A DNA stretch of 64,000 bases from Artemia franciscana (lineage: Eukaryota; Arthropoda; Branchiopoda; Anostraca; Artemiidae). Below the pieces are notes generated by a model. The model had not been told where the DNA came from. It saw only the letters and a list, made by a program, of their open reading frames with translations, and made no database searches. Both the position numbers and the translations under genes were made by a program. How positions within the stretch are numbered: the stretch's first letter is position 1; every line of letters begins with the position of its first letter. This document shows, piece by piece, positions 1-64,000 of the stretch. The stretch spans positions 43,595,152 to 43,659,151 of the forward strand of contig NC_088865.1 in NCBI RefSeq assembly GCF_032884065.1, written 5' to 3'.

Positions 1-347
1 GACATAGTCCCGATTTGAACATATCTACTCAATCTATAATCATCGACTGGGCTGTACCTGAATGCCGGGCGAAAATTTTCAGGTTGCTTTTGTGATTCCT
101 CGGCACGCTTTCTTTTGGTGATTTCTCTTTGAGACGCAAGCCTGTTTTCACGCTGTTGTTGTAATTCCTCGGCATGCTTTCTTTTCATACTTTCTCTATT
201 AGCCGCAAGCCGGTTTTCACGCTGTTGTTGTGATTCCTCGGCACGCGTTCTTTTCTTACTTTCTCGATTAGCCGCAAGCCTTTTGGCATAGACTCTTTGA
301 GCAGCTTCCTCGGCTGTTTCTTCTGCCATTGTAGGTTCTTCTGTCAT
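1..347 (-). CDS. Helitron Rep-helicase, N-terminal fragment (partial)
   Basis: An open frame of 115 codons starts at an ATG at 347-345 and stays open to the window edge. It encodes MTEEPTMAEETAEEAAQRVY, then about three 23-residue units of the type RLAANRESKKRTRAEESQQQ, then the conserved block SPVDDYRLSRYVQIGTM. That block matches residues about 148-164 of the full-length protein starting at 2178. The repeat units are highly charged with KKRKR-like basic clusters, plausibly nuclear localisation signals. Frame and start are secure because the same start module recurs in the other copies. Whether the gene is intact cannot be told, as the nuclease and helicase parts lie outside. Confidence 0.8.
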   Translation of the reverse strand, partial: MTEEPTMAEETAEEAAQRVYAKRLAANRESKKRTRAEESQQQRENRLAANRESMKRKHAEELQQQRENRLASQREITKRKRAEESQKQPENFRPAFRYSPVDDYRLSRYVQIGTM

Positions 348-549
348 TTTAAGATCTTCATTAAAAATTTCTCTTTGAAAGGCCTTCTTATATACTTATA
401 ATGACGTCATATACAAAGCCTTTGACGTCATAACAAACATGATGTTAGTCGACAAACAACTTCATGACCGCATAATGCTCAATCCTTATAATGACGTCAA
501 TTGACAAACATGACGTCAGTCGACACACAAAAAACTTATTTTTATATAT

Positions 550-554
<5 letters not shown>
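348..554 (-). promoter_or_regulatory. Helitron 5' leader with TGACGTCA palindromes
   Basis: Between the element's 5' terminus and the start codon lie several perfect 8-bp palindromes TGACGTCA (near 401, 491, 511) and near matches, alternating with GTCGAC. TGACGTCA is the consensus CRE/ATF site. The same arrangement occurs at every other Helitron 5' end in the window. A promoter role is inferred. Confidence 0.5.
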
Positions 555-605
<51 letters not shown>

Positions 606-614
606 ATATATATA
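555..614. repeat. (TA)n microsatellite between two Helitrons
   Basis: An almost pure TA run separates the 5' end of one minus-strand Helitron from the 3' end (CTAG followed by T) of the next. Helitrons insert between A and T, so TA runs are natural targets. Confidence 0.9.
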
Positions 615-794
615 CTAGCTATTGGGGTGGCGCTTCGCGCCACCCCAACACCTAGTTGGTGAGGGCGCTTCGCGCCCCCCCCCAAGCCCCCCCGCACACG
701 TAAGTCGTTACGCGCCATATATGTTACGCGCCATTGTAGTTGTGTCCCTATGTCCCACCTGTGAATATAGATGGATATATATATATATATGTTT

Positions 795-996
795 TTAACT
801 ACGTAAAACTTGCGAATATACAACATTCTTTGCTGTCCCATTGTCTGTGCATATAAATAGATTGTCAGGTTTACCGACTCTTGAACATGCAACATATAAT
901 GGTCCATGAGAAAACAATCCATATTCAGATCTATACCTCATGATTCTAATGATTGCCCTTGAGCTTTGTTGATGGTGATTGCTAATCGACAATTCC
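795..996 (-). pseudogene. Helitron helicase C-terminal fragment
   Basis: The translation ends in [20 protein letters not shown] and [11 protein letters not shown], the same C-terminus as the full-length helicase ending at 6754. The stretch before it, with ITINKAQGQSLE, is out of frame because of a small deletion near 940. It is a remnant of about 65 residues and cannot act alone. Confidence 0.8.
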
Positions 997-1460
997 CTGT
1001 GTCACCATCGTCATTTATATATCCCCCTGAGCCCCCCGGCGTCCCTGTTGTAGTTGTGTCCCTGTGTCCCGGTCGCCATTTATATTCCATGTGTCCCGGT
1101 CGTCATTTGTGTCCCGGTGTCCCAGTCTGTGATTTCTCTTTGAGGGTCCCGGGCTTCATTTATATTCCTTGTGTCCCGGTGTCCCGGTCGTCATTTGTGT
1201 CCCGGTCTGTATATACATTCGTTTTTGAATTGGTCTTTTTTTTAGGTTTTAGTTTTTTACCTTTTTTTAGTTTTTTTAGTTATACCTCATGATTCTAATG
1301 ATTGCCCTTGAGCTTTGTTGATGGTGATTGCTAATCGAACATTCCCTGTGTCCCCGTCGTCATTTATATATCCCCCTGTGCCCCCCAGCGTCCCCGTTGT
1401 AGTTGTGTCCCTGTGTCCCGGTCGTCATTTATATTCCCTGTGTCCCGGTATAAATTTTTG
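932..1460 (-). repeat. 349-bp tandem duplication containing GGGACAC minisatellite
   Basis: The segment beginning TATACCTCATGATTC at 932 recurs at 1281, with a shorter third piece near 1770. Each copy pairs a helicase scrap (the reverse complement of ATTAGCAATCACCATCAACA) with degenerate tandem copies of a roughly 27-36 bp unit. On the plus strand the unit reads GTCCCGGTCGTCATTTATAT followed by TCCCTGT. Confidence 0.75.
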
Positions 1461-1740
1461 TATTTTCCCCTTTTTTCTTTTTAGTTTTTTTTGGGTTTTT
1501 ACTTTTTTTTTAGTTTTTTTAGTTTTTTTTCTTTTTTCTTTTTATTTTTTTTTATTTTTTTTAGTTTTGTTTTTCTCCTTTATTTTTCATTTTTTTCCTT
1601 TTTTATTTTTTTCTTTTTTAGTTTTTTTAGCTTTTTAGCTTTTTTAGTGTTTTTATTAGTTTTTAGTTTTTGTTTTCTTTTTAGTTTTTTTGTAGTTTTT
1701 ACCTTTTTTAGTTTTTTAATTTTTTTTACTTATGTCCTGG
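1215..1740. repeat. T-rich low-complexity tracts
   Basis: Long runs of T are broken by short AG, AC and C steps, with a recurrent TTTTTAGTTTTTTACCTTTT pattern. Similar tracts lie at 19575-19640, next to a tRNA-like sequence, and at 20020-20085. On the opposite strand they are A-rich, like SINE or retroposon tails. Phe/Ser-rich open frames here are compositional. Confidence 0.7.
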
Positions 1741-2039
1741 TCGTCATTTATACTCCCTGTGTCCCGGTGCTTTGTTGATGGTGATTGCTAATCGAACATT
1801 CCTTGTGTCCCGGTCGCTTTCTCTTTGAGTGTCCCGGTCGTCATTTATATTCCCTATGTGCCGGCGTCCCGGTCGTCATTTGTGTCCCGATGTCCCGGTC
1901 TGTAATTTCGTCAGTCAAAACATGACGTCAGTCGACACAGAAACATGACGTCACCTGACAGACAGACACACAGACAGACAACTTATTTTTATATATATAT
2001 AGATATACATATCTTCTATATATATAAAAATAAGTTGTC

Positions 2040-2177
2040 TGTCTGTGTGTCTATCTGTCAGGTGACGTCATGTTTCTGTGTCGACTGACGTCATGAAGTT
2101 AGTTGTCGTCATTTTTGCTATGACGGTGACGTCATTAAAGACATTTAAGACATATATATTCACGTAGAAATCTATTA
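2040..2177 (+). promoter_or_regulatory. Helitron 5' leader with three TGACGTCA sites
   Basis: TGACGTCA occurs near 2064, 2087 and 2129, just upstream of the Rep-helicase start. The inverted neighbour has two more (near 1921 and 1943), so the head-to-head junction forms a symmetric cluster. Regulatory use is inferred from the motif alone. Confidence 0.5.
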
Positions 2178-5100
2178 ATGTTTAAGTTTAAAATGACTGA
2201 TGAACTTACAATGGCAAAAGCCGATGAAGATGCTCAAAGAGTCTATGCCAAAAAACTTGCTGCTGATAGAGAAAGTCAGAAAAGAAAGCGTGCCGAGGAA
2301 TCAAAAGAACAGCAAGGAAACAGGCTTGAGGCTGATAGAGAAAGAAAGAACAGAAAGCGTGCCGAGGAACTACCAGAGCAACGCGAAAGCAGACTTGCTG
2401 CTAAAAGAGAAAGTGAAAAAATAAGGCGTGCCGAGGAATCACAAAAACAGCAAGAAATCAGGCTTGCTGCTGATAGAGAAAGCAAGAAAAGAAAGCGTGC
2501 CGAGGAATCACAAGAACAGCAAGAAATCAGGCTTGCTGCTGATAGAGAAAGTAAGAAAAGAAAGCGTGCCGAGGAATCAGAGCAACCTGAAAGTTATCGC
2601 CTGGCATTCAGGAACAGCCCAGTCGATGATTATAGCTTGAGTAGGTGTGTTCAAATCGGGACAATGTCTAAAATTTGTCCCTATTGCAAGGCCTTGAAAT
2701 TCAATGGTGAAACAATGGGAATGTGTTGCGCCTCAGGAAAAGTTAAACTTCCTCTATTGGCTGCACCACCAGAGCCATTGAAGACTTTCCTTACTGGAAC
2801 TACGTCAGAATCTAAGCGTTTTTTGTCACAAATCAGAAAATTCAACTCATGTTTCCAAATGACGTCGTTTGGAGCCCAAATCGAAAATCCAGATCAATTT
2901 ATGTCTACTTTCAAAGTAAAAGGGCAAATTTATCATAGAGCAGGGTCCCTTCTACCATTCTCAGGCGAGAATCATAAATTTTTACAATTGTACTTCATCA
3001 GTGATAGAAATTCTGAATTGAATGCACGTTGCGAAATTTCTCCCAACTTTGAAAGGACAATCGTTTCCCAATTGCAACATCTTTTCCACGAAAATAATAA
3101 TTTAGTGCGTCTGTTCAAAACAGCCATCGATTTGATGCCTACTGATACGCATAAAATTGTTATTTCCGCTGACAAAACGCCTCCTGGCCAACATGTGCGT
3201 AGATACAATGCTCCAACTATCGACGAAGTGGCAATCGTTATGGTCGGTGATCAGTTTTTACCTCGAGATATTATTCTTCATAAGCGAAACGCTCAGTTGT
3301 TAAGAATTGCTGAAACTCATCGATGCTACGATGCCCTACAATATCCTATCATTTCTTGGGATGGAGCCGACGGCTATCACTTTAGTATTAAATTGATGAA
3401 TCCAGCCACTAACAAAGAAATGAATAAGAAATGCAGTGCAATGCATTATTATTCCTATAGACTAATGATTCGGCAGGATGAAGAAAATTATATTTTAAAA
3501 TGCCGTGAATTGTTTCACCAATTTGTCGTTGATATATATGCTAAAATTGAATCAGAACGTTTGCTATATATCCGCCTGAATCAGACCAAGCTCCGCTTTG
3601 AACAATACATTCATTTGCGAGATGCAGTTATAAATGACGGTAATACCACAAACGTTGGAAGATTAACAATTTTACCTTCGTCATATGCTGGCAGTCCCCG
3701 TCATATGCATGAATATACTCAAGATGCTATTGTGTATGTTCATCTCTATGGTCGTCCAGATTTATTTATTACATTTACATGTAATCAATCTTGGGACGAG
3801 ATACTGCAGCTTTTACTTCAAGGACAATCGGCGGTTCATAGGCATGACATTACGGCCCGTGTCTTCCGCCAAAAGTTGAAATCACTGACAAACTACATAG
3901 TACAACTTGAACTGTTTGGGTCAGTGCGATGCTGGATGTACTCAGTGGAATGGCAAAAACGAGGTTTGCCACACGCACATATACTAATCTGGCTACATAA
4001 AAAAATTACTTCGAACGAAATTGATGATGTGATTTCCGCTGAAATACCTGATAAAAATGTCGATAAGGGGTTACATGATATTATTGTAAAAAATATGATA
4101 CATGGACCTTGCGGTGCACTGAACGAAAATTCACCATGCATGGCCAAAGGATGGTGCACAAAGCAATATCCTCGATTTTTAGTATCCAACACAATTACTG
4201 GCAATGATGGTTACCCACAATATAGAAGAAGGTCTACTGAAGATGGCGGTAAAACAGCAATAATAAAGAAGCGTAACGGTACCACCATCGAAGTAGATAA
4301 CCAGTGGGTTGTTCCATATTCCCCATTATTATCAAAAACATTTAATGCACACATAAACGTTGAATACTGTAACTCCGTAAAGGCAATCAAATACATATGT
4401 AAATACGTCAACAAAGGCAGTGACATGGCAGTTTTTGGCTTGCAGCCCGAAATCAAAGATTTCGACGAAATCGTACAATATCAGGCTGGAAGATACATAA
4501 GCAGTAATGAAGCTGTTTGGCGAATTCTTTCATTTCCGATACATGAACGTAGTCCAGCTGTTGTTCACTTAGCGGTACATTTACAGAATGGTCAACGTGT
4601 TTATTTCTCGGAAACCAACGTGCAACAAAGAGCCCTGAATCCACCGGATACAAAATTAACAGCTTTTTTTTCGCTTTGCAAAAATGATTCTTTTGCAAAA
4701 CAGCTGCTGTATACTGAAGTGCCTTCGTATTACACGTGGAATACTAAAAATAAAGTATTTGAACGTCGAAAACAGGGTAAGTCAGTCGACGGCCAACCTA
4801 CCATCTTCAAAGATACCACGATAGGAAGACTCTACACCGTTCACCCCAATCAACATGAATACTTCTTTCTACGCCTGCTTTTGGTGAATGTACCCGGTCC
4901 GACATCCGTTGAGTATTTGAGAACTGTAAACGGTACTATACATGACACTTACCGTAGTGCATGCCAAGCTCTGAATTTATTGGAGAATGACCAACACTGG
5001 GATAACCACATCAATGACGCGTGCGAAACGTCAACCCCAAGTCAAATTCGTGCATTGTTTGGCATCATTTTAACAACTTGCTCTCCATCAGCTCCTACAG

Positions 5101-6143
5101 AGTTATGGGAAAAATATAAGTCAAAAATGTCCGAAGATATACTCCATCGAAAACAGTTAGAGACGTCAGATATGACTTTTGATTTTACATCAGAAATTTA
5201 TAACTACACTTTAGTTATTATAGAAGATTTGTGCGTACGTATGGCAGACAAACCTCTTCAGGATTTGGGAATGCCTTCACCTAACCGTATCGCTGCTGTT
5301 TCGACATGTGTAGAATTGGATCGTGAACAAAGTTACAGTACGAGTGATCTATTGTCGTATGTACAAAATAACATTTCCAAGTTAACGTCGGAACAAAAAG
5401 ACATTTATGATACGATAATGCATTGTGTCGATAACAACGTTGGAGAAATTTTCTTTTTGGATGCGCCAGGAGGTACTGGTAAAACGTTTGTGATAAAACT
5501 GATTCTGGCATCAATTCGATCAAAAAATGATATAGCGTTGGCAATTGCGTCGTCCGGAATAGCCGCAACATTGCTGCCTGGTGGAAGAACTGCTCATTCC
5601 GCTTTGAAATTGCCTCTGAATTTGCATTCTACAGAAACTCCCACGTGCAATAATTCCAAATCATTTGGGATGGGTAAAGTATTGCAGCAATGCAAACTTA
5701 TTATTTGGGATGAGTGCACAATGGCACACAAAAAATCGCTCGAGGCTCTGGATCAATGCTTGAAAGATTTGAGAGGGAAGTCGAAACCCTTTGGCAGCAC
5801 ATTAATATTGCTTGCGGGAGATTTCAGGCAAACATTACCTATAATACCTAGATCAACTCCTGCAGACGAAATGAATGCTTGCCTGAGAAATTCTAATTTA
5901 TGGGCACACGTAAAAATATTAAAATTAACTACAAATATGCGTGTCCGATTGCAAAACGATGACTCTGGTCAAACATTTTCAGATCAATTGCTGGCAATTG
6001 GAAACGGAAAGCTCCCAGTAGACTCAATTTCAGGACGTATACAACTACCCGCTGATTTCTGTAATTTAGTGACGTCCAAAAATGAATTGATTGAAAAAGT
6101 ATTTCCGAATATTCTAAAAAATTATAAAATAATAAATGGCTAA
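2178..6143 (+). CDS. Helitron Rep-helicase (main part, before frameshift)
   Basis: A 1321-residue frame. Residues 22-143 are five 23-residue charged repeats with KKRKR clusters. A zinc-finger-like CPYC...MCC follows at 167-184. The Rep (HUH) nuclease has GLPHAH with H599 and H601, and the paired tyrosines Y739 and Y743 in KYICKYVNKG. A PIF1-like SF1 helicase follows, with Walker A GGTGKT at 1098-1103 and Walker B WDE at 1177-1179. In Helitrons the HUH tyrosines nick and join single strands and the helicase unwinds during rolling-circle transposition. The first ATG is at 2178; the ATG at 2193 (MTDELT) matches the conserved start of other copies and may be the real one. The frame ends early at TAA 6141-6143. 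Moving one base back restores the family sequence WLSERAILAPKN at 6137. Confidence 0.92.
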   Translation: MFKFKMTDELTMAKADEDAQRVYAKKLAADRESQKRKRAEESKEQQGNRLEADRERKNRKRAEELPEQRESRLAAKRESEKIRRAEESQKQQEIRLAADRESKKRKRAEESQEQQEIRLAADRESKKRKRAEESEQPESYRLAFRNSPVDDYSLSRCVQIGTMSKICPYCKALKFNGETMGMCCASGKVKLPLLAAPPEPLKTFLTGTTSESKRFLSQIRKFNSCFQMTSFGAQIENPDQFMSTFKVKGQIYHRAGSLLPFSGENHKFLQLYFISDRNSELNARCEISPNFERTIVSQLQHLFHENNNLVRLFKTAIDLMPTDTHKIVISADKTPPGQHVRRYNAPTIDEVAIVMVGDQFLPRDIILHKRNAQLLRIAETHRCYDALQYPIISWDGADGYHFSIKLMNPATNKEMNKKCSAMHYYSYRLMIRQDEENYILKCRELFHQFVVDIYAKIESERLLYIRLNQTKLRFEQYIHLRDAVINDGNTTNVGRLTILPSSYAGSPRHMHEYTQDAIVYVHLYGRPDLFITFTCNQSWDEILQLLLQGQSAVHRHDITARVFRQKLKSLTNYIVQLELFGSVRCWMYSVEWQKRGLPHAHILIWLHKKITSNEIDDVISAEIPDKNVDKGLHDIIVKNMIHGPCGALNENSPCMAKGWCTKQYPRFLVSNTITGNDGYPQYRRRSTEDGGKTAIIKKRNGTTIEVDNQWVVPYSPLLSKTFNAHINVEYCNSVKAIKYICKYVNKGSDMAVFGLQPEIKDFDEIVQYQAGRYISSNEAVWRILSFPIHERSPAVVHLAVHLQNGQRVYFSETNVQQRALNPPDTKLTAFFSLCKNDSFAKQLLYTEVPSYYTWNTKNKVFERRKQGKSVDGQPTIFKDTTIGRLYTVHPNQHEYFFLRLLLVNVPGPTSVEYLRTVNGTIHDTYRSACQALNLLENDQHWDNHINDACETSTPSQIRALFGIILTTCSPSAPTELWEKYKSKMSEDILHRKQLETSDMTFDFTSEIYNYTLVIIEDLCVRMADKPLQDLGMPSPNRIAAVSTCVELDREQSYSTSDLLSYVQNNISKLTSEQKDIYDTIMHCVDNNVGEIFFLDAPGGTGKTFVIKLILASIRSKNDIALAIASSGIAATLLPGGRTAHSALKLPLNLHSTETPTCNNSKSFGMGKVLQQCKLIIWDECTMAHKKSLEALDQCLKDLRGKSKPFGSTLILLAGDFRQTLPIIPRSTPADEMNACLRNSNLWAHVKILKLTTNMRVRLQNDDSGQTFSDQLLAIGNGKLPVDSISGRIQLPADFCNLVTSKNELIEKVFPNILKNYKIING

Positions 6144-6754
6144 GTGAAAGAGCGATTCTCGCACCCAAAAATATAGACGTCCATGAAATCAACAATACTG
6201 TTTTGACCAAGATTCGAGACCAGGCAGTCCTTTACAAGTCAGTCGACACAGTTTTGGAACCAAATGAAGCGGTTAATTATCCATCTGAATTTTTAAATTC
6301 CATAGATCTTTCAGGGTTTCCACCACACGTGCTACAACTAAAAATAGGCGTACCAATAATAATTTTAAGAAATATCAACCCACCAAAGCTTTGCAATGGC
6401 ACGCGACTTGCCGTAAAAAAAAAAACAATGGAAAACCTAATAGAGGCCACAATCTTGACAGGGCCTTTTGAGGGTGAGGCTGTTCTTATTCGTCGCATTC
6501 CCATGATTCCAACGGATCTGCCTTTTCAATTTAAAAGATTGCAATTCCCAATTCGATTAGCATTTGCAATCAGCATTAACAAAGCTCAAGGTCAATCATT
6601 AGAAAAATGTGGTATAGATCTTAATACTGATTGTTTTTCCCATGGACAATTGTACGTTGCATGTTCGAGGGTCGGTAAACCTGACAATCTATTTATATGC
6701 AGCGACAATTGGACAGCGAAGAATGTTGTATATTCGCAAGTTTTACGCAGTTAA
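6137..6754 (+). CDS. Helitron Rep-helicase, C-terminal part after frameshift
   Basis: This continues the helicase in the shifted frame, from TGG at 6137 through FSGFPPHVLQLKIGVPIIIL-like sequence, NGTRLAVKKKTME, and the late helicase motifs INKAQGQSLEKCGIDLN and [15 protein letters not shown], to a stop after SQVLRS at 6754. With the upstream part the protein would be about 1525 residues, a normal size for an animal Helitron protein. Only this one shift interrupts it. An ATG-initiated product from 6203 is possible but would lack the ATPase core. An 11-A run at 6415-6425 stays in frame here but is one base shorter in the second copy. Confidence 0.85.
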   Translation, partial: WLSERAILAPKNIDVHEINNTVLTKIRDQAVLYKSVDTVLEPNEAVNYPSEFLNSIDLSGFPPHVLQLKIGVPIIILRNINPPKLCNGTRLAVKKKTMENLIEATILTGPFEGEAVLIRRIPMIPTDLPFQFKRLQFPIRLAFAISINKAQGQSLEKCGIDLNTDCFSHGQLYVACSRVGKPDNLFICSDNWTAKNVVYSQVLRS

Positions 6755-6931
6755 TTTGTATTGTATCTATCTATCTATCTATCTATATAAAAACGAGTTG
6801 TGTGTATGCATGTTTGTTTGTTTGTAAAAAGAGCGTTTGCATATGACGTCATTATTAGTACATACGGCTTTGTATATGCACAGACAATGGGAAAGCCAAG
6901 AATGTTGTATATTCGCAATTTTTACGTAGTT

Positions 6932-7098
6932 TAACTCCTGCAGACGAAATGAATGCTTGCCTGAAAAATTCTAATTTATGGGCACACGTAAAAATATTAA
7001 AATTAACTACAAATATGCGTGTCCGATTGCAAAACGATGACTCTGGTCAAACATTTTCAGATCAATTGCTGGCAATTGGAAACGGAAAGCTCCCAGTA
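6932..7098 (+). pseudogene. Internal helicase fragment flanked by 45-bp direct repeats
   Basis: These 167 bases repeat helicase sequence from 5853-6022 (MNACLxNSNLWAHVKILKL to GNGKLPV) nearly unchanged. Both sides carry the same 45-base sequence, starting TGGGAAAGCCAAGAATG and ending TACGTAGTTT (about 6886-6931 and 7099-7145). It is a captured patch, not a gene. Confidence 0.85.
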
Positions 7099-7146
7099 GT
7101 GGGAAAGCCAAGAATGTTGTATATTCGCAATTTTTACGTAGTTTGA

Positions 7147-7436
<290 letters not shown>

Positions 7437-7570
7437 TTGTTTGTGTACTGACGTCATTTTTGTCGACTGTCGACTGACGTCATTATACCGTCATGAAGTT
7501 GTTTCTCGACTGATGTCATGTTTGTCGACTGTATATGACGTAATTTTAAGTATATAGGAAGGCCTCTCAA

Positions 7571-8185
7571 AGAGAAATTTTTAATATAGATCTTAAAATG
7601 ACCGAAGAAACAGCAAAGGAAGCTGCTCAAAGAGTTAGTTCAAAGAGAAATTTTAATATAAATCCTACAATGGTAGAAGAAACAGCCGAAGAAGCTGCTC
7701 AAAGAGTTAATTGAAAGAGAAATTTTAGTGTAAATCCTACAATGGCAGATAAAACAGCCGAGGATGCTGCTCAAAGAGTTAATTCCAAAAGGCTTGCGGC
7801 TAAAGAACGCAAAACCGCGCAGTTAGATGAAAATCAGCCTGGACAGCAAGAATCAAAACATATCAAAAGTGAAAATGATAGTGATAATGATTGGGTTTGG
7901 GATTTTGACTTGGATAAGGTCACCAATACCTACCAGATTTTAGTTAAAAAAACAAAGGTTTGGCGAAATGTATTTCATAGTGCCGAAAGACAAGCCACGG
8001 TAAAACAAACCAAACAACTTGAAAGTGATACCGATGATTGAAAAAAATTCGTTGAAAGGACTATCAAAATGGCAGAAGAAACAGCCGAGGAAGCTGCTCA
8101 AAGAGTTTATTCAAAGAGAAATTTTAGCATAAATCCTACAATGGCAGTAGAAATAGCCGAGGAAGCGACTCAAAGAGTTAATGCC
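7571..8185 (+). repeat. Tandem translation-start modules (about 70 bp, five partial copies)
   Basis: The module CAAAGAGAAATTTTAATATA, then ATCCTACAATGG and a frame reading (V/A)EETAEEAAQRVN, occurs near 7571, 7640, 7716, 8044 and 8114. Each copy carries leader plus start codon. The first gives a 38-residue frame, 7598-7714. Confidence 0.75.
7742..8041 (+). CDS. Small acidic Helitron-associated ORF, unknown function
   Basis: The 99-residue frame begins MADKTAEDAAQRVNSKRLAA, the conserved Helitron start module. It then leaves the 23-residue repeat pattern for KERKTAQLDENQPGQQ, an acidic stretch SENDSDNDWVWDFDLDKV and YQILVKKTKVWRNVFHS. An identical copy is at 17555-17854, and a relative at 20081-20431 shares the core DWVWD(F/L)DLDKV. 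I recognise no domain. Differences from the relative are mostly amino-acid changing, so purifying selection is not evident. It may be a drifting by-product of recombination in the Helitron N-terminus. Confidence 0.45.
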   Translation: MADKTAEDAAQRVNSKRLAAKERKTAQLDENQPGQQESKHIKSENDSDNDWVWDFDLDKVTNTYQILVKKTKVWRNVFHSAERQATVKQTKQLESDTDD

Positions 8186-8385
8186 AAAAGGCTTGCGGCT
8201 AAAAGAGAAAGTTAGAAAAGAAAGCGTGCCGATAAAAACAGGCTTGAGGCTCAAAGAGAAATTACCAAAAAAATCATGCCGAGGAATCACAAGAACAACG
8301 TGAAAACAGGATTGCGGCTCAAAGAGATAATACCAAAAGAAAGCGTCCCGAGGAATCACCACCAGAGCCATTGAAGACTTTAAGA
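8042..8385 (+). pseudogene. Degenerate Helitron N-terminal repeats
   Basis: Start modules and pieces of the AAKRESKKRKRAEES-type repeat are recognisable in all three frames, broken by stops such as AGTTAG at 8210. No usable frame remains. Confidence 0.7.
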
Positions 8386-8680
8386 CTTACGGACCGGGAC
8401 ACCGTGACACAAGGAATATAAATGACGACCGGGACACTCAAAGAGAAATTACAGACTGGGACACCGGGACACAAATGACGACCGGGACACAGGGAATATA
8501 AGTGACGACCGGGACACTCAAAGAGAAATTACAGACTGAGACACCGGGACACAAATGACGACCAGGACACAGGGAACATAAATGACGACCGGAACACAGG
8601 GACACAACTACAACGGGGACGCCGGAAGGGAACAGGGGGGATATATAAATGACGACAGGGACGCAGGGAACATTCGATTA
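8386..8680 (+). repeat. GGGACAC-type minisatellite
   Basis: Degenerate tandem units of ATGACGACCGGGACACAGGG plus AATATAA alternate with ACTCAAAGAGAAATTACAGA plus CTGGGACACCGGGACACAA. One unit contains CAGGGACACAACTACAA, which also stands in the Helitron 3' module, suggesting where the repeat came from. Confidence 0.8.
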
Positions 8681-8868
8681 GCAATCACCATCAACAAAGC
8701 TCAAGGGCAATCATTAGAAAAATGCGGTATAGATGTGAATTCGGATTTTTTTTTCCTATGGACAATTATATGTTGCATGTTCAAGAGTCGGTAAACCTTA
8801 CAATCTATTTATATGCATAGACAATGGGACAGCGAAGAATGTTGCATATTCGCAAGTTTTACGTAGTA
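8668..8868 (+). pseudogene. Helitron helicase C-terminal fragment, frameshifted
   Basis: IRLAITINKAQGQSLEKCGI matches the late helicase motif. A longer T run (near 8745-8754) shifts the frame before the LHVQESV region, so the C-terminus is read out of frame. About 65 codons remain. Confidence 0.75.
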
Positions 8869-8881
8869 AAAACATATATAA

Positions 8882-9045
8882 CTAGCTGTTGGGGTGGCGC
8901 TTCGCGCCAGCCCAACACCTAATTGGTGGGGGTGCTTCGCGCCCCCCCCCAAGCCCCCCCGCGCGCGTAAGTCGTTACGCGCCATATTAGTTACGCGCCA
9001 TTGTAGTGTGTCCCTATGTCCCACCTGTGAATATAGATATATATA

Positions 9046-9122
<77 letters not shown>

Positions 9123-9665
9123 TTTAACTACGTAAAACTTGCGAATATACAACATTCTTTGCTGTGCCATCGTCTGTGCATATAAATAGATTGTCAGGTT
9201 TACCGACTCTTGAACATGCAACGCATAATGGTCCATGGGAAAACAATCCGTATTCAGATCTATACCTCATGATTCTATTGATTGCCCTTGAGCTTTGTTG
9301 ATGGTGATTGCTAATCGACCATTTCCTTTGTTGCCGTCGTCATTTATATATCCCCCTGTGCCCCCCGGCGTCCCCGTTGTAGTTGTGTCCCTGTGTCCGG
9401 GTCGTCATTTATATTCCCTGTGTCCCCGTCGTCATTTGTGTCCCGGTGTCCCAGTCTGTGATTTCTATTTGAGTGTCCCGGGCGTCATTTATATTCGTCA
9501 GGATATTGTAGGGCATCGTAGCATCGATGAGTTTAAGCAATTCTTGTCAACTGATTGTTTCGCCTATAAAGAATATTATCTCGAGGTAAGAACTGATCAC
9601 CGACCACAACGATTGCCACTTTGTTGATAGTTGCGTATCAGGAGGCATCAATTCGATTGCTGTTT
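8882..9665 (-). mobile_element. Helitron fragment, minus strand, cut by the assembly gap
   Basis: The 3' end is CTAG at 8885-8882 with the usual hairpin, imperfect here. Going rightward (toward its 5' end) come a (TA)n run at 9035-9118, a helicase C-terminal scrap (9120-9300), minisatellite (9300-9497) and a Rep-region scrap (9497-9665). The sequence stops at the N gap; the equivalent in the second copy continues to 19553. Confidence 0.7.
9497..9665 (-). pseudogene. Helitron Rep-region fragment
   Basis: The reverse complement matches 3118-3345 of the Rep-helicase gene (KTAIDLMPTDT and EVAIVMVGDQFLPRDIIL region), with many substitutions and an internal deletion. It is an older, diverged copy. 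Confidence 0.75.
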
Positions 9666-9765
9666 NNNNNNNNNNNNNNNNNNNNNNNNNNNNNNNNNNN
9701 NNNNNNNNNNNNNNNNNNNNNNNNNNNNNNNNNNNNNNNNNNNNNNNNNNNNNNNNNNNNNNNNN
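9666..9765. other. Assembly gap of exactly 100 N
   Basis: Exactly 100 N, the usual size for a scaffold gap of unknown length. Sequence left of the gap matches the end of the second block (to 19508), and sequence right of it matches 2859 onward, so the gap joins two overlapping contig ends. Confidence 0.98.
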
Positions 9766-12700
9766 ATGACGTCGTTTGGAGCCCAAATCGAAAATCCAGA
9801 TCAATTTATGTCTACTTTCAAAGTAAAAGGGCAAATTTATCATAGAGCAGGGTCCCTTCTACCATTCTCAGGCGAGAATCATAAATTTTTACAATTGTAC
9901 TTCATCAGTGATAGAAATTCTGAATTGAATGCACGTTGCGAAATTTCTCCCAACTTTGAAAGGACAATCGTTTCCCAATTGCAACATCTTTTCCACGAAA
10001 ATAATAATTTAGTGCGTCTGTTCAAAACAGCCATCGATTTGATGCCTACTGATACGCATAAAATTGTTATTTCCGCTGACAAAACGCCTCCTGGCCAACA
10101 TGTGCGTAGATACAATGCTCCAACTATCGACGAAGTGGCAATCGTTATGGTCGGTGATCAGTTTTTACCTCGAGATATTATTCTTCATAAGCGAAACGCT
10201 CAGTTGTTAAGAATTGCTGAAACTCATCGATGCTACGATGCCCTACAATATCCTATCATTTCTTGGGATGGAGCCGACGGCTATCACTTTAGTATTAAAT
10301 TGATGAATCCAGCCACTAACAAAGAAATGAATAAGAAATGCAGTGCAATGCATTATTATTCCTATAGACTAATGATTCGGCAGGATGAAGAAAATTATAT
10401 TTTAAAATGCCGTGAATTGTTTCACCAATTTGTCGTTGATATGTATGCTAAAATTGAATCAGAACGTTTGCTATATATCCGCCTGAATCAGACCAAGCTC
10501 CGCTTTGAACAATACATTCATTTGCGAGATGCAGTTATAAATGACGGTAATACCACAAACGTTGGAAGATTAACAATTTTACCTTCGTCATATGCTGGCA
10601 GTCCCCGTCATATGCATGAATATACTCAAGATGCTATTGTGTATGTTCATCTCTATGGTCGTCCAGATTTATTTATTACATTTACATGTAATCAATCTTG
10701 GGACGAGATACTGCAGCTTTTACTTCAAGGACAATCGGCGGTTCATAGGCATGACATTACGGCCCGTGTCTTCCGCCAAAAGTTGAAATCACTGACAAAC
10801 TACATAGTACAACTTGAACTGTTTGGGTCAGTGCGATGCTGGATGTACTCAGTGGAATGGCAAAAACGAGGTTTGCCACACGCACATATACTAATCTGGC
10901 TACATAAAAAAATTACTTCGAACGAAATTGATGATGTGATTTCCGCTGAAATACCTGATAAAAATGTCGATAAGGGGTTACATGATATTATTGTAAAAAA
11001 TATGATACATGGACCTTGCGGTGCACTGAACGAAAATTCACCATGCATGGCCAAAGGATGGTGCACAAAGCAATATCCTCGATTTTTAGTATCCAACACA
11101 ATTACTGGCAATGATGGTTACCCACAATATAGAAGAAGGTCTACTGAAGATGGCGGTAAAACAGCAATAATAAAGAAGCGTAACGGTACCACCATCGAAG
11201 TAGATAACCAGTGGGTTGTTCCATATTCCCCATTATTATCAAAAACATTTAATGCGCACATAAACGTTGAATACTGTAACTCCGTAAAGGCAATCAAATA
11301 CATATGTAAATACGTCAACAAAGGCAGTGACATGGCAGTTTTTGGCTTGCAGCCCGAAATCAAAGATTTCGACGAAATCGTACAATATCAGGCTGGAAGA
11401 TACATAAGCAGTAATGAAGCTGTTTGGCGAATTCTTTCATTTCCGATACATGAACGTAGTCCAGCTGTTGTTCACTTAGCGGTACATTTACAGAATGGTC
11501 AACGTGTTTATTTCTCGGAAACCAACGTGCAACAAAGAGCCCTGAATCCACCGGATACAAAATTAACAGCTTTTTTTTCGCTTTGCAAAAATGATTCTTT
11601 TGCAAAACAACTGCTGTATACTGAAGTGCCTTCGTATTACACGTGGAATACTAAAAATAAAGTATTTGAACGTCGAAAACAGGGTAAGTCAGTCGACGGC
11701 CAACCTACCATCTTCAAAGATACCACGATAGGAAGACTCTACACCGTTCACCCCAATCAACATGAATACTTCTTTCTACGCCTGCTTTTGGTGAATGTAC
11801 CCGGTCCGACATCCGTTGAGTATTTGAGAACTGTAAACGGTACTATACATGACACTTACCGTAGTGCATGCCAAGCTCTGAATTTATTGGAGAATGACCA
11901 ACACTGGGATAACCACATCAATGACGCGTGCGAAACGTCAACCCCAAGTCAAATTCGTGCATTGTTTGGCATCATTTTAACAACTTGCTCTCCATCAGCT
12001 CCTACAGAGTTATGGGAAAAATATAAGTCAAAAATGTCCGAAGATATACTCCATCGAAAACAGTTAGAGACGTCAGATATGACTTTTGATTTTACATCAG
12101 AAATTTATAACTACACTTTAGTTATTATAGAAGATTTGTGCGTACGTATGGCAGACAAACCTCTTCAGGATTTGGGAATGCCTTCACCTAACCGTATCGC
12201 TGCTGTTTCGACATGTGTAGAATTGGATCTTGAACAAAGTTACAGTACGAGTGATCTATTGTCGTATGTACAAAATAACATTTCCAAGTTAACGTCGGAA
12301 CAAAAAGACATTTATGATACGATAATGCATTGTGTCGATAACAACGTTGGAGAAATTTTCTTTTTGGATGCGCCAGGAGGTACTGGTAAAACGTTTGTGA
12401 TAAAACTGATTCTGGCATCAATTCGATCAAAAAATGATATAGCGTTGGCAATTGCGTCGTCCGGAATAGCCGCAACATTGCTGCCTGGTGGAAGAACTGC
12501 TCATTCCGCTTTGAAATTGCCTCTGAATTTGCATTCTACAGAAACTCCCACGTGCAATAATTCCAAATCATTTGGGATGGGTAAAGTATTGCAGCAATGC
12601 AAACTTATTATTTGGGATGAGTGCACAATGGCACACAAAAAATCGCTCGAGGCTCTGGATCAATGCTTGAAAGATTTGAGAGGGAAGTCGAAACCCTTTG

Positions 12701-13050
12701 GCAGCACATTAATATTGCTTGCGGGAGATTTCAGGCAAACATTACCTATAATACCTAGATCAACTCCTGCAGACGAAATGAATGCTTGCCTGAGAAATTC
12801 TAATTTATGGGCACACGTAAAAATATTAAAATTAACTACAAATATGCGTGTCCGATTGCAAAACGATGACTCTGGTCAAACATTTTCAGATCAATTGCTG
12901 GCAATTGGAAACGGAAAGCTCCCAGTAGACTCAATTTCAGGACGTATACAACTACCCGCTGATTTCTGTAATTTAGTGACGTCCAAAAATGAATTGATTG
13001 AAAAAGTATTTCCGAATATTCTAAAAAATTATAAAATAATAAATGGCTAA
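9766..13050 (+). CDS. Helitron Rep-helicase, copy 2 (lacks first 227 residues)
   Basis: The frame is open from the gap and corresponds to residue 228 onward of the first copy. It retains the HUH histidines (GLPHAH), the tyrosine pair, Walker A and Walker B. Differences seen are I to M in VVD(I/M)YAK, R to L in ELD(R/L)EQ, and a few silent ones. It ends at the same premature stop after KIING, so the frameshift is shared by both copies. The missing N-terminus is due to the N gap, not to a real deletion. Confidence 0.88.
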   Translation: MTSFGAQIENPDQFMSTFKVKGQIYHRAGSLLPFSGENHKFLQLYFISDRNSELNARCEISPNFERTIVSQLQHLFHENNNLVRLFKTAIDLMPTDTHKIVISADKTPPGQHVRRYNAPTIDEVAIVMVGDQFLPRDIILHKRNAQLLRIAETHRCYDALQYPIISWDGADGYHFSIKLMNPATNKEMNKKCSAMHYYSYRLMIRQDEENYILKCRELFHQFVVDMYAKIESERLLYIRLNQTKLRFEQYIHLRDAVINDGNTTNVGRLTILPSSYAGSPRHMHEYTQDAIVYVHLYGRPDLFITFTCNQSWDEILQLLLQGQSAVHRHDITARVFRQKLKSLTNYIVQLELFGSVRCWMYSVEWQKRGLPHAHILIWLHKKITSNEIDDVISAEIPDKNVDKGLHDIIVKNMIHGPCGALNENSPCMAKGWCTKQYPRFLVSNTITGNDGYPQYRRRSTEDGGKTAIIKKRNGTTIEVDNQWVVPYSPLLSKTFNAHINVEYCNSVKAIKYICKYVNKGSDMAVFGLQPEIKDFDEIVQYQAGRYISSNEAVWRILSFPIHERSPAVVHLAVHLQNGQRVYFSETNVQQRALNPPDTKLTAFFSLCKNDSFAKQLLYTEVPSYYTWNTKNKVFERRKQGKSVDGQPTIFKDTTIGRLYTVHPNQHEYFFLRLLLVNVPGPTSVEYLRTVNGTIHDTYRSACQALNLLENDQHWDNHINDACETSTPSQIRALFGIILTTCSPSAPTELWEKYKSKMSEDILHRKQLETSDMTFDFTSEIYNYTLVIIEDLCVRMADKPLQDLGMPSPNRIAAVSTCVELDLEQSYSTSDLLSYVQNNISKLTSEQKDIYDTIMHCVDNNVGEIFFLDAPGGTGKTFVIKLILASIRSKNDIALAIASSGIAATLLPGGRTAHSALKLPLNLHSTETPTCNNSKSFGMGKVLQQCKLIIWDECTMAHKKSLEALDQCLKDLRGKSKPFGSTLILLAGDFRQTLPIIPRSTPADEMNACLRNSNLWAHVKILKLTTNMRVRLQNDDSGQTFSDQLLAIGNGKLPVDSISGRIQLPADFCNLVTSKNELIEKVFPNILKNYKIING

Positions 13051-13661
13051 ATGAAAGAGCGATTCTCGCACCCAAAAATATAGACGTCCATGAAATCAAC
13101 AATACTGTTTTGACCAAGATTCGAGACCAGGCAGTCCTTTACAAGTCAGTCGACACAGTTTTGGAACCAAATGAAGCGGTTAATTATCCATCTGAATTTT
13201 TAAATTCCATAGATTTTTCAGGGTTTCCACCACACGTGCTACAACTAAAAATAGGCGTACCAATAATAATTTTAAGAAATATCAACCCACCAAAGCTTTG
13301 CAATGGCACGCGACTTGCCGTAAAAAAAAAACAATGGAAAACCTAATAGAGGCCACAATCTTGACAGGGCCTTTTGAGGGTGAGGCTGTTCTTATTCGTC
13401 GCATTCCCATGATTCCAACGGATCTGCCTTTTCAATTTAAAAGATTGCAATTCCCAATTCGATTAGCATTTGCAATCAGCATTAACAAAGCTCAAGGTCA
13501 ATCATTAGAAAAATGTGGTATAGATCTTAATACTGATTGTTTTTTCCCATGGACAATTGTACGTTGCATGTTCGAGGGTCGGTAAACCTGACAATCTATT
13601 TATATGCAGCGACAATTGGACAGCGAAGAATGTTGTATATTCGCAAGTTTTACGCAGTTAA
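13044..13661 (+). pseudogene. Helitron helicase C-terminus, copy 2, with extra frameshifts
   Basis: Corresponds to 6137-6754. Two homopolymers differ from the first copy: the A run after GCCGT near 13322 has 10 instead of 11, and the T run near 13540 has six instead of five. Each shifts the frame, so the C-terminus is split into three pieces. Homopolymer changes may be sequencing error. Confidence 0.8.
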
Positions 13662-13838
13662 TTTGTATTGTATCTATCTATCTATCTATCTATATAAAAA
13701 CGAGTTGTGTGTATGCATGTTTGTTAGTTTGTAAAAAGAGCGTTTGCATATGACGTCATTATTAGTACATACGGCTTTGTATATGCACAGACAATGGGAA
13801 AGCCAAGAATGTTGTATATTCGCAATTTTTACGTAGTT

Positions 13839-14005
13839 TAACTCCTGCAGACGAAATGAATGCTTGCCTGAAAAATTCTAATTTATGGGCACACGTAAAA
13901 ATATTAAAATTAACTACAAATATGCGTGTCCGATTGCAAAACGATGACTCTGGTCAAACATTTTCAGATCAATTGCTGGCAATTGGAAACGGAAAGCTCC
14001 CAGTA
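13839..14005 (+). pseudogene. Internal helicase patch, copy 2
   Basis: Same patch and same flanking 45-bp repeats as at 6932-7098. Confidence 0.8.
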
Positions 14006-14225
14006 GTGGGAAAGCCAAGAATGTTGTATATTCGCAATTTTTACGTAGTTTGAAACACATATATAAATCTATCTATATTCACAGGTGGGACACAGGGACA
14101 CAACTACAATGGCGCATAACTAATATGGCGCGTAACGACTTACGCGCGCGGGGGGGCTTGGGGGGGGCGCGAAGCGCCCCACCAACTAGGTGTTGGGGTG
14201 GCGCGAAGCGCCACCCCAACAGCTA

Positions 14226-17207
<2,982 letters not shown>

Positions 17208-17244
<37 letters not shown>
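17208..17244. repeat. (TA)n microsatellite, right of pogo-like insertion
   Basis: A short TA run that closes the interrupted microsatellite. TA at 17208-17209 is the right-hand target duplication. Confidence 0.9.
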
Positions 17245-17249
<5 letters not shown>

Positions 17250-17554
17250 TTGTTTGTGTACTGACGTCATTTTTGTCGACTGTCGACTGACGTCATTATA
17301 CCGTCATGAAGTTGTTTCTCGACTGATGTCATGTTTGTCGACTGTATATGACGTAATTTTAAGTATATAGGAAGGCCTCTCAAAGAGAAATTTTTAATAT
17401 AGATCTTAAAATGACCGAAGAAACAGCAAAGGAAGCTGCTCAAAGAGTTAGTTCAAAGAGAAATTTTAATATAAATCCTACAATGGTAGAAGAAACAGCC
17501 GAAGAAGCTGCTCAAAGAGTTAATTGAAAGAGAAATTTTAGTGTAAATCCTACA

Positions 17555-17854
17555 ATGGCAGATAAAACAGCCGAGGATGCTGCTCAAAGAGTTAATTCCA
17601 AAAGGCTTGCGGCTAAAGAACGCAAAACCGCGCAGTTAGATGAAAATCAGCCTGGACAGCAAGAATCAAAACATATCAAAAGTGAAAATGATAGTGATAA
17701 TGATTGGGTTTGGGATTTTGACTTGGATAAGGTCACCAATACCTACCAGATTTTAGTTAAAAAAACAAAGGTTTGGCGAAATGTATTTCATAGTGCCGAA
17801 AGACAAGCCACGGTAAAACAAACCAAACAACTTGAAAGTGATACCGATGATTGA
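17555..17854 (+). CDS. Small acidic Helitron-associated ORF, copy 2
   Basis: Same 99-residue frame as at 7742-8041, with no difference seen in the translation. Function unknown. Identity probably reflects allelic duplication of the sequence, not selection. Confidence 0.45.
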   Translation: MADKTAEDAAQRVNSKRLAAKERKTAQLDENQPGQQESKHIKSENDSDNDWVWDFDLDKVTNTYQILVKKTKVWRNVFHSAERQATVKQTKQLESDTDD

Positions 17855-18228
17855 AAAAAATTCGTTGAAAGGACTATCAAAATGGCAGAAGAAACAGCCG
17901 AGGAAGCTGCTCAAAGAGTTTATTCAAAGAGAAATTTTAGCATAAATCCTACAATGGCAGTAGAAATAGCCGAGGAAGCGACTCAAAGAGTTAATGCCAA
18001 AAGGCTTGCGGCTAAAAGAGAAAGTTAGAAAAGAAAGCGTGCCGATAAAAACAGGCTTGAGGCTCAAAGAGAAATTACCAAAAAAATCATGCCGAGGAAT
18101 CACAAGAACAACGTGAAAACAGGATTGCGGCTCAAAGAGATAATACCAAAAGAAAGCGTCCCGAGGAATCACCACCAGAGCCATTGAAGACTTTAAGACG
18201 TTACGGACCGGGACACCGTGACACAAGG

Positions 18229-18490
18229 AATATAAATGACGACCGGGACACTCAAAGAGAAATTACAGACTGGGACACCGGGACACAAATGACGACCGGG
18301 ACACAGGGAATATAAGTGACGACCGGGACACTCAAAGAGAAATTACAGACTGAGACACCGGGACACAAATGACGACCAGGACACAGGGAACATAAATGAC
18401 GACCGGAACACAGGGACACAACTACAACGGGGACGCCGGAAGGGAACAGGGGGGATATATAAATGACGACAGGGACGCAGGGAACATTCG
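18229..18490 (+). repeat. GGGACAC-type minisatellite, copy 2
   Basis: Same degenerate tandem units as at 8386-8680. Confidence 0.75.
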
Positions 18491-18695
18491 ATTAGCAATC
18501 ACCATCAACAAAGCTCAAGGGCAATCATTAGAAAAATGCGGTATAGATGTGAATTCGGATTTTTTTTTCCTATGGACAATTATATGTTGCATGTTCAAGA
18601 GTCGGTAAACCTTACAATCTATTTATATGCATAGACAATGGGACAGCGAAGAATGTTGCATATTCGCAAGTTTTACGTAGTAAAAACATATATAA

Positions 18696-19553
<858 letters not shown>

Positions 19554-19574
19554 TATATATAAATATATATATAT

Positions 19575-19723
19575 ATATATTTTCTTTTTAGTTTTTTTTT
19601 GTAGTTTTTACCTTTTTTAGTTTTTTTCTTCTTTTGTATTAATGCTAAAGCCAAGGTTCAAACCTGGAGCCTCTCGGACCTAGAACCTGAAACATAACGC
19701 TTTACCAACTCAGCTACTTCGGC
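19575..19723 (-). mobile_element. Probable tRNA-headed SINE with A-rich tail
   Basis: On the minus strand a tRNA-like head (19723-19644) is followed by an A-rich tail with the AAAAACTAAAAAAGG pattern. It interrupts a Helitron start module: EEAAQN is followed by ECIHAEVAEL instead of RVYAKRLAA. Pol III promoter boxes plus an A-rich tail are the standard SINE plan. No LINE-derived body was recognised. Confidence 0.5.
19644..19723 (-). ncRNA. tRNA-like sequence (SINE head), not a standard tRNA
   Basis: Eighty bases. The acceptor arms GCCGAAG/CTTTAGC pair at six of seven positions. The D arm carries a perfect A box (TAGCTGAGTTGG). The T arm has stem CCAGG/CTTGG around loop TTTGAAC, with a 9/11 B box (GGTTTGAACCT). 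The anticodon arm does not fold and the middle is about eight bases too long, so an aminoacylated tRNA is unlikely. Confidence 0.55.
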
Positions 19724-19739
19724 GTGAATACATTCGTTT

Positions 19740-19800
19740 TGAGCAGCTTCCTCGGGTGTTGCCATTGTAGGTTCTTCAGTCATTTTACAATTAGAAATTT
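19740..19800 (-). pseudogene. Helitron start-module fragment
   Basis: MTEEPTMATPEEAAQN read on the minus strand is the conserved Helitron N-terminal start, cut by the SINE-like insertion. Confidence 0.6.
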
Positions 19801-19859
19801 CTCTTTCAACGGTCTTCTTACAATTAAAAATTTGTCTTAGAACGATATTCTTAAATACC

Positions 19860-20085
19860 TGTGTCCTGGTCGTCATTTATATTGCCTGTGTCCCGGTCGT
19901 CATTTGTGTCCCGGTATCCCAGTCTGTAATTTCTCCTTGAGTGTCCCGGTCGTTATTTATATTCCCTCTGTCCCGGTCGTCATTTGTGTCCCGGTCTGTA
20001 ATTTCTCTTTGAGTGTTTTTTCTTTTTAGTATTTTTTAGTTTTTTACGTTTTTTTCTTTTTTCAGTTTTCTTTTTCTTCTTTATT
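19860..20085 (-). repeat. GGGACAC-type minisatellite and T-rich tract
   Basis: Units GTCCCGGTCGTCATTTGTGT and relatives occupy 19860-20020, followed by a T-rich tract like those at 1215-1740. Confidence 0.7.
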
Positions 20086-20431
20086 TTTCAGCTTCACTAT
20101 GAAATACATATCGCCGAACCTTTGTTTTTTTAACTAAAATCTGGTAGGCATTGATGACCTTATCCAAGTCAAGATCCCAAACCCAATCATCATCGCTATC
20201 ATTTTCAGTTTTGATATGTTTTGACTCTCGCTGTCCAGGTGGATCTTCATCTAACTGCGCGGTTTTGCGTTCTTTAGCCTCAAGCCTGTTTCCTTGCTGT
20301 TCTTTTGATTCCTCGGCACGCTTTCTTTTCTGACTTTCTCTGTCAGCAGCAAGTTTTTTGGCATAGACTCTTTGAGCATCTTCATCGGCTTTTGCCATTG
20401 TAAGTTCATCAGTCATTTTAAACTTAAACAT
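20081..20431 (-). CDS. Helitron start fused to small acidic ORF, unknown function
   Basis: The 116-residue frame starts MFKFKMTDELTMAKADEDAQ, nearly identical to the start of the Rep-helicase at 2178, and includes one and a half of the 23-residue repeats. After GNRLEA it switches to KERKTAQLDEDPPGQRES, an acidic stretch and DWVWDLDLDKVINAYQILVK. The tail is the relative of the ORF at 7742-8041. It looks like a Helitron gene whose nuclease and helicase were replaced by this tail. Nothing indicates a function. Confidence 0.5.
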   Translation of the reverse strand: MFKFKMTDELTMAKADEDAQRVYAKKLAADRESQKRKRAEESKEQQGNRLEAKERKTAQLDEDPPGQRESKHIKTENDSDDDWVWDLDLDKVINAYQILVKKTKVRRYVFHSEAEK

Positions 20432-20590
20432 TAATAGATTTCTACGTGAACATATATGTCTTAAATATCTTTAATGACGTCACCGTCATAGCAAAAATGA
20501 CGACAACTAACTTCATGACGCCAGTCGACACAGAAACATGACGTCACCTGATCCACAGACAGACAACTTATTTTTATATATATAGATAGA
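20432..20590 (-). promoter_or_regulatory. Helitron 5' terminus and leader, minus strand
   Basis: The 5' TC lies at about 20586-20590 with TATATATATAAAAATAAG next to it. TGACGTCA palindromes stand near 20471 and 20537. The leader is the same subfamily as 2040-2177. Confidence 0.65.
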
Positions 20591-20714
20591 TATAATTCTA
20601 AAATTGTCAGGTAATTTTCTATTTTGAAATAAAAACTAAAAATTATTGCTCAGACAACATATATATTTTTGATAATTACATAATAGCTTTAGTGGTTCTG
20701 GACTGAAAACTAAA

Positions 20715-21056
20715 TATGCTAATCAAATTGGGAATTGCAATCTTTTAGGTTGAAAAGGCAGATCCATTGGAATCATGAGAATGCGTGGAATAAGAAAAGC
20801 CTCACCCTCAAAAGGCCCTGTCAAGATTGTTGCCTCTATTACGTTATAACAGACATAACACGTCATTTGTGTCCCGGTGTCCCGGTCTGTAGTTTCGTTA
20901 GTCGACAAACATGACGTCAGACGACAAACAACTTCATGACGACATACAGCTCAATCCTTATAATGACGTCAGTCGACAAACATGACGTCAGTCGACACAC
21001 AAACATGACGTCAGTCGACAGACAGACAAACAACTTATTTTTATATATATATAGAT
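20715..21056 (-). mobile_element. Helitron remnant: helicase scrap plus 5' end, minus strand
   Basis: A helicase piece (EATILTGPFEGEAFLIPRIL and DLPFQPKRLQFP, 20842-20715) lies next to a minisatellite scrap and a 5' leader. The leader has four TGACGTCA sites (near 20911, 20961, 20980, 21004) and its terminus is near 21056. Everything between these parts of the gene is deleted. Confidence 0.75.
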
Positions 21057-21306
21057 TTACAGGTGGGACACAGGGACACAACTACAATGGCGCGTAACTA
21101 ATATGGCGCGTAACGACTTACGCAGTATAAAAACATATATATATATCTATCTATATTCACAGGTGGGACACAGGGACACAACTACAATGGCGCGTAACTA
21201 ATATGGCGCGTACCGACTTACGCATACGGGGGGGGGCTTGGTGGGGCGCGAAGTGCCCCCACCAACTAGGTGTTTGTGTGGCGCGAAGCGCCACACCAAC
21301 AGCTAG
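21057..21306 (+). mobile_element. Duplicated Helitron 3' modules
   Basis: Two copies of the 3' module start (CAGGTGGGACACAGGGACAC, ATGGCGCGTAAC boxes) lie in tandem. Only the second goes on to the terminal hairpin (stem GTGTGGCGC/GCGCCACAC, loop GAA) and CTAG at 21303-21306. The sequence GATAGATATAATTC follows at 21309 and also stands at about 20585, flanking the remnant. Confidence 0.75.
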
Positions 21307-22680
21307 TAGATAGATATAATTCCTTTTCCGTAAAGTGCCAATGGCGCAGTAGGTTTAAGACTTTTAAAGTGAGCTTAGGAGGCGAAACCCAAACTCTGGT
21401 TCGTAGTAATTTTTGTTCGCCGAACCTTCATTTATTTTAATTATTTAGATGGTGGGACAAAAATTAGTCCAGGTTTTTTATTTTCAAAGGTATGTTAGGA
21501 AGTTTGAAAAGGAGGCTTTGTATAGATTACGATGGAGGAGGAGCGTGCGTAGCTGTGTCGGTCTCAGGGGGTTTGGTGCTGCGGTGAGTTATTATTAGTA
21601 GTTTTAGCAGCAGCATTAGTAGTAGTACTGTTCACATTTATCACTGTTACAATTGGAGTGTAGGAATCCTCCAGTGCGGGATTCACAAACATGAAAATCC
21701 CAGACCGAACAATCTTTGACTTGCATTGCAATATCTCGATACAACTTATACGGATTACGAATTTGACATTTAATATCATAATCGATTGCAACTGTGCAAT
21801 TTTTATATGGCCAACTTTCAAGAGTGTAGAAACACGGGGCAATATGGAATATTTTATGAAGTCACTTGGAAAAAAAATTCGTTACAGCTTACAGCTTTTA
21901 CAGCTTAGGGTATTAAATTGGGACTTTCAGGGCAACTTTAGAAGAATGTTGAACTAAAGTTAATCTTAAATATAAAACGTGGGAATTAATTGAACGGATG
22001 CCTCCACATATACAGGATACCTATTGGTGTGGTATTATAGACGAAAAGAATAAAAACAATTTTTTAAATCAGTGTAAAGTCTGACATTGGAACGAAAACC
22101 AACAAAAACTGTCCTATGTAAGACGGGGGCTAACCCATTACCCCACGGTTTCCCCTAAAGTCTGTCTTACTTACCCATTGTTTCAGAAGTCAATGTTCCA
22201 TTATGAGGAAAACGGGATTGAAATAAAAGGTGATTTTTGCAGCACCTCTAGGATAGAAGGGCTTATTGGTGTACATGTGCTTCTAACGGTAAAATTATCA
22301 GTCCCAATTTTTGAAAGGCAATTGGAAAATAATACACCTTCAACTACTAACTGGCTGCATTTGTCGCGCCAAAAAAGGCTTATAGTAAAGCGCTACTAGA
22401 ATTTTAGCGTAAAAAGAGGGGTTGAGGGGAAGCTCCGTTCGCATACAGGACGATTTCAGTTAATTATAAGTCTCAGGATTCACATTTTACATTCATTAAA
22501 AAAAAATTTATTTAATTAGATTAAGACATTGATGACTAATTACATAGTAAGCTATATGATAATTAGCTTAAATAATAATTTGAGCGTTCAATTTAAAGAG
22601 CTTTTGTGCGCGGTCAAAATCTCCGTTCACCCAATGTGTGACCGAGCTATCAGTATGTTCTCTCTCATTAAACCATCCAG
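21307..22680. other. Intergenic, with one LINE 3' end
   Basis: At about 21500-21610 lies a LINE 3' end (GTGCGTAGCTGTGTCGGTCT and a (TAG)n-like tail), the same type as at 32070-32140. A weak tRNA-like A box (TGGCGCAGTAGG) with half a B box lies at about 21340-21410. Nothing else was recognised; the small frames have no family features. Confidence 0.5.
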
Positions 22681-22741
22681 AACAACTTTGATACTGAAGA
22701 TTATATTATAACATAAAGAAAATCTAACAAAATGTAACAGT

Positions 22742-22912
22742 TTAGCTCAGAACTTTGGCGCTTGTGGCGATCCAGTCAAGGTAGGATGTTACACGGGTGA
22801 AAGCATCTGGGTATCCTTCTTCGCAACCTGCAGCAGCACCAAAAGAGGTAATGCCCAAGGTCTTGTAGGTTCCATCGGCATTAAGATGATTCAATGGTCC
22901 ACCTGAGTCACC
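22742..22912 (-). CDS. Protease exon 6: catalytic Ser and C-terminus
   Basis: Acceptor CAG ends at 22913. Encodes [20 protein letters not shown] through [20 protein letters not shown] and ends SAKVLS plus TAA at 22744-22742. No AATAAA follows closely; AATATA about 45 bases downstream is a possible weak poly(A) signal. Confidence 0.95.
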
Positions 22913-25900
22913 CTGAAAGATAAAGCACGTGATGACTGTTAAACATAATACTTTGGACAGAAGACTCAGAAACTGTTTTCTACTATTGAAACACAGGCTA
23001 AAAATTGCATTTAAAAAATTAGACTTTATAGGCTCCTATTTTCTCCCTCGCGTGTAAAAAAATCTCAGCATTCCAAACTGTTAAATCTAAAATAATTTTC
23101 TGACGGGTAATTTTATGGCAGAAAGGACCGCATCTAAGCAATATGCGATATTATGGACAACAAGCAAAATGCAAGAAGAGGGGGTTGCATTGCTTAAATT
23201 GAAGTATAATTTATTTTCTAAAGCGCTTTTCAGATTATACCATTTATCTCAAGCTTCACTAAATATTATTTGCCTTTTAATTTCAATATCTTTGGTTTTA
23301 CTTAGAGGTGTATTCGCTGTTATTGAACCAAAGCATTAGTAAATTTATAATGTTACCTATTGTGCTTGGTTATCCATAATCTAAACATATTTTCGTTTAT
23401 TTACAGATATACTTCACTTCTACTTTATGTTCTGCTTTTGCTGCTATTCTTTTTTGTTTTTTGCTCTGCCTGATGTTTCACATGCATTATAATTTTTGTT
23501 CGGCTTTTAGCGTGCCATTGGTTTATTGGACCTTCTGGAAAAGATAAACTTTCAATTTTCGCAAAACTATTTTGAAAGCTACAACTCTAGGAAATAAGGA
23601 TCAAGACTGTTTGTCACAAGACACTCAAGGAGTGCCCTTTGCTGGGGTAAGAAATAGCCAAGAAACTGACTAGCTGACTGTGCTCCTGTTGTGGCTTCTT
23701 GTGAGCTTGTCCAAGGATGAGTTATTTTTTCTTTTTTATTGCTTCAAACCATTTTTAAATCCTTATTTAGCATTTAACAAGTTTTAAGAGTATGTTGGAG
23801 TTTTTTTTTCGCTTTTTAATAGTAATCAATCTTTAAGTTTTTTGCTTGTAATTTGATGTAGATTTCTTTTTGGCATATCTTTTTGGAAACAGATTGCCAA
23901 AGATTACTCTTTTTTGGCCAGGGCCAAATAAATGGCAGGTCGTCCCCAAATGGGTTATGAAGAGGTCAAAGATAAGTATAAAAAGTAAATCATAATCTTA
24001 TGGGAAGGTTAAAGAGTTGAGCTTTGAATATATTAATATGGAAAAGGAGCTTATGCAGCTGTTTTGGCCAGCAGGTATCTTAGTGCTGCAGTGAGTTTCT
24101 GGTAATAGGATAGTAGCACTATGTTTTATAGAAATTATCATGAAATTTTTCATCGATTTTGTAATTTGTTAGATCCAAATTGACGAATGAGCAGATTAAA
24201 AATGCATAACAAATAAAAGCATTTAGTGATGTTTCGCAATTAATAGACTTCTTAAGGGGCATTTACATTTAGTAAAGAGGGAAGAGAAACAGAAGGCTTA
24301 CCAAGGATAGATCTTAGGGCTTATTGCTTACATTTTTCAGCTACGAACTCTGCTTTTATTATAGTATCTATTGGATTATTGAAGGACCTGTTCCAAGTTG
24401 TGTTCTTCAAAAAAATTATTTGTTGTTTTCAAAAGAAAGCATTTTATATCGTAAACCTTTTACTAAGAAATCGATCTATAAATTGTAGTAAGTTTTCCAA
24501 CTCTGAGCCGACTAAAAAAGAAATGAAAACACACACACACAAGTTTTCATCCCTTTTTTGTCAGAGCTGTAGATGGGAGTCAAAGAAATCATAGCACCAG
24601 AATCATTAAGTAAATCAAAAGGAAAATGGCTGCCTAATATAAACAGGTCTATGTTTTCATATTTTTAGACTCAAGGGATCTACCTTTGGCCAACCTTTTT
24701 TTTTTTTTGTCTCGTACATTTACTCAAATTTACTCAAATTTATTACTCAATTAAATTATTACTCAAATTTACTTACGTTGCATGTGCCTTTTCCTCCAGC
24801 GCTGTCGATGCAAATCTGTTTATCAGTGACAATGCCGTAGACGGCATCGCAAATAGCGTTGCTCATAACTGGTACATCGACTTGGCGAAGAACTGGAGAG
24901 ATGCTGTTGGTGCTGTCTGATGGCCGGCCCCATCCAGTTGGAGTGACAATTTCACCAAGGAAATCATTTGCAACATCATCAGCGCTTGGCAAGCAAACGG
25001 GGCTGATTGTATCTAAGTTAAAAATCAGTTTTCAGACGAATGATAAAAGACTAAGAAGAATAATTTATTGAAATGAATATATTTGATTAATAACGAATCT
25101 AGAATTGTCAAACGGTGTCTGTGCTATGCAGTAAAATGAGAAATATTACATAGCAGTTAGATAAGTATGCTATAAGAAAAGGAGATTAAATAGGAAACAT
25201 ATTTAGCCACAGAAAAAAAATGAACAGTTAAGTCAAAACTATCAAAAATAAAAAAAAAAGAAGAAAACTATTATTTGTTTTTTGATCGCTAAGCTCATGA
25301 AGAACGAGGAATTAATGCAAATTAGGAATTTAATCTGAGCAAACATTGGCATTTATTCCATAATTTGACTCTCATGGGGGCTCAAAATCAGGTTGAAAAA
25401 TATAAAAAAGACAAGATTGAAAACGGTAGGGGGAAAGGATCCTACTTGAGAACACATGGATTAATGGCATATGCCAAGAGGAGTAAAATTTAGAATACAA
25501 CCATTAGGCGTTCGAAATCATCAGATTCCTTCAAATTGCTATTTCCAATTTTGTCAAATTTTTTTGTTAGACAGACGAAAAGCAATTGATTAATTAAGAA
25601 AGAAAATTCGTGAATTTTTTTACTACTATTGTTTTAAGTTCAAATTCGGTGACTATTTATAAAGTAGAAAAAAGCTTTAATAAGTTGAGTCAAATTAATA
25701 AAAAATTGTTACTCATGATTTTCAAACCTTTAATTAATTTGGCCAATTATTTTCCTAGCTCCATATATTAATAAATTTATTATGTACACGATTCACGGCA
25801 TCTAGTAGTCTTAAATAGCTTACCTCACTATTCGAAATTATTCGAATTTTATCTATCCCAAGACAAAAAAGCTCAAGAGGTAAAACCCAAGATCTTGAGA

Positions 25901-28900
25901 AAAATTCTAAAGAGTGGCAACCCTGTTGTGCCTTTGCGGTTTACCCTTTCGCTTTATTATTTTATTGCTTTGTCAAGGACATTCAATAATAAGTTTTTAC
26001 TAATTCTAACCTTTTACGTATGGGTACAAAAATAATGAATCCATTCCAAGAACACGAACAAAATAAAGCAATTTTTTTTTTTTAGCTACCCGGAAGCTAA
26101 CTTACTATTTAAGGAGATTGATACCAAACTTCATAATGAATTGGTTATTTAATCGTACAGAAGGGAGACACAAACAGGATTATTGAAACATAGCTTTTAT
26201 AGCTATCCAATTTTTGCTTCGGAGAATATGGATATAAATAGTCTTATAAAGAGTTCAAAATAGGAATACAAATTTCCAAAATTAGAAACTTTTCTCTGGA
26301 AAAGTGCTAACTTCTATTTAGCTTACCAGTAAAGGTGATTGGCTCTGGAAGTCTGATTACAGCGATGTCATTGGCAATAGTGAAGGCATTGTAGCTCTCG
26401 TGCTGAGTGTAGTCTTCTGAACGAACTTCGACACGACCAGCCTCGTTACCGTTATTGATTTCATGGCCTCCAAGAACAACACGGAAGAAAGTAGCACTAA
26501 AAGCAAAAATAAAAATTTGAGGAAGTACTTAGAAAGATTCCCTAGCTTTACCACTGCCTACAAAGCCCTAACTTTAAGTATTACAACTAAAGCAATTATT
26601 GAAATTGGTAATAATTGTGGATTATACTTTTAATTTTTATTATCTTCACATAGATTTGCCTCTCCCACAACTGTTGCTATTCGAAAAAAAAAAAATAGTG
26701 TGCATGGTTATTGCTGTGTACGGAAAAAAGTGGCAGAAAAATTACCTAGTTTCCCTATAAATGTTGGATTTTTCAACTCAATAAATTACCCTGACAGACG
26801 CTTATTGAACAATTGCTAGTGTGTATTTCCATTTTACAAGGTTTTCAATAAAATTTCAGGGGCATTGCAATTCCGCCTATTATTTAGGAAATCCAGAAAG
26901 TCACTTCACATAAATTATGTAAGAAAAAACCAAAACTTCATAAATAAATTTTACTTTTGATCTGATTTTTCCTAATTGCACTGAAGGGCATCACTTAGTC
27001 TACCGATATAAAAAAAATTCATCCCTAAAGAACCGTTATCTACTTTATAGTGAGAAACCTCTATCTTGTAGAACTTAGAACCTGTAGTTAAGAATAAGAA
27101 CATATATCGCTAAAGACGCAGGTAGAGGTTGGAGGTGCGGAAACATAAAACAAAAGATGGTTCTGGTAAAAAATAAGTGATGCGCGATTATTAAAGAAAG
27201 GGGAAATTTTAAGGAATGAACTAAAATTATAAATAGTTATTACTTACTCGTCAGTACAATGAGCAGCAGTAAGGATAACAGTGTCAGAAATCAAAGAGCC
27301 ACCGCAGAAGTAGAGGCCATCAATAAAGAGACCGACTTGCCATGGCCATGCATTGGGGACTGCTTCCTCTCCACCAACAATTCTGTTGTTAACTCTGTTT
27401 CCATTGCCACACGCAGCTGAAATTCAAGTTTTTGGTCAGAACCCTAAGAGATAGCCTCCAGTAGATTAATGGTGCACCCGATCTGTTTCCAAATTTCAAG
27501 CCATTAAAGAACTAGGCTATGATGGGATTACTTATATCAGGTTTTGAAACTATATTTAACAATTTGAATTGCAATTTCAATCAGGAGATTTTGCTGTGTA
27601 TTCAATAGGAAAAAAAAATTGTTTTAAAAAACTATATAAACAATAAATAGTAGTTAAGATTGAAATCAGTTTTATTCCTAATATATTTCTTATTAAGGTA
27701 AACTAATGCATTAATACCAGGAAGGTATTAATAATAGAATACTAATTATTCAATTTATGACTAAAAAGTTGAGAGTATCAAACAGTTCATGGTAACGAAC
27801 TGTAGTAAGGAGCGACCCGGCCCAATAGTAACCAAAACTCTAAGAAGTGAAATTTTGATACCAATAGCTACATCAAAAGAATCGCATTTTAATGCTGATT
27901 TTACATATATATTTAAGTTTCACCAAGTTTAGTCTTACCCATCAAAAGTTACGAGCCTTAGAAAATTTGCCTTATTTTAGAAAATAGGGGGAGACACCCC
28001 CTAAAAGTCATAGAATCTTAACGAAAATCACACCATCAGGTTCAGCGTGTCAGATAACCCTGTTGAAGAAGTTTCAAGCTCCTATCTACAAAAATGTGGA
28101 ATTTTGTATTTTTTGCAAGAAGGCAGATCACGGATGCGTGTTTATTTGTTTGTTTGTTTTTTCTGTTGTTTTTTTTTCCCAGATGTGATCGTATCGATCC
28201 AGTGATCCTAGAATATTGCAAGAGGGCTCATTCTAACTTAAATGAAAAATTCTAGTGCCCTTTTTAAGTGATCAAAAAATTGGAGGGCACCTAGGCCCCC
28301 TCCCACGCTAATTATTTTCCCAAAGTCAACGGATCAAAATTCTGAGATAGCCATTTTATTCAGCGTAGTCGAAAAACCTTATAACTATGTCTTTGGGGGC
28401 GACTTACTCCCCCACAGTCCCCGTGGGAGGGGCTACAAGTTACAAACTTTGACCAGTGCTTACATATAGTAATGGTTATCGGGAAGTGTACAGACGTTAT
28501 CAGGGGGATTTTTTGGTTGGGGGAGGGGTTGAGAAGAGGGGAATATGTTGGGGGAACTTTCCATCGAGGAATTTGTCATGGGGGGAAGAAAATTTCCATG
28601 AAGGGATCGTAGGATTTCCTAGCATTATTTAAAAAAAAAATGAAAAAATAAATATGAAAAAGTTTTTTTCAACTGGAAGTAAGGAGCAGCACTAAAACTT
28701 AAAACGAACTGAAATTTTTACGCATATGATGGGCTCACTTCCTCCTAATACCTCGCTCTTTATGATAAAGTATTTTTAGTAATTTCAACTATTTATTCTA
28801 CGGCTTTTGTGATTCAGGGGTCATTCTTAATGAATTGGGACACAATTTAAGCTTTAGTGTAAAGAGCGAGATACTGACGACGGGGTGAACCCCCTCATAT

Positions 28901-31900
28901 GTGTAATAACATGAGAATACAAAAGTTTGTTACGTAAGCTAATTTATAAGTTACGTATATCTTTTACTAATAAGAACATTCTTAAGAAAATAAAAGTTCT
29001 AGCTGCCTTTTTAAGTAACCAAAAAATTGGAGGGCAACTAGGCTTCCTCCCCCGCTCCTTTTTTTCTCAAAATCGTTCGATCAAAACTATGAGAAAGCCA
29101 ATTAGCCAAAAAAAAAATGCAAATTTTGTTTTAATTATTCCTCTGCGGAGAGCCAAAATCAAAACATGCATTGATTGAAAAACGTTCAGAAATTAAATTA
29201 AAAAAAAACAAGTTTTTTTGACTGAAAGTAAGGAGCGACATTAAAACTTAAAACGAACAGAAATTACTTCGTATATGAAAGGGGCTGCTTCCTCATCAAC
29301 GCCCCGCTCTTTACGCTAAACTTTTTTTTACTGTTTTAGAAAGTAGAGTTGAGAGAAAGAGTCAAACTTTAGCGTAAAGAGCGGGGCGTTGATGAGGAAG
29401 CAGCTCCCTTCATCTACAAAGTAATTTCTTTTCGGTTTAAGTATTACTGTCGCTCCTTACTTTCAATTAAAAAAAACTGTTTTTTATATATAATCAGTTA
29501 AAGAAGTATATGGGTATATGGGTATAGAAGTTGAACCGAATGACGGAGATACTAGTGACTCGGATGAATTTTACTTTAAGTTACAGGAGCAAATAGACAG
29601 GGTCCCAGTTAGAAATATGATGTTTTTATTAGGAGATTTTAACGCCTATGCTGGTAGAAATTAGGATAGATGGTATCCTAGCCTAGGTAAATTTGGTGCA
29701 GGAAAAGAAAACAATAATGGCTACAGACTTATGCAATTTTTTAGGTATAACAATCTAGTTGTAACCAATACCGTGTTTGGTCATAAAACAGTATATAACT
29801 GGACATGGTATTCACGTGATGGTAAGACAGCAAACCTTACTGATTATGTTATAGTAAACCGAAGACTGGCAGGATCAATTCAAGATACTAGGGTATATAA
29901 GGGTGCTGTTATTGAAGTTAAAGGTAAAAATCACCATCTAGCATTGTCTAGGGTTAATTTAAAGCTGAAATTTCGCAAGGGTAACTACCTTCCAGGAAGT
30001 TACTATGTTGGTAGACTCCAGGATGAGAATTTGAGAGAAAATTTCCAGGAACAGTTGAATACTAAACTTGAGAGTTTAAAATTTGACAATGTGGAAGATG
30101 GTTGGAATAATTTTAGGAAATCAATTTGTGAAATTGCTGATGGTGTCTTAGGGAGAAGGGTTGAGACTGTAGCTAGAAATATTGGTGAAAAAGATTTATG
30201 TTTAAAAGAGAGGAGAAGGGGTTTGTATAACAATTATCTGAGTGATAGATCAAGTGAAAACAAATTGAATGCAAAAAAAGTGGAGAAAGTATTAAAATAT
30301 GAAATAAGGAGGTGTGAAGTGAAGGCCATGGATAAAATTGACGAGGATCCGGAAGATGCAGCTAGACGACATAATAGTAAAATATAGCACTGAATTGTTA
30401 ATAAACTGAGAGGGACTAGTCAATCCGGACATGTCCTAGTTAAAGATAAGAACGGGCCACAATTATTAATAAGGAAGAGTTAAAGAGAGATGGGTGGAAC
30501 ATTTTGAGAATGTGCTAAACCGAGATACAGTTGCAGGGAAAGATATAGAGGAAAATGAAAAAGTTTGTGATGCCTTGTATGAGAAGGAAGATTTGTTTTT
30601 GTGAGGAAATATTAGTAACAGTAATAAAAAGAATAAAAAAAAGGCTCCGGGTGCTGATAGTGAGGTAAATGAGTTTAGAAGGGTGGCTCTGAGGTTATAA
30701 ATAAGTTACTGAAGAATATGAATATGATTTTTGAAAAAGTGGAAGTACCTAACGATTTTAGGAAAACCTTAATTAGACGACTGTATAAGAATATTGATGA
30801 GAGTGAGTGTCATAATTATCGAGGAATTAGTCTGGTCTCTGTAGATAGCAAATTACTTAGTGTTATGAGAATTTTTAGACTGAGAGATGCTGTAGACAAA
30901 GTTTCAAGAGAAACCTAGTACGGTTTTAGAAAAGGTGGAGTATGTTTCGACCGAATATTTACTCTTATGTCAATAATTGAGAAATGCCTTAGTTGCCAGA
31001 CGAATTTGTTCCTTCAGACGTTTTACAGATTATGAGCAAGCGTTCAATTCTGCTGATAAAAGAGCTTTAACAAAGGTCTTATCCTTGTATGGTATACCAG
31101 ACAAATACATTAAAGTGATTAGTAATGTGTACGAGAATAACACTGCTGCGGTTAAGGTAAGAAATGAAGTTAGCAGTTGGTTTTGTATTGAATGGCGAGT
31201 TAAGCAGGGCTGTGTTCTATCCCCCTTTACATTGACCATTTTGATGGACTTTGTCTTAAGGAGCACAGGAGAGGCAATGGGAAACCACGGAATCAAATAA
31301 GGAGGAAAAAACTCTCCCGGACTTAGATTATACAGACGATTCAAGCATCCTAGATGAAAGTTTGAACAAAATGAATCAACTTTTAGAGTTTTGCGAGTTC
31401 ATGGTGCTAGCAAAGGTTTGAAAATGAAATTTAAGAAGACTAAGTCACTAAGGTTAGGAATAAGTGAAGATGAAAAGGTGACGTTGGGTAACGAAAGGAT
31501 TGATCAGGTGGGCAGCTTCACTTGTCTTGGTAGTATTATTAGCAAAGGCTGCGGGAGCAGTGAAGGTATTAGAAATAGAATAGCCAAGGCTCAGGGTGTC
31601 TTTTCACACTTAAAAAATAGTTTGGAAGAATAAGAAGATAAGCCTGCAAAATTAAAAAAATTAAAACATTGGAAGATCAAGTGATGAAAGTGGCCAAAAA
31701 TGGCTCTGAAGCATGGGTGCTCCAAAAAGCGGAAGAAGATTTACTAGTTGTATCCAGAGAAATTGCACGCGGATTGTTCTGGATAGCCGGCTGACTGACC
31801 GTATTCCAAACAGTAGGTTTGTACGAAAAATGTGATGCAATCCCACTTTCTAAGGCTATAATGAAAGAAGGGTTGAGGCAGCTAAGGCAAACTCTGTGGA

Positions 31901-34900
31901 TGAATTATGACAGATTGCTGAAGATTGTCTTTTTGGCCAACCTTTTAGGGCCAAATGGAAAGCAGGTCCTCCTCGTCTTGGGTGGGAGGATGTCATAAAG
32001 AAAGATTTAAAGGAAATGGGAACTTTCTGGGAGGATGTAAAGAGGGAGGATTTTACTAGATAAGGACGAAACAGGAGTGTGCGCAGCTGTGTTGGCTTCA
32101 GGTGGCTTGGTGCTACGGTGAGTAGTTAGTAGTAGTAGCAGTAGTCAGCTAAAGTATTTAAATGGTATATTTACGGTCTCAGTACATATCTTTGAAACAA
32201 TTAATTACACCAAAAGCCAAATTAATATTATTAACAAAGAATGACATATCAAAAATCTTTCAAACATATAATAAACACTTTCCCCCAAACTGAATTTGGT
32301 TAGAATTTCTTCTCCAAAACGAGGAGTTTCTTCTCCAACACCGCAGCCCAGCCTCGAATTCAACTGCGATGAACGCCTGTCTGTTTTGGAAAATATTAAC
32401 CTCAGTAGATGTTTACTTTCGCTCAAATTAACGCAAAAAAAAATCCCCACATACTACATTTTATTCATATTTTAGGGGATGTTTCGCTAGCCAATGGACC
32501 TTTGCTCCACAGCTTAACACAAATTCCTGCAAAATAAAAATACCAGCCAACAAGCTCCTTTTAAAAAGAGAAACTTTGCTTCAATTTTTAAGTGATTGCA
32601 AGAAAGGTAAAATATCATATAGTGAAATCTCTAGAGCCACTGACGGTTAGATAGTCATATACTACCCAGCTCGCAAGAGCCTTTTGAAACAATTAAACTA
32701 TGATTTGTATGAGTTTTTAAGTGAAGGTAAGCGGAAGGTAAGTGAAGGTAAGCTATCTCATTCCCTGCAGCTTTCTCTAGTCAGACGTTGGGTCTTATGA
32801 CTGCATCTATTATAAAAAATATTCTATAAATTAGCCAGGTGCGTCAAATAACAACATGGTCAAGTAACTCCTGGGTCATTAAAAGGTACGGCATCATAGA
32901 CCCGAATGCTTCTATCAGAAATAGCATAGAAGCTTATAATAGTAGAATTGGTCGGCACCCATAGAGCACTATTTTGATTCAATGAATGTTTTGCTTTTAC
33001 TTTTGAATGTTTTAATTGTTTTTAAAGTAAGGTGAAGTGTTGTTTAGTTTTCTAGGTCATTTTCTTTTTCCTCTTTTCTTTTATTCCCATTATACTCTGT
33101 TTTTCATGTGTATTATAACGGGTTATAAATAAATTCAATTCAATCCATTCAATAAAATTTGAAAAAAAAACTTAAAAAAATTATTTTAAAAAATATACAC
33201 ATATTTTAATTAGTTGTATTTTTGTTGTTGCGAAAGTATTGAGCCAACGAAAGAAATCCAAGCCAGTGATTTATTATCATTTATCTTACTGATAAACTTA
33301 GTAAAGCCTAGCAAATATTCTATTGTTATTTTGAATAGAGCTTGTCGTGCCGCTTTTTGTTTTGAATTTACTTTCGTTATGTGATTACAGTTTATTGGAC
33401 CCTTTAAGATTTCTAATTTAAGCAGGCTGATGACGGAATTTGATCCCAAGTACCGCCTTGAGATTGGTTTTAGCAACTTCGGCACTTCCCCTGAAGCTGT
33501 TCGAAAGTTTTACTATCTGTATTGTTAGTCATCTCAGATCACTACTCATCTCATATGAAAAATTAATATTGAATTTGTGTCAGCATAAAAATTAAAAACA
33601 AGGACTTACCACGGAAGCTTTTGGCATCAGATGGGATTTCATATTTTACTTCTGGCTCTTCACGGTTAAGAAGTTGCAATGTATGAGGGGGTACCTTGGG
33701 GGTTCTGAACTTAATCGTGCTCCAGTCAACACCGCTGTATGGGCGGTATGGAGAAGCAATTGCCTATAACCAAGAAAATAGTACTTTTAACTTTTTAATT
33801 TCTTAATGTAGCTATAATATTGGATGTGATAATACGAGTGTTTTTATCCATTAGTTTTTAAACAGTGAGGGCGTACTTTTCGTTAGTATCAATAAAATAA
33901 ATGGTAATTTAAGAGAGTAAGATTTATGAACATGAGATTTTTGATTCAGGGGCAAATACATGTGTCCTGACAGAAAAATTACTATGCAAGAGAAACTGTA
34001 CCGCTAAAACTAAGGCAACCGGTAACAAACTTTCGAACAGGGAGGGAGGGGTTGACCCCTAGAAAGTTCACATGGATATATTTTGGGGAAAAAGCAAGAA
34101 AAGTCATCGCGCAGAGAGTACTTGAAAAACAGCTTTGAAAGACGCTACATCTCCATTTGGAGGTGTAGTCTTCCAAAGGGTGTTACCCTTGAAAAGTTCC
34201 TCAGTTTAAACTTTTATAAGGAAATACAAACTGATTTGACCTCAGGGATGAAAACTAGGTAAATGATTTGCTCGTGATAAACCAAGCCCCAAATTTTTAT
34301 TGGCCTGGCGCCATGAATTTCGACATGAAAAAAAATATGCAACTTGCGAAAAATATTTTACAACACCCTTTTGGAAAGGCTTTCTATTTTCTCTTTAAAG
34401 TGACAGGTGCAGAACTTATAAACTTCTAGAAATTAAAAAAAAAACGAAATTAAGTTTAAGGGTTTATTTTTAATCTATTTTAAACACAAATCTCACCTTT
34501 AAGGCCCCCCTCCGACAGTTATTGGCTTCTTTACAGCCCCTGACGTGGAAAAAAAGGTATGTTTCTCGTCTTTTGTGTTTTGTACAATAGAATCTGACAA
34601 TTCTGGTGCATGTTAACACTAAATTATTGCCATTTTATCTTAAACTATGAGTTTGTAACTTGTTTACCATCACATTTGTCTATCTAGGTAGCATTTCCTC
34701 GATAAAATGTACAGATTGTACAAACACTTTGACCCAAAACCCTTGTTTATCAGTAACAGAGAATTTTCCAGAAAGCAGGTACTTTCGCTAGATTCGAAAA
34801 CACGATGAAAAACACGCTTGCCGTAGTAAAGGGACGGTTGCCACCCGGTGACAAAAAATCACTAGCTTTTAGTGATTTCTGATTGATTTAGTGATTTTCT

Positions 34901-35549
34901 TCAATAATCTGGAGATTTATGTACAAATTTGTGAGTTTTTTGTTTAGACAATCTAAAAAATTACTAGAAATAGTGATAAATCACGGGGGCGGCAACCCTG
35001 GGTAAAGATAGTGGTATTTTCTCGTAAAATAAATAAATTTGTGTATTTAATGTAATTTAAGAATACTATAGGAATTAAGCACTATTTAATGGCTCATCCT
35101 TTTTTAATCTCAGCAAATACTGAAATCAAAAGCAACCACTTTTGTAAATATTTTTTCATTTAATCTAAATTTTCTGAGGGTCTTTCCATTTTTTTCCATT
35201 ATGTACGACAACATAAATATATTTATTTACTGTAATACTTTTACATAATGATTTCAGTTTTATATGCTACAGGCTCTTGCTTAAAATAAAAACACATATT
35301 TTAATTCTACTAAAGCTAAGTATCTTGCAGTTTTTATTTTTAGAATATGGGTGTCAAAACATTCACAATTTAAGTTTTAACCTTTGTTATTTTTTTTAAG
35401 CCATAGTTATTGCGAACGTATTAAAAACTCAAAATTCAAATTTTACAATACAAGAGACTTATATTTTTTTCTTTATTTTAATGGTTAAATATTATAAAGT
35501 ATTTTCTTACGGCAGCCGCGAACACCAGAAGTAGAGCAAACTGTTTCAT
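22742..35549 (-). CDS. Chymotrypsin-like serine protease (brachyurin type), six exons
   Basis: CDS = complement of join(22742-22912, 24777-25012, 26327-26496, 27248-27416, 33610-33763, 35511-35549), 939 nt, 312 residues. All five introns are GT-AG and all exon phases agree. Residues 1-17 are a signal peptide ([13 protein letters not shown]). A propeptide of about 59 residues ends at R76. The mature enzyme starts at I77 (IVGGEEAVP), giving 236 residues. The catalytic triad is H117 (TAAHC), D164 (NDIAVI) and S259 (GDSGGP). The S1 pocket has G at the chymotrypsin-189 position (GKGTCNGDSGG) and D at the 226 position (YPDAFTRV), the layout known from crab serine collagenase. It is a secreted digestive endopeptidase by family, cut after R76 for activation. 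No inactivating change is seen. Low-level relatives such as trypsin are excluded by the pocket. Confidence 0.95.
22913..24776 (-). other. Protease intron 5
   Basis: The donor GTAAGT directly follows TGCAAC. A plus-strand LINE 3' fragment lies at about 23885-24115 (AAATGGCAGGTCGTCC and GTGCTGCAGTGAG, matching 31935-32120). The remainder shows nothing recognisable. Confidence 0.8.
24777..25012 (-). CDS. Protease exon 5: substrate-site loops
   Basis: Begins in the codon split with exon 4. Encodes [52 protein letters not shown] and [11 protein letters not shown]. It ends in phase 0 directly before GDSGGP. This block is the most crustacean-like part of the protein. Confidence 0.95.
25013..26326 (-). 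other. Protease intron 4
   Basis: GT-AG boundaries. A+T-rich; no repeat family or gene recognised inside. Confidence 0.85.
26327..26496 (-). CDS. Protease exon 4: catalytic Asp
   Basis: Completes D121 with its first base and encodes [32 protein letters not shown] and [15 protein letters not shown] with the catalytic D164. It ends one base into codon 178. Confidence 0.95.
26497..27247 (-). other. Protease intron 3
   Basis: GT-AG boundaries. Nothing recognised inside. Confidence 0.85.
27248..27416 (-). CDS. Protease exon 3: activation site and catalytic His
   Basis: Encodes [10 protein letters not shown], the IVGG mature N-terminus, [20 protein letters not shown] and TAAHC with H117. C67 just before the activation site may tether the propeptide, as in chymotrypsinogen. 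Confidence 0.95.
27779..29480 (+). repeat. Complete dispersed repeat, family R, about 1.7 kb
   Basis: Starts TCAAACAGTTC with the inverted pair CAGTTC(G/A)T...ACGAACTG, then AGTAAGGAGCGACCCGGC. After about 880 bp of non-coding sequence comes a diverged hairpin (28675-28905), a stretch with GGAGGGCAACTAGGCTTCC, and the near-perfect hairpin at 29222-29466. No coding capacity was seen. Other complete or near-complete copies are at 35877, 48256, 58322 (minus) and 60123. I cannot assign it to a named superfamily. Confidence 0.8.
29222..29466. repeat. Long near-perfect hairpin inside protease intron 2
   Basis: Arms of about 110 bases (CTGAAAGTAAGGAGCGACAT ... CTTTAGCGTAAAGAGCGGGG and its reverse complement) surround a short spacer (GTTTTAGAAAGTAGAGTTG). 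In the protease pre-mRNA it would fold into a long RNA duplex. Confidence 0.85.
29511..32140 (+). pseudogene. Decayed non-LTR retrotransposon (LINE): endonuclease and reverse transcriptase
   Basis: Part of an APE-type endonuclease is readable: [12 protein letters not shown] then a stop, [23 protein letters not shown], and NHHLAL where relatives end in DHH, so a catalytic Asp is lost. Reverse transcriptase follows in several frames: [44 protein letters not shown] and the catalytic box YTDD at 31329-31340. The tail reads [20 protein letters not shown]. The 3' end (32070-32140) reads GTGTGCGCAGCTGTGTTGGC and closes with a (TAG)n-like run. At least four frameshifts and stops make it inactive. The upstream part of the endonuclease is missing. 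Clade not assigned; RTE-like is possible. Confidence 0.85.
33610..33763 (-). CDS. Protease exon 2: propeptide
   Basis: Encodes the end of the signal peptide (AIAS) and the propeptide [20 protein letters not shown] ... [12 protein letters not shown]. Boundaries are AG/GCA and CGTG/gtaagt. It ends one base into codon 65. Confidence 0.92.
33764..35510 (-). other. Protease intron 1
   Basis: GT-AG boundaries. Holds one short MITE-like element (34838-35001). The rest is A+T-rich with nothing recognised. Confidence 0.8.
34838..35001. mobile_element. Short hAT-like MITE
   Basis: The ends are GGGACGGTTGCCACCC and, inverted, CCAGGGTTGCCGCCCC, resembling the CAGGGTTGCC termini of some hAT elements. 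AGTAAAGG and GGTAAAGA flank it as an imperfect 8-bp duplication. No coding sequence. The left end is degraded, so the call is tentative. Confidence 0.4.
35511..35549 (-). CDS. Protease exon 1: signal peptide
   Basis: Thirteen codons from ATG at 35549: [13 protein letters not shown]. Donor GTAAG follows. It joins in phase 0 to AIASP in exon 2. The start is supported by the clean signal peptide and the promoter just upstream. Confidence 0.9.
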
Positions 35550-35596
35550 TGTGAAATGATCACTGCTTTTAGCTGAAAAAATCAAATTATTTATAT
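35550..35596 (-). promoter_or_regulatory. Protease core promoter: TATA box and initiator
   Basis: TATAAATAA reads from 35595 to 35587 on the minus strand. CAGT with its A at 35564 lies 31 bases downstream, the normal TATA-to-start spacing, and resembles the arthropod initiator. The 5' UTR would be about 15 bases. A strong TATA promoter suits a highly expressed digestive enzyme. Confidence 0.55.
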
Positions 35597-35876
35597 GGAT
35601 TTCTAAACTGATAACAATTGTTTTTTGAAAACTTTACAAATTAGTTTTGTGTACCAACAGCTCAAAGTCAGAGGTAATATTATCTTTAATTCTCTAATAA
35701 ATAAATATAGGATCAACCTTTAAGCTATATTTGTTTACGACGGTTGTCAAAATGGGGAATTTATAGTTCTAATTTGATTATTTTTCAAGTAAACAAATGT
35801 TTTTATTTAGTTTGACTTGTTTGTCCTTAACATAAACCTGAAACAATAAGAGACACTGCCTCGCACTAAATGTATG
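35597..35876. other. Upstream region of the protease gene
   Basis: A+T-rich sequence between the promoter and a dispersed repeat that starts at 35877. No further motif recognised. Confidence 0.5.
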
Positions 35877-37295
35877 GAATAATCAAACAGTTCGTGGTAA
35901 CGAAGTGTAGTAAGGAGCGACCCGGCTCAATAGTAACCAAAACTCTAAAAAATGGAATTTTGATACCAATAGCTACATCAAAAGTATCGCATTTTAATGC
36001 TGATTTTAAATATATAAGTTTCATCAACTTTAATCTTACCCGTCAAAAGTTACGAACCTGATGAAATTTGCCTTATTTTAGTAAATAGGGGGAAATACCC
36101 CCTAAAAGCCATAGAATATTAACGAAAATCACACCATCAGATTCAGCGCATCAGAAAACCCTACTGAAGAAGTTTCAAGTTCCTATCTACAAAAATGTGG
36201 AATTTTGTATTTTATATTTTAAGAGGGCTCATTCTAACGGAAATGAAAAGTTCTAGTGCCTTTTTAAGTGACCAAAAAATTGGAGGGCACCTAGGCCCCC
36301 TCCCACGCTAATTATTTTCCCAAAGTCAACGGATCAAAATTATGAGATAGCCATTTTATTCAGCGTAGTCGAAAAACCTTATAACTATGTCTTTGGGGAC
36401 GACTTACTCCCCCACAGTCCCCGTGGGAGGGGCTACTAGTTACAAGCTTTGACTAGTGCTTACATATAGTAATGGTTATTGGGAAGTGTACAGGCGTTTT
36501 CAGGAGGATTTTTTGGTTGGAGGCAGGGGTTGAGAAAAGGGGGATATGCTGGAAGAACTTTCCATCGAGGAATTTGTCATGGGGGAAGTAAATTTCCATG
36601 AAGGGAGCGCAGGATTTACTAGCATTACTTAAAAAAAAAACAATGAAAAAATAAATATGAAAAAGTTTTTTTTCAGCTGGAAGTAAAAAGCAGTATTAAA
36701 ACTTAAAACGTACAGAAATTATTACCCATATGAGGGGCTCACCTCCTCCTAATACCTCGCTCTTTACGCTAAAGTATTTTTAGTAATTTTAACTATTTAT
36801 TCTGCGGCTTTTGTGATTCAGGGGTCATTCTTAATGAATTGGGACAAAATTTAAGCTTTAGCGTAAAAAGCGAGGTACTGATGAGGAATCGAACCCCCCC
36901 CCCCCCATATATGTAATAAAAACATGAGAATACAAAAGTTCTTTACGTAAGCTAATTTATAAGTTACGTTTATCTTTTACTAATAAAAAGATTCGTAAAA
37001 AATCAAAAGTTCTAATTGCCTTTTTAATTAAACGAAAATCGGAGGGCAACTAGGCTTCCTCCCCCACCCTTTTTTTCTCAAAATCATTCGATCAAAATTA
37101 TGAGAAAGCCATTTAGCCAAAAAAAAATAAATATGCGAATTTTGTTTTAATTATTCCTCTGCGGAGAGCCAAAATCAAAACATGCATTGATTCAAAACGT
37201 TCAGAAATTAAGTATAAAAAAAACAAGTTTTATTTAACTGAAAGTAAGGAGCGACATTGAAAGGTAAAACGAACAGAAATTACTTCGTATATGAT

Positions 37296-37850
37296 TAGTC
37301 CAGGACTTTTAGGGTTTGACCCGGACAAAATTGCAATATAAACTAAAATGGTACCAAAATGATCAGAAAAAATTCTGTACAACATACTAAAAGTCCCCAT
37401 AAATCCGAGTGGGGCGAGTAACCGAAAAACAGGGGAAAAGGGGGAAATGCGGGGGAAAATGGGAAAAATGCCGAACATGCCCAGAATATAGTTTAAAGTG
37501 AGTTTTCTGGGGTTTTCACATACGCTGATTACGAAATTGACATCTAAAATTCAGTATAGAAAAAGAGTACTACGGAAAACGGGGGAACAGGGGAAAGAGG
37601 GGAGAAAAGAGAAGAATACAGGGTAGGGGTAGAAAGCGGTTTGAAAGATATTTTCTGGGGTATTCCTATCTGGTGATTACGAAATTGAGAAATAAAATGA
37701 TATAAAAAAATCGATTAACATAAAACGGGGAAATGGGGGGGGAGGGGAAAAGGGAAATATACAGGGTAGGGGTAGAAAGCATGTGGAAATGTGTTTTCTG
37801 GGGTTTTTCTATCTGCTGATCACGAAACTGACCCCTAAAATGAAGGAAAG
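37296..37850 (+). repeat. Left long terminal inverted repeat
   Basis: Matches 40325-40888 inverted. Contains recurrent blocks of about 150-190 bp, each with TTTTCTGGGGT, TGATTACGAAATTGA and an A/G-rich run (GGGGAAAGAGG type). Two also contain ACAGGGTAGGGGTAGAAAGC. Confidence 0.8.
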
Positions 37851-38143
37851 AAAACGAGAACCATGAAAACCAAACAAAACTGGAGGAAACAACGGAAAAG
37901 GGGAAGGGAAGCCTGACTCCTGAGCCAGCTGCTAATGGCTAATAAGTAGGCCTATGGACAAAATAACTCGCTTAAGTATCAAACTTGTACTTTCTTGAAT
38001 CACAGACATTTCTTACAACCATTTGAATTACTAAACATAAAGAAAACAACCGCTTGGCAGTTATATATAAAATGGCTATTATATGTAAAATTTGCACTTT
38101 CGAAGGCAGTATAGTTGACTTGAAAAACACAGCATTGATATCA

Positions 38144-39609
38144 CTAGTCGAGCTCCTCGTCTTCGACAATCTCGTTGTCCCTGTTCAAACAGTTGATACC
38201 CCGACATTCTCCGCACGCGAACGTACACGCTAGTCCATTTTTCTTGCAGCTGCATCGCGAGTTCTCGCAGCCTGTCTTATAGTTGCATCTCACGACACTC
38301 AAAAGAGTCTGAGGTGCGGGCAACAAATGGGTCATCACAGGTGAGTATTTATGGTCTCTGAGGACCCAACCCCAGTCAGCCGGGTCGAGGTCAGCTGGTT
38401 CCCCTTTCCAACGGGATACCTGGAGGCGCACTCGCTGGGAGTGGAATGAAGCTGCAGCTTCGGTTGGCGGAAGCCTTTCAGGCTTAACAAACACCGTAGT
38501 ATTAGACGAAGAAACTTTTTCCAAGAAAATTCGATGTCGCAGCTTAGTGAGATCTTCGTTTGGTCGTGCTTTATACAAGCTGAGGAGAAGATATTCACCC
38601 GCTTTCACAATTTCATCTTTGGACGATGATTCATCCAGAAACACTTTGCATTTTTTTCTGAACATTTCGCTCTTCTTCAAAAGAGGTAGCACAGCTTGCT
38701 TTCCAAGTCCGAAAACTCGTGAGGTCGTGTCACATCCCAAGAGTGCGTGCCCTACCAGAAGCAGCCTGGATACTTCTCCCATTTTTTTTTTGCACTTCGT
38801 TGAGGCACCAGAACCGTGTTATCGCTTCTTTTGCGTTCGTTGACGATTCGAAGTAAAGTGTTTTTGCATTAGGCGGGAGGTGATACAAGAGTAGAATCAG
38901 AAGGTCAGTGTCGTTGCCAAGAACTATTGTTTCAGAGTTTTCTGCTTTCGTTACGGCAGTCTTCACGATTAGATAGTCAGCATCGTCCTTCGCATGGACG
39001 ACTTCAAATCCTTTGGCTCTGAGTTTTTCCCCGATGTAGCTTATAATTCGCTGTTTGTTCTGAGAGTTGCTCAAAAACTCTTCCTTCTTTTTCTGGAGCT
39101 TCATCCCTAAACTGAAATCGATCACTTGATGCTGGCTTCCCTTACACCGTCGGTTGTGCGTAGCATCTTTCGTGGTTGTACCAGCGCTGTATCCATCGAA
39201 GACAACAGTAGGGGAGGTACAGCGTCGAGTAACGAAATTAACATAGCTGTCACAGATTGAATCATAAGTAACACCAATCTTCCAAGGTACTTGCTGAAGC
39301 AGCCAACCTCCGTCAACTACAGTGACACGATCTGACACTGGCAGGTGGTGAATCGAGTCCGTGTTTGCTTCTTTCCATATTGCTTTCGCTAGTGCAGGTT
39401 TGTCTGGCTGACGCATTATGCCAGTATTCTCAAACAAAGCGGGCGGATAACTGCACAGTTCGTAACGTAGAGTTTCTGCCATGTCATTTTCAGATGTATG
39501 GGCAGCAGTCGAAAGACGTTGAAAAAGCATCGCTTGATGCTTTTGATTTGTCATCATCGCTTGATATGTCCTGCTGACAAAGAATGCAGAGTCTGTTGGA
39601 GCCACTCAT
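38144..39609 (-). pseudogene. FEN1/XPG-like nuclease with C-terminal CXC-like motif, frameshifted
   Basis: Two overlapping minus-strand frames, 39605-38730 and 38782-38144, meet at a run of ten A (38782-38791); nine would fuse them. The first has VTVVDGGWLL with D98, VVFDGYSAG with D137, DDADYLIV with D208/D210 and VLGNDTDLLILLL with D232/D234, the acidic sites of FEN/XPG/PIN-like 5' nucleases. The second opens with HALLGCDTTSRVFGLGKQAV, which mirrors the LLGCDY...GIGPKRA helix-two-turn-helix of FEN1. It ends in a cysteine cluster (C166 to C198: CNYKTGC, CSCKKNGLACTFACGEC) resembling a tesmin/TSO1 CXC fold. Another frame, 39609-39490, encodes MSGSNRLCILCQQDISSDDD and may be the true N-terminus, shifted near 39500. 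Combined length about 475-500. Function in the element is unknown; flap or hairpin DNA cleavage is plausible. Confidence 0.75.
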
Positions 39610-40324
39610 CTTGCACTGAAAGAGAAGAGCAGCTTAGTTTCGGTAAAAATAGGACAGATACCTTGAATCTCACCTCTCCATGACATGAAAATTTTCCACT
39701 TCTGATACAGCAGCAGGGTTTCCAAAGAGCTTTATCTTTCATCAGCACCATTCGCACGGCGAACGTAACTCTCTAAATGAATTCTGAACCTTCCAAATGG
39801 CGCGCCATCTCGAAAGACCGTCTCGGAAAACAAGCTGAAAAACTAGATGCCGCTCTTGCTTAATCTTGACAAAACGCAACTAATAACCATTAATTCGGGC
39901 ACCCAGGGAAAATAATGAATTAAACTTGGCTTAGTACTGAAAGAAGAGTTGCCGATACGCAAAATTATGCTTGACTTAAAAAAAAATCTCGTCGTACCTT
40001 GATTTATCCTGCTACCATGTCACAGGTGTAAGCATCCACGCAGACTGGGGACTATTGGATCCGCTAGATGTCATTCCGTCAGGATAGGTTTTGCCGTCGG
40101 CACTGGAACTCCGCGGTGACTAGTCTACCTTGCTTCTCTTACTGGATGTCGAATTAGAACAGGATTATGTTGACGAACCCACGCGCTTGTCGATAACGGC
40201 GAGGAATACGGAATAATGTAATTTCAGTATTTTTCCGTATTTCTTTCTCGAATTTTTTTTTGCCTTTTCCGAACCTATGGGGTAGCCGAACCTCTATAGA
40301 TCTCCTGTATTTGTTCTCGAACTT
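39610..40324. other. Transposon interior upstream of the nuclease gene
   Basis: Non-coding on both strands as far as I can read; the likely place for the promoter of the minus-strand gene. A GGCGCGCC site lies near 39800. No conserved motif recognised. Confidence 0.4.
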
Positions 40325-40888
40325 TGTTTTAGATGTCAATTTTATAATCAGCAGATAGAAAAACCCTAGAAAACACATTTCCACATGCTTTCTACCCCTA
40401 CCCTGTATATTTTCCTTTTCCCCCTCCCTCCCCCCCCCATTTCCCCGTTTTATGTTAATCGATTTTTGTATATCATTTTATATCTCAATTTCATAATCAC
40501 CAGATAGGAATACCCCAGAAAATATCTTCCAAACCGCTTTCTACCCCTACCCTGTATTCTTCTCTTTTCTCCCCTCTTTCCCCTGTTCCCCCGTTTTCCG
40601 TAGTACTCTTTTTCTATACTGAATTTTAGATGTTAATTTCGTAATCAGCGTATGTGAAAACCCCAGAAAACTCACTTTAAACTATTTTCTGGGCATGTTC
40701 GGCATTTTTCCCATTTTCCCCCGCATTTCCCCCTTTTCCCCTGTTTTTCGGGTACTCGTCCCACTCAGATTTATGGGGACTTTTAGTATGTTGTACAGAA
40801 TTTTTTTCTAATCATTTTGGTACCATTTTCGTTTATATTGCAATTTTGTCCGGGTTCGACCCTTTTTTGAGCTAAAAGTCCTGGACTA
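40325..40888 (-). repeat. Right long terminal inverted repeat
   Basis: Inverted counterpart of 37296-37850, with the same subrepeats and scattered mismatches and small indels. Confidence 0.8.
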
Positions 40889-40975
40889 GATAGGGGCTGC
40901 TTCCTCATCAACGCCCCGCTCTTTACGCTAAAGTTTTTTACTGTTTTAAAAAGAAAAATTGAGAGAAAGAGTCAA

Positions 40976-41880
40976 ACTGGGGAGAGGCCTGTAAGTTATA
41001 AAATTTACCTATTGTTTACGTATAGGATTTGTTATTGGGAAGTATACAGACATTTTTCGAGTGTGGAGGGATTTTTTGCTTGTGGTGAATTTCTATTGGA
41101 AGAATCTTCCTTGGGAAGAGAAAGTTCCAGGGGGGTTTGAAAATTCCAGGGATGCTTTAACACTGGGGGATATGAAAAAATTCCTATAAGAAATTCTTGT
41201 TAACTGTCTTACATTATCTTTGCCAACTCAATTTTGCATGTGGAGATGTTCGAGGGGATTATCCGGTTGCTATTTTCCGCGTGTTTTGACTTCTGGAAAA
41301 AATTTCGACGAAAGGAGGCATTTCCGTTGTGATCGATAAACTGACACGAGAAAACGATAATTTTTCAGGCTGAATCGTCCGTATGAAAATTTACAGAGAG
41401 GGGGATTTTCAGCGAGGATGGAACTGTCTAGAGGGACTCGATTGGGGGATTTACTTTATGTTGGGTGACATTTTAACGGAGGAGTTCCCCGTGAGGGGGG
41501 AGCGAGTATATTTCATGGAGGCTGAAACAGACTTACCTGCATTATTTGAAAAATGAACAGAAATACAATATAGAAAAAAAAAATTTTAATTGAAAAAGGA
41601 GCAACATAAACAATCAAAACGAACAGAAATTATTCCGCATATGAAGGGTTGCCCCCCTCCTCAATAGCTTGCTCCTTATACTGAAGCTTGATTGTTGTTC
41701 CAATTTTTAAGAATAGCTAATGAAACACAGGGGCCGTTTAATTAGAATATGAAGCTTTTTTAAAAGTGTTAACAGCTTTAGCGCAAAGAGCAAGGTATTG
41801 AGGAGAGGGCAATACTTCACATACGGAATAATTTTTCTTCGTTTTGAGTTTTAATTTTGCTCCTTACTTTCAGTTAAAAA
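40976..41880 (+). repeat. Diverged family R segments with hairpin
   Basis: Shows TTGTTATTGGGAAGTATACA and the GGAGGGATTTTTTG type sequence typical of family R, followed by an eroded hairpin (about 41590-41880, arms AAAGGAGCAACATAAA and TTTTGCTCCTTACTTTCAG). Confidence 0.6.
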
Positions 41881-43404
41881 ATGTTTTTTTTATTTATTTA
41901 AATTTTATACATAAATAAGTTCCGGATAGTGAGAACAAAATCATTCATGACATTCTTGATATCTTATCTTCAGCTCTAAAATTGACTGAGACTGAAATCC
42001 TCACATTTGAAACAGTTCAACCTTTGAATGATGGAGTTTCTATCTTTCATATTTCTTATCTGTGCTGCATCCGAGGTAAAATTTGGTTACTTGATTTTTT
42101 GTTTTCAACCTATAGTTTGAAATTAATATTAGAACTAGTAAGAAAAGAAAAAATAAGGTAGTGAACAGTAAGCAAAGAGCCATCCCTAAGAATAAAAATA
42201 AAAATTCAACAAAACTGAATTTTGATAACAACATATATATGAAAAGAATCCGAGTTTAAAATTAATTCCGAATCCATATAATTTATGAATCTTGAAATCA
42301 TTGATCAGAACCTATTCACAAAAAGTTTTTTTTATAGTTTAGGGGAAAAAAAGAAACCACACAACAGGAACAAGGGAACAAGAAGAAGAAAATTGATGAA
42401 AATTACACAAGAGTACCCTAGAGAGAAACTTCCAAGCTCTAATCAGCGGAATTTTGACACATCATTTTGTTTTTTATAGAAAGGATGGCCTTGGATTCTT
42501 TATAGAATCGTATTGTATACGAAGAATTATAGACATCCTGTAGAAAGGATGACCTTCGATTCTTTTTTTGTTTCTTTATTTACATTTATTTGTTTAATTT
42601 TTCCTTTTATTGTGGGTAAAACATAAAAGACAGTATCATACCAAATGTCTCGAAAGCCTCTGGAAGCCTGAATTTTTATCCTAATTCTTAAGCAGCGGCA
42701 CCTCAAACAAATGGGCATTGAATTGGAAGAAGAAATATTTCTGAGCCACTATAAAACAAGCGTAAAGAAAGGGATGCTAAGGAGGGAGATGCTCCCCTCA
42801 AAAAAGGTAGTATAATACCAAAAGTCCTGAATAAATCCATTTTATGTCGTAAGACAACAATTGTGGTTAGAATTTGAGCAAAATACTATCGAGCAAAAAT
42901 TGTGAAGGAGGTAGTCATTTTAAAAATATTAGAAAACTATCTATTTAACTTCCCAGTTTGAGGGGGCAGCTGCTCAATAGTGGCCCATTTGTCCCCAAAG
43001 AATTGTATAGTACATGCAAAGTGAATAATCATTATACTACTACTGCTAGTACTGGTAATACATCACAGAGCTAAGCCACCCAATACAACTATGAACACTC
43101 TCCCTCCACAGCACTGTATTCATAAAATCAATCTTTATCCCCTTCACACAGATTTCCTACATCCTCATATTATTTTCCTATATTATTTTATGTGAATGAA
43201 AAGAATTTTGTTTATTTACCGTTGAAAACTTGAGCCGTTTTTTTTTTTTTTTTTAATTGAATCACTTATCGTCAAAACAATAAGGTAATAATTGATTGTA
43301 TTTGGTGCATTCTGAAACCTTTCAGTTTAAGCTTTACTTCGAAAAGCAAATCCACTAATTGAACTCTTTTCTCTCGAAGTACTACTGCGCTGAAGTTAAA
43401 TTTT
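41881..43404. other. Unassigned A+T-rich region
   Basis: No gene found. About 42650-42790 (GAAAGCCTCTGGAAGCCTGA to CTAAGGAGGGA) recurs at about 49685-49825, so it belongs to another dispersed repeat. A CCTCCACAGCACTG-type LINE-end trace near 43030-43090 is too weak to call. Confidence 0.5.
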
Positions 43405-44120
43405 CAAAACGTGGGTAGTAACGAACAGTAAGTAAGGAGTTAGGTGGCTCAATAGTAACTGAAACTCTTAAAAAATGAATTTTATATGAAAAAAAAAATC
43501 AGATTATCATGTCGGTTTCAAATATATAAGATTCATAAGTTCAGTGCTAACAATCAACAGCTATGAGTCTGAGAAAATTTGCCTGATTTTCGAAAAAGGA
43601 GGAAATACCACTTAAAATCAAGGAATCTTAATAAAAATCACACCAGAAGATTCAGCGTATGCGAGAACCTTATGTAAAAGTTTCAAGCTCCCATCTGCAG
43701 AAATTTGGAATTTTGTATTTTTTGCCAGAACAAAGATCACGGATGCTTGTTTATTTATTTGTTTGTATATTTGTTTCCCTCAGGGGAAATTCTATTGACC
43801 CAATAGTCCTAGAATATCGTGAACGGGTTCATTCAAACGGGAGTTTAAATTTCTAGTGCCATTTTAAGTTACAACAAACTTGGAGAACTACTAGCCCCCT
43901 CCCACCCCCTTCTCATCAAAGTTGTCTACTAAAAATTTTTAGATGGTCATTTTCTTCACCATAGTTGAAATGTCCTGTAACTACACTTTCAAGGATAATA
44001 TGACCCCAAATCCCCTTGGGAAAGGTCTGTAAGTCATAAGATTTCCGATTGCTTCCTTATAGCATTTGTTATTGGGAAGTGTACAGAATTTCTCATGATT
44101 TATCACTAACAATGTTTTTG
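43405..44120 (+). repeat. Diverged family R 5' portion
   Basis: GTAACGAACAGTAAGTAAGG and GGCTCAATAGTAACTGAAAC align with the family R start. The copy is much more mutated than those at 35877 or 48256 and leads into the tandem array. Confidence 0.65.
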
Positions 44121-44129
44121 GAGGAGGGA

Positions 44130-47100
44130 GTGTTTTTGGACCATGGAAGACCAGGCATCAGCTGGCATAAGCTTTAGAATCAAAGGTTGTTAAAAAGCTC
44201 CTTTTTCGGTGGGGGGGGGGGGGTTGGGCCATAATGGGCCAGGGATGAGCTATCATACTTTTGGCATAAAGTATTATTAAAGATTTTTTGGGGAGAGGGG
44301 GCCGGGCCAAGCCGAGAAGGCAGGGGTCAGCTCCCTTAAGTTTTGGAATTAAATATTGTTCATAGGTTTTTTGAGTGGGGTGGGGGTTGGGCTTATCTGA
44401 TCTTTGAACTATCTTGAACTTTCATCTGAAATATTTTCAAAACCCTCAAATAAAAGCCTTATATGCCCCCAAGGTAAAATATACAACACTTGCCCCTGGG
44501 CTTTGGGGGGTTGTGGTGACCTTGGAGTGTTTTGTTATCTGATCTTTTAGCTTTTTTTAAACAAAATAACCATCTAACAAATTCGATTGAATGGATTGGT
44601 TTTAAAGAGGACAGGGAGGCTAGTTGCCTCCTGATCTCTTTTGACTCTTAAAAACGGAGCTAGAACTTTCAATCTCCAATAGAATGAGTTCCCCCGATGT
44701 TTATGCGATCATTCCTTCCATACCTTATTTGCCCCCGGGGCATAGTTTACAACACTTGCCCCCAGGAAATTGAGGTTGTGTAAACCCAAGAGTTTTTTTT
44801 TATGATCTTATGGTCTATTTTTGATAAAATTAAGATATAAAAGTTGATCGAACACATTTGAGGAAAAGACGGTTGATGGGGAGGGGCTGGTTTCCAAGAG
44901 ATTACTTTTGATTCTCAAAAAGAAAGCTATAGCAATCTCTAGCAATGCAAGTTCCCTCCGAAATTTACCTCCTCCATAAGAGCTTTATATGCCCTGGGGA
45001 ATAAGATGCAGCCCTTCACCCGGGCTCTGGGGAGGAGTTATGTTGACCTCGAAGTTTTTGTTATATGGTCGTTGAACTATTCAAACAAATTGACTGTCTA
45101 TAAATTCTGATTGAATGTGTTAGGTGAAAAGAGGGTGTGTATGAAGGGGGGTGGGGTACATGCCTTCCGTTCATTTTCAACTCTTAAAAAGTTAGGTAGA
45201 ACTTTCAATTTCAAATCAAATAAGCCACGTGTAAAGCTTATAAAAACCTTATATGTCCCGGTGCATAACTTACAACATTTTTCCTCGAAATCTCGGGGGT
45301 TGCGTAAACTCCAGATTCTTGTTATTTTATCTTTAAACTCTTTTGAACAAAATAGCTATCTCAAAATTTTGTTTGGATTCATTTGGAGAATAAAGGGCCT
45401 TGAGGGGGGGTGCTAGTTCCCCTCTGATCATTTGACTCTTAGATGGGCACTAAAAATTTCAATTTACAATCGAATGATTGTTCGCCAAAGATTATACTAC
45501 CGTGCCCCTTCCGAAGTTTACCCTACCATCCCTTCTTTAAAACCTTATATGCCCCGGGGATACAATTGACAACACTTGCTCTCTAGCTCTTTGTGGCTCT
45601 GCTATCCCTAGAGGTTTTTTTTTATATGATCTTTGGTCTATTTTGAACAAAGTAGTTATACAAAAAATTGATCAGATGCATTTGGAGAAAACGGGCTTGT
45701 GGGGGGGGGGGGATTGTTGCCGTCAGATCACTTTTGACTCTTAAAAAGATAACTAGAACTTTGAAATTCTAATCATTTGAGTTTCCAACGAAGTTCATAC
45801 AACTCCCTCTTCCATTAAAGCCTTATATGCCCCTGGGGCACACAACCCATAGTTCCCCCCGGCTTGGGGAAGGGGATATGATGACTCTGAAGTTTTTGCT
45901 GTCTGATCGTTGGACTATTTAAAAGAAAATAGCTATCTCAAATTGATCGGATGCATCTAAGGAAAATAGTGTGGGGTGGCAGGGGGGGGGGGGGTAGACA
46001 CCATCCGATCACTCTTGAATCTTAAAAAGGGAACTGGAAATTTTCATTGGGTTTGGAAAAAAATGCTACGATGGGGGGGGGATGTAGGGTTCCTGGCCTC
46101 CGATCACATTTGATTCTTAAAAAGTGAACTATAACTTTCAATTTCCAATCAAATGAACCGCTTCTGAAGTTTATACGAACATCCCATCCATAAAATCCAC
46201 ATATGCCCTCAGGGCATAACAGACAGGGACTATTTTCTATGGCATTTGTTCTATTTTGGATAAAATGAAAATCTCGAAAATTCGATGAGATGCATTTGGG
46301 GAAAAAACGGTTCTTGGGGGGAGGATAGTTGTCATCGGATCTTAAAAACGGAAGTAGAACTTTCAATTTCTAATCATTTGAGTCTCCTGTGAAGTTTATT
46401 TGACCACCTCTTCCATTAAAACATTATAAGCCTTGGACTATTTCAAACGAGATGGCTATCTTAAAATTTTGATCGGATGTATTTGGGGAAAAGAGGGTGT
46501 AGGGCGAGGGGTATATGCCCACTGGTCACTTTTGGTGACTTTTAAAAAGGTGACAGGAACTTACGATTTCCAATCAAATTAGCCTCCTCTTTGCATAAAA
46601 CGTAGGTATGACTTACCCTCCAGGCTCTGGAGGGTGTGGCCCCCTGAATTTTTATCATTAAACTGATCTTTAAACTATTTCTAACAAAATGTTTGTCTCA
46701 TTGATTGGATTCATTTGGGAAAAGGGGCCCTGAGGGGGGAAGGAAAGGGGTAGTTACAATCCGATAAATTTTGGCTCTTAAAAAGGGCACTAGAGATTAC
46801 GATCTACAATCGAATGAGCCCCTTCTGAAGTTTATACGATCATCCATTCCATAAATACCTTATATACCCCAGGCATAATTTAGAGTGGCCCTTCTCCCGA
46901 GCTCTGGGAGGAGGGGTATATTGAATTAGAAAATGAAAATCTCGAAAATTCGATGAGATGCATTTGGGGAAAAAACGGTTCTTGGGGGGAGGATAGTTGT
47001 CATCGGATCTTAAAAACGGAAGTAGAACTTTCAATTTCTAATCATTTGAGTCTCCTGTGAAGTTTATTTGACCACCTCTTCCATAAAAACATTATAAGCC

Positions 47101-48245
47101 TTGGACTACTTTAAACAAGATGGCTATCTTAAAATTTTGATCGGATGTATTTGGGGAAAAGAGGGTGTAGGGCGAGGGGTATATGCCCACTGGTCACTTT
47201 TGGTGACTTTTAAAAAGGTGACAGGAACTTACGATTCCAATCAAATTAGCCTCATCTTTGCATAAAACGTAGGTATGACTTACCCTCCAGGCTCTGGAGG
47301 GTGTGGACCCCCTGAATTTTTATCATTAAACTGATCTTTAAACTATTTCTAACAAAATGTTTGTCTCATTGATTGGATTCATTTGGGAAAAGGGGCCCTG
47401 AGGGGGAAGGGGAGGGGTAGTTGCAATCCGATAAATTTTGGCTCTTAAAAAGGGCACTAGAGATTACGATCTACAATCGAATGAGCCCCTTCTGAAGTTT
47501 ATACGATCATCCATTCCATAAATACCTTATATACCCCAGGCATAATTTAAAGTGGCCCTTCTCTCGAGCTTTGGGAGGAGGGGTATATTGAATTAGAAGA
47601 TTTTGTTATCTTATTGTTGGACTATTTCAAACAGAATGACAATCTCAAATTTTTATCGGGTGGATTTGGGGAAAACAGGGTGTGTCCTGGGGGGTAGATT
47701 CCCTCTGAACCCTTTTGATCTCATAAAAAGATAACTAGCAATTTTAATTTTCAATCTAAAAAGCCATCTCTGAAGTTAATACGACCACCCCTTACGTAAG
47801 AATCTTACATGCCCCTGGGGCATACCTTAAAACATTTGCCTACGGGTCTGGAAGTTTTTGTTGACTTTGGAGTTTTTATTATCCGATGTTTGAACTATTT
47901 TTAACAAAATGGGTATCTCAAAAGTTTTATTGGATGGGCTTGGGAAAATAGCATTGGGGCTAGTTAACCTCGGAACTCTTTTGAATCTTGAAAAATGAAT
48001 TAGAACTTCATTTTCCAATCAAACGAGCCTTCTCTGGAGCTTATACGAGCATCCCTTTATACGAACATCCTTTCATCGGATGTATTCTGGGAAAAAAGGC
48101 CGTGGGGCCAGCTGCCCTCCAATCACTTTTGACTCTTAAAATGACACTAGAACTTCTAATTTTCAATCGAATGAGCCCCCTCCGAAGATTATACGAGCAA
48201 CCCTTCCGTATTAAGTACCTCTGGGGAAAAAAAACTATAAAACAT
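44130..48245 (+). repeat. Tandem array of about 270-300 bp units
   Basis: A recurring unit runs from CCTTATATGCCCC(G/T)GGGCAT through ACAACACTTGCCCC, a CTCTGGGG box, GATC(T/G)TT(G/T)GACTATTT, AAACAAAATGGCTATCTCAA, GATCGGATGCATTTGGGG, AATCACTTTTGACTCTTAAA to AATCGAATGAGCCC. Anchors lie near 44458, 44724, 44987, 45248, 45541, 45822, 46199, 46857, 47525 and 47800. About 13-14 units, strongly diverged from each other, G-rich on the plus strand. No coding capacity. Confidence 0.85.
46262..47597 (+). repeat. Recent 668-bp tandem duplication inside the array
   Basis: 46262-46929 and 46930-47597 are nearly identical (both start AAAATGAAAATCTCGAAAAT and end at TATATTGAATTAGAA), while neighbouring units differ widely. 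Two old units were duplicated together recently. Confidence 0.9.
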
Positions 48246-48255
48246 TTGAGCCGTA

Positions 48256-49640
48256 TGGCCTCTCAAACAGTTCGTGGTGACAAACTGTAGTAAGGAGTGA
48301 CCCGGCTCAATAGTAGCTGAAACTCAAAAAATAGTAATTTTGATACTAATGGTTACAAGAAAAGAATTGTATTTTATTGCTGATTTTAAACATGTAACTT
48401 TCATCCAATTTAGTCTTACCCAGCAAAACTTACGAGCCTGAAAATATTTGCCTTATTTTGGAAAACACCCCTTAAAAATAATAGAATCTTAACTAAAATC
48501 ACCACCGCATTCAGCGTATCAGAGAACCCCACTGTAGACGTTTTAAGCTCCTATCTACAAAAATGTGGATATTGGTATTTTTTTGCCAGAAGACCGATCA
48601 CGGGTGTGTTTTTTTTTTTGGTTATTGGGAAGCATACAGACGTTTTCAGGGGGATTTTTTTTTAGTTTGGGGGAGGGGAAGTTGAGGGAAGGGGTGTTAC
48701 ATGGGAGGATCTTTCTATAAAGAAATTTGCCATGGGGAAAGAAAATTTAAATGACGGGAATGCAGGATTTTCTAGCATTATTTAAAAAAAAACAAAAAAA
48801 AAATAAATATGAAAAGTCTTTTCAACTGAAAGTAAGGGACAGCATCAAAACTTAAAACGAACAAAAATGATTACGCATATGAGGGGTTCACCTCCTCTTA
48901 ATACCTCGCTCTTTACGCTAAAATATTTTTAATAATTTCAACTCTTTATTCTACGGCTTTTGTGATTCAGGGGTCATTCTTAAGGAATTGGGACAAAATT
49001 TAAGCTTTAGTGTAAATAGCGAGGTATTGACGGGAGGGGGGCTGAGCCCCCTCATAAACATAATAAAAACTTACGAATATAGAAGTTTGTTACGTAAGTC
49101 AATTCGTAAATTACGTATTTTTTTTTACTAATGACAACATTCGTAAAAAGTGAAAAGTTCTAGTTGCCTTTTTAACTAATCAAAAAAATTGGAGGGCGTC
49201 TAGGCGTCTTCCCCCACTCAATTTTTTATCAAAATCTACCGATTAAAACTATGAGAAAGCCATTTAGTAAAAAAAAAATATTAATATGCAGAATTCTCTT
49301 TGATTATTTATGTGCGGAGAGCCAAAATCAAAACATGCATTAATTTAAAAACGTTCAAAACATAAATTAAAAAAAAGTTTTTTTTCAACTAAAAGTAAGA
49401 AGCGACAATAAAACTTAAAACGATCAGAAATTACTCCATATATGTAAGAGGATTTTCCTCCTCAACGGCCCGCTCTTTACGCTAAAGTTTTTTACTGTTT
49501 TAAAAAAAGTACAGTTAAGAGAAAGAGTCAAATATTAGCGTAAAGAGCGGGGCGTTGAGGAGGAAAAGCCCCTTACATATACAGAGTAATTTCTGTTCGT
49601 TTTAAGTTTTAATGTTGCTTCTTACTTTCAGTTAAAAAAG
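48256..49640 (+). repeat. Family R repeat, near complete
   Basis: TCAAACAGTTCGTGGTGACA starts it. A diverged hairpin is at about 48820-49060 and the terminal hairpin at about 49385-49633 (arms with GGCCCGCTCTTTACGCTAAA and TTAGCGTAAAGAGCGGGGCG). Confidence 0.85.
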
Positions 49641-49684
49641 CTTGTTTTTTGTATTTAAAACTATAGGGAGCACTATAGCGTTGC

Positions 49685-49825
49685 CTCTGAAAGCCTGACT
49701 TTTTATCCCAGTTCTTAAGCAGCGACTCCTCAAACAAATGGGCATTGAATTGGAATAAGAAATATTTTTGAGCCACTATAAAACTTAAGCATAAAGAAAA
49801 GGGTGCTAAGGAGGGAAAAGTTTTA
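49685..49825 (+). repeat. Short dispersed repeat shared with 42650-42790
   Basis: GAAAGCCTGACTTTTTATCC through AAACAAATGGGCATTGAATT recurs with a few changes. No ends or duplications could be defined. Confidence 0.7.
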
Positions 49826-49888
49826 AATTTTATAAATAAAATCAATACGCCATTTTTTTCAAAACAGAAATGAATTTGGTGTACTGAT

Positions 49889-50060
49889 CAAACAGTTCGT
49901 GGTAACGAACTGTAGTAAGGAGCGACCCGGCTCAATAGTAACCAAAACTCTAAAAAGAGCGGGGCGTTGATGAGGAAGCAGCCTCTTTCATATACGAAGT
50001 AATTTCTGGTCGTTTTAAGTTTTAATGTCGCTCCTTACTTTCAGTTAAAAAAACTTTTTT
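49889..50060 (+). repeat. Family R copy with internal deletion
   Basis: The start (TCAAACAGTTCGTGGTAACG to ACTCTAAAAA) is joined directly to the right arm of the terminal hairpin (GAGCGGGGCGTTGATGAGGA). About 1.4 kb is missing, leaving a solo two-end derivative. Confidence 0.8.
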
Positions 50061-50860
50061 TTTTATTTAATTCTTTTACTACGCTCAACAATCCTACAAG
50101 ATGAATAAAACTAAAGATTTTAGATTTCGAATCAGTCTCCATTTCTCATCTGACTTTGTATTTTATTCTTTTTATAGTTTTCTTTAGTATTAATGAAATT
50201 GTGTGTACTACCGAGTAAAATTAGATTTTTCTACTATTAACTAACGTAATCAAGAATCTAGATGCTAAAGTATGTAAATTTACTGGTTTTACATACATGG
50301 AGATGCAGAACATAAAATGCTTTCTAAAATTTCATTTTGTGAAAATTAGAAGAAAAGCAGAAAATCGTGTTTCTTGTAGGTCTGTTAAAACGTCTAACAG
50401 GATTAGGAGTGTAGCTACAATTTTGTTTTGTGGATGCTCTGCTCTTTCATAATAGACATTGCCTCTATTTAGTTTCTCATTTCTTTAATATTTAATAGAT
50501 AGCCCCCTTGATATACTAACTAGTATCCCCTATTTTTGGACAAAGATAGCCTCATTTGGCAACACTAACCTGACATTTGAAGGTCGGATGAAAGCTTTAA
50601 TATAGCGCTAAATTCATTGCTTTACTAGGTGCTGGGTGGTGAAGAGCTTTGGAACAGGCCAAAAAACAGAGACTTGGACAGTTTTAAGATAATAAAACCC
50701 CTTTTGACCGTTAATGGGGGCTCAAAGAAGAAACCCAAACTAAGCGCAAATGTTCACATTCAGCCACCAAGTCAGCTAAAGGACTTCACAGGTAATGATA
50801 AGTTTCCAAGACAGCGCTTTTTATGGCACTCGGTATTAACTAAGTGACATATAGCAATCG
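50061..50860. other. Unassigned region
   Basis: A+T-rich; a small open frame near 50629-50847 has no family features. Nothing recognised. Confidence 0.5.
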
Positions 50861-52620
50861 CTAATTCTGTCGGTCTGTCTGTCGGTCAGTTTGTCTGTCT
50901 GTCTGTCGGTCCCAGTTTTGCTACTTTAGGCACTTCCAGGTAAGCTAGGACGATGAAATTTGGCAGGCGTATCAGGGACCGGACCAGAATAAATTAGAAA
51001 TAGTCATTTTCCTGATTTTACCATCTGAGGGGGAGGGGTAGTGGGGACCGATTAATTCGGAAAAAATAGAAAAATTGAAGTATTTTTAACCTACGAACTG
51101 TTGATCAGATCTTAATGAAATTTGATTTTTGGAAGGATATCGTGTCTCAGAGCTGTTATTTTATATTCCGATCGGATCTGGTGACATTGGGGGGATATGG
51201 GAGGGGAAACCTAAAATCTTGGAAAACACTTAGAGTGGAGGGATCGGGATGAAACTTGGTGGGAAAAATAAGCACAAGTCCTAGATACATGATTGACATA
51301 ACCGGAACGGATCCGCTCTCTTTGGAGTAGTTGGGGGAGGGGTTAATTCTGAAAAATTAGAAAAAAGAGGTATTTTTAACGTACGGACGGGTGATCGGAT
51401 CTCAATGAAATTTCATATTTAGAAGGATATCGTGTCACAAAGTTCTTATTTAAATCCTGACCTGATCTGGTGACATTGGGGGAAGTTTGGATGGGGAACC
51501 TAAAATCGTGGAAAACGCTTAGATTGGAGGGATCGGGATGAAACTTGGTGGGAAAAATAAGAGCAGAAGTCTTACATACGTGATTTACATAATTGGAAAG
51601 GATCCACTCTATTGGGGGGGGGGCTAACTCTGAAAAATAAGAAAAAATTACGTATTTTTAACTTACGAAGGAGTGATCGGATCTTCATGAAACTTCATAT
51701 TTAGAAGGACCTCGTAACTCAGATCTCTTATTTTAAATCTCAACCGGATCAAGCGTAATTGGGTGGGGGGCAGTTGGGGGGACCGGACATCTTAGAAAAT
51801 ACATAAAGCGGTGAGATCAGGATAAAAATGGATGGGAAGAATAAAAACCTGTCTAAGATACGTGACTGACATACCGGACCGGATCTGCTCTCTTTGGTGG
51901 AATTGGGGAGGGGGGTAATTTTGAAAATTGATGTATTTGTAACTTACGAAAGGGTGACCAGATCTTAATGAAATTTGATATTTAGAAGGATCTTGTGCTT
52001 TAAAGTTCTAATTTTAAATTCCTACTAGATCCTTTGACATTGGGGGGAGTTGAAGAGAGAAACCGGAATTCTTGGAAAACGTAAAAATCGGGGTATTTTT
52101 ATCTTACGAATAGATGATCGGATCTTAATGAAATTTGATTTTTAGAAGGAATTCATGTCTCAGAGCTCTTATTTCAAATCCCAACCAGATCTTTTGACAT
52201 TGGGGGGAGTTAGAGGGGGAAATCTTGGAAAAACACTTGTAGTGGAGGAATCGGGATGAAGCTTGGTGGATAGAATAAACAAATGTCCTTGATGCGTTAT
52301 TGACAGAGTCGTATTGGATTCGCTCTCTTTCGGGGAGTTGGGGGGAGGGGTTCATTGATTTGGCGAGTTTGGTGCTTCTGGACGTGCTAGGACGATTAAA
52401 ATTGGTAGGCGTGCCAGGGAGCTGAACAATTTGACGTAATAAAGTCGTTTTCCCAGATTCGACCATCTGGGGCTAAAGGGAGAGGAAAAATTGGAAAAAA
52501 TAGGTATTTATAACTTACGTGGGTGATCGGATCTTAATGAATTTTGATATTTAGAAGGACATCGTGACTCAGAGCTCTTATTTTAAATCCTGACCGGCAT
52601 TAAGCCTCTTATTTTCCTTT
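50861..52620 (+). repeat. Tandem array of about 290 bp units led by a GTCT microsatellite
   Basis: A GTCTGTCTGTCGGTC run (50872-50915) is followed by five to six units, each with TGATCGGATCTTAATGAAAT, TTTAGAAGGATATCGTG, CTCAGAGCTCTTATTTTAAA, GACATTGGGGGGAGTT and GGATCGGGATGAAACTTGGT. The AAGGA-TCGTG anchors lie near 51130, 51421, 51703, 51985, 52146 and 52552. No coding capacity on either strand. Confidence 0.8.
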
Positions 52621-53009
52621 TTAAATCAATCTATTGATTCATAGAATTTTGTTAGAGCTCATACCATATGATCTCTTGGCTCTTAGCTCTTCTCGCCTCG
52701 TCACAAGTGCCATATGAGCTCTTAGCTCTTGTTATTATTATTTTGCTTTTTAGAGCCCACTTACAAAATGAGGATGAGAAATAGCATTAAAAAATTTTAA
52801 GCTTTAGACTCCAAATTACTTCATCACAAGGCAAATTTAACATTAAAATAAATTAGTTCACTTGTCTCTAGATACATAATTTATTTTTCTTCTTTTTTTT
52901 AACACAAAAAAAAACAAGTCTGGACCGCTTAAAAATTTCTTTATAACATAATATTTAGTGTAGCTTTAATAACTCCTACTTGAAATTAAATGAAAAACTA
53001 GTTTTTTTA

Positions 53010-53425
53010 ATGAAAGTAACGACCGACATTAAAACTTAAAACGAACAGAAATTATTCCGTATATGAAATGGGTTGTCCCCTCCGCAATCCCTCACTCTTT
53101 ACGCTAAAGTTTTTTAATGTTTTAAAAAGTAGAATTATGGCAAAGAGTCAAACTTTAGCGTAATTTTTGCTATTAAATTTTGCTTGAAATTCTATGACTT
53201 GTAGGGAGTGTTTTCCCCTATTATCCAAATTAAGGCAAAATTTCTCGGGCTCGTAACGTTCGATGACAAAGACTAAATTTGATGAAACTTATATATTTAA
53301 AATCAGCATAAAAATCCAATTCTTTTGATGTATCTTTTAGCATCAAAAGTCCGTTTTTTAGAGTTTCGTTTACTATTGAGCCGGGTCGCTCCTTACTACA
53401 GTTCGTTACCACGAACTATTTGAAT
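53010..53425. repeat. Hairpin arm joined to inverted family R start
   Basis: A left hairpin arm (53010-53163, plus) runs directly into a minus-strand family R start that ends CAGTTCGTTACCACGAACTA near 53418. An internally deleted copy or a fusion of two. Confidence 0.75.
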
Positions 53426-55307
53426 ATTAATTAGATTCTATTTGAAGACATGAAGACTGTTTTACCAGCACTTCTATTTGTTGATGATTTTCTCTCTTAT
53501 AAACTGAGAAAATACTCTTTTTATCCTTAGTACGTTCTTCGGTTAATCAAAGTTCATTCAAGCTTTTTGAAAGGGCTTGATAGGCTTTAGCCTAGCTCAG
53601 GTATTAATTTCAAAACAAGGGCCCTACAAGTTAGCTTGCATCAGAAATAAACCTTAAATTAAGCACAAAGCTATGATATGAGTTAAGCTCAAAGTCTATT
53701 AGCTTCTTTTTCTGTTCTCATTTTTATTTATATTACCACCGACCTCATTAAAGTTTCTGTTTCGTGAATTTTTCCACTGTTTAGTTTTCAGGAAAAGAAT
53801 TACAAAAAATTATCAAAAACCCAAAATTTCAAACTTAGTCTTCAGGGCAATGTTATATTCTTCAAAACAAATTGAAATACATAATCTATTCCATGCATCA
53901 ATTTAAATCAAATCAAGTTAATTTTACTTCAAGGTATATCCGCTTCAAGGCTTCTGAAATGTCTTCCGTTATTTGAATAGATTCGTTATTTGAATTCGTT
54001 ATAGATTTGTTATTTGAATAGATTCCAGGAAAATTCACTGTCTGTAAATGGTTTCTTCATCGAGGACTTTACTATATGTTTTCTTCTTCAAGGTTCTGGC
54101 TCAATCAGTTGAACTTTAGCTTAGCTTTTACCTTATCAAACCCTTCCCGATCCGTCAAAGAATATCTCGTATGTAGAAAGCCAACTATTTAACAGAAAAA
54201 AAAACCCTTTTTGTCATGAATATAGCTAATCTATAGAAAAAATGAGAAAATTATTTCATAAATGCGCAATTTATAGTAAAATGATAAACAATTTCTAAAT
54301 ATTTTAGCATTTTGCAGATCTAAACAAAATTAAGGTGTTCAAAAGGAACATAGTTTTTAAGACAGGTTGCAATATCTCTTTAACTAAATTTCAAGGATTT
54401 AATTGTCTTGCACAATTGAGAACAATTTGAAAACAAGGAACCTTCACAAAATTTCATCCAAAATATTACATATATGTGTTCATAGAAGAATCATAATCGC
54501 TTTACGGAGGAATCACTCAGGAATAACTCGGAAATCACTCAAGGGAGGGCATAATCACTTTAGTCGTTTTCTTTACTCCAGAGTCACTTTTGAGTCTGGC
54601 TCAAGCTTCGATTATGCATTCTTTTGTGAAAAAAGAGTCTTTTTCGCAATGTTTCAAGCTTTTGTTTGAAGTAAGTTTAAAAAACACATTATCAAAAAGA
54701 ACTTTTCTAAGAAAAGTAATAATAACCTAGTATTTTTAAGAGGGGGAGGGATTGAAGTGCACTGATGCAACTCTAACTTGTGGGATTTTTTGTTTTTTAG
54801 CAGTCTGAGTTGATTTAAATTCTGGTCGCTATATGTTTCATTTATTCATTCACAGTAATATCCTTTCTTTTTAAGTTTGAATTAAAATATGTTTCTTTAT
54901 GTTTCTTGTCGGTTCAAAATATCGCTCTTTAGATCTCTTACAAAAAATTTATCATCTTAAAAGCTGTTTTAGAATAATTTATGTTAGAAGACACTGAAGA
55001 CAATTTTTGAAAAAAAAAAAACAACAACAAAAAAACAAAAAACAATAGTTTAAATTGCCGCACAATAATATGGCCGGAATAGAGCTACAATAATTTTCGA
55101 TTAATCCTCCTTCTGTAACTATTAAAAGAGAACACATCTTTCAACGAAACATTTTCTTTTTTTTCTTGCTGACCTTCGATTTCCTCGATAAACACGATTC
55201 AAATAAAGCTTTCTTTGTGTAAGTGACATCCAAATAAATATTGATCTTAAAAAGAATTCTTTCCATAATTTATTTGTAGAAATTTTCTGTCTATGTTCTA
55301 AAAATGA
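53426..55307. other. Unassigned region
   Basis: A+T-rich, no gene, no repeat family recognised. Short local repeats of GTTATTTGAATAGATT occur near 53970-54025. Confidence 0.5.
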
Positions 55308-55732
55308 AGAAAAGCATATTTAAGTCAGGGCTTAAAAAACGGAAATAAAGAACAAAGCTTTTTGTTGGAACCGTTTTGGCCAATATTTGTAGTTATGAAT
55401 AGGTAGCTGAAGATTTACTTTTTGGCAATCAAGCTTTGGCAAATGAGAAGGAGAGTGAAGAGTTATTCCAGCTTTGCCTCTCACAGAGATTATCTGTCGT
55501 TGCTTTACTCCGACTAGCCCTGTCTTCAAGACTTTCATCACTTCCACCAACTTAATAATCCAAACATGAACCTGGTAGAATTGATTAAAGACTTAAGATC
55601 CAGGGCTAATTAGAGTAAACCCATGACAGATAGTCTCTGTGACAGGCAAAGCTGGCATCAACTTTTTCAGAGTTCTTTAAAAATAATTATTTTCACTTCT
55701 TGGTGATATTTGGATTCCGTTTGGGAAAAATT

Positions 55733-55790
55733 GTGCGCAGCTGTGCTGTCCTCTGGTGGCTTGGTAATATGATAAATTGCCAGTTTTAGC
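55733..55790 (+). repeat. LINE 3' end
   Basis: TGTGCGCAGCTGTGCTGTCC and GGTGGCTTGGTAATATGATA resemble the LINE end at 32070-32110. An inverted counterpart is at 63530-63590. Confidence 0.6.
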
Positions 55791-55844
55791 TTTGGTCGTA
55801 AGTACAATTGATTAGAAATTAAATTAAAAAAACAAGTTTTTTTA

Positions 55845-56135
55845 ACTGAAAGTAAGGAGCAACATTAAAACTTGAAATTGACATAAATTATTACGTATGT
55901 GAGGGGAGTTTGCCCCATCGTCAATATCTCGCTCTTTACGCTAAAGTTCGAATTTTGTTCCAATTCTTTATGAATGACCCCAGAATGACAAAGGCCGTTT
56001 AATTACAATAAATAGCTCTTTTAAAAGTACCAAAATACTTTAGCGTAAAGAGCGATGAGGAGGCGATCTCCCTCATATACTTAATAATTTCTGTTCGTTT
56101 TAAGTTTTAATGTTGCTCCTTACTTTCAGTTGAAA
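55845..56135. repeat. Hairpin repeat (variant with longer loop)
   Basis: Outer arms are CTGAAAGTAAGGAGCAACAT and its inverse, with CGCTCTTTACGCTAAAG / CTTTAGCGTAAAGAGCG inside. The loop contains AATGACCCCAGAATGACAAA. The counterpart at 63172-63468 is inverted. Confidence 0.8.
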
Positions 56136-56309
56136 AAAACATGTTTTTTATTCAATTTCTGACAGTTTTTTTAGTAATGCTTGGAAAAGCGGCGCCTCCT
56201 TCATGAGAAATTCTCCTCCCCTATGCAAAATTCCACATGAAAAGATTTTCCAACGTAACCTCTTCTCCCTGGACCCCTTTCCCCACCAGAAAAATCCCTC
56301 CTGGAAGCG

Positions 56310-57001
56310 TCTGTAAGCTTCCTAATAACCAATCCTATATGTAAGCAATGTTCAAAGTTCATTACTTGCAACCTTTCCTCTGGGGACTGTGGGGGATTAA
56401 GTCATCCTCAAAGACATATTTAACAGATTTTTCGACCATGTTGAGCAAAATAGTTATCTCAAAATTTTGATCAACTGTGGTAAGAAATGAGTGTAAGATT
56501 AGGCCTAGTTGTGCTCCAATTTTTTTGGTCTTTTAAAAAGGGTACTAGAAATTTAATTTTCCGTTTGAATGAGCCCTCTTGCGATATTCTAGGATCACTG
56601 AATTGATATGATCATCCCTGGGGAAAAAACAAAAATCAAATAAACACACATCCGTGATCTTTGTCGTGGCAAAAAATATAGAATTCGACATTTTTGAATA
56701 TAGGAGCTTGAAACCTCTACAGTAGTGTTCTCTGATACTCTGAATCTAGTGGTGTGATTTTCACTAAGATTCTGTTAGGGGATTCTGTTCCCCCTTTTTT
56801 CGAAAACAAAGCAAATTTTCTCTAGCTTGTAATTTTTGATGGGCAAGACTGAACTTGAAGAAACTAATATATTTAAAACCAACATAAAAATTCAATTCTT
56901 CTGATGTATCTGTTGGTAAAGAAATTCCGTTTTTTAGAGTTTGAATTACTATTAGGCCGGGTCGCTCCTTGCTTACAATTCGTTAGCACGAACTGTTTGA
57001 A
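56310..57001 (-). repeat. Family R 5' portion, minus strand
   Basis: Ends in GGGTCGCTCCTTGCTTACAA and ACGAACTGTTTGA (57001), the inverted family R start. Together with the hairpin at 55845-56135 it forms one copy. Confidence 0.75.
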
Positions 57002-57329
57002 AGGGTGATTAGAGCTCTTCACAAGGGAACTTAGACTGATGGTTTAGCAATTGTACATTGTGATCACATTAGAGGTACATGGAACACACCGAATAGTTTC
57101 TAAAAGAACCGTTTGAAACATTACAACGCATATGCAGATGCAATGATGTTCCTTTTTTAAAGAAAATTTCAAATTTTAATCAAAGTGTGATTTATTAACA
57201 AGATTTTCGATTTATTTAAGTATGATTTTTCTCACTTTAGCCTCTGCAAAATCCTTAATTATCTCTCCTAACTGATTTCTTCTAATTCTTCTCGTTTTAT
57301 TCTCATTAAAGCTCAATGATTTAGTCCCT

Positions 57330-58321
57330 CCTTGCCCATAGTTATTCTGATCTTTCTTATTAATTTATATGTTTGCTTATCCAGCACCAAAGAAGTAACT
57401 ACAGTTTTGAAAAAGCGGAAAAATGAATGTGCACCTGGAGTCGATGGGATCATGGAAAAGATGCTAAGGATTTCCCTTCAAGCCTTCATAACTGTTTGGA
57501 CTACTCTCCTAGGGCTCGTAAGGAACGACGAATCAGTCCCAAAAGATTGGACCAGGGGCATACCGGTTGAACTCTTCAAGAAGGGTGATGCACTAATCTG
57601 TAAAAACTAAGGGGCATCAGCTTTTGACCTGATAGGTCTTACTCTTGTCTTGTTGTCATAGTTAGACTAATGGTTGAAGAGTCCAGGGAAGGGGGGAAAA
57701 TAAATATGCTTCAATGATTTTGAAAAGGCATTCTATTCTGTTGACCAAAAGATATTATGGAAGATTTTGAATTATTACAAATTATCAGATAAACTAGTCA
57801 AAATGAAAGTCGCACTGTATGATGATAGTGAGTGTTGTGTTTCTGAACACATTCTCAACATTTTCTGAACACAGAAAATGGGAATTCCCCTTTCTTCAAG
57901 ATTATATCAGGCGTTAAACAGGGATGTGTCCCATCCTGCATCCTGTTTGTTATAGTTATGGACTACATTCTAATGCAGTTTTCAGATTCTGGAATAAATT
58001 TTTGAAGCCTACAGATCACTGACATGGACCTCTCTGATGACAGTGTTCTTCTCGAAGAAGTGAATCAGCGATTGCAGCTACTACTCGACACCATAGATAA
58101 AAAGTCTGAAAAGGTTGGGGTTAATAATGGATTTCGGTAAAAGAAAGAACATGGCTACATCTGAGTCTCTACTGATGCTGAAATGCAAAGATAAATGAAC
58201 ATATGCAATTAAATAGATCAAACAATCTAAGTACATCGAGAGATGGATTAATTATAATGGTGAAATAGCCGATAAAGTCATGAGAAGGATTGGCGAAGCT
58301 ACATCGGCTTTTAATAAAATT
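57330..58321 (+). pseudogene. LINE reverse transcriptase, piece 1 of 3
   Basis: Readable in changing frames: STKEVTTVLKKRKNECAPGV DG, WTRGIPVELFKKGD, NDFEKAFYSVDQKIL, SGVKQGCVPSCILFVIVMDY, DLSDDSVLLEEVNQRLQLLL and IGEATSAFNKI. LSDD replaces the usual (F/Y)xDD catalytic box. Stops and frameshifts throughout. It breaks off exactly where a family R repeat begins. Confidence 0.8.
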
Positions 58322-59888
58322 AAATAAAAAAAAACTAATTTTTTTAGCTGAAAGTAAGGAGCGACATTAAAACTTAAAACGAACAGAAATTACTCCGTAT
58401 ATGAAAAGAGTTGTCCCCTCCGCAATCCCTCGCTCTTTACGCTAAAGCTTTAAATTGTTTTAAAAAGTAGAATTGTGGCAAAGAGTCAAACTTTAGCGTA
58501 AAGAGCGAGGGATTGCGGAGGGGACAACTCATTTCATATACGGAGTAATTTCTGTTCGTTTTAAGTTTTAATGTCGCTCCTTACTTTCAACTAAAAAAAT
58601 TAGTTTTTTTTTTATTTAATTTCTGAACGTTTTTGAATTAATGCATGAATGGTTTTGGCTCTCCGCACATAAATTATTAAAATGAAATTTTAATTAAACG
58701 TAACAAACTTTCATAACCTTATATTTTTAATATGTATACGAGGGGATTTTTACCCTCGTTAATACCTCGCTCTTTACACTAAATCGTAAGTTTTGTCCCA
58801 ATTCTTTAAGAATGACCCCTGAATCAGAAAGGCCGCAGAATAAATAGTTGAAATTACTAAAAAATACTTTAGCATAAAGAGCAAGGTATTTATCTCCTCC
58901 TAAATACCTCGCTCTTTATGCTAAAGTATTTTTAGAACCCTTCATATGCGTAATAATCTCTGTTCGTTTTAAGTTTCAATGCTACTTTTTCCTTTCATTT
59001 GAAAAAACGTTTTCATGTTTATTTTTCATTGTTTTCTTATAGTAATGCTAGAGAATCCTGCGCCGTTTTCATTGAATTTTTCTTCCCCCATGACAGATTC
59101 CTCCAAGGAAAGATCCTCCAACATAGCCCCCTCTCCTCAGCCCCACCCCCAAACAAAATAAAATCCCCCTGAAAACGTCTGTACACTTCCCAATAACCAT
59201 TACTATATGTAAACAATGGTCAAAGTTTGTAAATTGCAGCCCCTCCCCCAGGGATTGCGGGGGAGTAAATCATCCCCAAAGACATAGTTATTATGTTTTT
59301 CGACTATGCTGAACACAATGGCTATCTCAAAATTTTGATCCGTTGACTTTGGGAAAAAATGAGTGTGGGAGGGGGCCTAGATGCCCTCCAATTTTTTGGT
59401 CACTTAAAAAGGGCACTAGAACTTTTCATTTCCGTTAAAATGAGCCATCTTGCGACATTCTAGGACCACTTGGTCGATACGATGATCCCTGGGGAATAGA
59501 AAAAAAACAAAAAACAAACAAACAAATAAACACGCACCCGTGATTTGTCTTCTGGCAAAAAATACAAAATTCCACATTTTTGTAGATAGAAGCTTGAAAC
59601 TTCTACAGTATGGTTCTCTGATACGCTAAATCTGATGGTGTCATTTTCGTTAAGATCCTACGACTTTTAGGGGGTGTTTGCCCCTATTTTCCTAAATAAG
59701 GCAAATTTTCTCAGGCTCGTAACTTTTGATGGGTAAGACTAAACTTGATGAAACTTATATATTTAAAATCAGCATTAAAATGCAATTCTTTTGATGTAGC
59801 TATTGATATCAAAATTCAATTTTTTAGAGTTTTGGTTACTATTGAGCCGGGTCGCTCCTTACTACAGTTTGTTACCACGAACTGTTTG
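58322..59888 (-). repeat. Complete family R repeat inserted in the LINE
   Basis: On the minus strand it starts at TCAAACAGTTCGTGG (59888) and ends with the terminal hairpin at 58345-58602. The hairpin arms match perfectly over long stretches (CAATCCCTCGCTCTTTACGC and its inverse). A second, diverged hairpin is at about 58730-59005. Confidence 0.85.
58345..58602. repeat. Near-perfect 258-bp hairpin
   Basis: Arms of about 115 bases around AAATTGTTTTAAAAAGTAGA. Arm sequence CCCCTCCGCAATCCCTCGCT is matched by AGCGAGGGATTGCGGAGGGG, differing from the arms of the copy at 29222 at several positions. Confidence 0.9.
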
Positions 59889-60122
59889 ATGAGACCAACG
59901 TGGTGCAGTACGAATTACTCTATGCACTTGAGGCTCCACCTTATGAATCGCAATGTGATATGTATTCTATTCTATGTAAGTGAATGCTGGAAGCTAAATG
60001 TCAAAATGGAGAAACGCGTCCTAGTCTTTGAAAACATTTGTCTTAGAAGAACACTGAAAATATCTCTCGGGGGAAAGTCACCTTTATAGGGATTTGCCAG
60101 AAAACTGGTTAATCATTAGCTA
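59889..60122 (+). pseudogene. LINE C-terminal region, piece 2 of 3
   Basis: LFYVSECWKLNVKMEKRVLV and FENICLRRTLKISLG are the region after the reverse transcriptase in this LINE type. It is bounded on both sides by family R insertions and continues piece 1. Confidence 0.7.
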
Positions 60123-61724
60123 TCAAACAGTTCGTGGTAGCGAACTGTCGTAAGTAGCGACCTGGCTCAATGATAACCAAAAATCTAAAAAATAGAATTT
60201 TGATACCAAAAGCTACATCAAAGGAATTGTATTTTAATGCTGATTTTAAATATATCAGTTTTATCAAGTTTAGTCTCACCCATCAAAAGTTACGAGCCTG
60301 AGAAAATTTACCTTATTTTAGAAAATAGGGAGAAACAAGCCCCAAAAGTCATAAAACCTTAACGAAAATCACACCATCAGATTCAGCGTATCAGAGTACC
60401 CTATTGTAGAAGTTTCAAGCTCCTATCTACAAAAATGTGGAATTTCGCATTTTTTGCCAGAAGACAGATCACGGATGCGTGTTTATTTGTTGTTTTTTTT
60501 TTATGTTTTTTTCCAGGGGTGATCGTATCGATTCAGCGGTCCTAGAATGCCACGATATTGCTCATTCTAACGGCAATTATTCATGTGCGGTGACCCAAAA
60601 TCAAAACCTTTATCAAAAATATTCAGAAATTAAATTTAAAAAAACAAGTTTTTTTTACTGAAAGTAAGGAGTGACATTAAAACTTAAAACGAACAGAAAC
60701 TATTCCGAATATGAAAGGGGCTGTCCCCTCCTCAACGTCCCACTCGATACGCTAAAATATTTTATTTTTTTGAAAAATAGAACTGTGACTAAGAGTCAAA
60801 GTTTAGCGCAAAGAGCGGGACGCTGAGGAGGGGACAGTCCCTTTCGTATAAGAAATAATTTCTATTCGTTATAAGTCTTAATGTCACTCCTTACTTTCAT
60901 TTAAAAAAACTAGTTTTTTTTTATTTATTGCGTAGAGGAGAAATTTTCTGTGTTTGTATGTACCAATAAAAATGAAATATTTTGATGGTTTAGATCCCTT
61001 TCAGTCAGTTCTTGAACTTCAAGAACTGAACAAAATAATTCAACATTGGCATAGGTATTAAAAAAAAACAAAAAAAAAAAGACACGTTAGAATATATTTT
61101 ACGATGCAGAGATGAAGGAGTCCTCGGAAACGTATATTATATATTATTATAAGTATCTAATCGTTACGTAGAATAATTCGTAGTTATGTATATTTTTTAC
61201 TAATGAAAACGTTTAAAACATTATAAGTTATACTTGCCTTTTTAAATAACCAAAAACTTGGAGGGCAACTAAGCCTCCTCCCCTACTCCTTTCTTTCTCA
61301 AAATCTTCCGATTAAAACTATGAGAAAGCCATTTAGCCAAAGAAAATTAATATTTCAATTTCGTTTTAATTATTTATGTGCGGAGAGCCAAAATTAAAAC
61401 ATGCATTAATTCAAAACCGTTCAGAAATTAAATAAAAAAAAAGTTTTTTAACTGAATGTAAGGAGCGACATTAAAACTTAAAACGAACAGAAATTATTCC
61501 GTATTTGAAAGGGGCTTTTCCTCCTCAACGCCCTGCTCTTTACGCTAAAGTTTTTACTGTTTTAAAAAGTAGAGTTAGCTGAAAGAGTCAAACTTTAGCG
61601 TAAAGAGCGGGGCGTTGAAGAGGAAAATCCCCTTTCATATACGGAATAATTTCTGTTCGTTTTATGTTTTAATGTCGCTCCTTACATTCAGTTAAAAAAA
61701 ATTGTTTTTTTTTTATTTAATCAA
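60123..61724 (+). repeat. Family R repeat inserted in the LINE, with two hairpins
   Basis: Starts TCAAACAGTTCGTGGTAGCG. Hairpins are at 60660-60905 and 61448-61697. The first replaces the usual diverged hairpin, so this copy may be a composite of two. Confidence 0.8.
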
Positions 61725-61734
61725 CCTTTTGAAA

Positions 61735-61990
61735 CGAACGAACTAGACATATCTTGGCCACGTAATATGCATGGGAGAGGATCGACTCCCATGTATATTT
61801 TATGAGTGATGCCCTAACGGGAGGCAAAATAGAGGTTATCAAAGACACACCTTGTGACGACAGTGTGAATAGGATCTGAGAAAGGGGATATGTCTCTTCA
61901 ACCGCAGTTGGAACAATGTCTGGGCTCCACTCAGCTCCGTGATGTCTGGTGAGGTTTCGTAGACGCCCTATGCGTCATTCCTGGCTCTGA
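61735..61990 (+). pseudogene. LINE C-terminal region, piece 3 of 3
   Basis: YLGHVICMGEDRLP then ECPNGRQNRGYQRHTL resembles the GHVxRMxxxRLP...GxRxxGRP ending common to this type of LINE. It follows the second family R insertion. Confidence 0.6.
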
Positions 61991-62034
61991 AGGATCTTAG
62001 GTCTAAGATAAACAGCATATCGTTATTTACCACT

Positions 62035-62500
62035 GAAATGCAATCAATTCCTTAAGAATGACCCCTGAATCAAAAAGGCCGTAGAATAATTAGTTGAAAT
62101 TTCTAAAAACACTTTAGCATAAAGAGCGAGGTATTACGAGGAGCTGAACTCCTAATATGCGTAATAATTTCTGTTCGTTTTAAGTTTTAATGCTGCTCCC
62201 TACTTTCAGTTGAAAAAACTTTTCATATTTATTTTTTATTGTTTTTTTTAAATAATGCTAGAAAATTCGGCGCCCCTTCATTGAAATTCTCTTCCCTCTT
62301 GACAAATTCCTCCATGGAAAGATTCTACCACGTACCCCCACCTCCTCAACTTCTCCCCCCTCCCCAAACCAAAAAAATCCCCCTGAAAACGTATGTGCAT
62401 TTCCCAATAGCCATTACTATATGTAAACACTGGTCAAAGTTTGTAACTTGTAGCCCCTCACACGAAGACTGTCGTGGAGTAAGTCGTTAATGTCAGTCGT
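62035..62500. repeat. Family R segments, minus strand
   Basis: A diverged hairpin half (to about 62215) and the TTCCCAATAGCCATTACTAT / CCCCCTGAAAACGT segments of family R, inverted. Frames here are not genes. Confidence 0.65.
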
Positions 62501-62621
62501 TTTAATGTCACTCCTTACTTTCAGTAAAAAAAACTTGTTTTTTTAAATTTAATTTCTGAATATTTTTGATAAAGGTTTTGATTTTGGGTCACCGCACATG
62601 AATAATTGCCGTTAGAAATAT

Positions 62622-64000
62622 CGGCTATTTCACCATTATAATTAATCCATCTCTCGAGGTACTTAGATTGTTTGATCTATTTAATTGCATATGTTCATTT
62701 ATCTTTGCATTTCAGCATCAGTAGAGACTCAGATGTAGCCATGTTCTTTCTTTTACCGAAATCCATTATTAACCCCAACATTTTCGGACTTTTTATCTAT
62801 GGTGTCGAGTAGTAGCTGCAATCGCTGATTCACTTCTTCCAGAAAACACAGTGATCTGTAGGCTTCAAAAATTTATCCCAGAATCTGAAAACTGCATTAG
62901 AATGTAGTCCATAACTATAACAAACAGGATTCAGGATGGGACACATCCCTGTTTAACACCTGATATAATCTTGAAGAAAGGGGAATTCCCATTTTCTGTT
63001 TCCAGGAGGGATTTTTCTGGTGGAGAAAGGGGTCCAGGGAGAAGAGGTTACGTTGGAAAATCTTTTCATGTGGAATTTTGCATAGGGGAGGAGAATTTTC
63101 CATGAAGGAGGTGCCGCTTTTCCAAGCATTACTAAAAAAAACTGTCAGAAATTGAATAAAAAGCATGTTTTTTTCAACTGAAAGTAAGGAGCAACATTAA
63201 AACTTAAAACAAACAGAAAATATTAGGTATATGAGGGGGATCGCCTCCTCTTCGCTCTTTACGCTAAAGTATTTTGGTACTTTTAAAAGAGCTATTTATT
63301 TTAATTAAACGGCCTTTGTCATTCTGGGGTCATTCATAAAGAATTGGAACAAAATTCGAACTTTAGCGTAAAGAGCGAGATATTGACGATGGGGCAAACT
63401 CCCCTCACATACGTAATAATTTATGTCCATTTCAAGTTTTAATGTTGCTCCTTACTTTCAGCTAAAAAAACTTGTTTTTTTAATTTAATTTCTAATCAAT
63501 TGTACTAACGACCAAAGTTAAAACTGGCAATTTATCATATTACCAAGCCACCAGAGGGCAGCACAGCTGCGCACAATTTTTTCCAAACGGAATCCAAATA
63601 TCACCAAGAAGTGAAAATAATTTTTTTAAAGAGCTCTGAAAAAGTTGATGCCAGCTTTGCCTGTCACAGAGACTATCTGTCTTGGGTTTACTCTAATTAG
63701 CCCTGGATCTTAAGTCTTTAATCAATTCTACCAGGTTCATGTTTAGATTATTAAGTTGGTGGAAGTGATGAAAGTCTTGAGAGACAGGGCTAGTTGGAGT
63801 AAAGCAACGACAGATAATCTCTGTGAGAGGCAAAGCTGGAATAACTCTTCACTCTCCTTCTCATTTGCCAAAGCTTGATTGCCAAAAAGTAAATCTTCAG
63901 CTACCTATTCATAACTACAAATATTGGCCAAAACGGTTCCAACAAAAAGCTTTGTTCTTTATTTCCGTTTTTTAATCCTGGACTTAAATATGCTTTTCTT
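62622..64000 (-). repeat. Right arm of large inverted duplication (runs off the edge)
   Basis: Inverted counterpart of 58270-57867 and 56312-55308. The two parts are joined directly at 63001/63002, where the left arm has 1.55 kb between them. Contains LINE reverse-transcriptase sequence (62622-63001), a hairpin repeat (63172-63468) and a LINE 3' end (63530-63590), all inverted. Confidence 0.85.

Follow-up and report, generated by a model that had tools for sequence, protein, structure and literature searches.

The element under study lies at positions 37296 to 40888 of a 64,000-nucleotide window from Artemia franciscana (contig NC_088865.1, positions 43,595,152 to 43,659,151), the window being the whole stretch of DNA that was analysed. 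It is a transposon copy with terminal inverted repeats (TIRs) and a target site duplication (TSD), and it carries the remains of a gene on the minus strand. Its features are as follows:

37293–37295, no strand: GAT target site duplication, left
37296–40888, no strand: whole element, an internally deleted copy of 3593 bp
37296–37845, plus strand: TIR at the 3' end of the gene, with internal repeats of approximately 70–75% identity
38144–38818, minus strand: second part of the XPG/FEN1-like nuclease (LLGCDTTSRVFGLGK) and the tail, in another frame
38189–38287, minus strand: cysteine-rich tail, CXC-like by eye only
38730–39605, minus strand: first part of the XPG/FEN1-like nuclease; for the majority of other copies, matching begins no earlier than residue 24
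38782–38791, minus strand: run of ten A (T on the plus strand) at which the nuclease frame breaks; in-frame copies have nine A
39490–39609, minus strand: remnant 5' end of the full-length gene; the ATG at 39609 gives 39 residues and then a stop, with 20 native residues preceding the deletion junction
39530–39544, no strand: deletion junction with approximately 15 bp of filler, at which positions 1344–4251 of copy L031 are absent
40322–40888, minus strand: TIR at the 5' end of the gene
40889–40891, no strand: GAT target site duplication, right

The initial annotation had described a TIR element with firm ends, a 3-bp GAT target duplication and a restored empty site, and all three were borne out. 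The termini form perfect 17-bp inverted repeats (37296–37312 and 40872–40888), beyond which the inverted arms continue as stretches of 62 nt (92%), 391 nt (96%) and 111 nt (88%), or approximately 550 bp overall, while GAT is present on either side of the element. For the empty site, both 300-bp flanks were joined with one GAT and compared with the rest of the window. The joined flanks matched across the junction at 28987–29368 (the best match, 90.5% over 389 columns), and further unoccupied sites were located at 61214–61594 (85.1%) and 49144–49532 (82.3%). Since several unoccupied repeat copies match across the junction, the insertion site is clean. The host repeat at the insertion (36996–37295, and also the three unoccupied sites) occurs at many places in the window, in either orientation. 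Additionally, both TIRs (37296–37845 and 40322–40888) contain direct repeats with a spacing of roughly 145 bp and 70–75% identity.

The locus had also been read as a single nuclease gene. The motifs VVDGG, VFDGY, KDDAD, NDTD and LLGCDTT are indeed contained in the minus-strand frames 39605–38730 and 38818–38144, but these are two frames, split at approximately 38782–38791, and they are part of a longer gene. In comparison with L031, a 6484-bp copy located elsewhere in the genome, the window copy lacks approximately 2.9 kb, representing nearly all of the N-terminus and middle region of the encoded protein; the nuclease forms the final third of this longer gene, the middle of which is deleted here. 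The filler at the deletion junction resembles sequence close by. As read from its sequence, the gene in the window is dead, its start codon yielding only 39 residues and the A run shifting its nuclease frame. We considered and rejected the idea that the copies share a frameshift here, perhaps a programmed one, as the run varied between 7 and 11 A across copies and nine A were found at 7 of 21 matched sites. A match to the window protein that begins at residue 1 and crosses the deletion junction (97%) was observed at C18:4870687–4871508, where at least one sister copy of the deleted form is probably located.

The assembly searched for related copies comprises 1.27 Gb in 6468 contigs. A search with the TIRs, in which 40 of 355 candidates were scored, returned the window at 100% and the other 39 places at 98–99%. 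A protein search with the window nuclease gave 135 matches, many of them inside longer open frames; near-identical copies mostly matched from residue 24 onward, while other families matched at 40–48% identity. Twenty copies of the window's own family (family A; L011–L030) were examined. Frames longer than 1000 residues occur at six places of family A, of which L031, L032 and L041 were examined as well (the remaining three being on C17, C182 and C13). L031 (6484 bp, TSD GTA) and L041 (6309 bp, TSD AAG) have the same ends as the window copy. In L041, a 1043-residue frame spans the nuclease, the tail and the greater part of the middle region; the N-terminal part is encoded upstream in a separate frame of 304 residues, and small internal deletions have removed short stretches that are present in L031. 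L032 contains a 1216-residue frame that takes in the end of the N-terminal part and extends into the nuclease, although one end of this element was not found. Summed from these overlapping frames (no family-A copy examined has the whole length in one frame), the protein comprises approximately 1450 residues, with a Cys/His-rich N-terminus, a middle region, the XPG nuclease and a cysteine-rich tail. Apart from the main protein, the only frame of at least 150 residues in L031 and L041 lies on the opposite strand and overlaps the nuclease region.

Both ends are present in 18 of the copies L011–L030 (L019 and L028 having one end only). A perfect 3-bp duplication was found in all 21 family-A copies in which both ends were read (20 copies and L041), a count that leaves out L019, L028 and L032, in which one end was missing or out of range. 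Positions 1826–3019 of L031 were kept in none of the copies L011–L030. Similarly, the stretch between residues D283 and E678 (L032 numbering) is whole in none of the 21 copies made up of the window copy and L011–L030, while the nuclease portion was judged by eye to be uninterrupted in 11 of them. Selective retention of the nuclease is not claimed here, as a central deletion explains this pattern by geometry. The long matches of the deleted copies are 96–99% identical, which indicates recent spread.

Two further families, with approximately 40% protein identity, display the same order of middle region followed by nuclease. In family B, these parts share one frame in L029 and L033, and the TIR was identified as 121 bp at 78.5%; both copies with two readable ends are flanked by a 3-bp TSD (L029, GTA; L034, CAT), whereas L033 and L035 are without one end. 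L029 (2216–7639) is a 5424-bp family-B element nested in a family-A copy as a clean insertion with the GTA duplication. In family C, the middle region is likewise followed by the nuclease. The family-B rows (L029, L033 and L034) and family-C rows (L036, L037, L039 and L040) are 35–44% identical to L032 in the middle-region alignment and 34–43% identical to L016 in the nuclease alignment, L035 (B) and L038 (C) being excluded from both.

To our reading, the nuclease is of the FEN1/XPG 5'-nuclease type, as predicted by a structure model, which was the only analysis that identified it. The model was built for the nuclease of L016 (433 residues, nine-row alignment), which is 92–93% identical to the window frames, rather than for the window frames themselves, and had a pTM of 0.68 and a mean pLDDT of 66.8 (below 50 in 141 of the 433 residues). 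A Foldseek comparison against the PDB gave six hits at E≤0.001, namely plastid exonuclease 1, FEN1, XPG, T5 D15, EXO1 and Rad2, all of them enzymes of the 5'-nuclease superfamily with probabilities of 0.99–1.00; GEN1, XRN1 and ExoIX followed as weaker hits. The superpositions of the six are loose (rmsd 11–25; TM-score by query length 0.27–0.35), and the FEN1/XPG reading stands on the consistent family of hits and on the acidic motifs, which are present in all three families. Thus, the FEN1/XPG plan proposed from the motifs of the window frames was supported by the predicted fold. Unlike FEN1, XPG, Rad2 and EXO1, which it resembles in model fold and acidic motifs, the domain is located within a transposon protein, has an additional cysteine-rich tail and shares 11–15% identity with the six best solved matches. 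Sequence searches against Pfam, NCBIfam and the PDB returned nothing convincing for any part of the protein; a weak match to XPG_I_2 (E 0.098, one of nine rows) scored below stray families. When viral contigs were searched with the family-B nuclease, no relative emerged. The CXC-like label given earlier to the tail was made by eye, no CXC-type (tesmin/TSO1-like) Pfam family being found at E≤1 for 38144–38818 of the window or for L034:3844–5181.

Across the middle region, families A, B and C have in common the motifs TIDG, TFDQP, GGFH and DLVIE, in the order D...D...GFH...E. Comparison of families A and B and the family-C copies L036, L037, L039 and L040, where readable, identified 239 invariant positions among the 1216 of L032, including D283, D428 and H459 in the middle region and D906, D1018, D1040, D1042 and D1100 in the nuclease. 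E678 is present in families A and B and in the family-C rows L037 and L040, and was not scored as invariant across the 1216 positions. In known eukaryotic transposases, a DDE core may be interrupted by a helical insertion ahead of its final acidic residue, and the order seen here would fit such an arrangement. The middle region is therefore read, from its conserved residues, as probably an RNase-H-like DDE transposase. Its structure model was poor (mean pLDDT 43.7), and a profile search of the PDB returned no chain at E≤5. The best long Pfam match, DUF6589, fell under the cut-off (E 0.0055; two of 12 rows) and was no better than the stray DUF2541 (E 0.004) in the same table. DUF6589 was consequently dropped as an anchor, being weak, confined to L031 and L032 and without a match in the family-B and -C frames tried; genome-wide, it gave three matches below the cut-off, all away from the family, and it was not mentioned in the literature searched. 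By eye, the N-terminus contains two clusters of Cys and His residues, with a probable role in binding DNA or zinc.

The AcademX nuclease is an XPG nuclease, Academ elements have a Cys8 region, and TIRs are a general feature of such transposons. In the present families, TIRs were found in the window copy and in family B, an element-encoded nuclease was identified by the structure model of L016, and the TSD was 3 bp in 21 of 21 family-A and two of two family-B copies. As far as the consulted part of the published account extends, Academ comprises two lineages: AcademX, with a nuclease and a TSD of 3 or 4 bp, and AcademH, with a helicase instead and a TSD of 9 or 10 bp (PMC10045372). The frames tried in the present analysis gave no helicase family. 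Family A is a probable AcademX family, an assignment that rests on the nuclease and the TSD length, with the lineage compared by description only. Like AcademX, it is a eukaryotic DNA transposon that encodes a nuclease and duplicates 3 bp of its target, and within that part of the account no difference was established, other than that the window copy is deleted and broken. We consider it highly likely that the locus belongs to a recently active cut-and-paste family of the AcademX type, whose full element encodes one protein of approximately 1450 residues, and that the window copy derives from such an element by deletion and is non-autonomous.

The alternative of a single-gene TIR transposon belonging to a different superfamily, or to one not yet described, with an XPG domain independent of Academ, would agree with the failure of every library to match the middle region convincingly, and with an assignment resting on nuclease and TSD length. 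We regard it as unlikely, as a nuclease together with a TSD of 3 or 4 bp is the AcademX pair in the portion of PMC10045372 consulted and recurred in no other superfamily within the small literature sample. The initial annotation had favoured an element carrying no gene other than a nuclease, which holds for the deleted window copy and fails for the family, L031, L041 and L032 encoding the longer protein. It had named larger elements with the same TIRs and a transposase as the observation that would count against it, and these have largely been found, in that the longer protein has a probable transposase region whose DDE fold is putative; the FEN/XPG fold, which was likewise put to structure prediction, was recovered in the L016 model. 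An autonomous element mobilised by its XPG nuclease itself could account for deleted copies, the window copy and several others, in which mainly the nuclease portion is retained, but it is very improbable given that the window gene is broken twice (in the frame of the start codon and at the ten-A run), that larger copies with the same TIRs encode the longer protein and that families B and C retain the middle region with the nuclease. The other suggestion made earlier, a non-autonomous element carrying a captured host FEN/XPG gene, is correct in its first half, the window copy being without the transposase region and its gene broken. Capture itself is scarcely credible even though that region is absent from the window copy, as L041, L032, L029 and L033 each encode the middle region and the nuclease as an in-frame fusion, and the nuclease is joined to this same region in three families and is common to other families at 40–48% identity.

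Under the preferred AcademX-type reading, the complete element (6484 bp, as in L031) would carry one apparently intronless gene for a four-part protein. This protein would bind the TIRs, its DDE site would make the cuts, staggered by 3 bp, and the joins, and its XPG domain would probably process the non-transferred strand, or trim or cut flaps or hairpins that arise as intermediates. The window copy probably lost its internal stretch in a process resembling interrupted gap repair, which left short filler at the junction. It would be movable only with protein from fuller copies; like their counterparts in other cut-and-paste families, deleted copies presumably move in trans. It is possible, and put forward tentatively, that the protein is a single-chain transposase with two nuclease active sites, in which DDE joins strands and XPG cuts the other strand or resolves flaps or hairpins at excision. 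We know of no established role for the XPG domain in such transposons. The apparent exception of a nuclease-only transposon is removed and replaced by a young family with near-full-length copies, and such a family, active not long ago and rich in deletion derivatives, represents suitable material for this question. If the two-active-site reading is true, the high copy number and youth of the family, with its deleted and palindromic derivatives, make it testable.

Palindromic derivatives, in which both halves come from the nuclease end in inverted orientation, were observed in three of 20 family-A copies (L011:6495–9601, L021:301–3509 and L026:301–3506), and the structure common to L021 and L026 was probably amplified. 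Common deletion breakpoints were also observed between L017 (6091–9601) and L024 (6100–9601), and between L014 (301–4090) and L015 (301–4206). Breakpoints common to such pairs suggest that some non-autonomous subfamilies probably multiplied after deletion.
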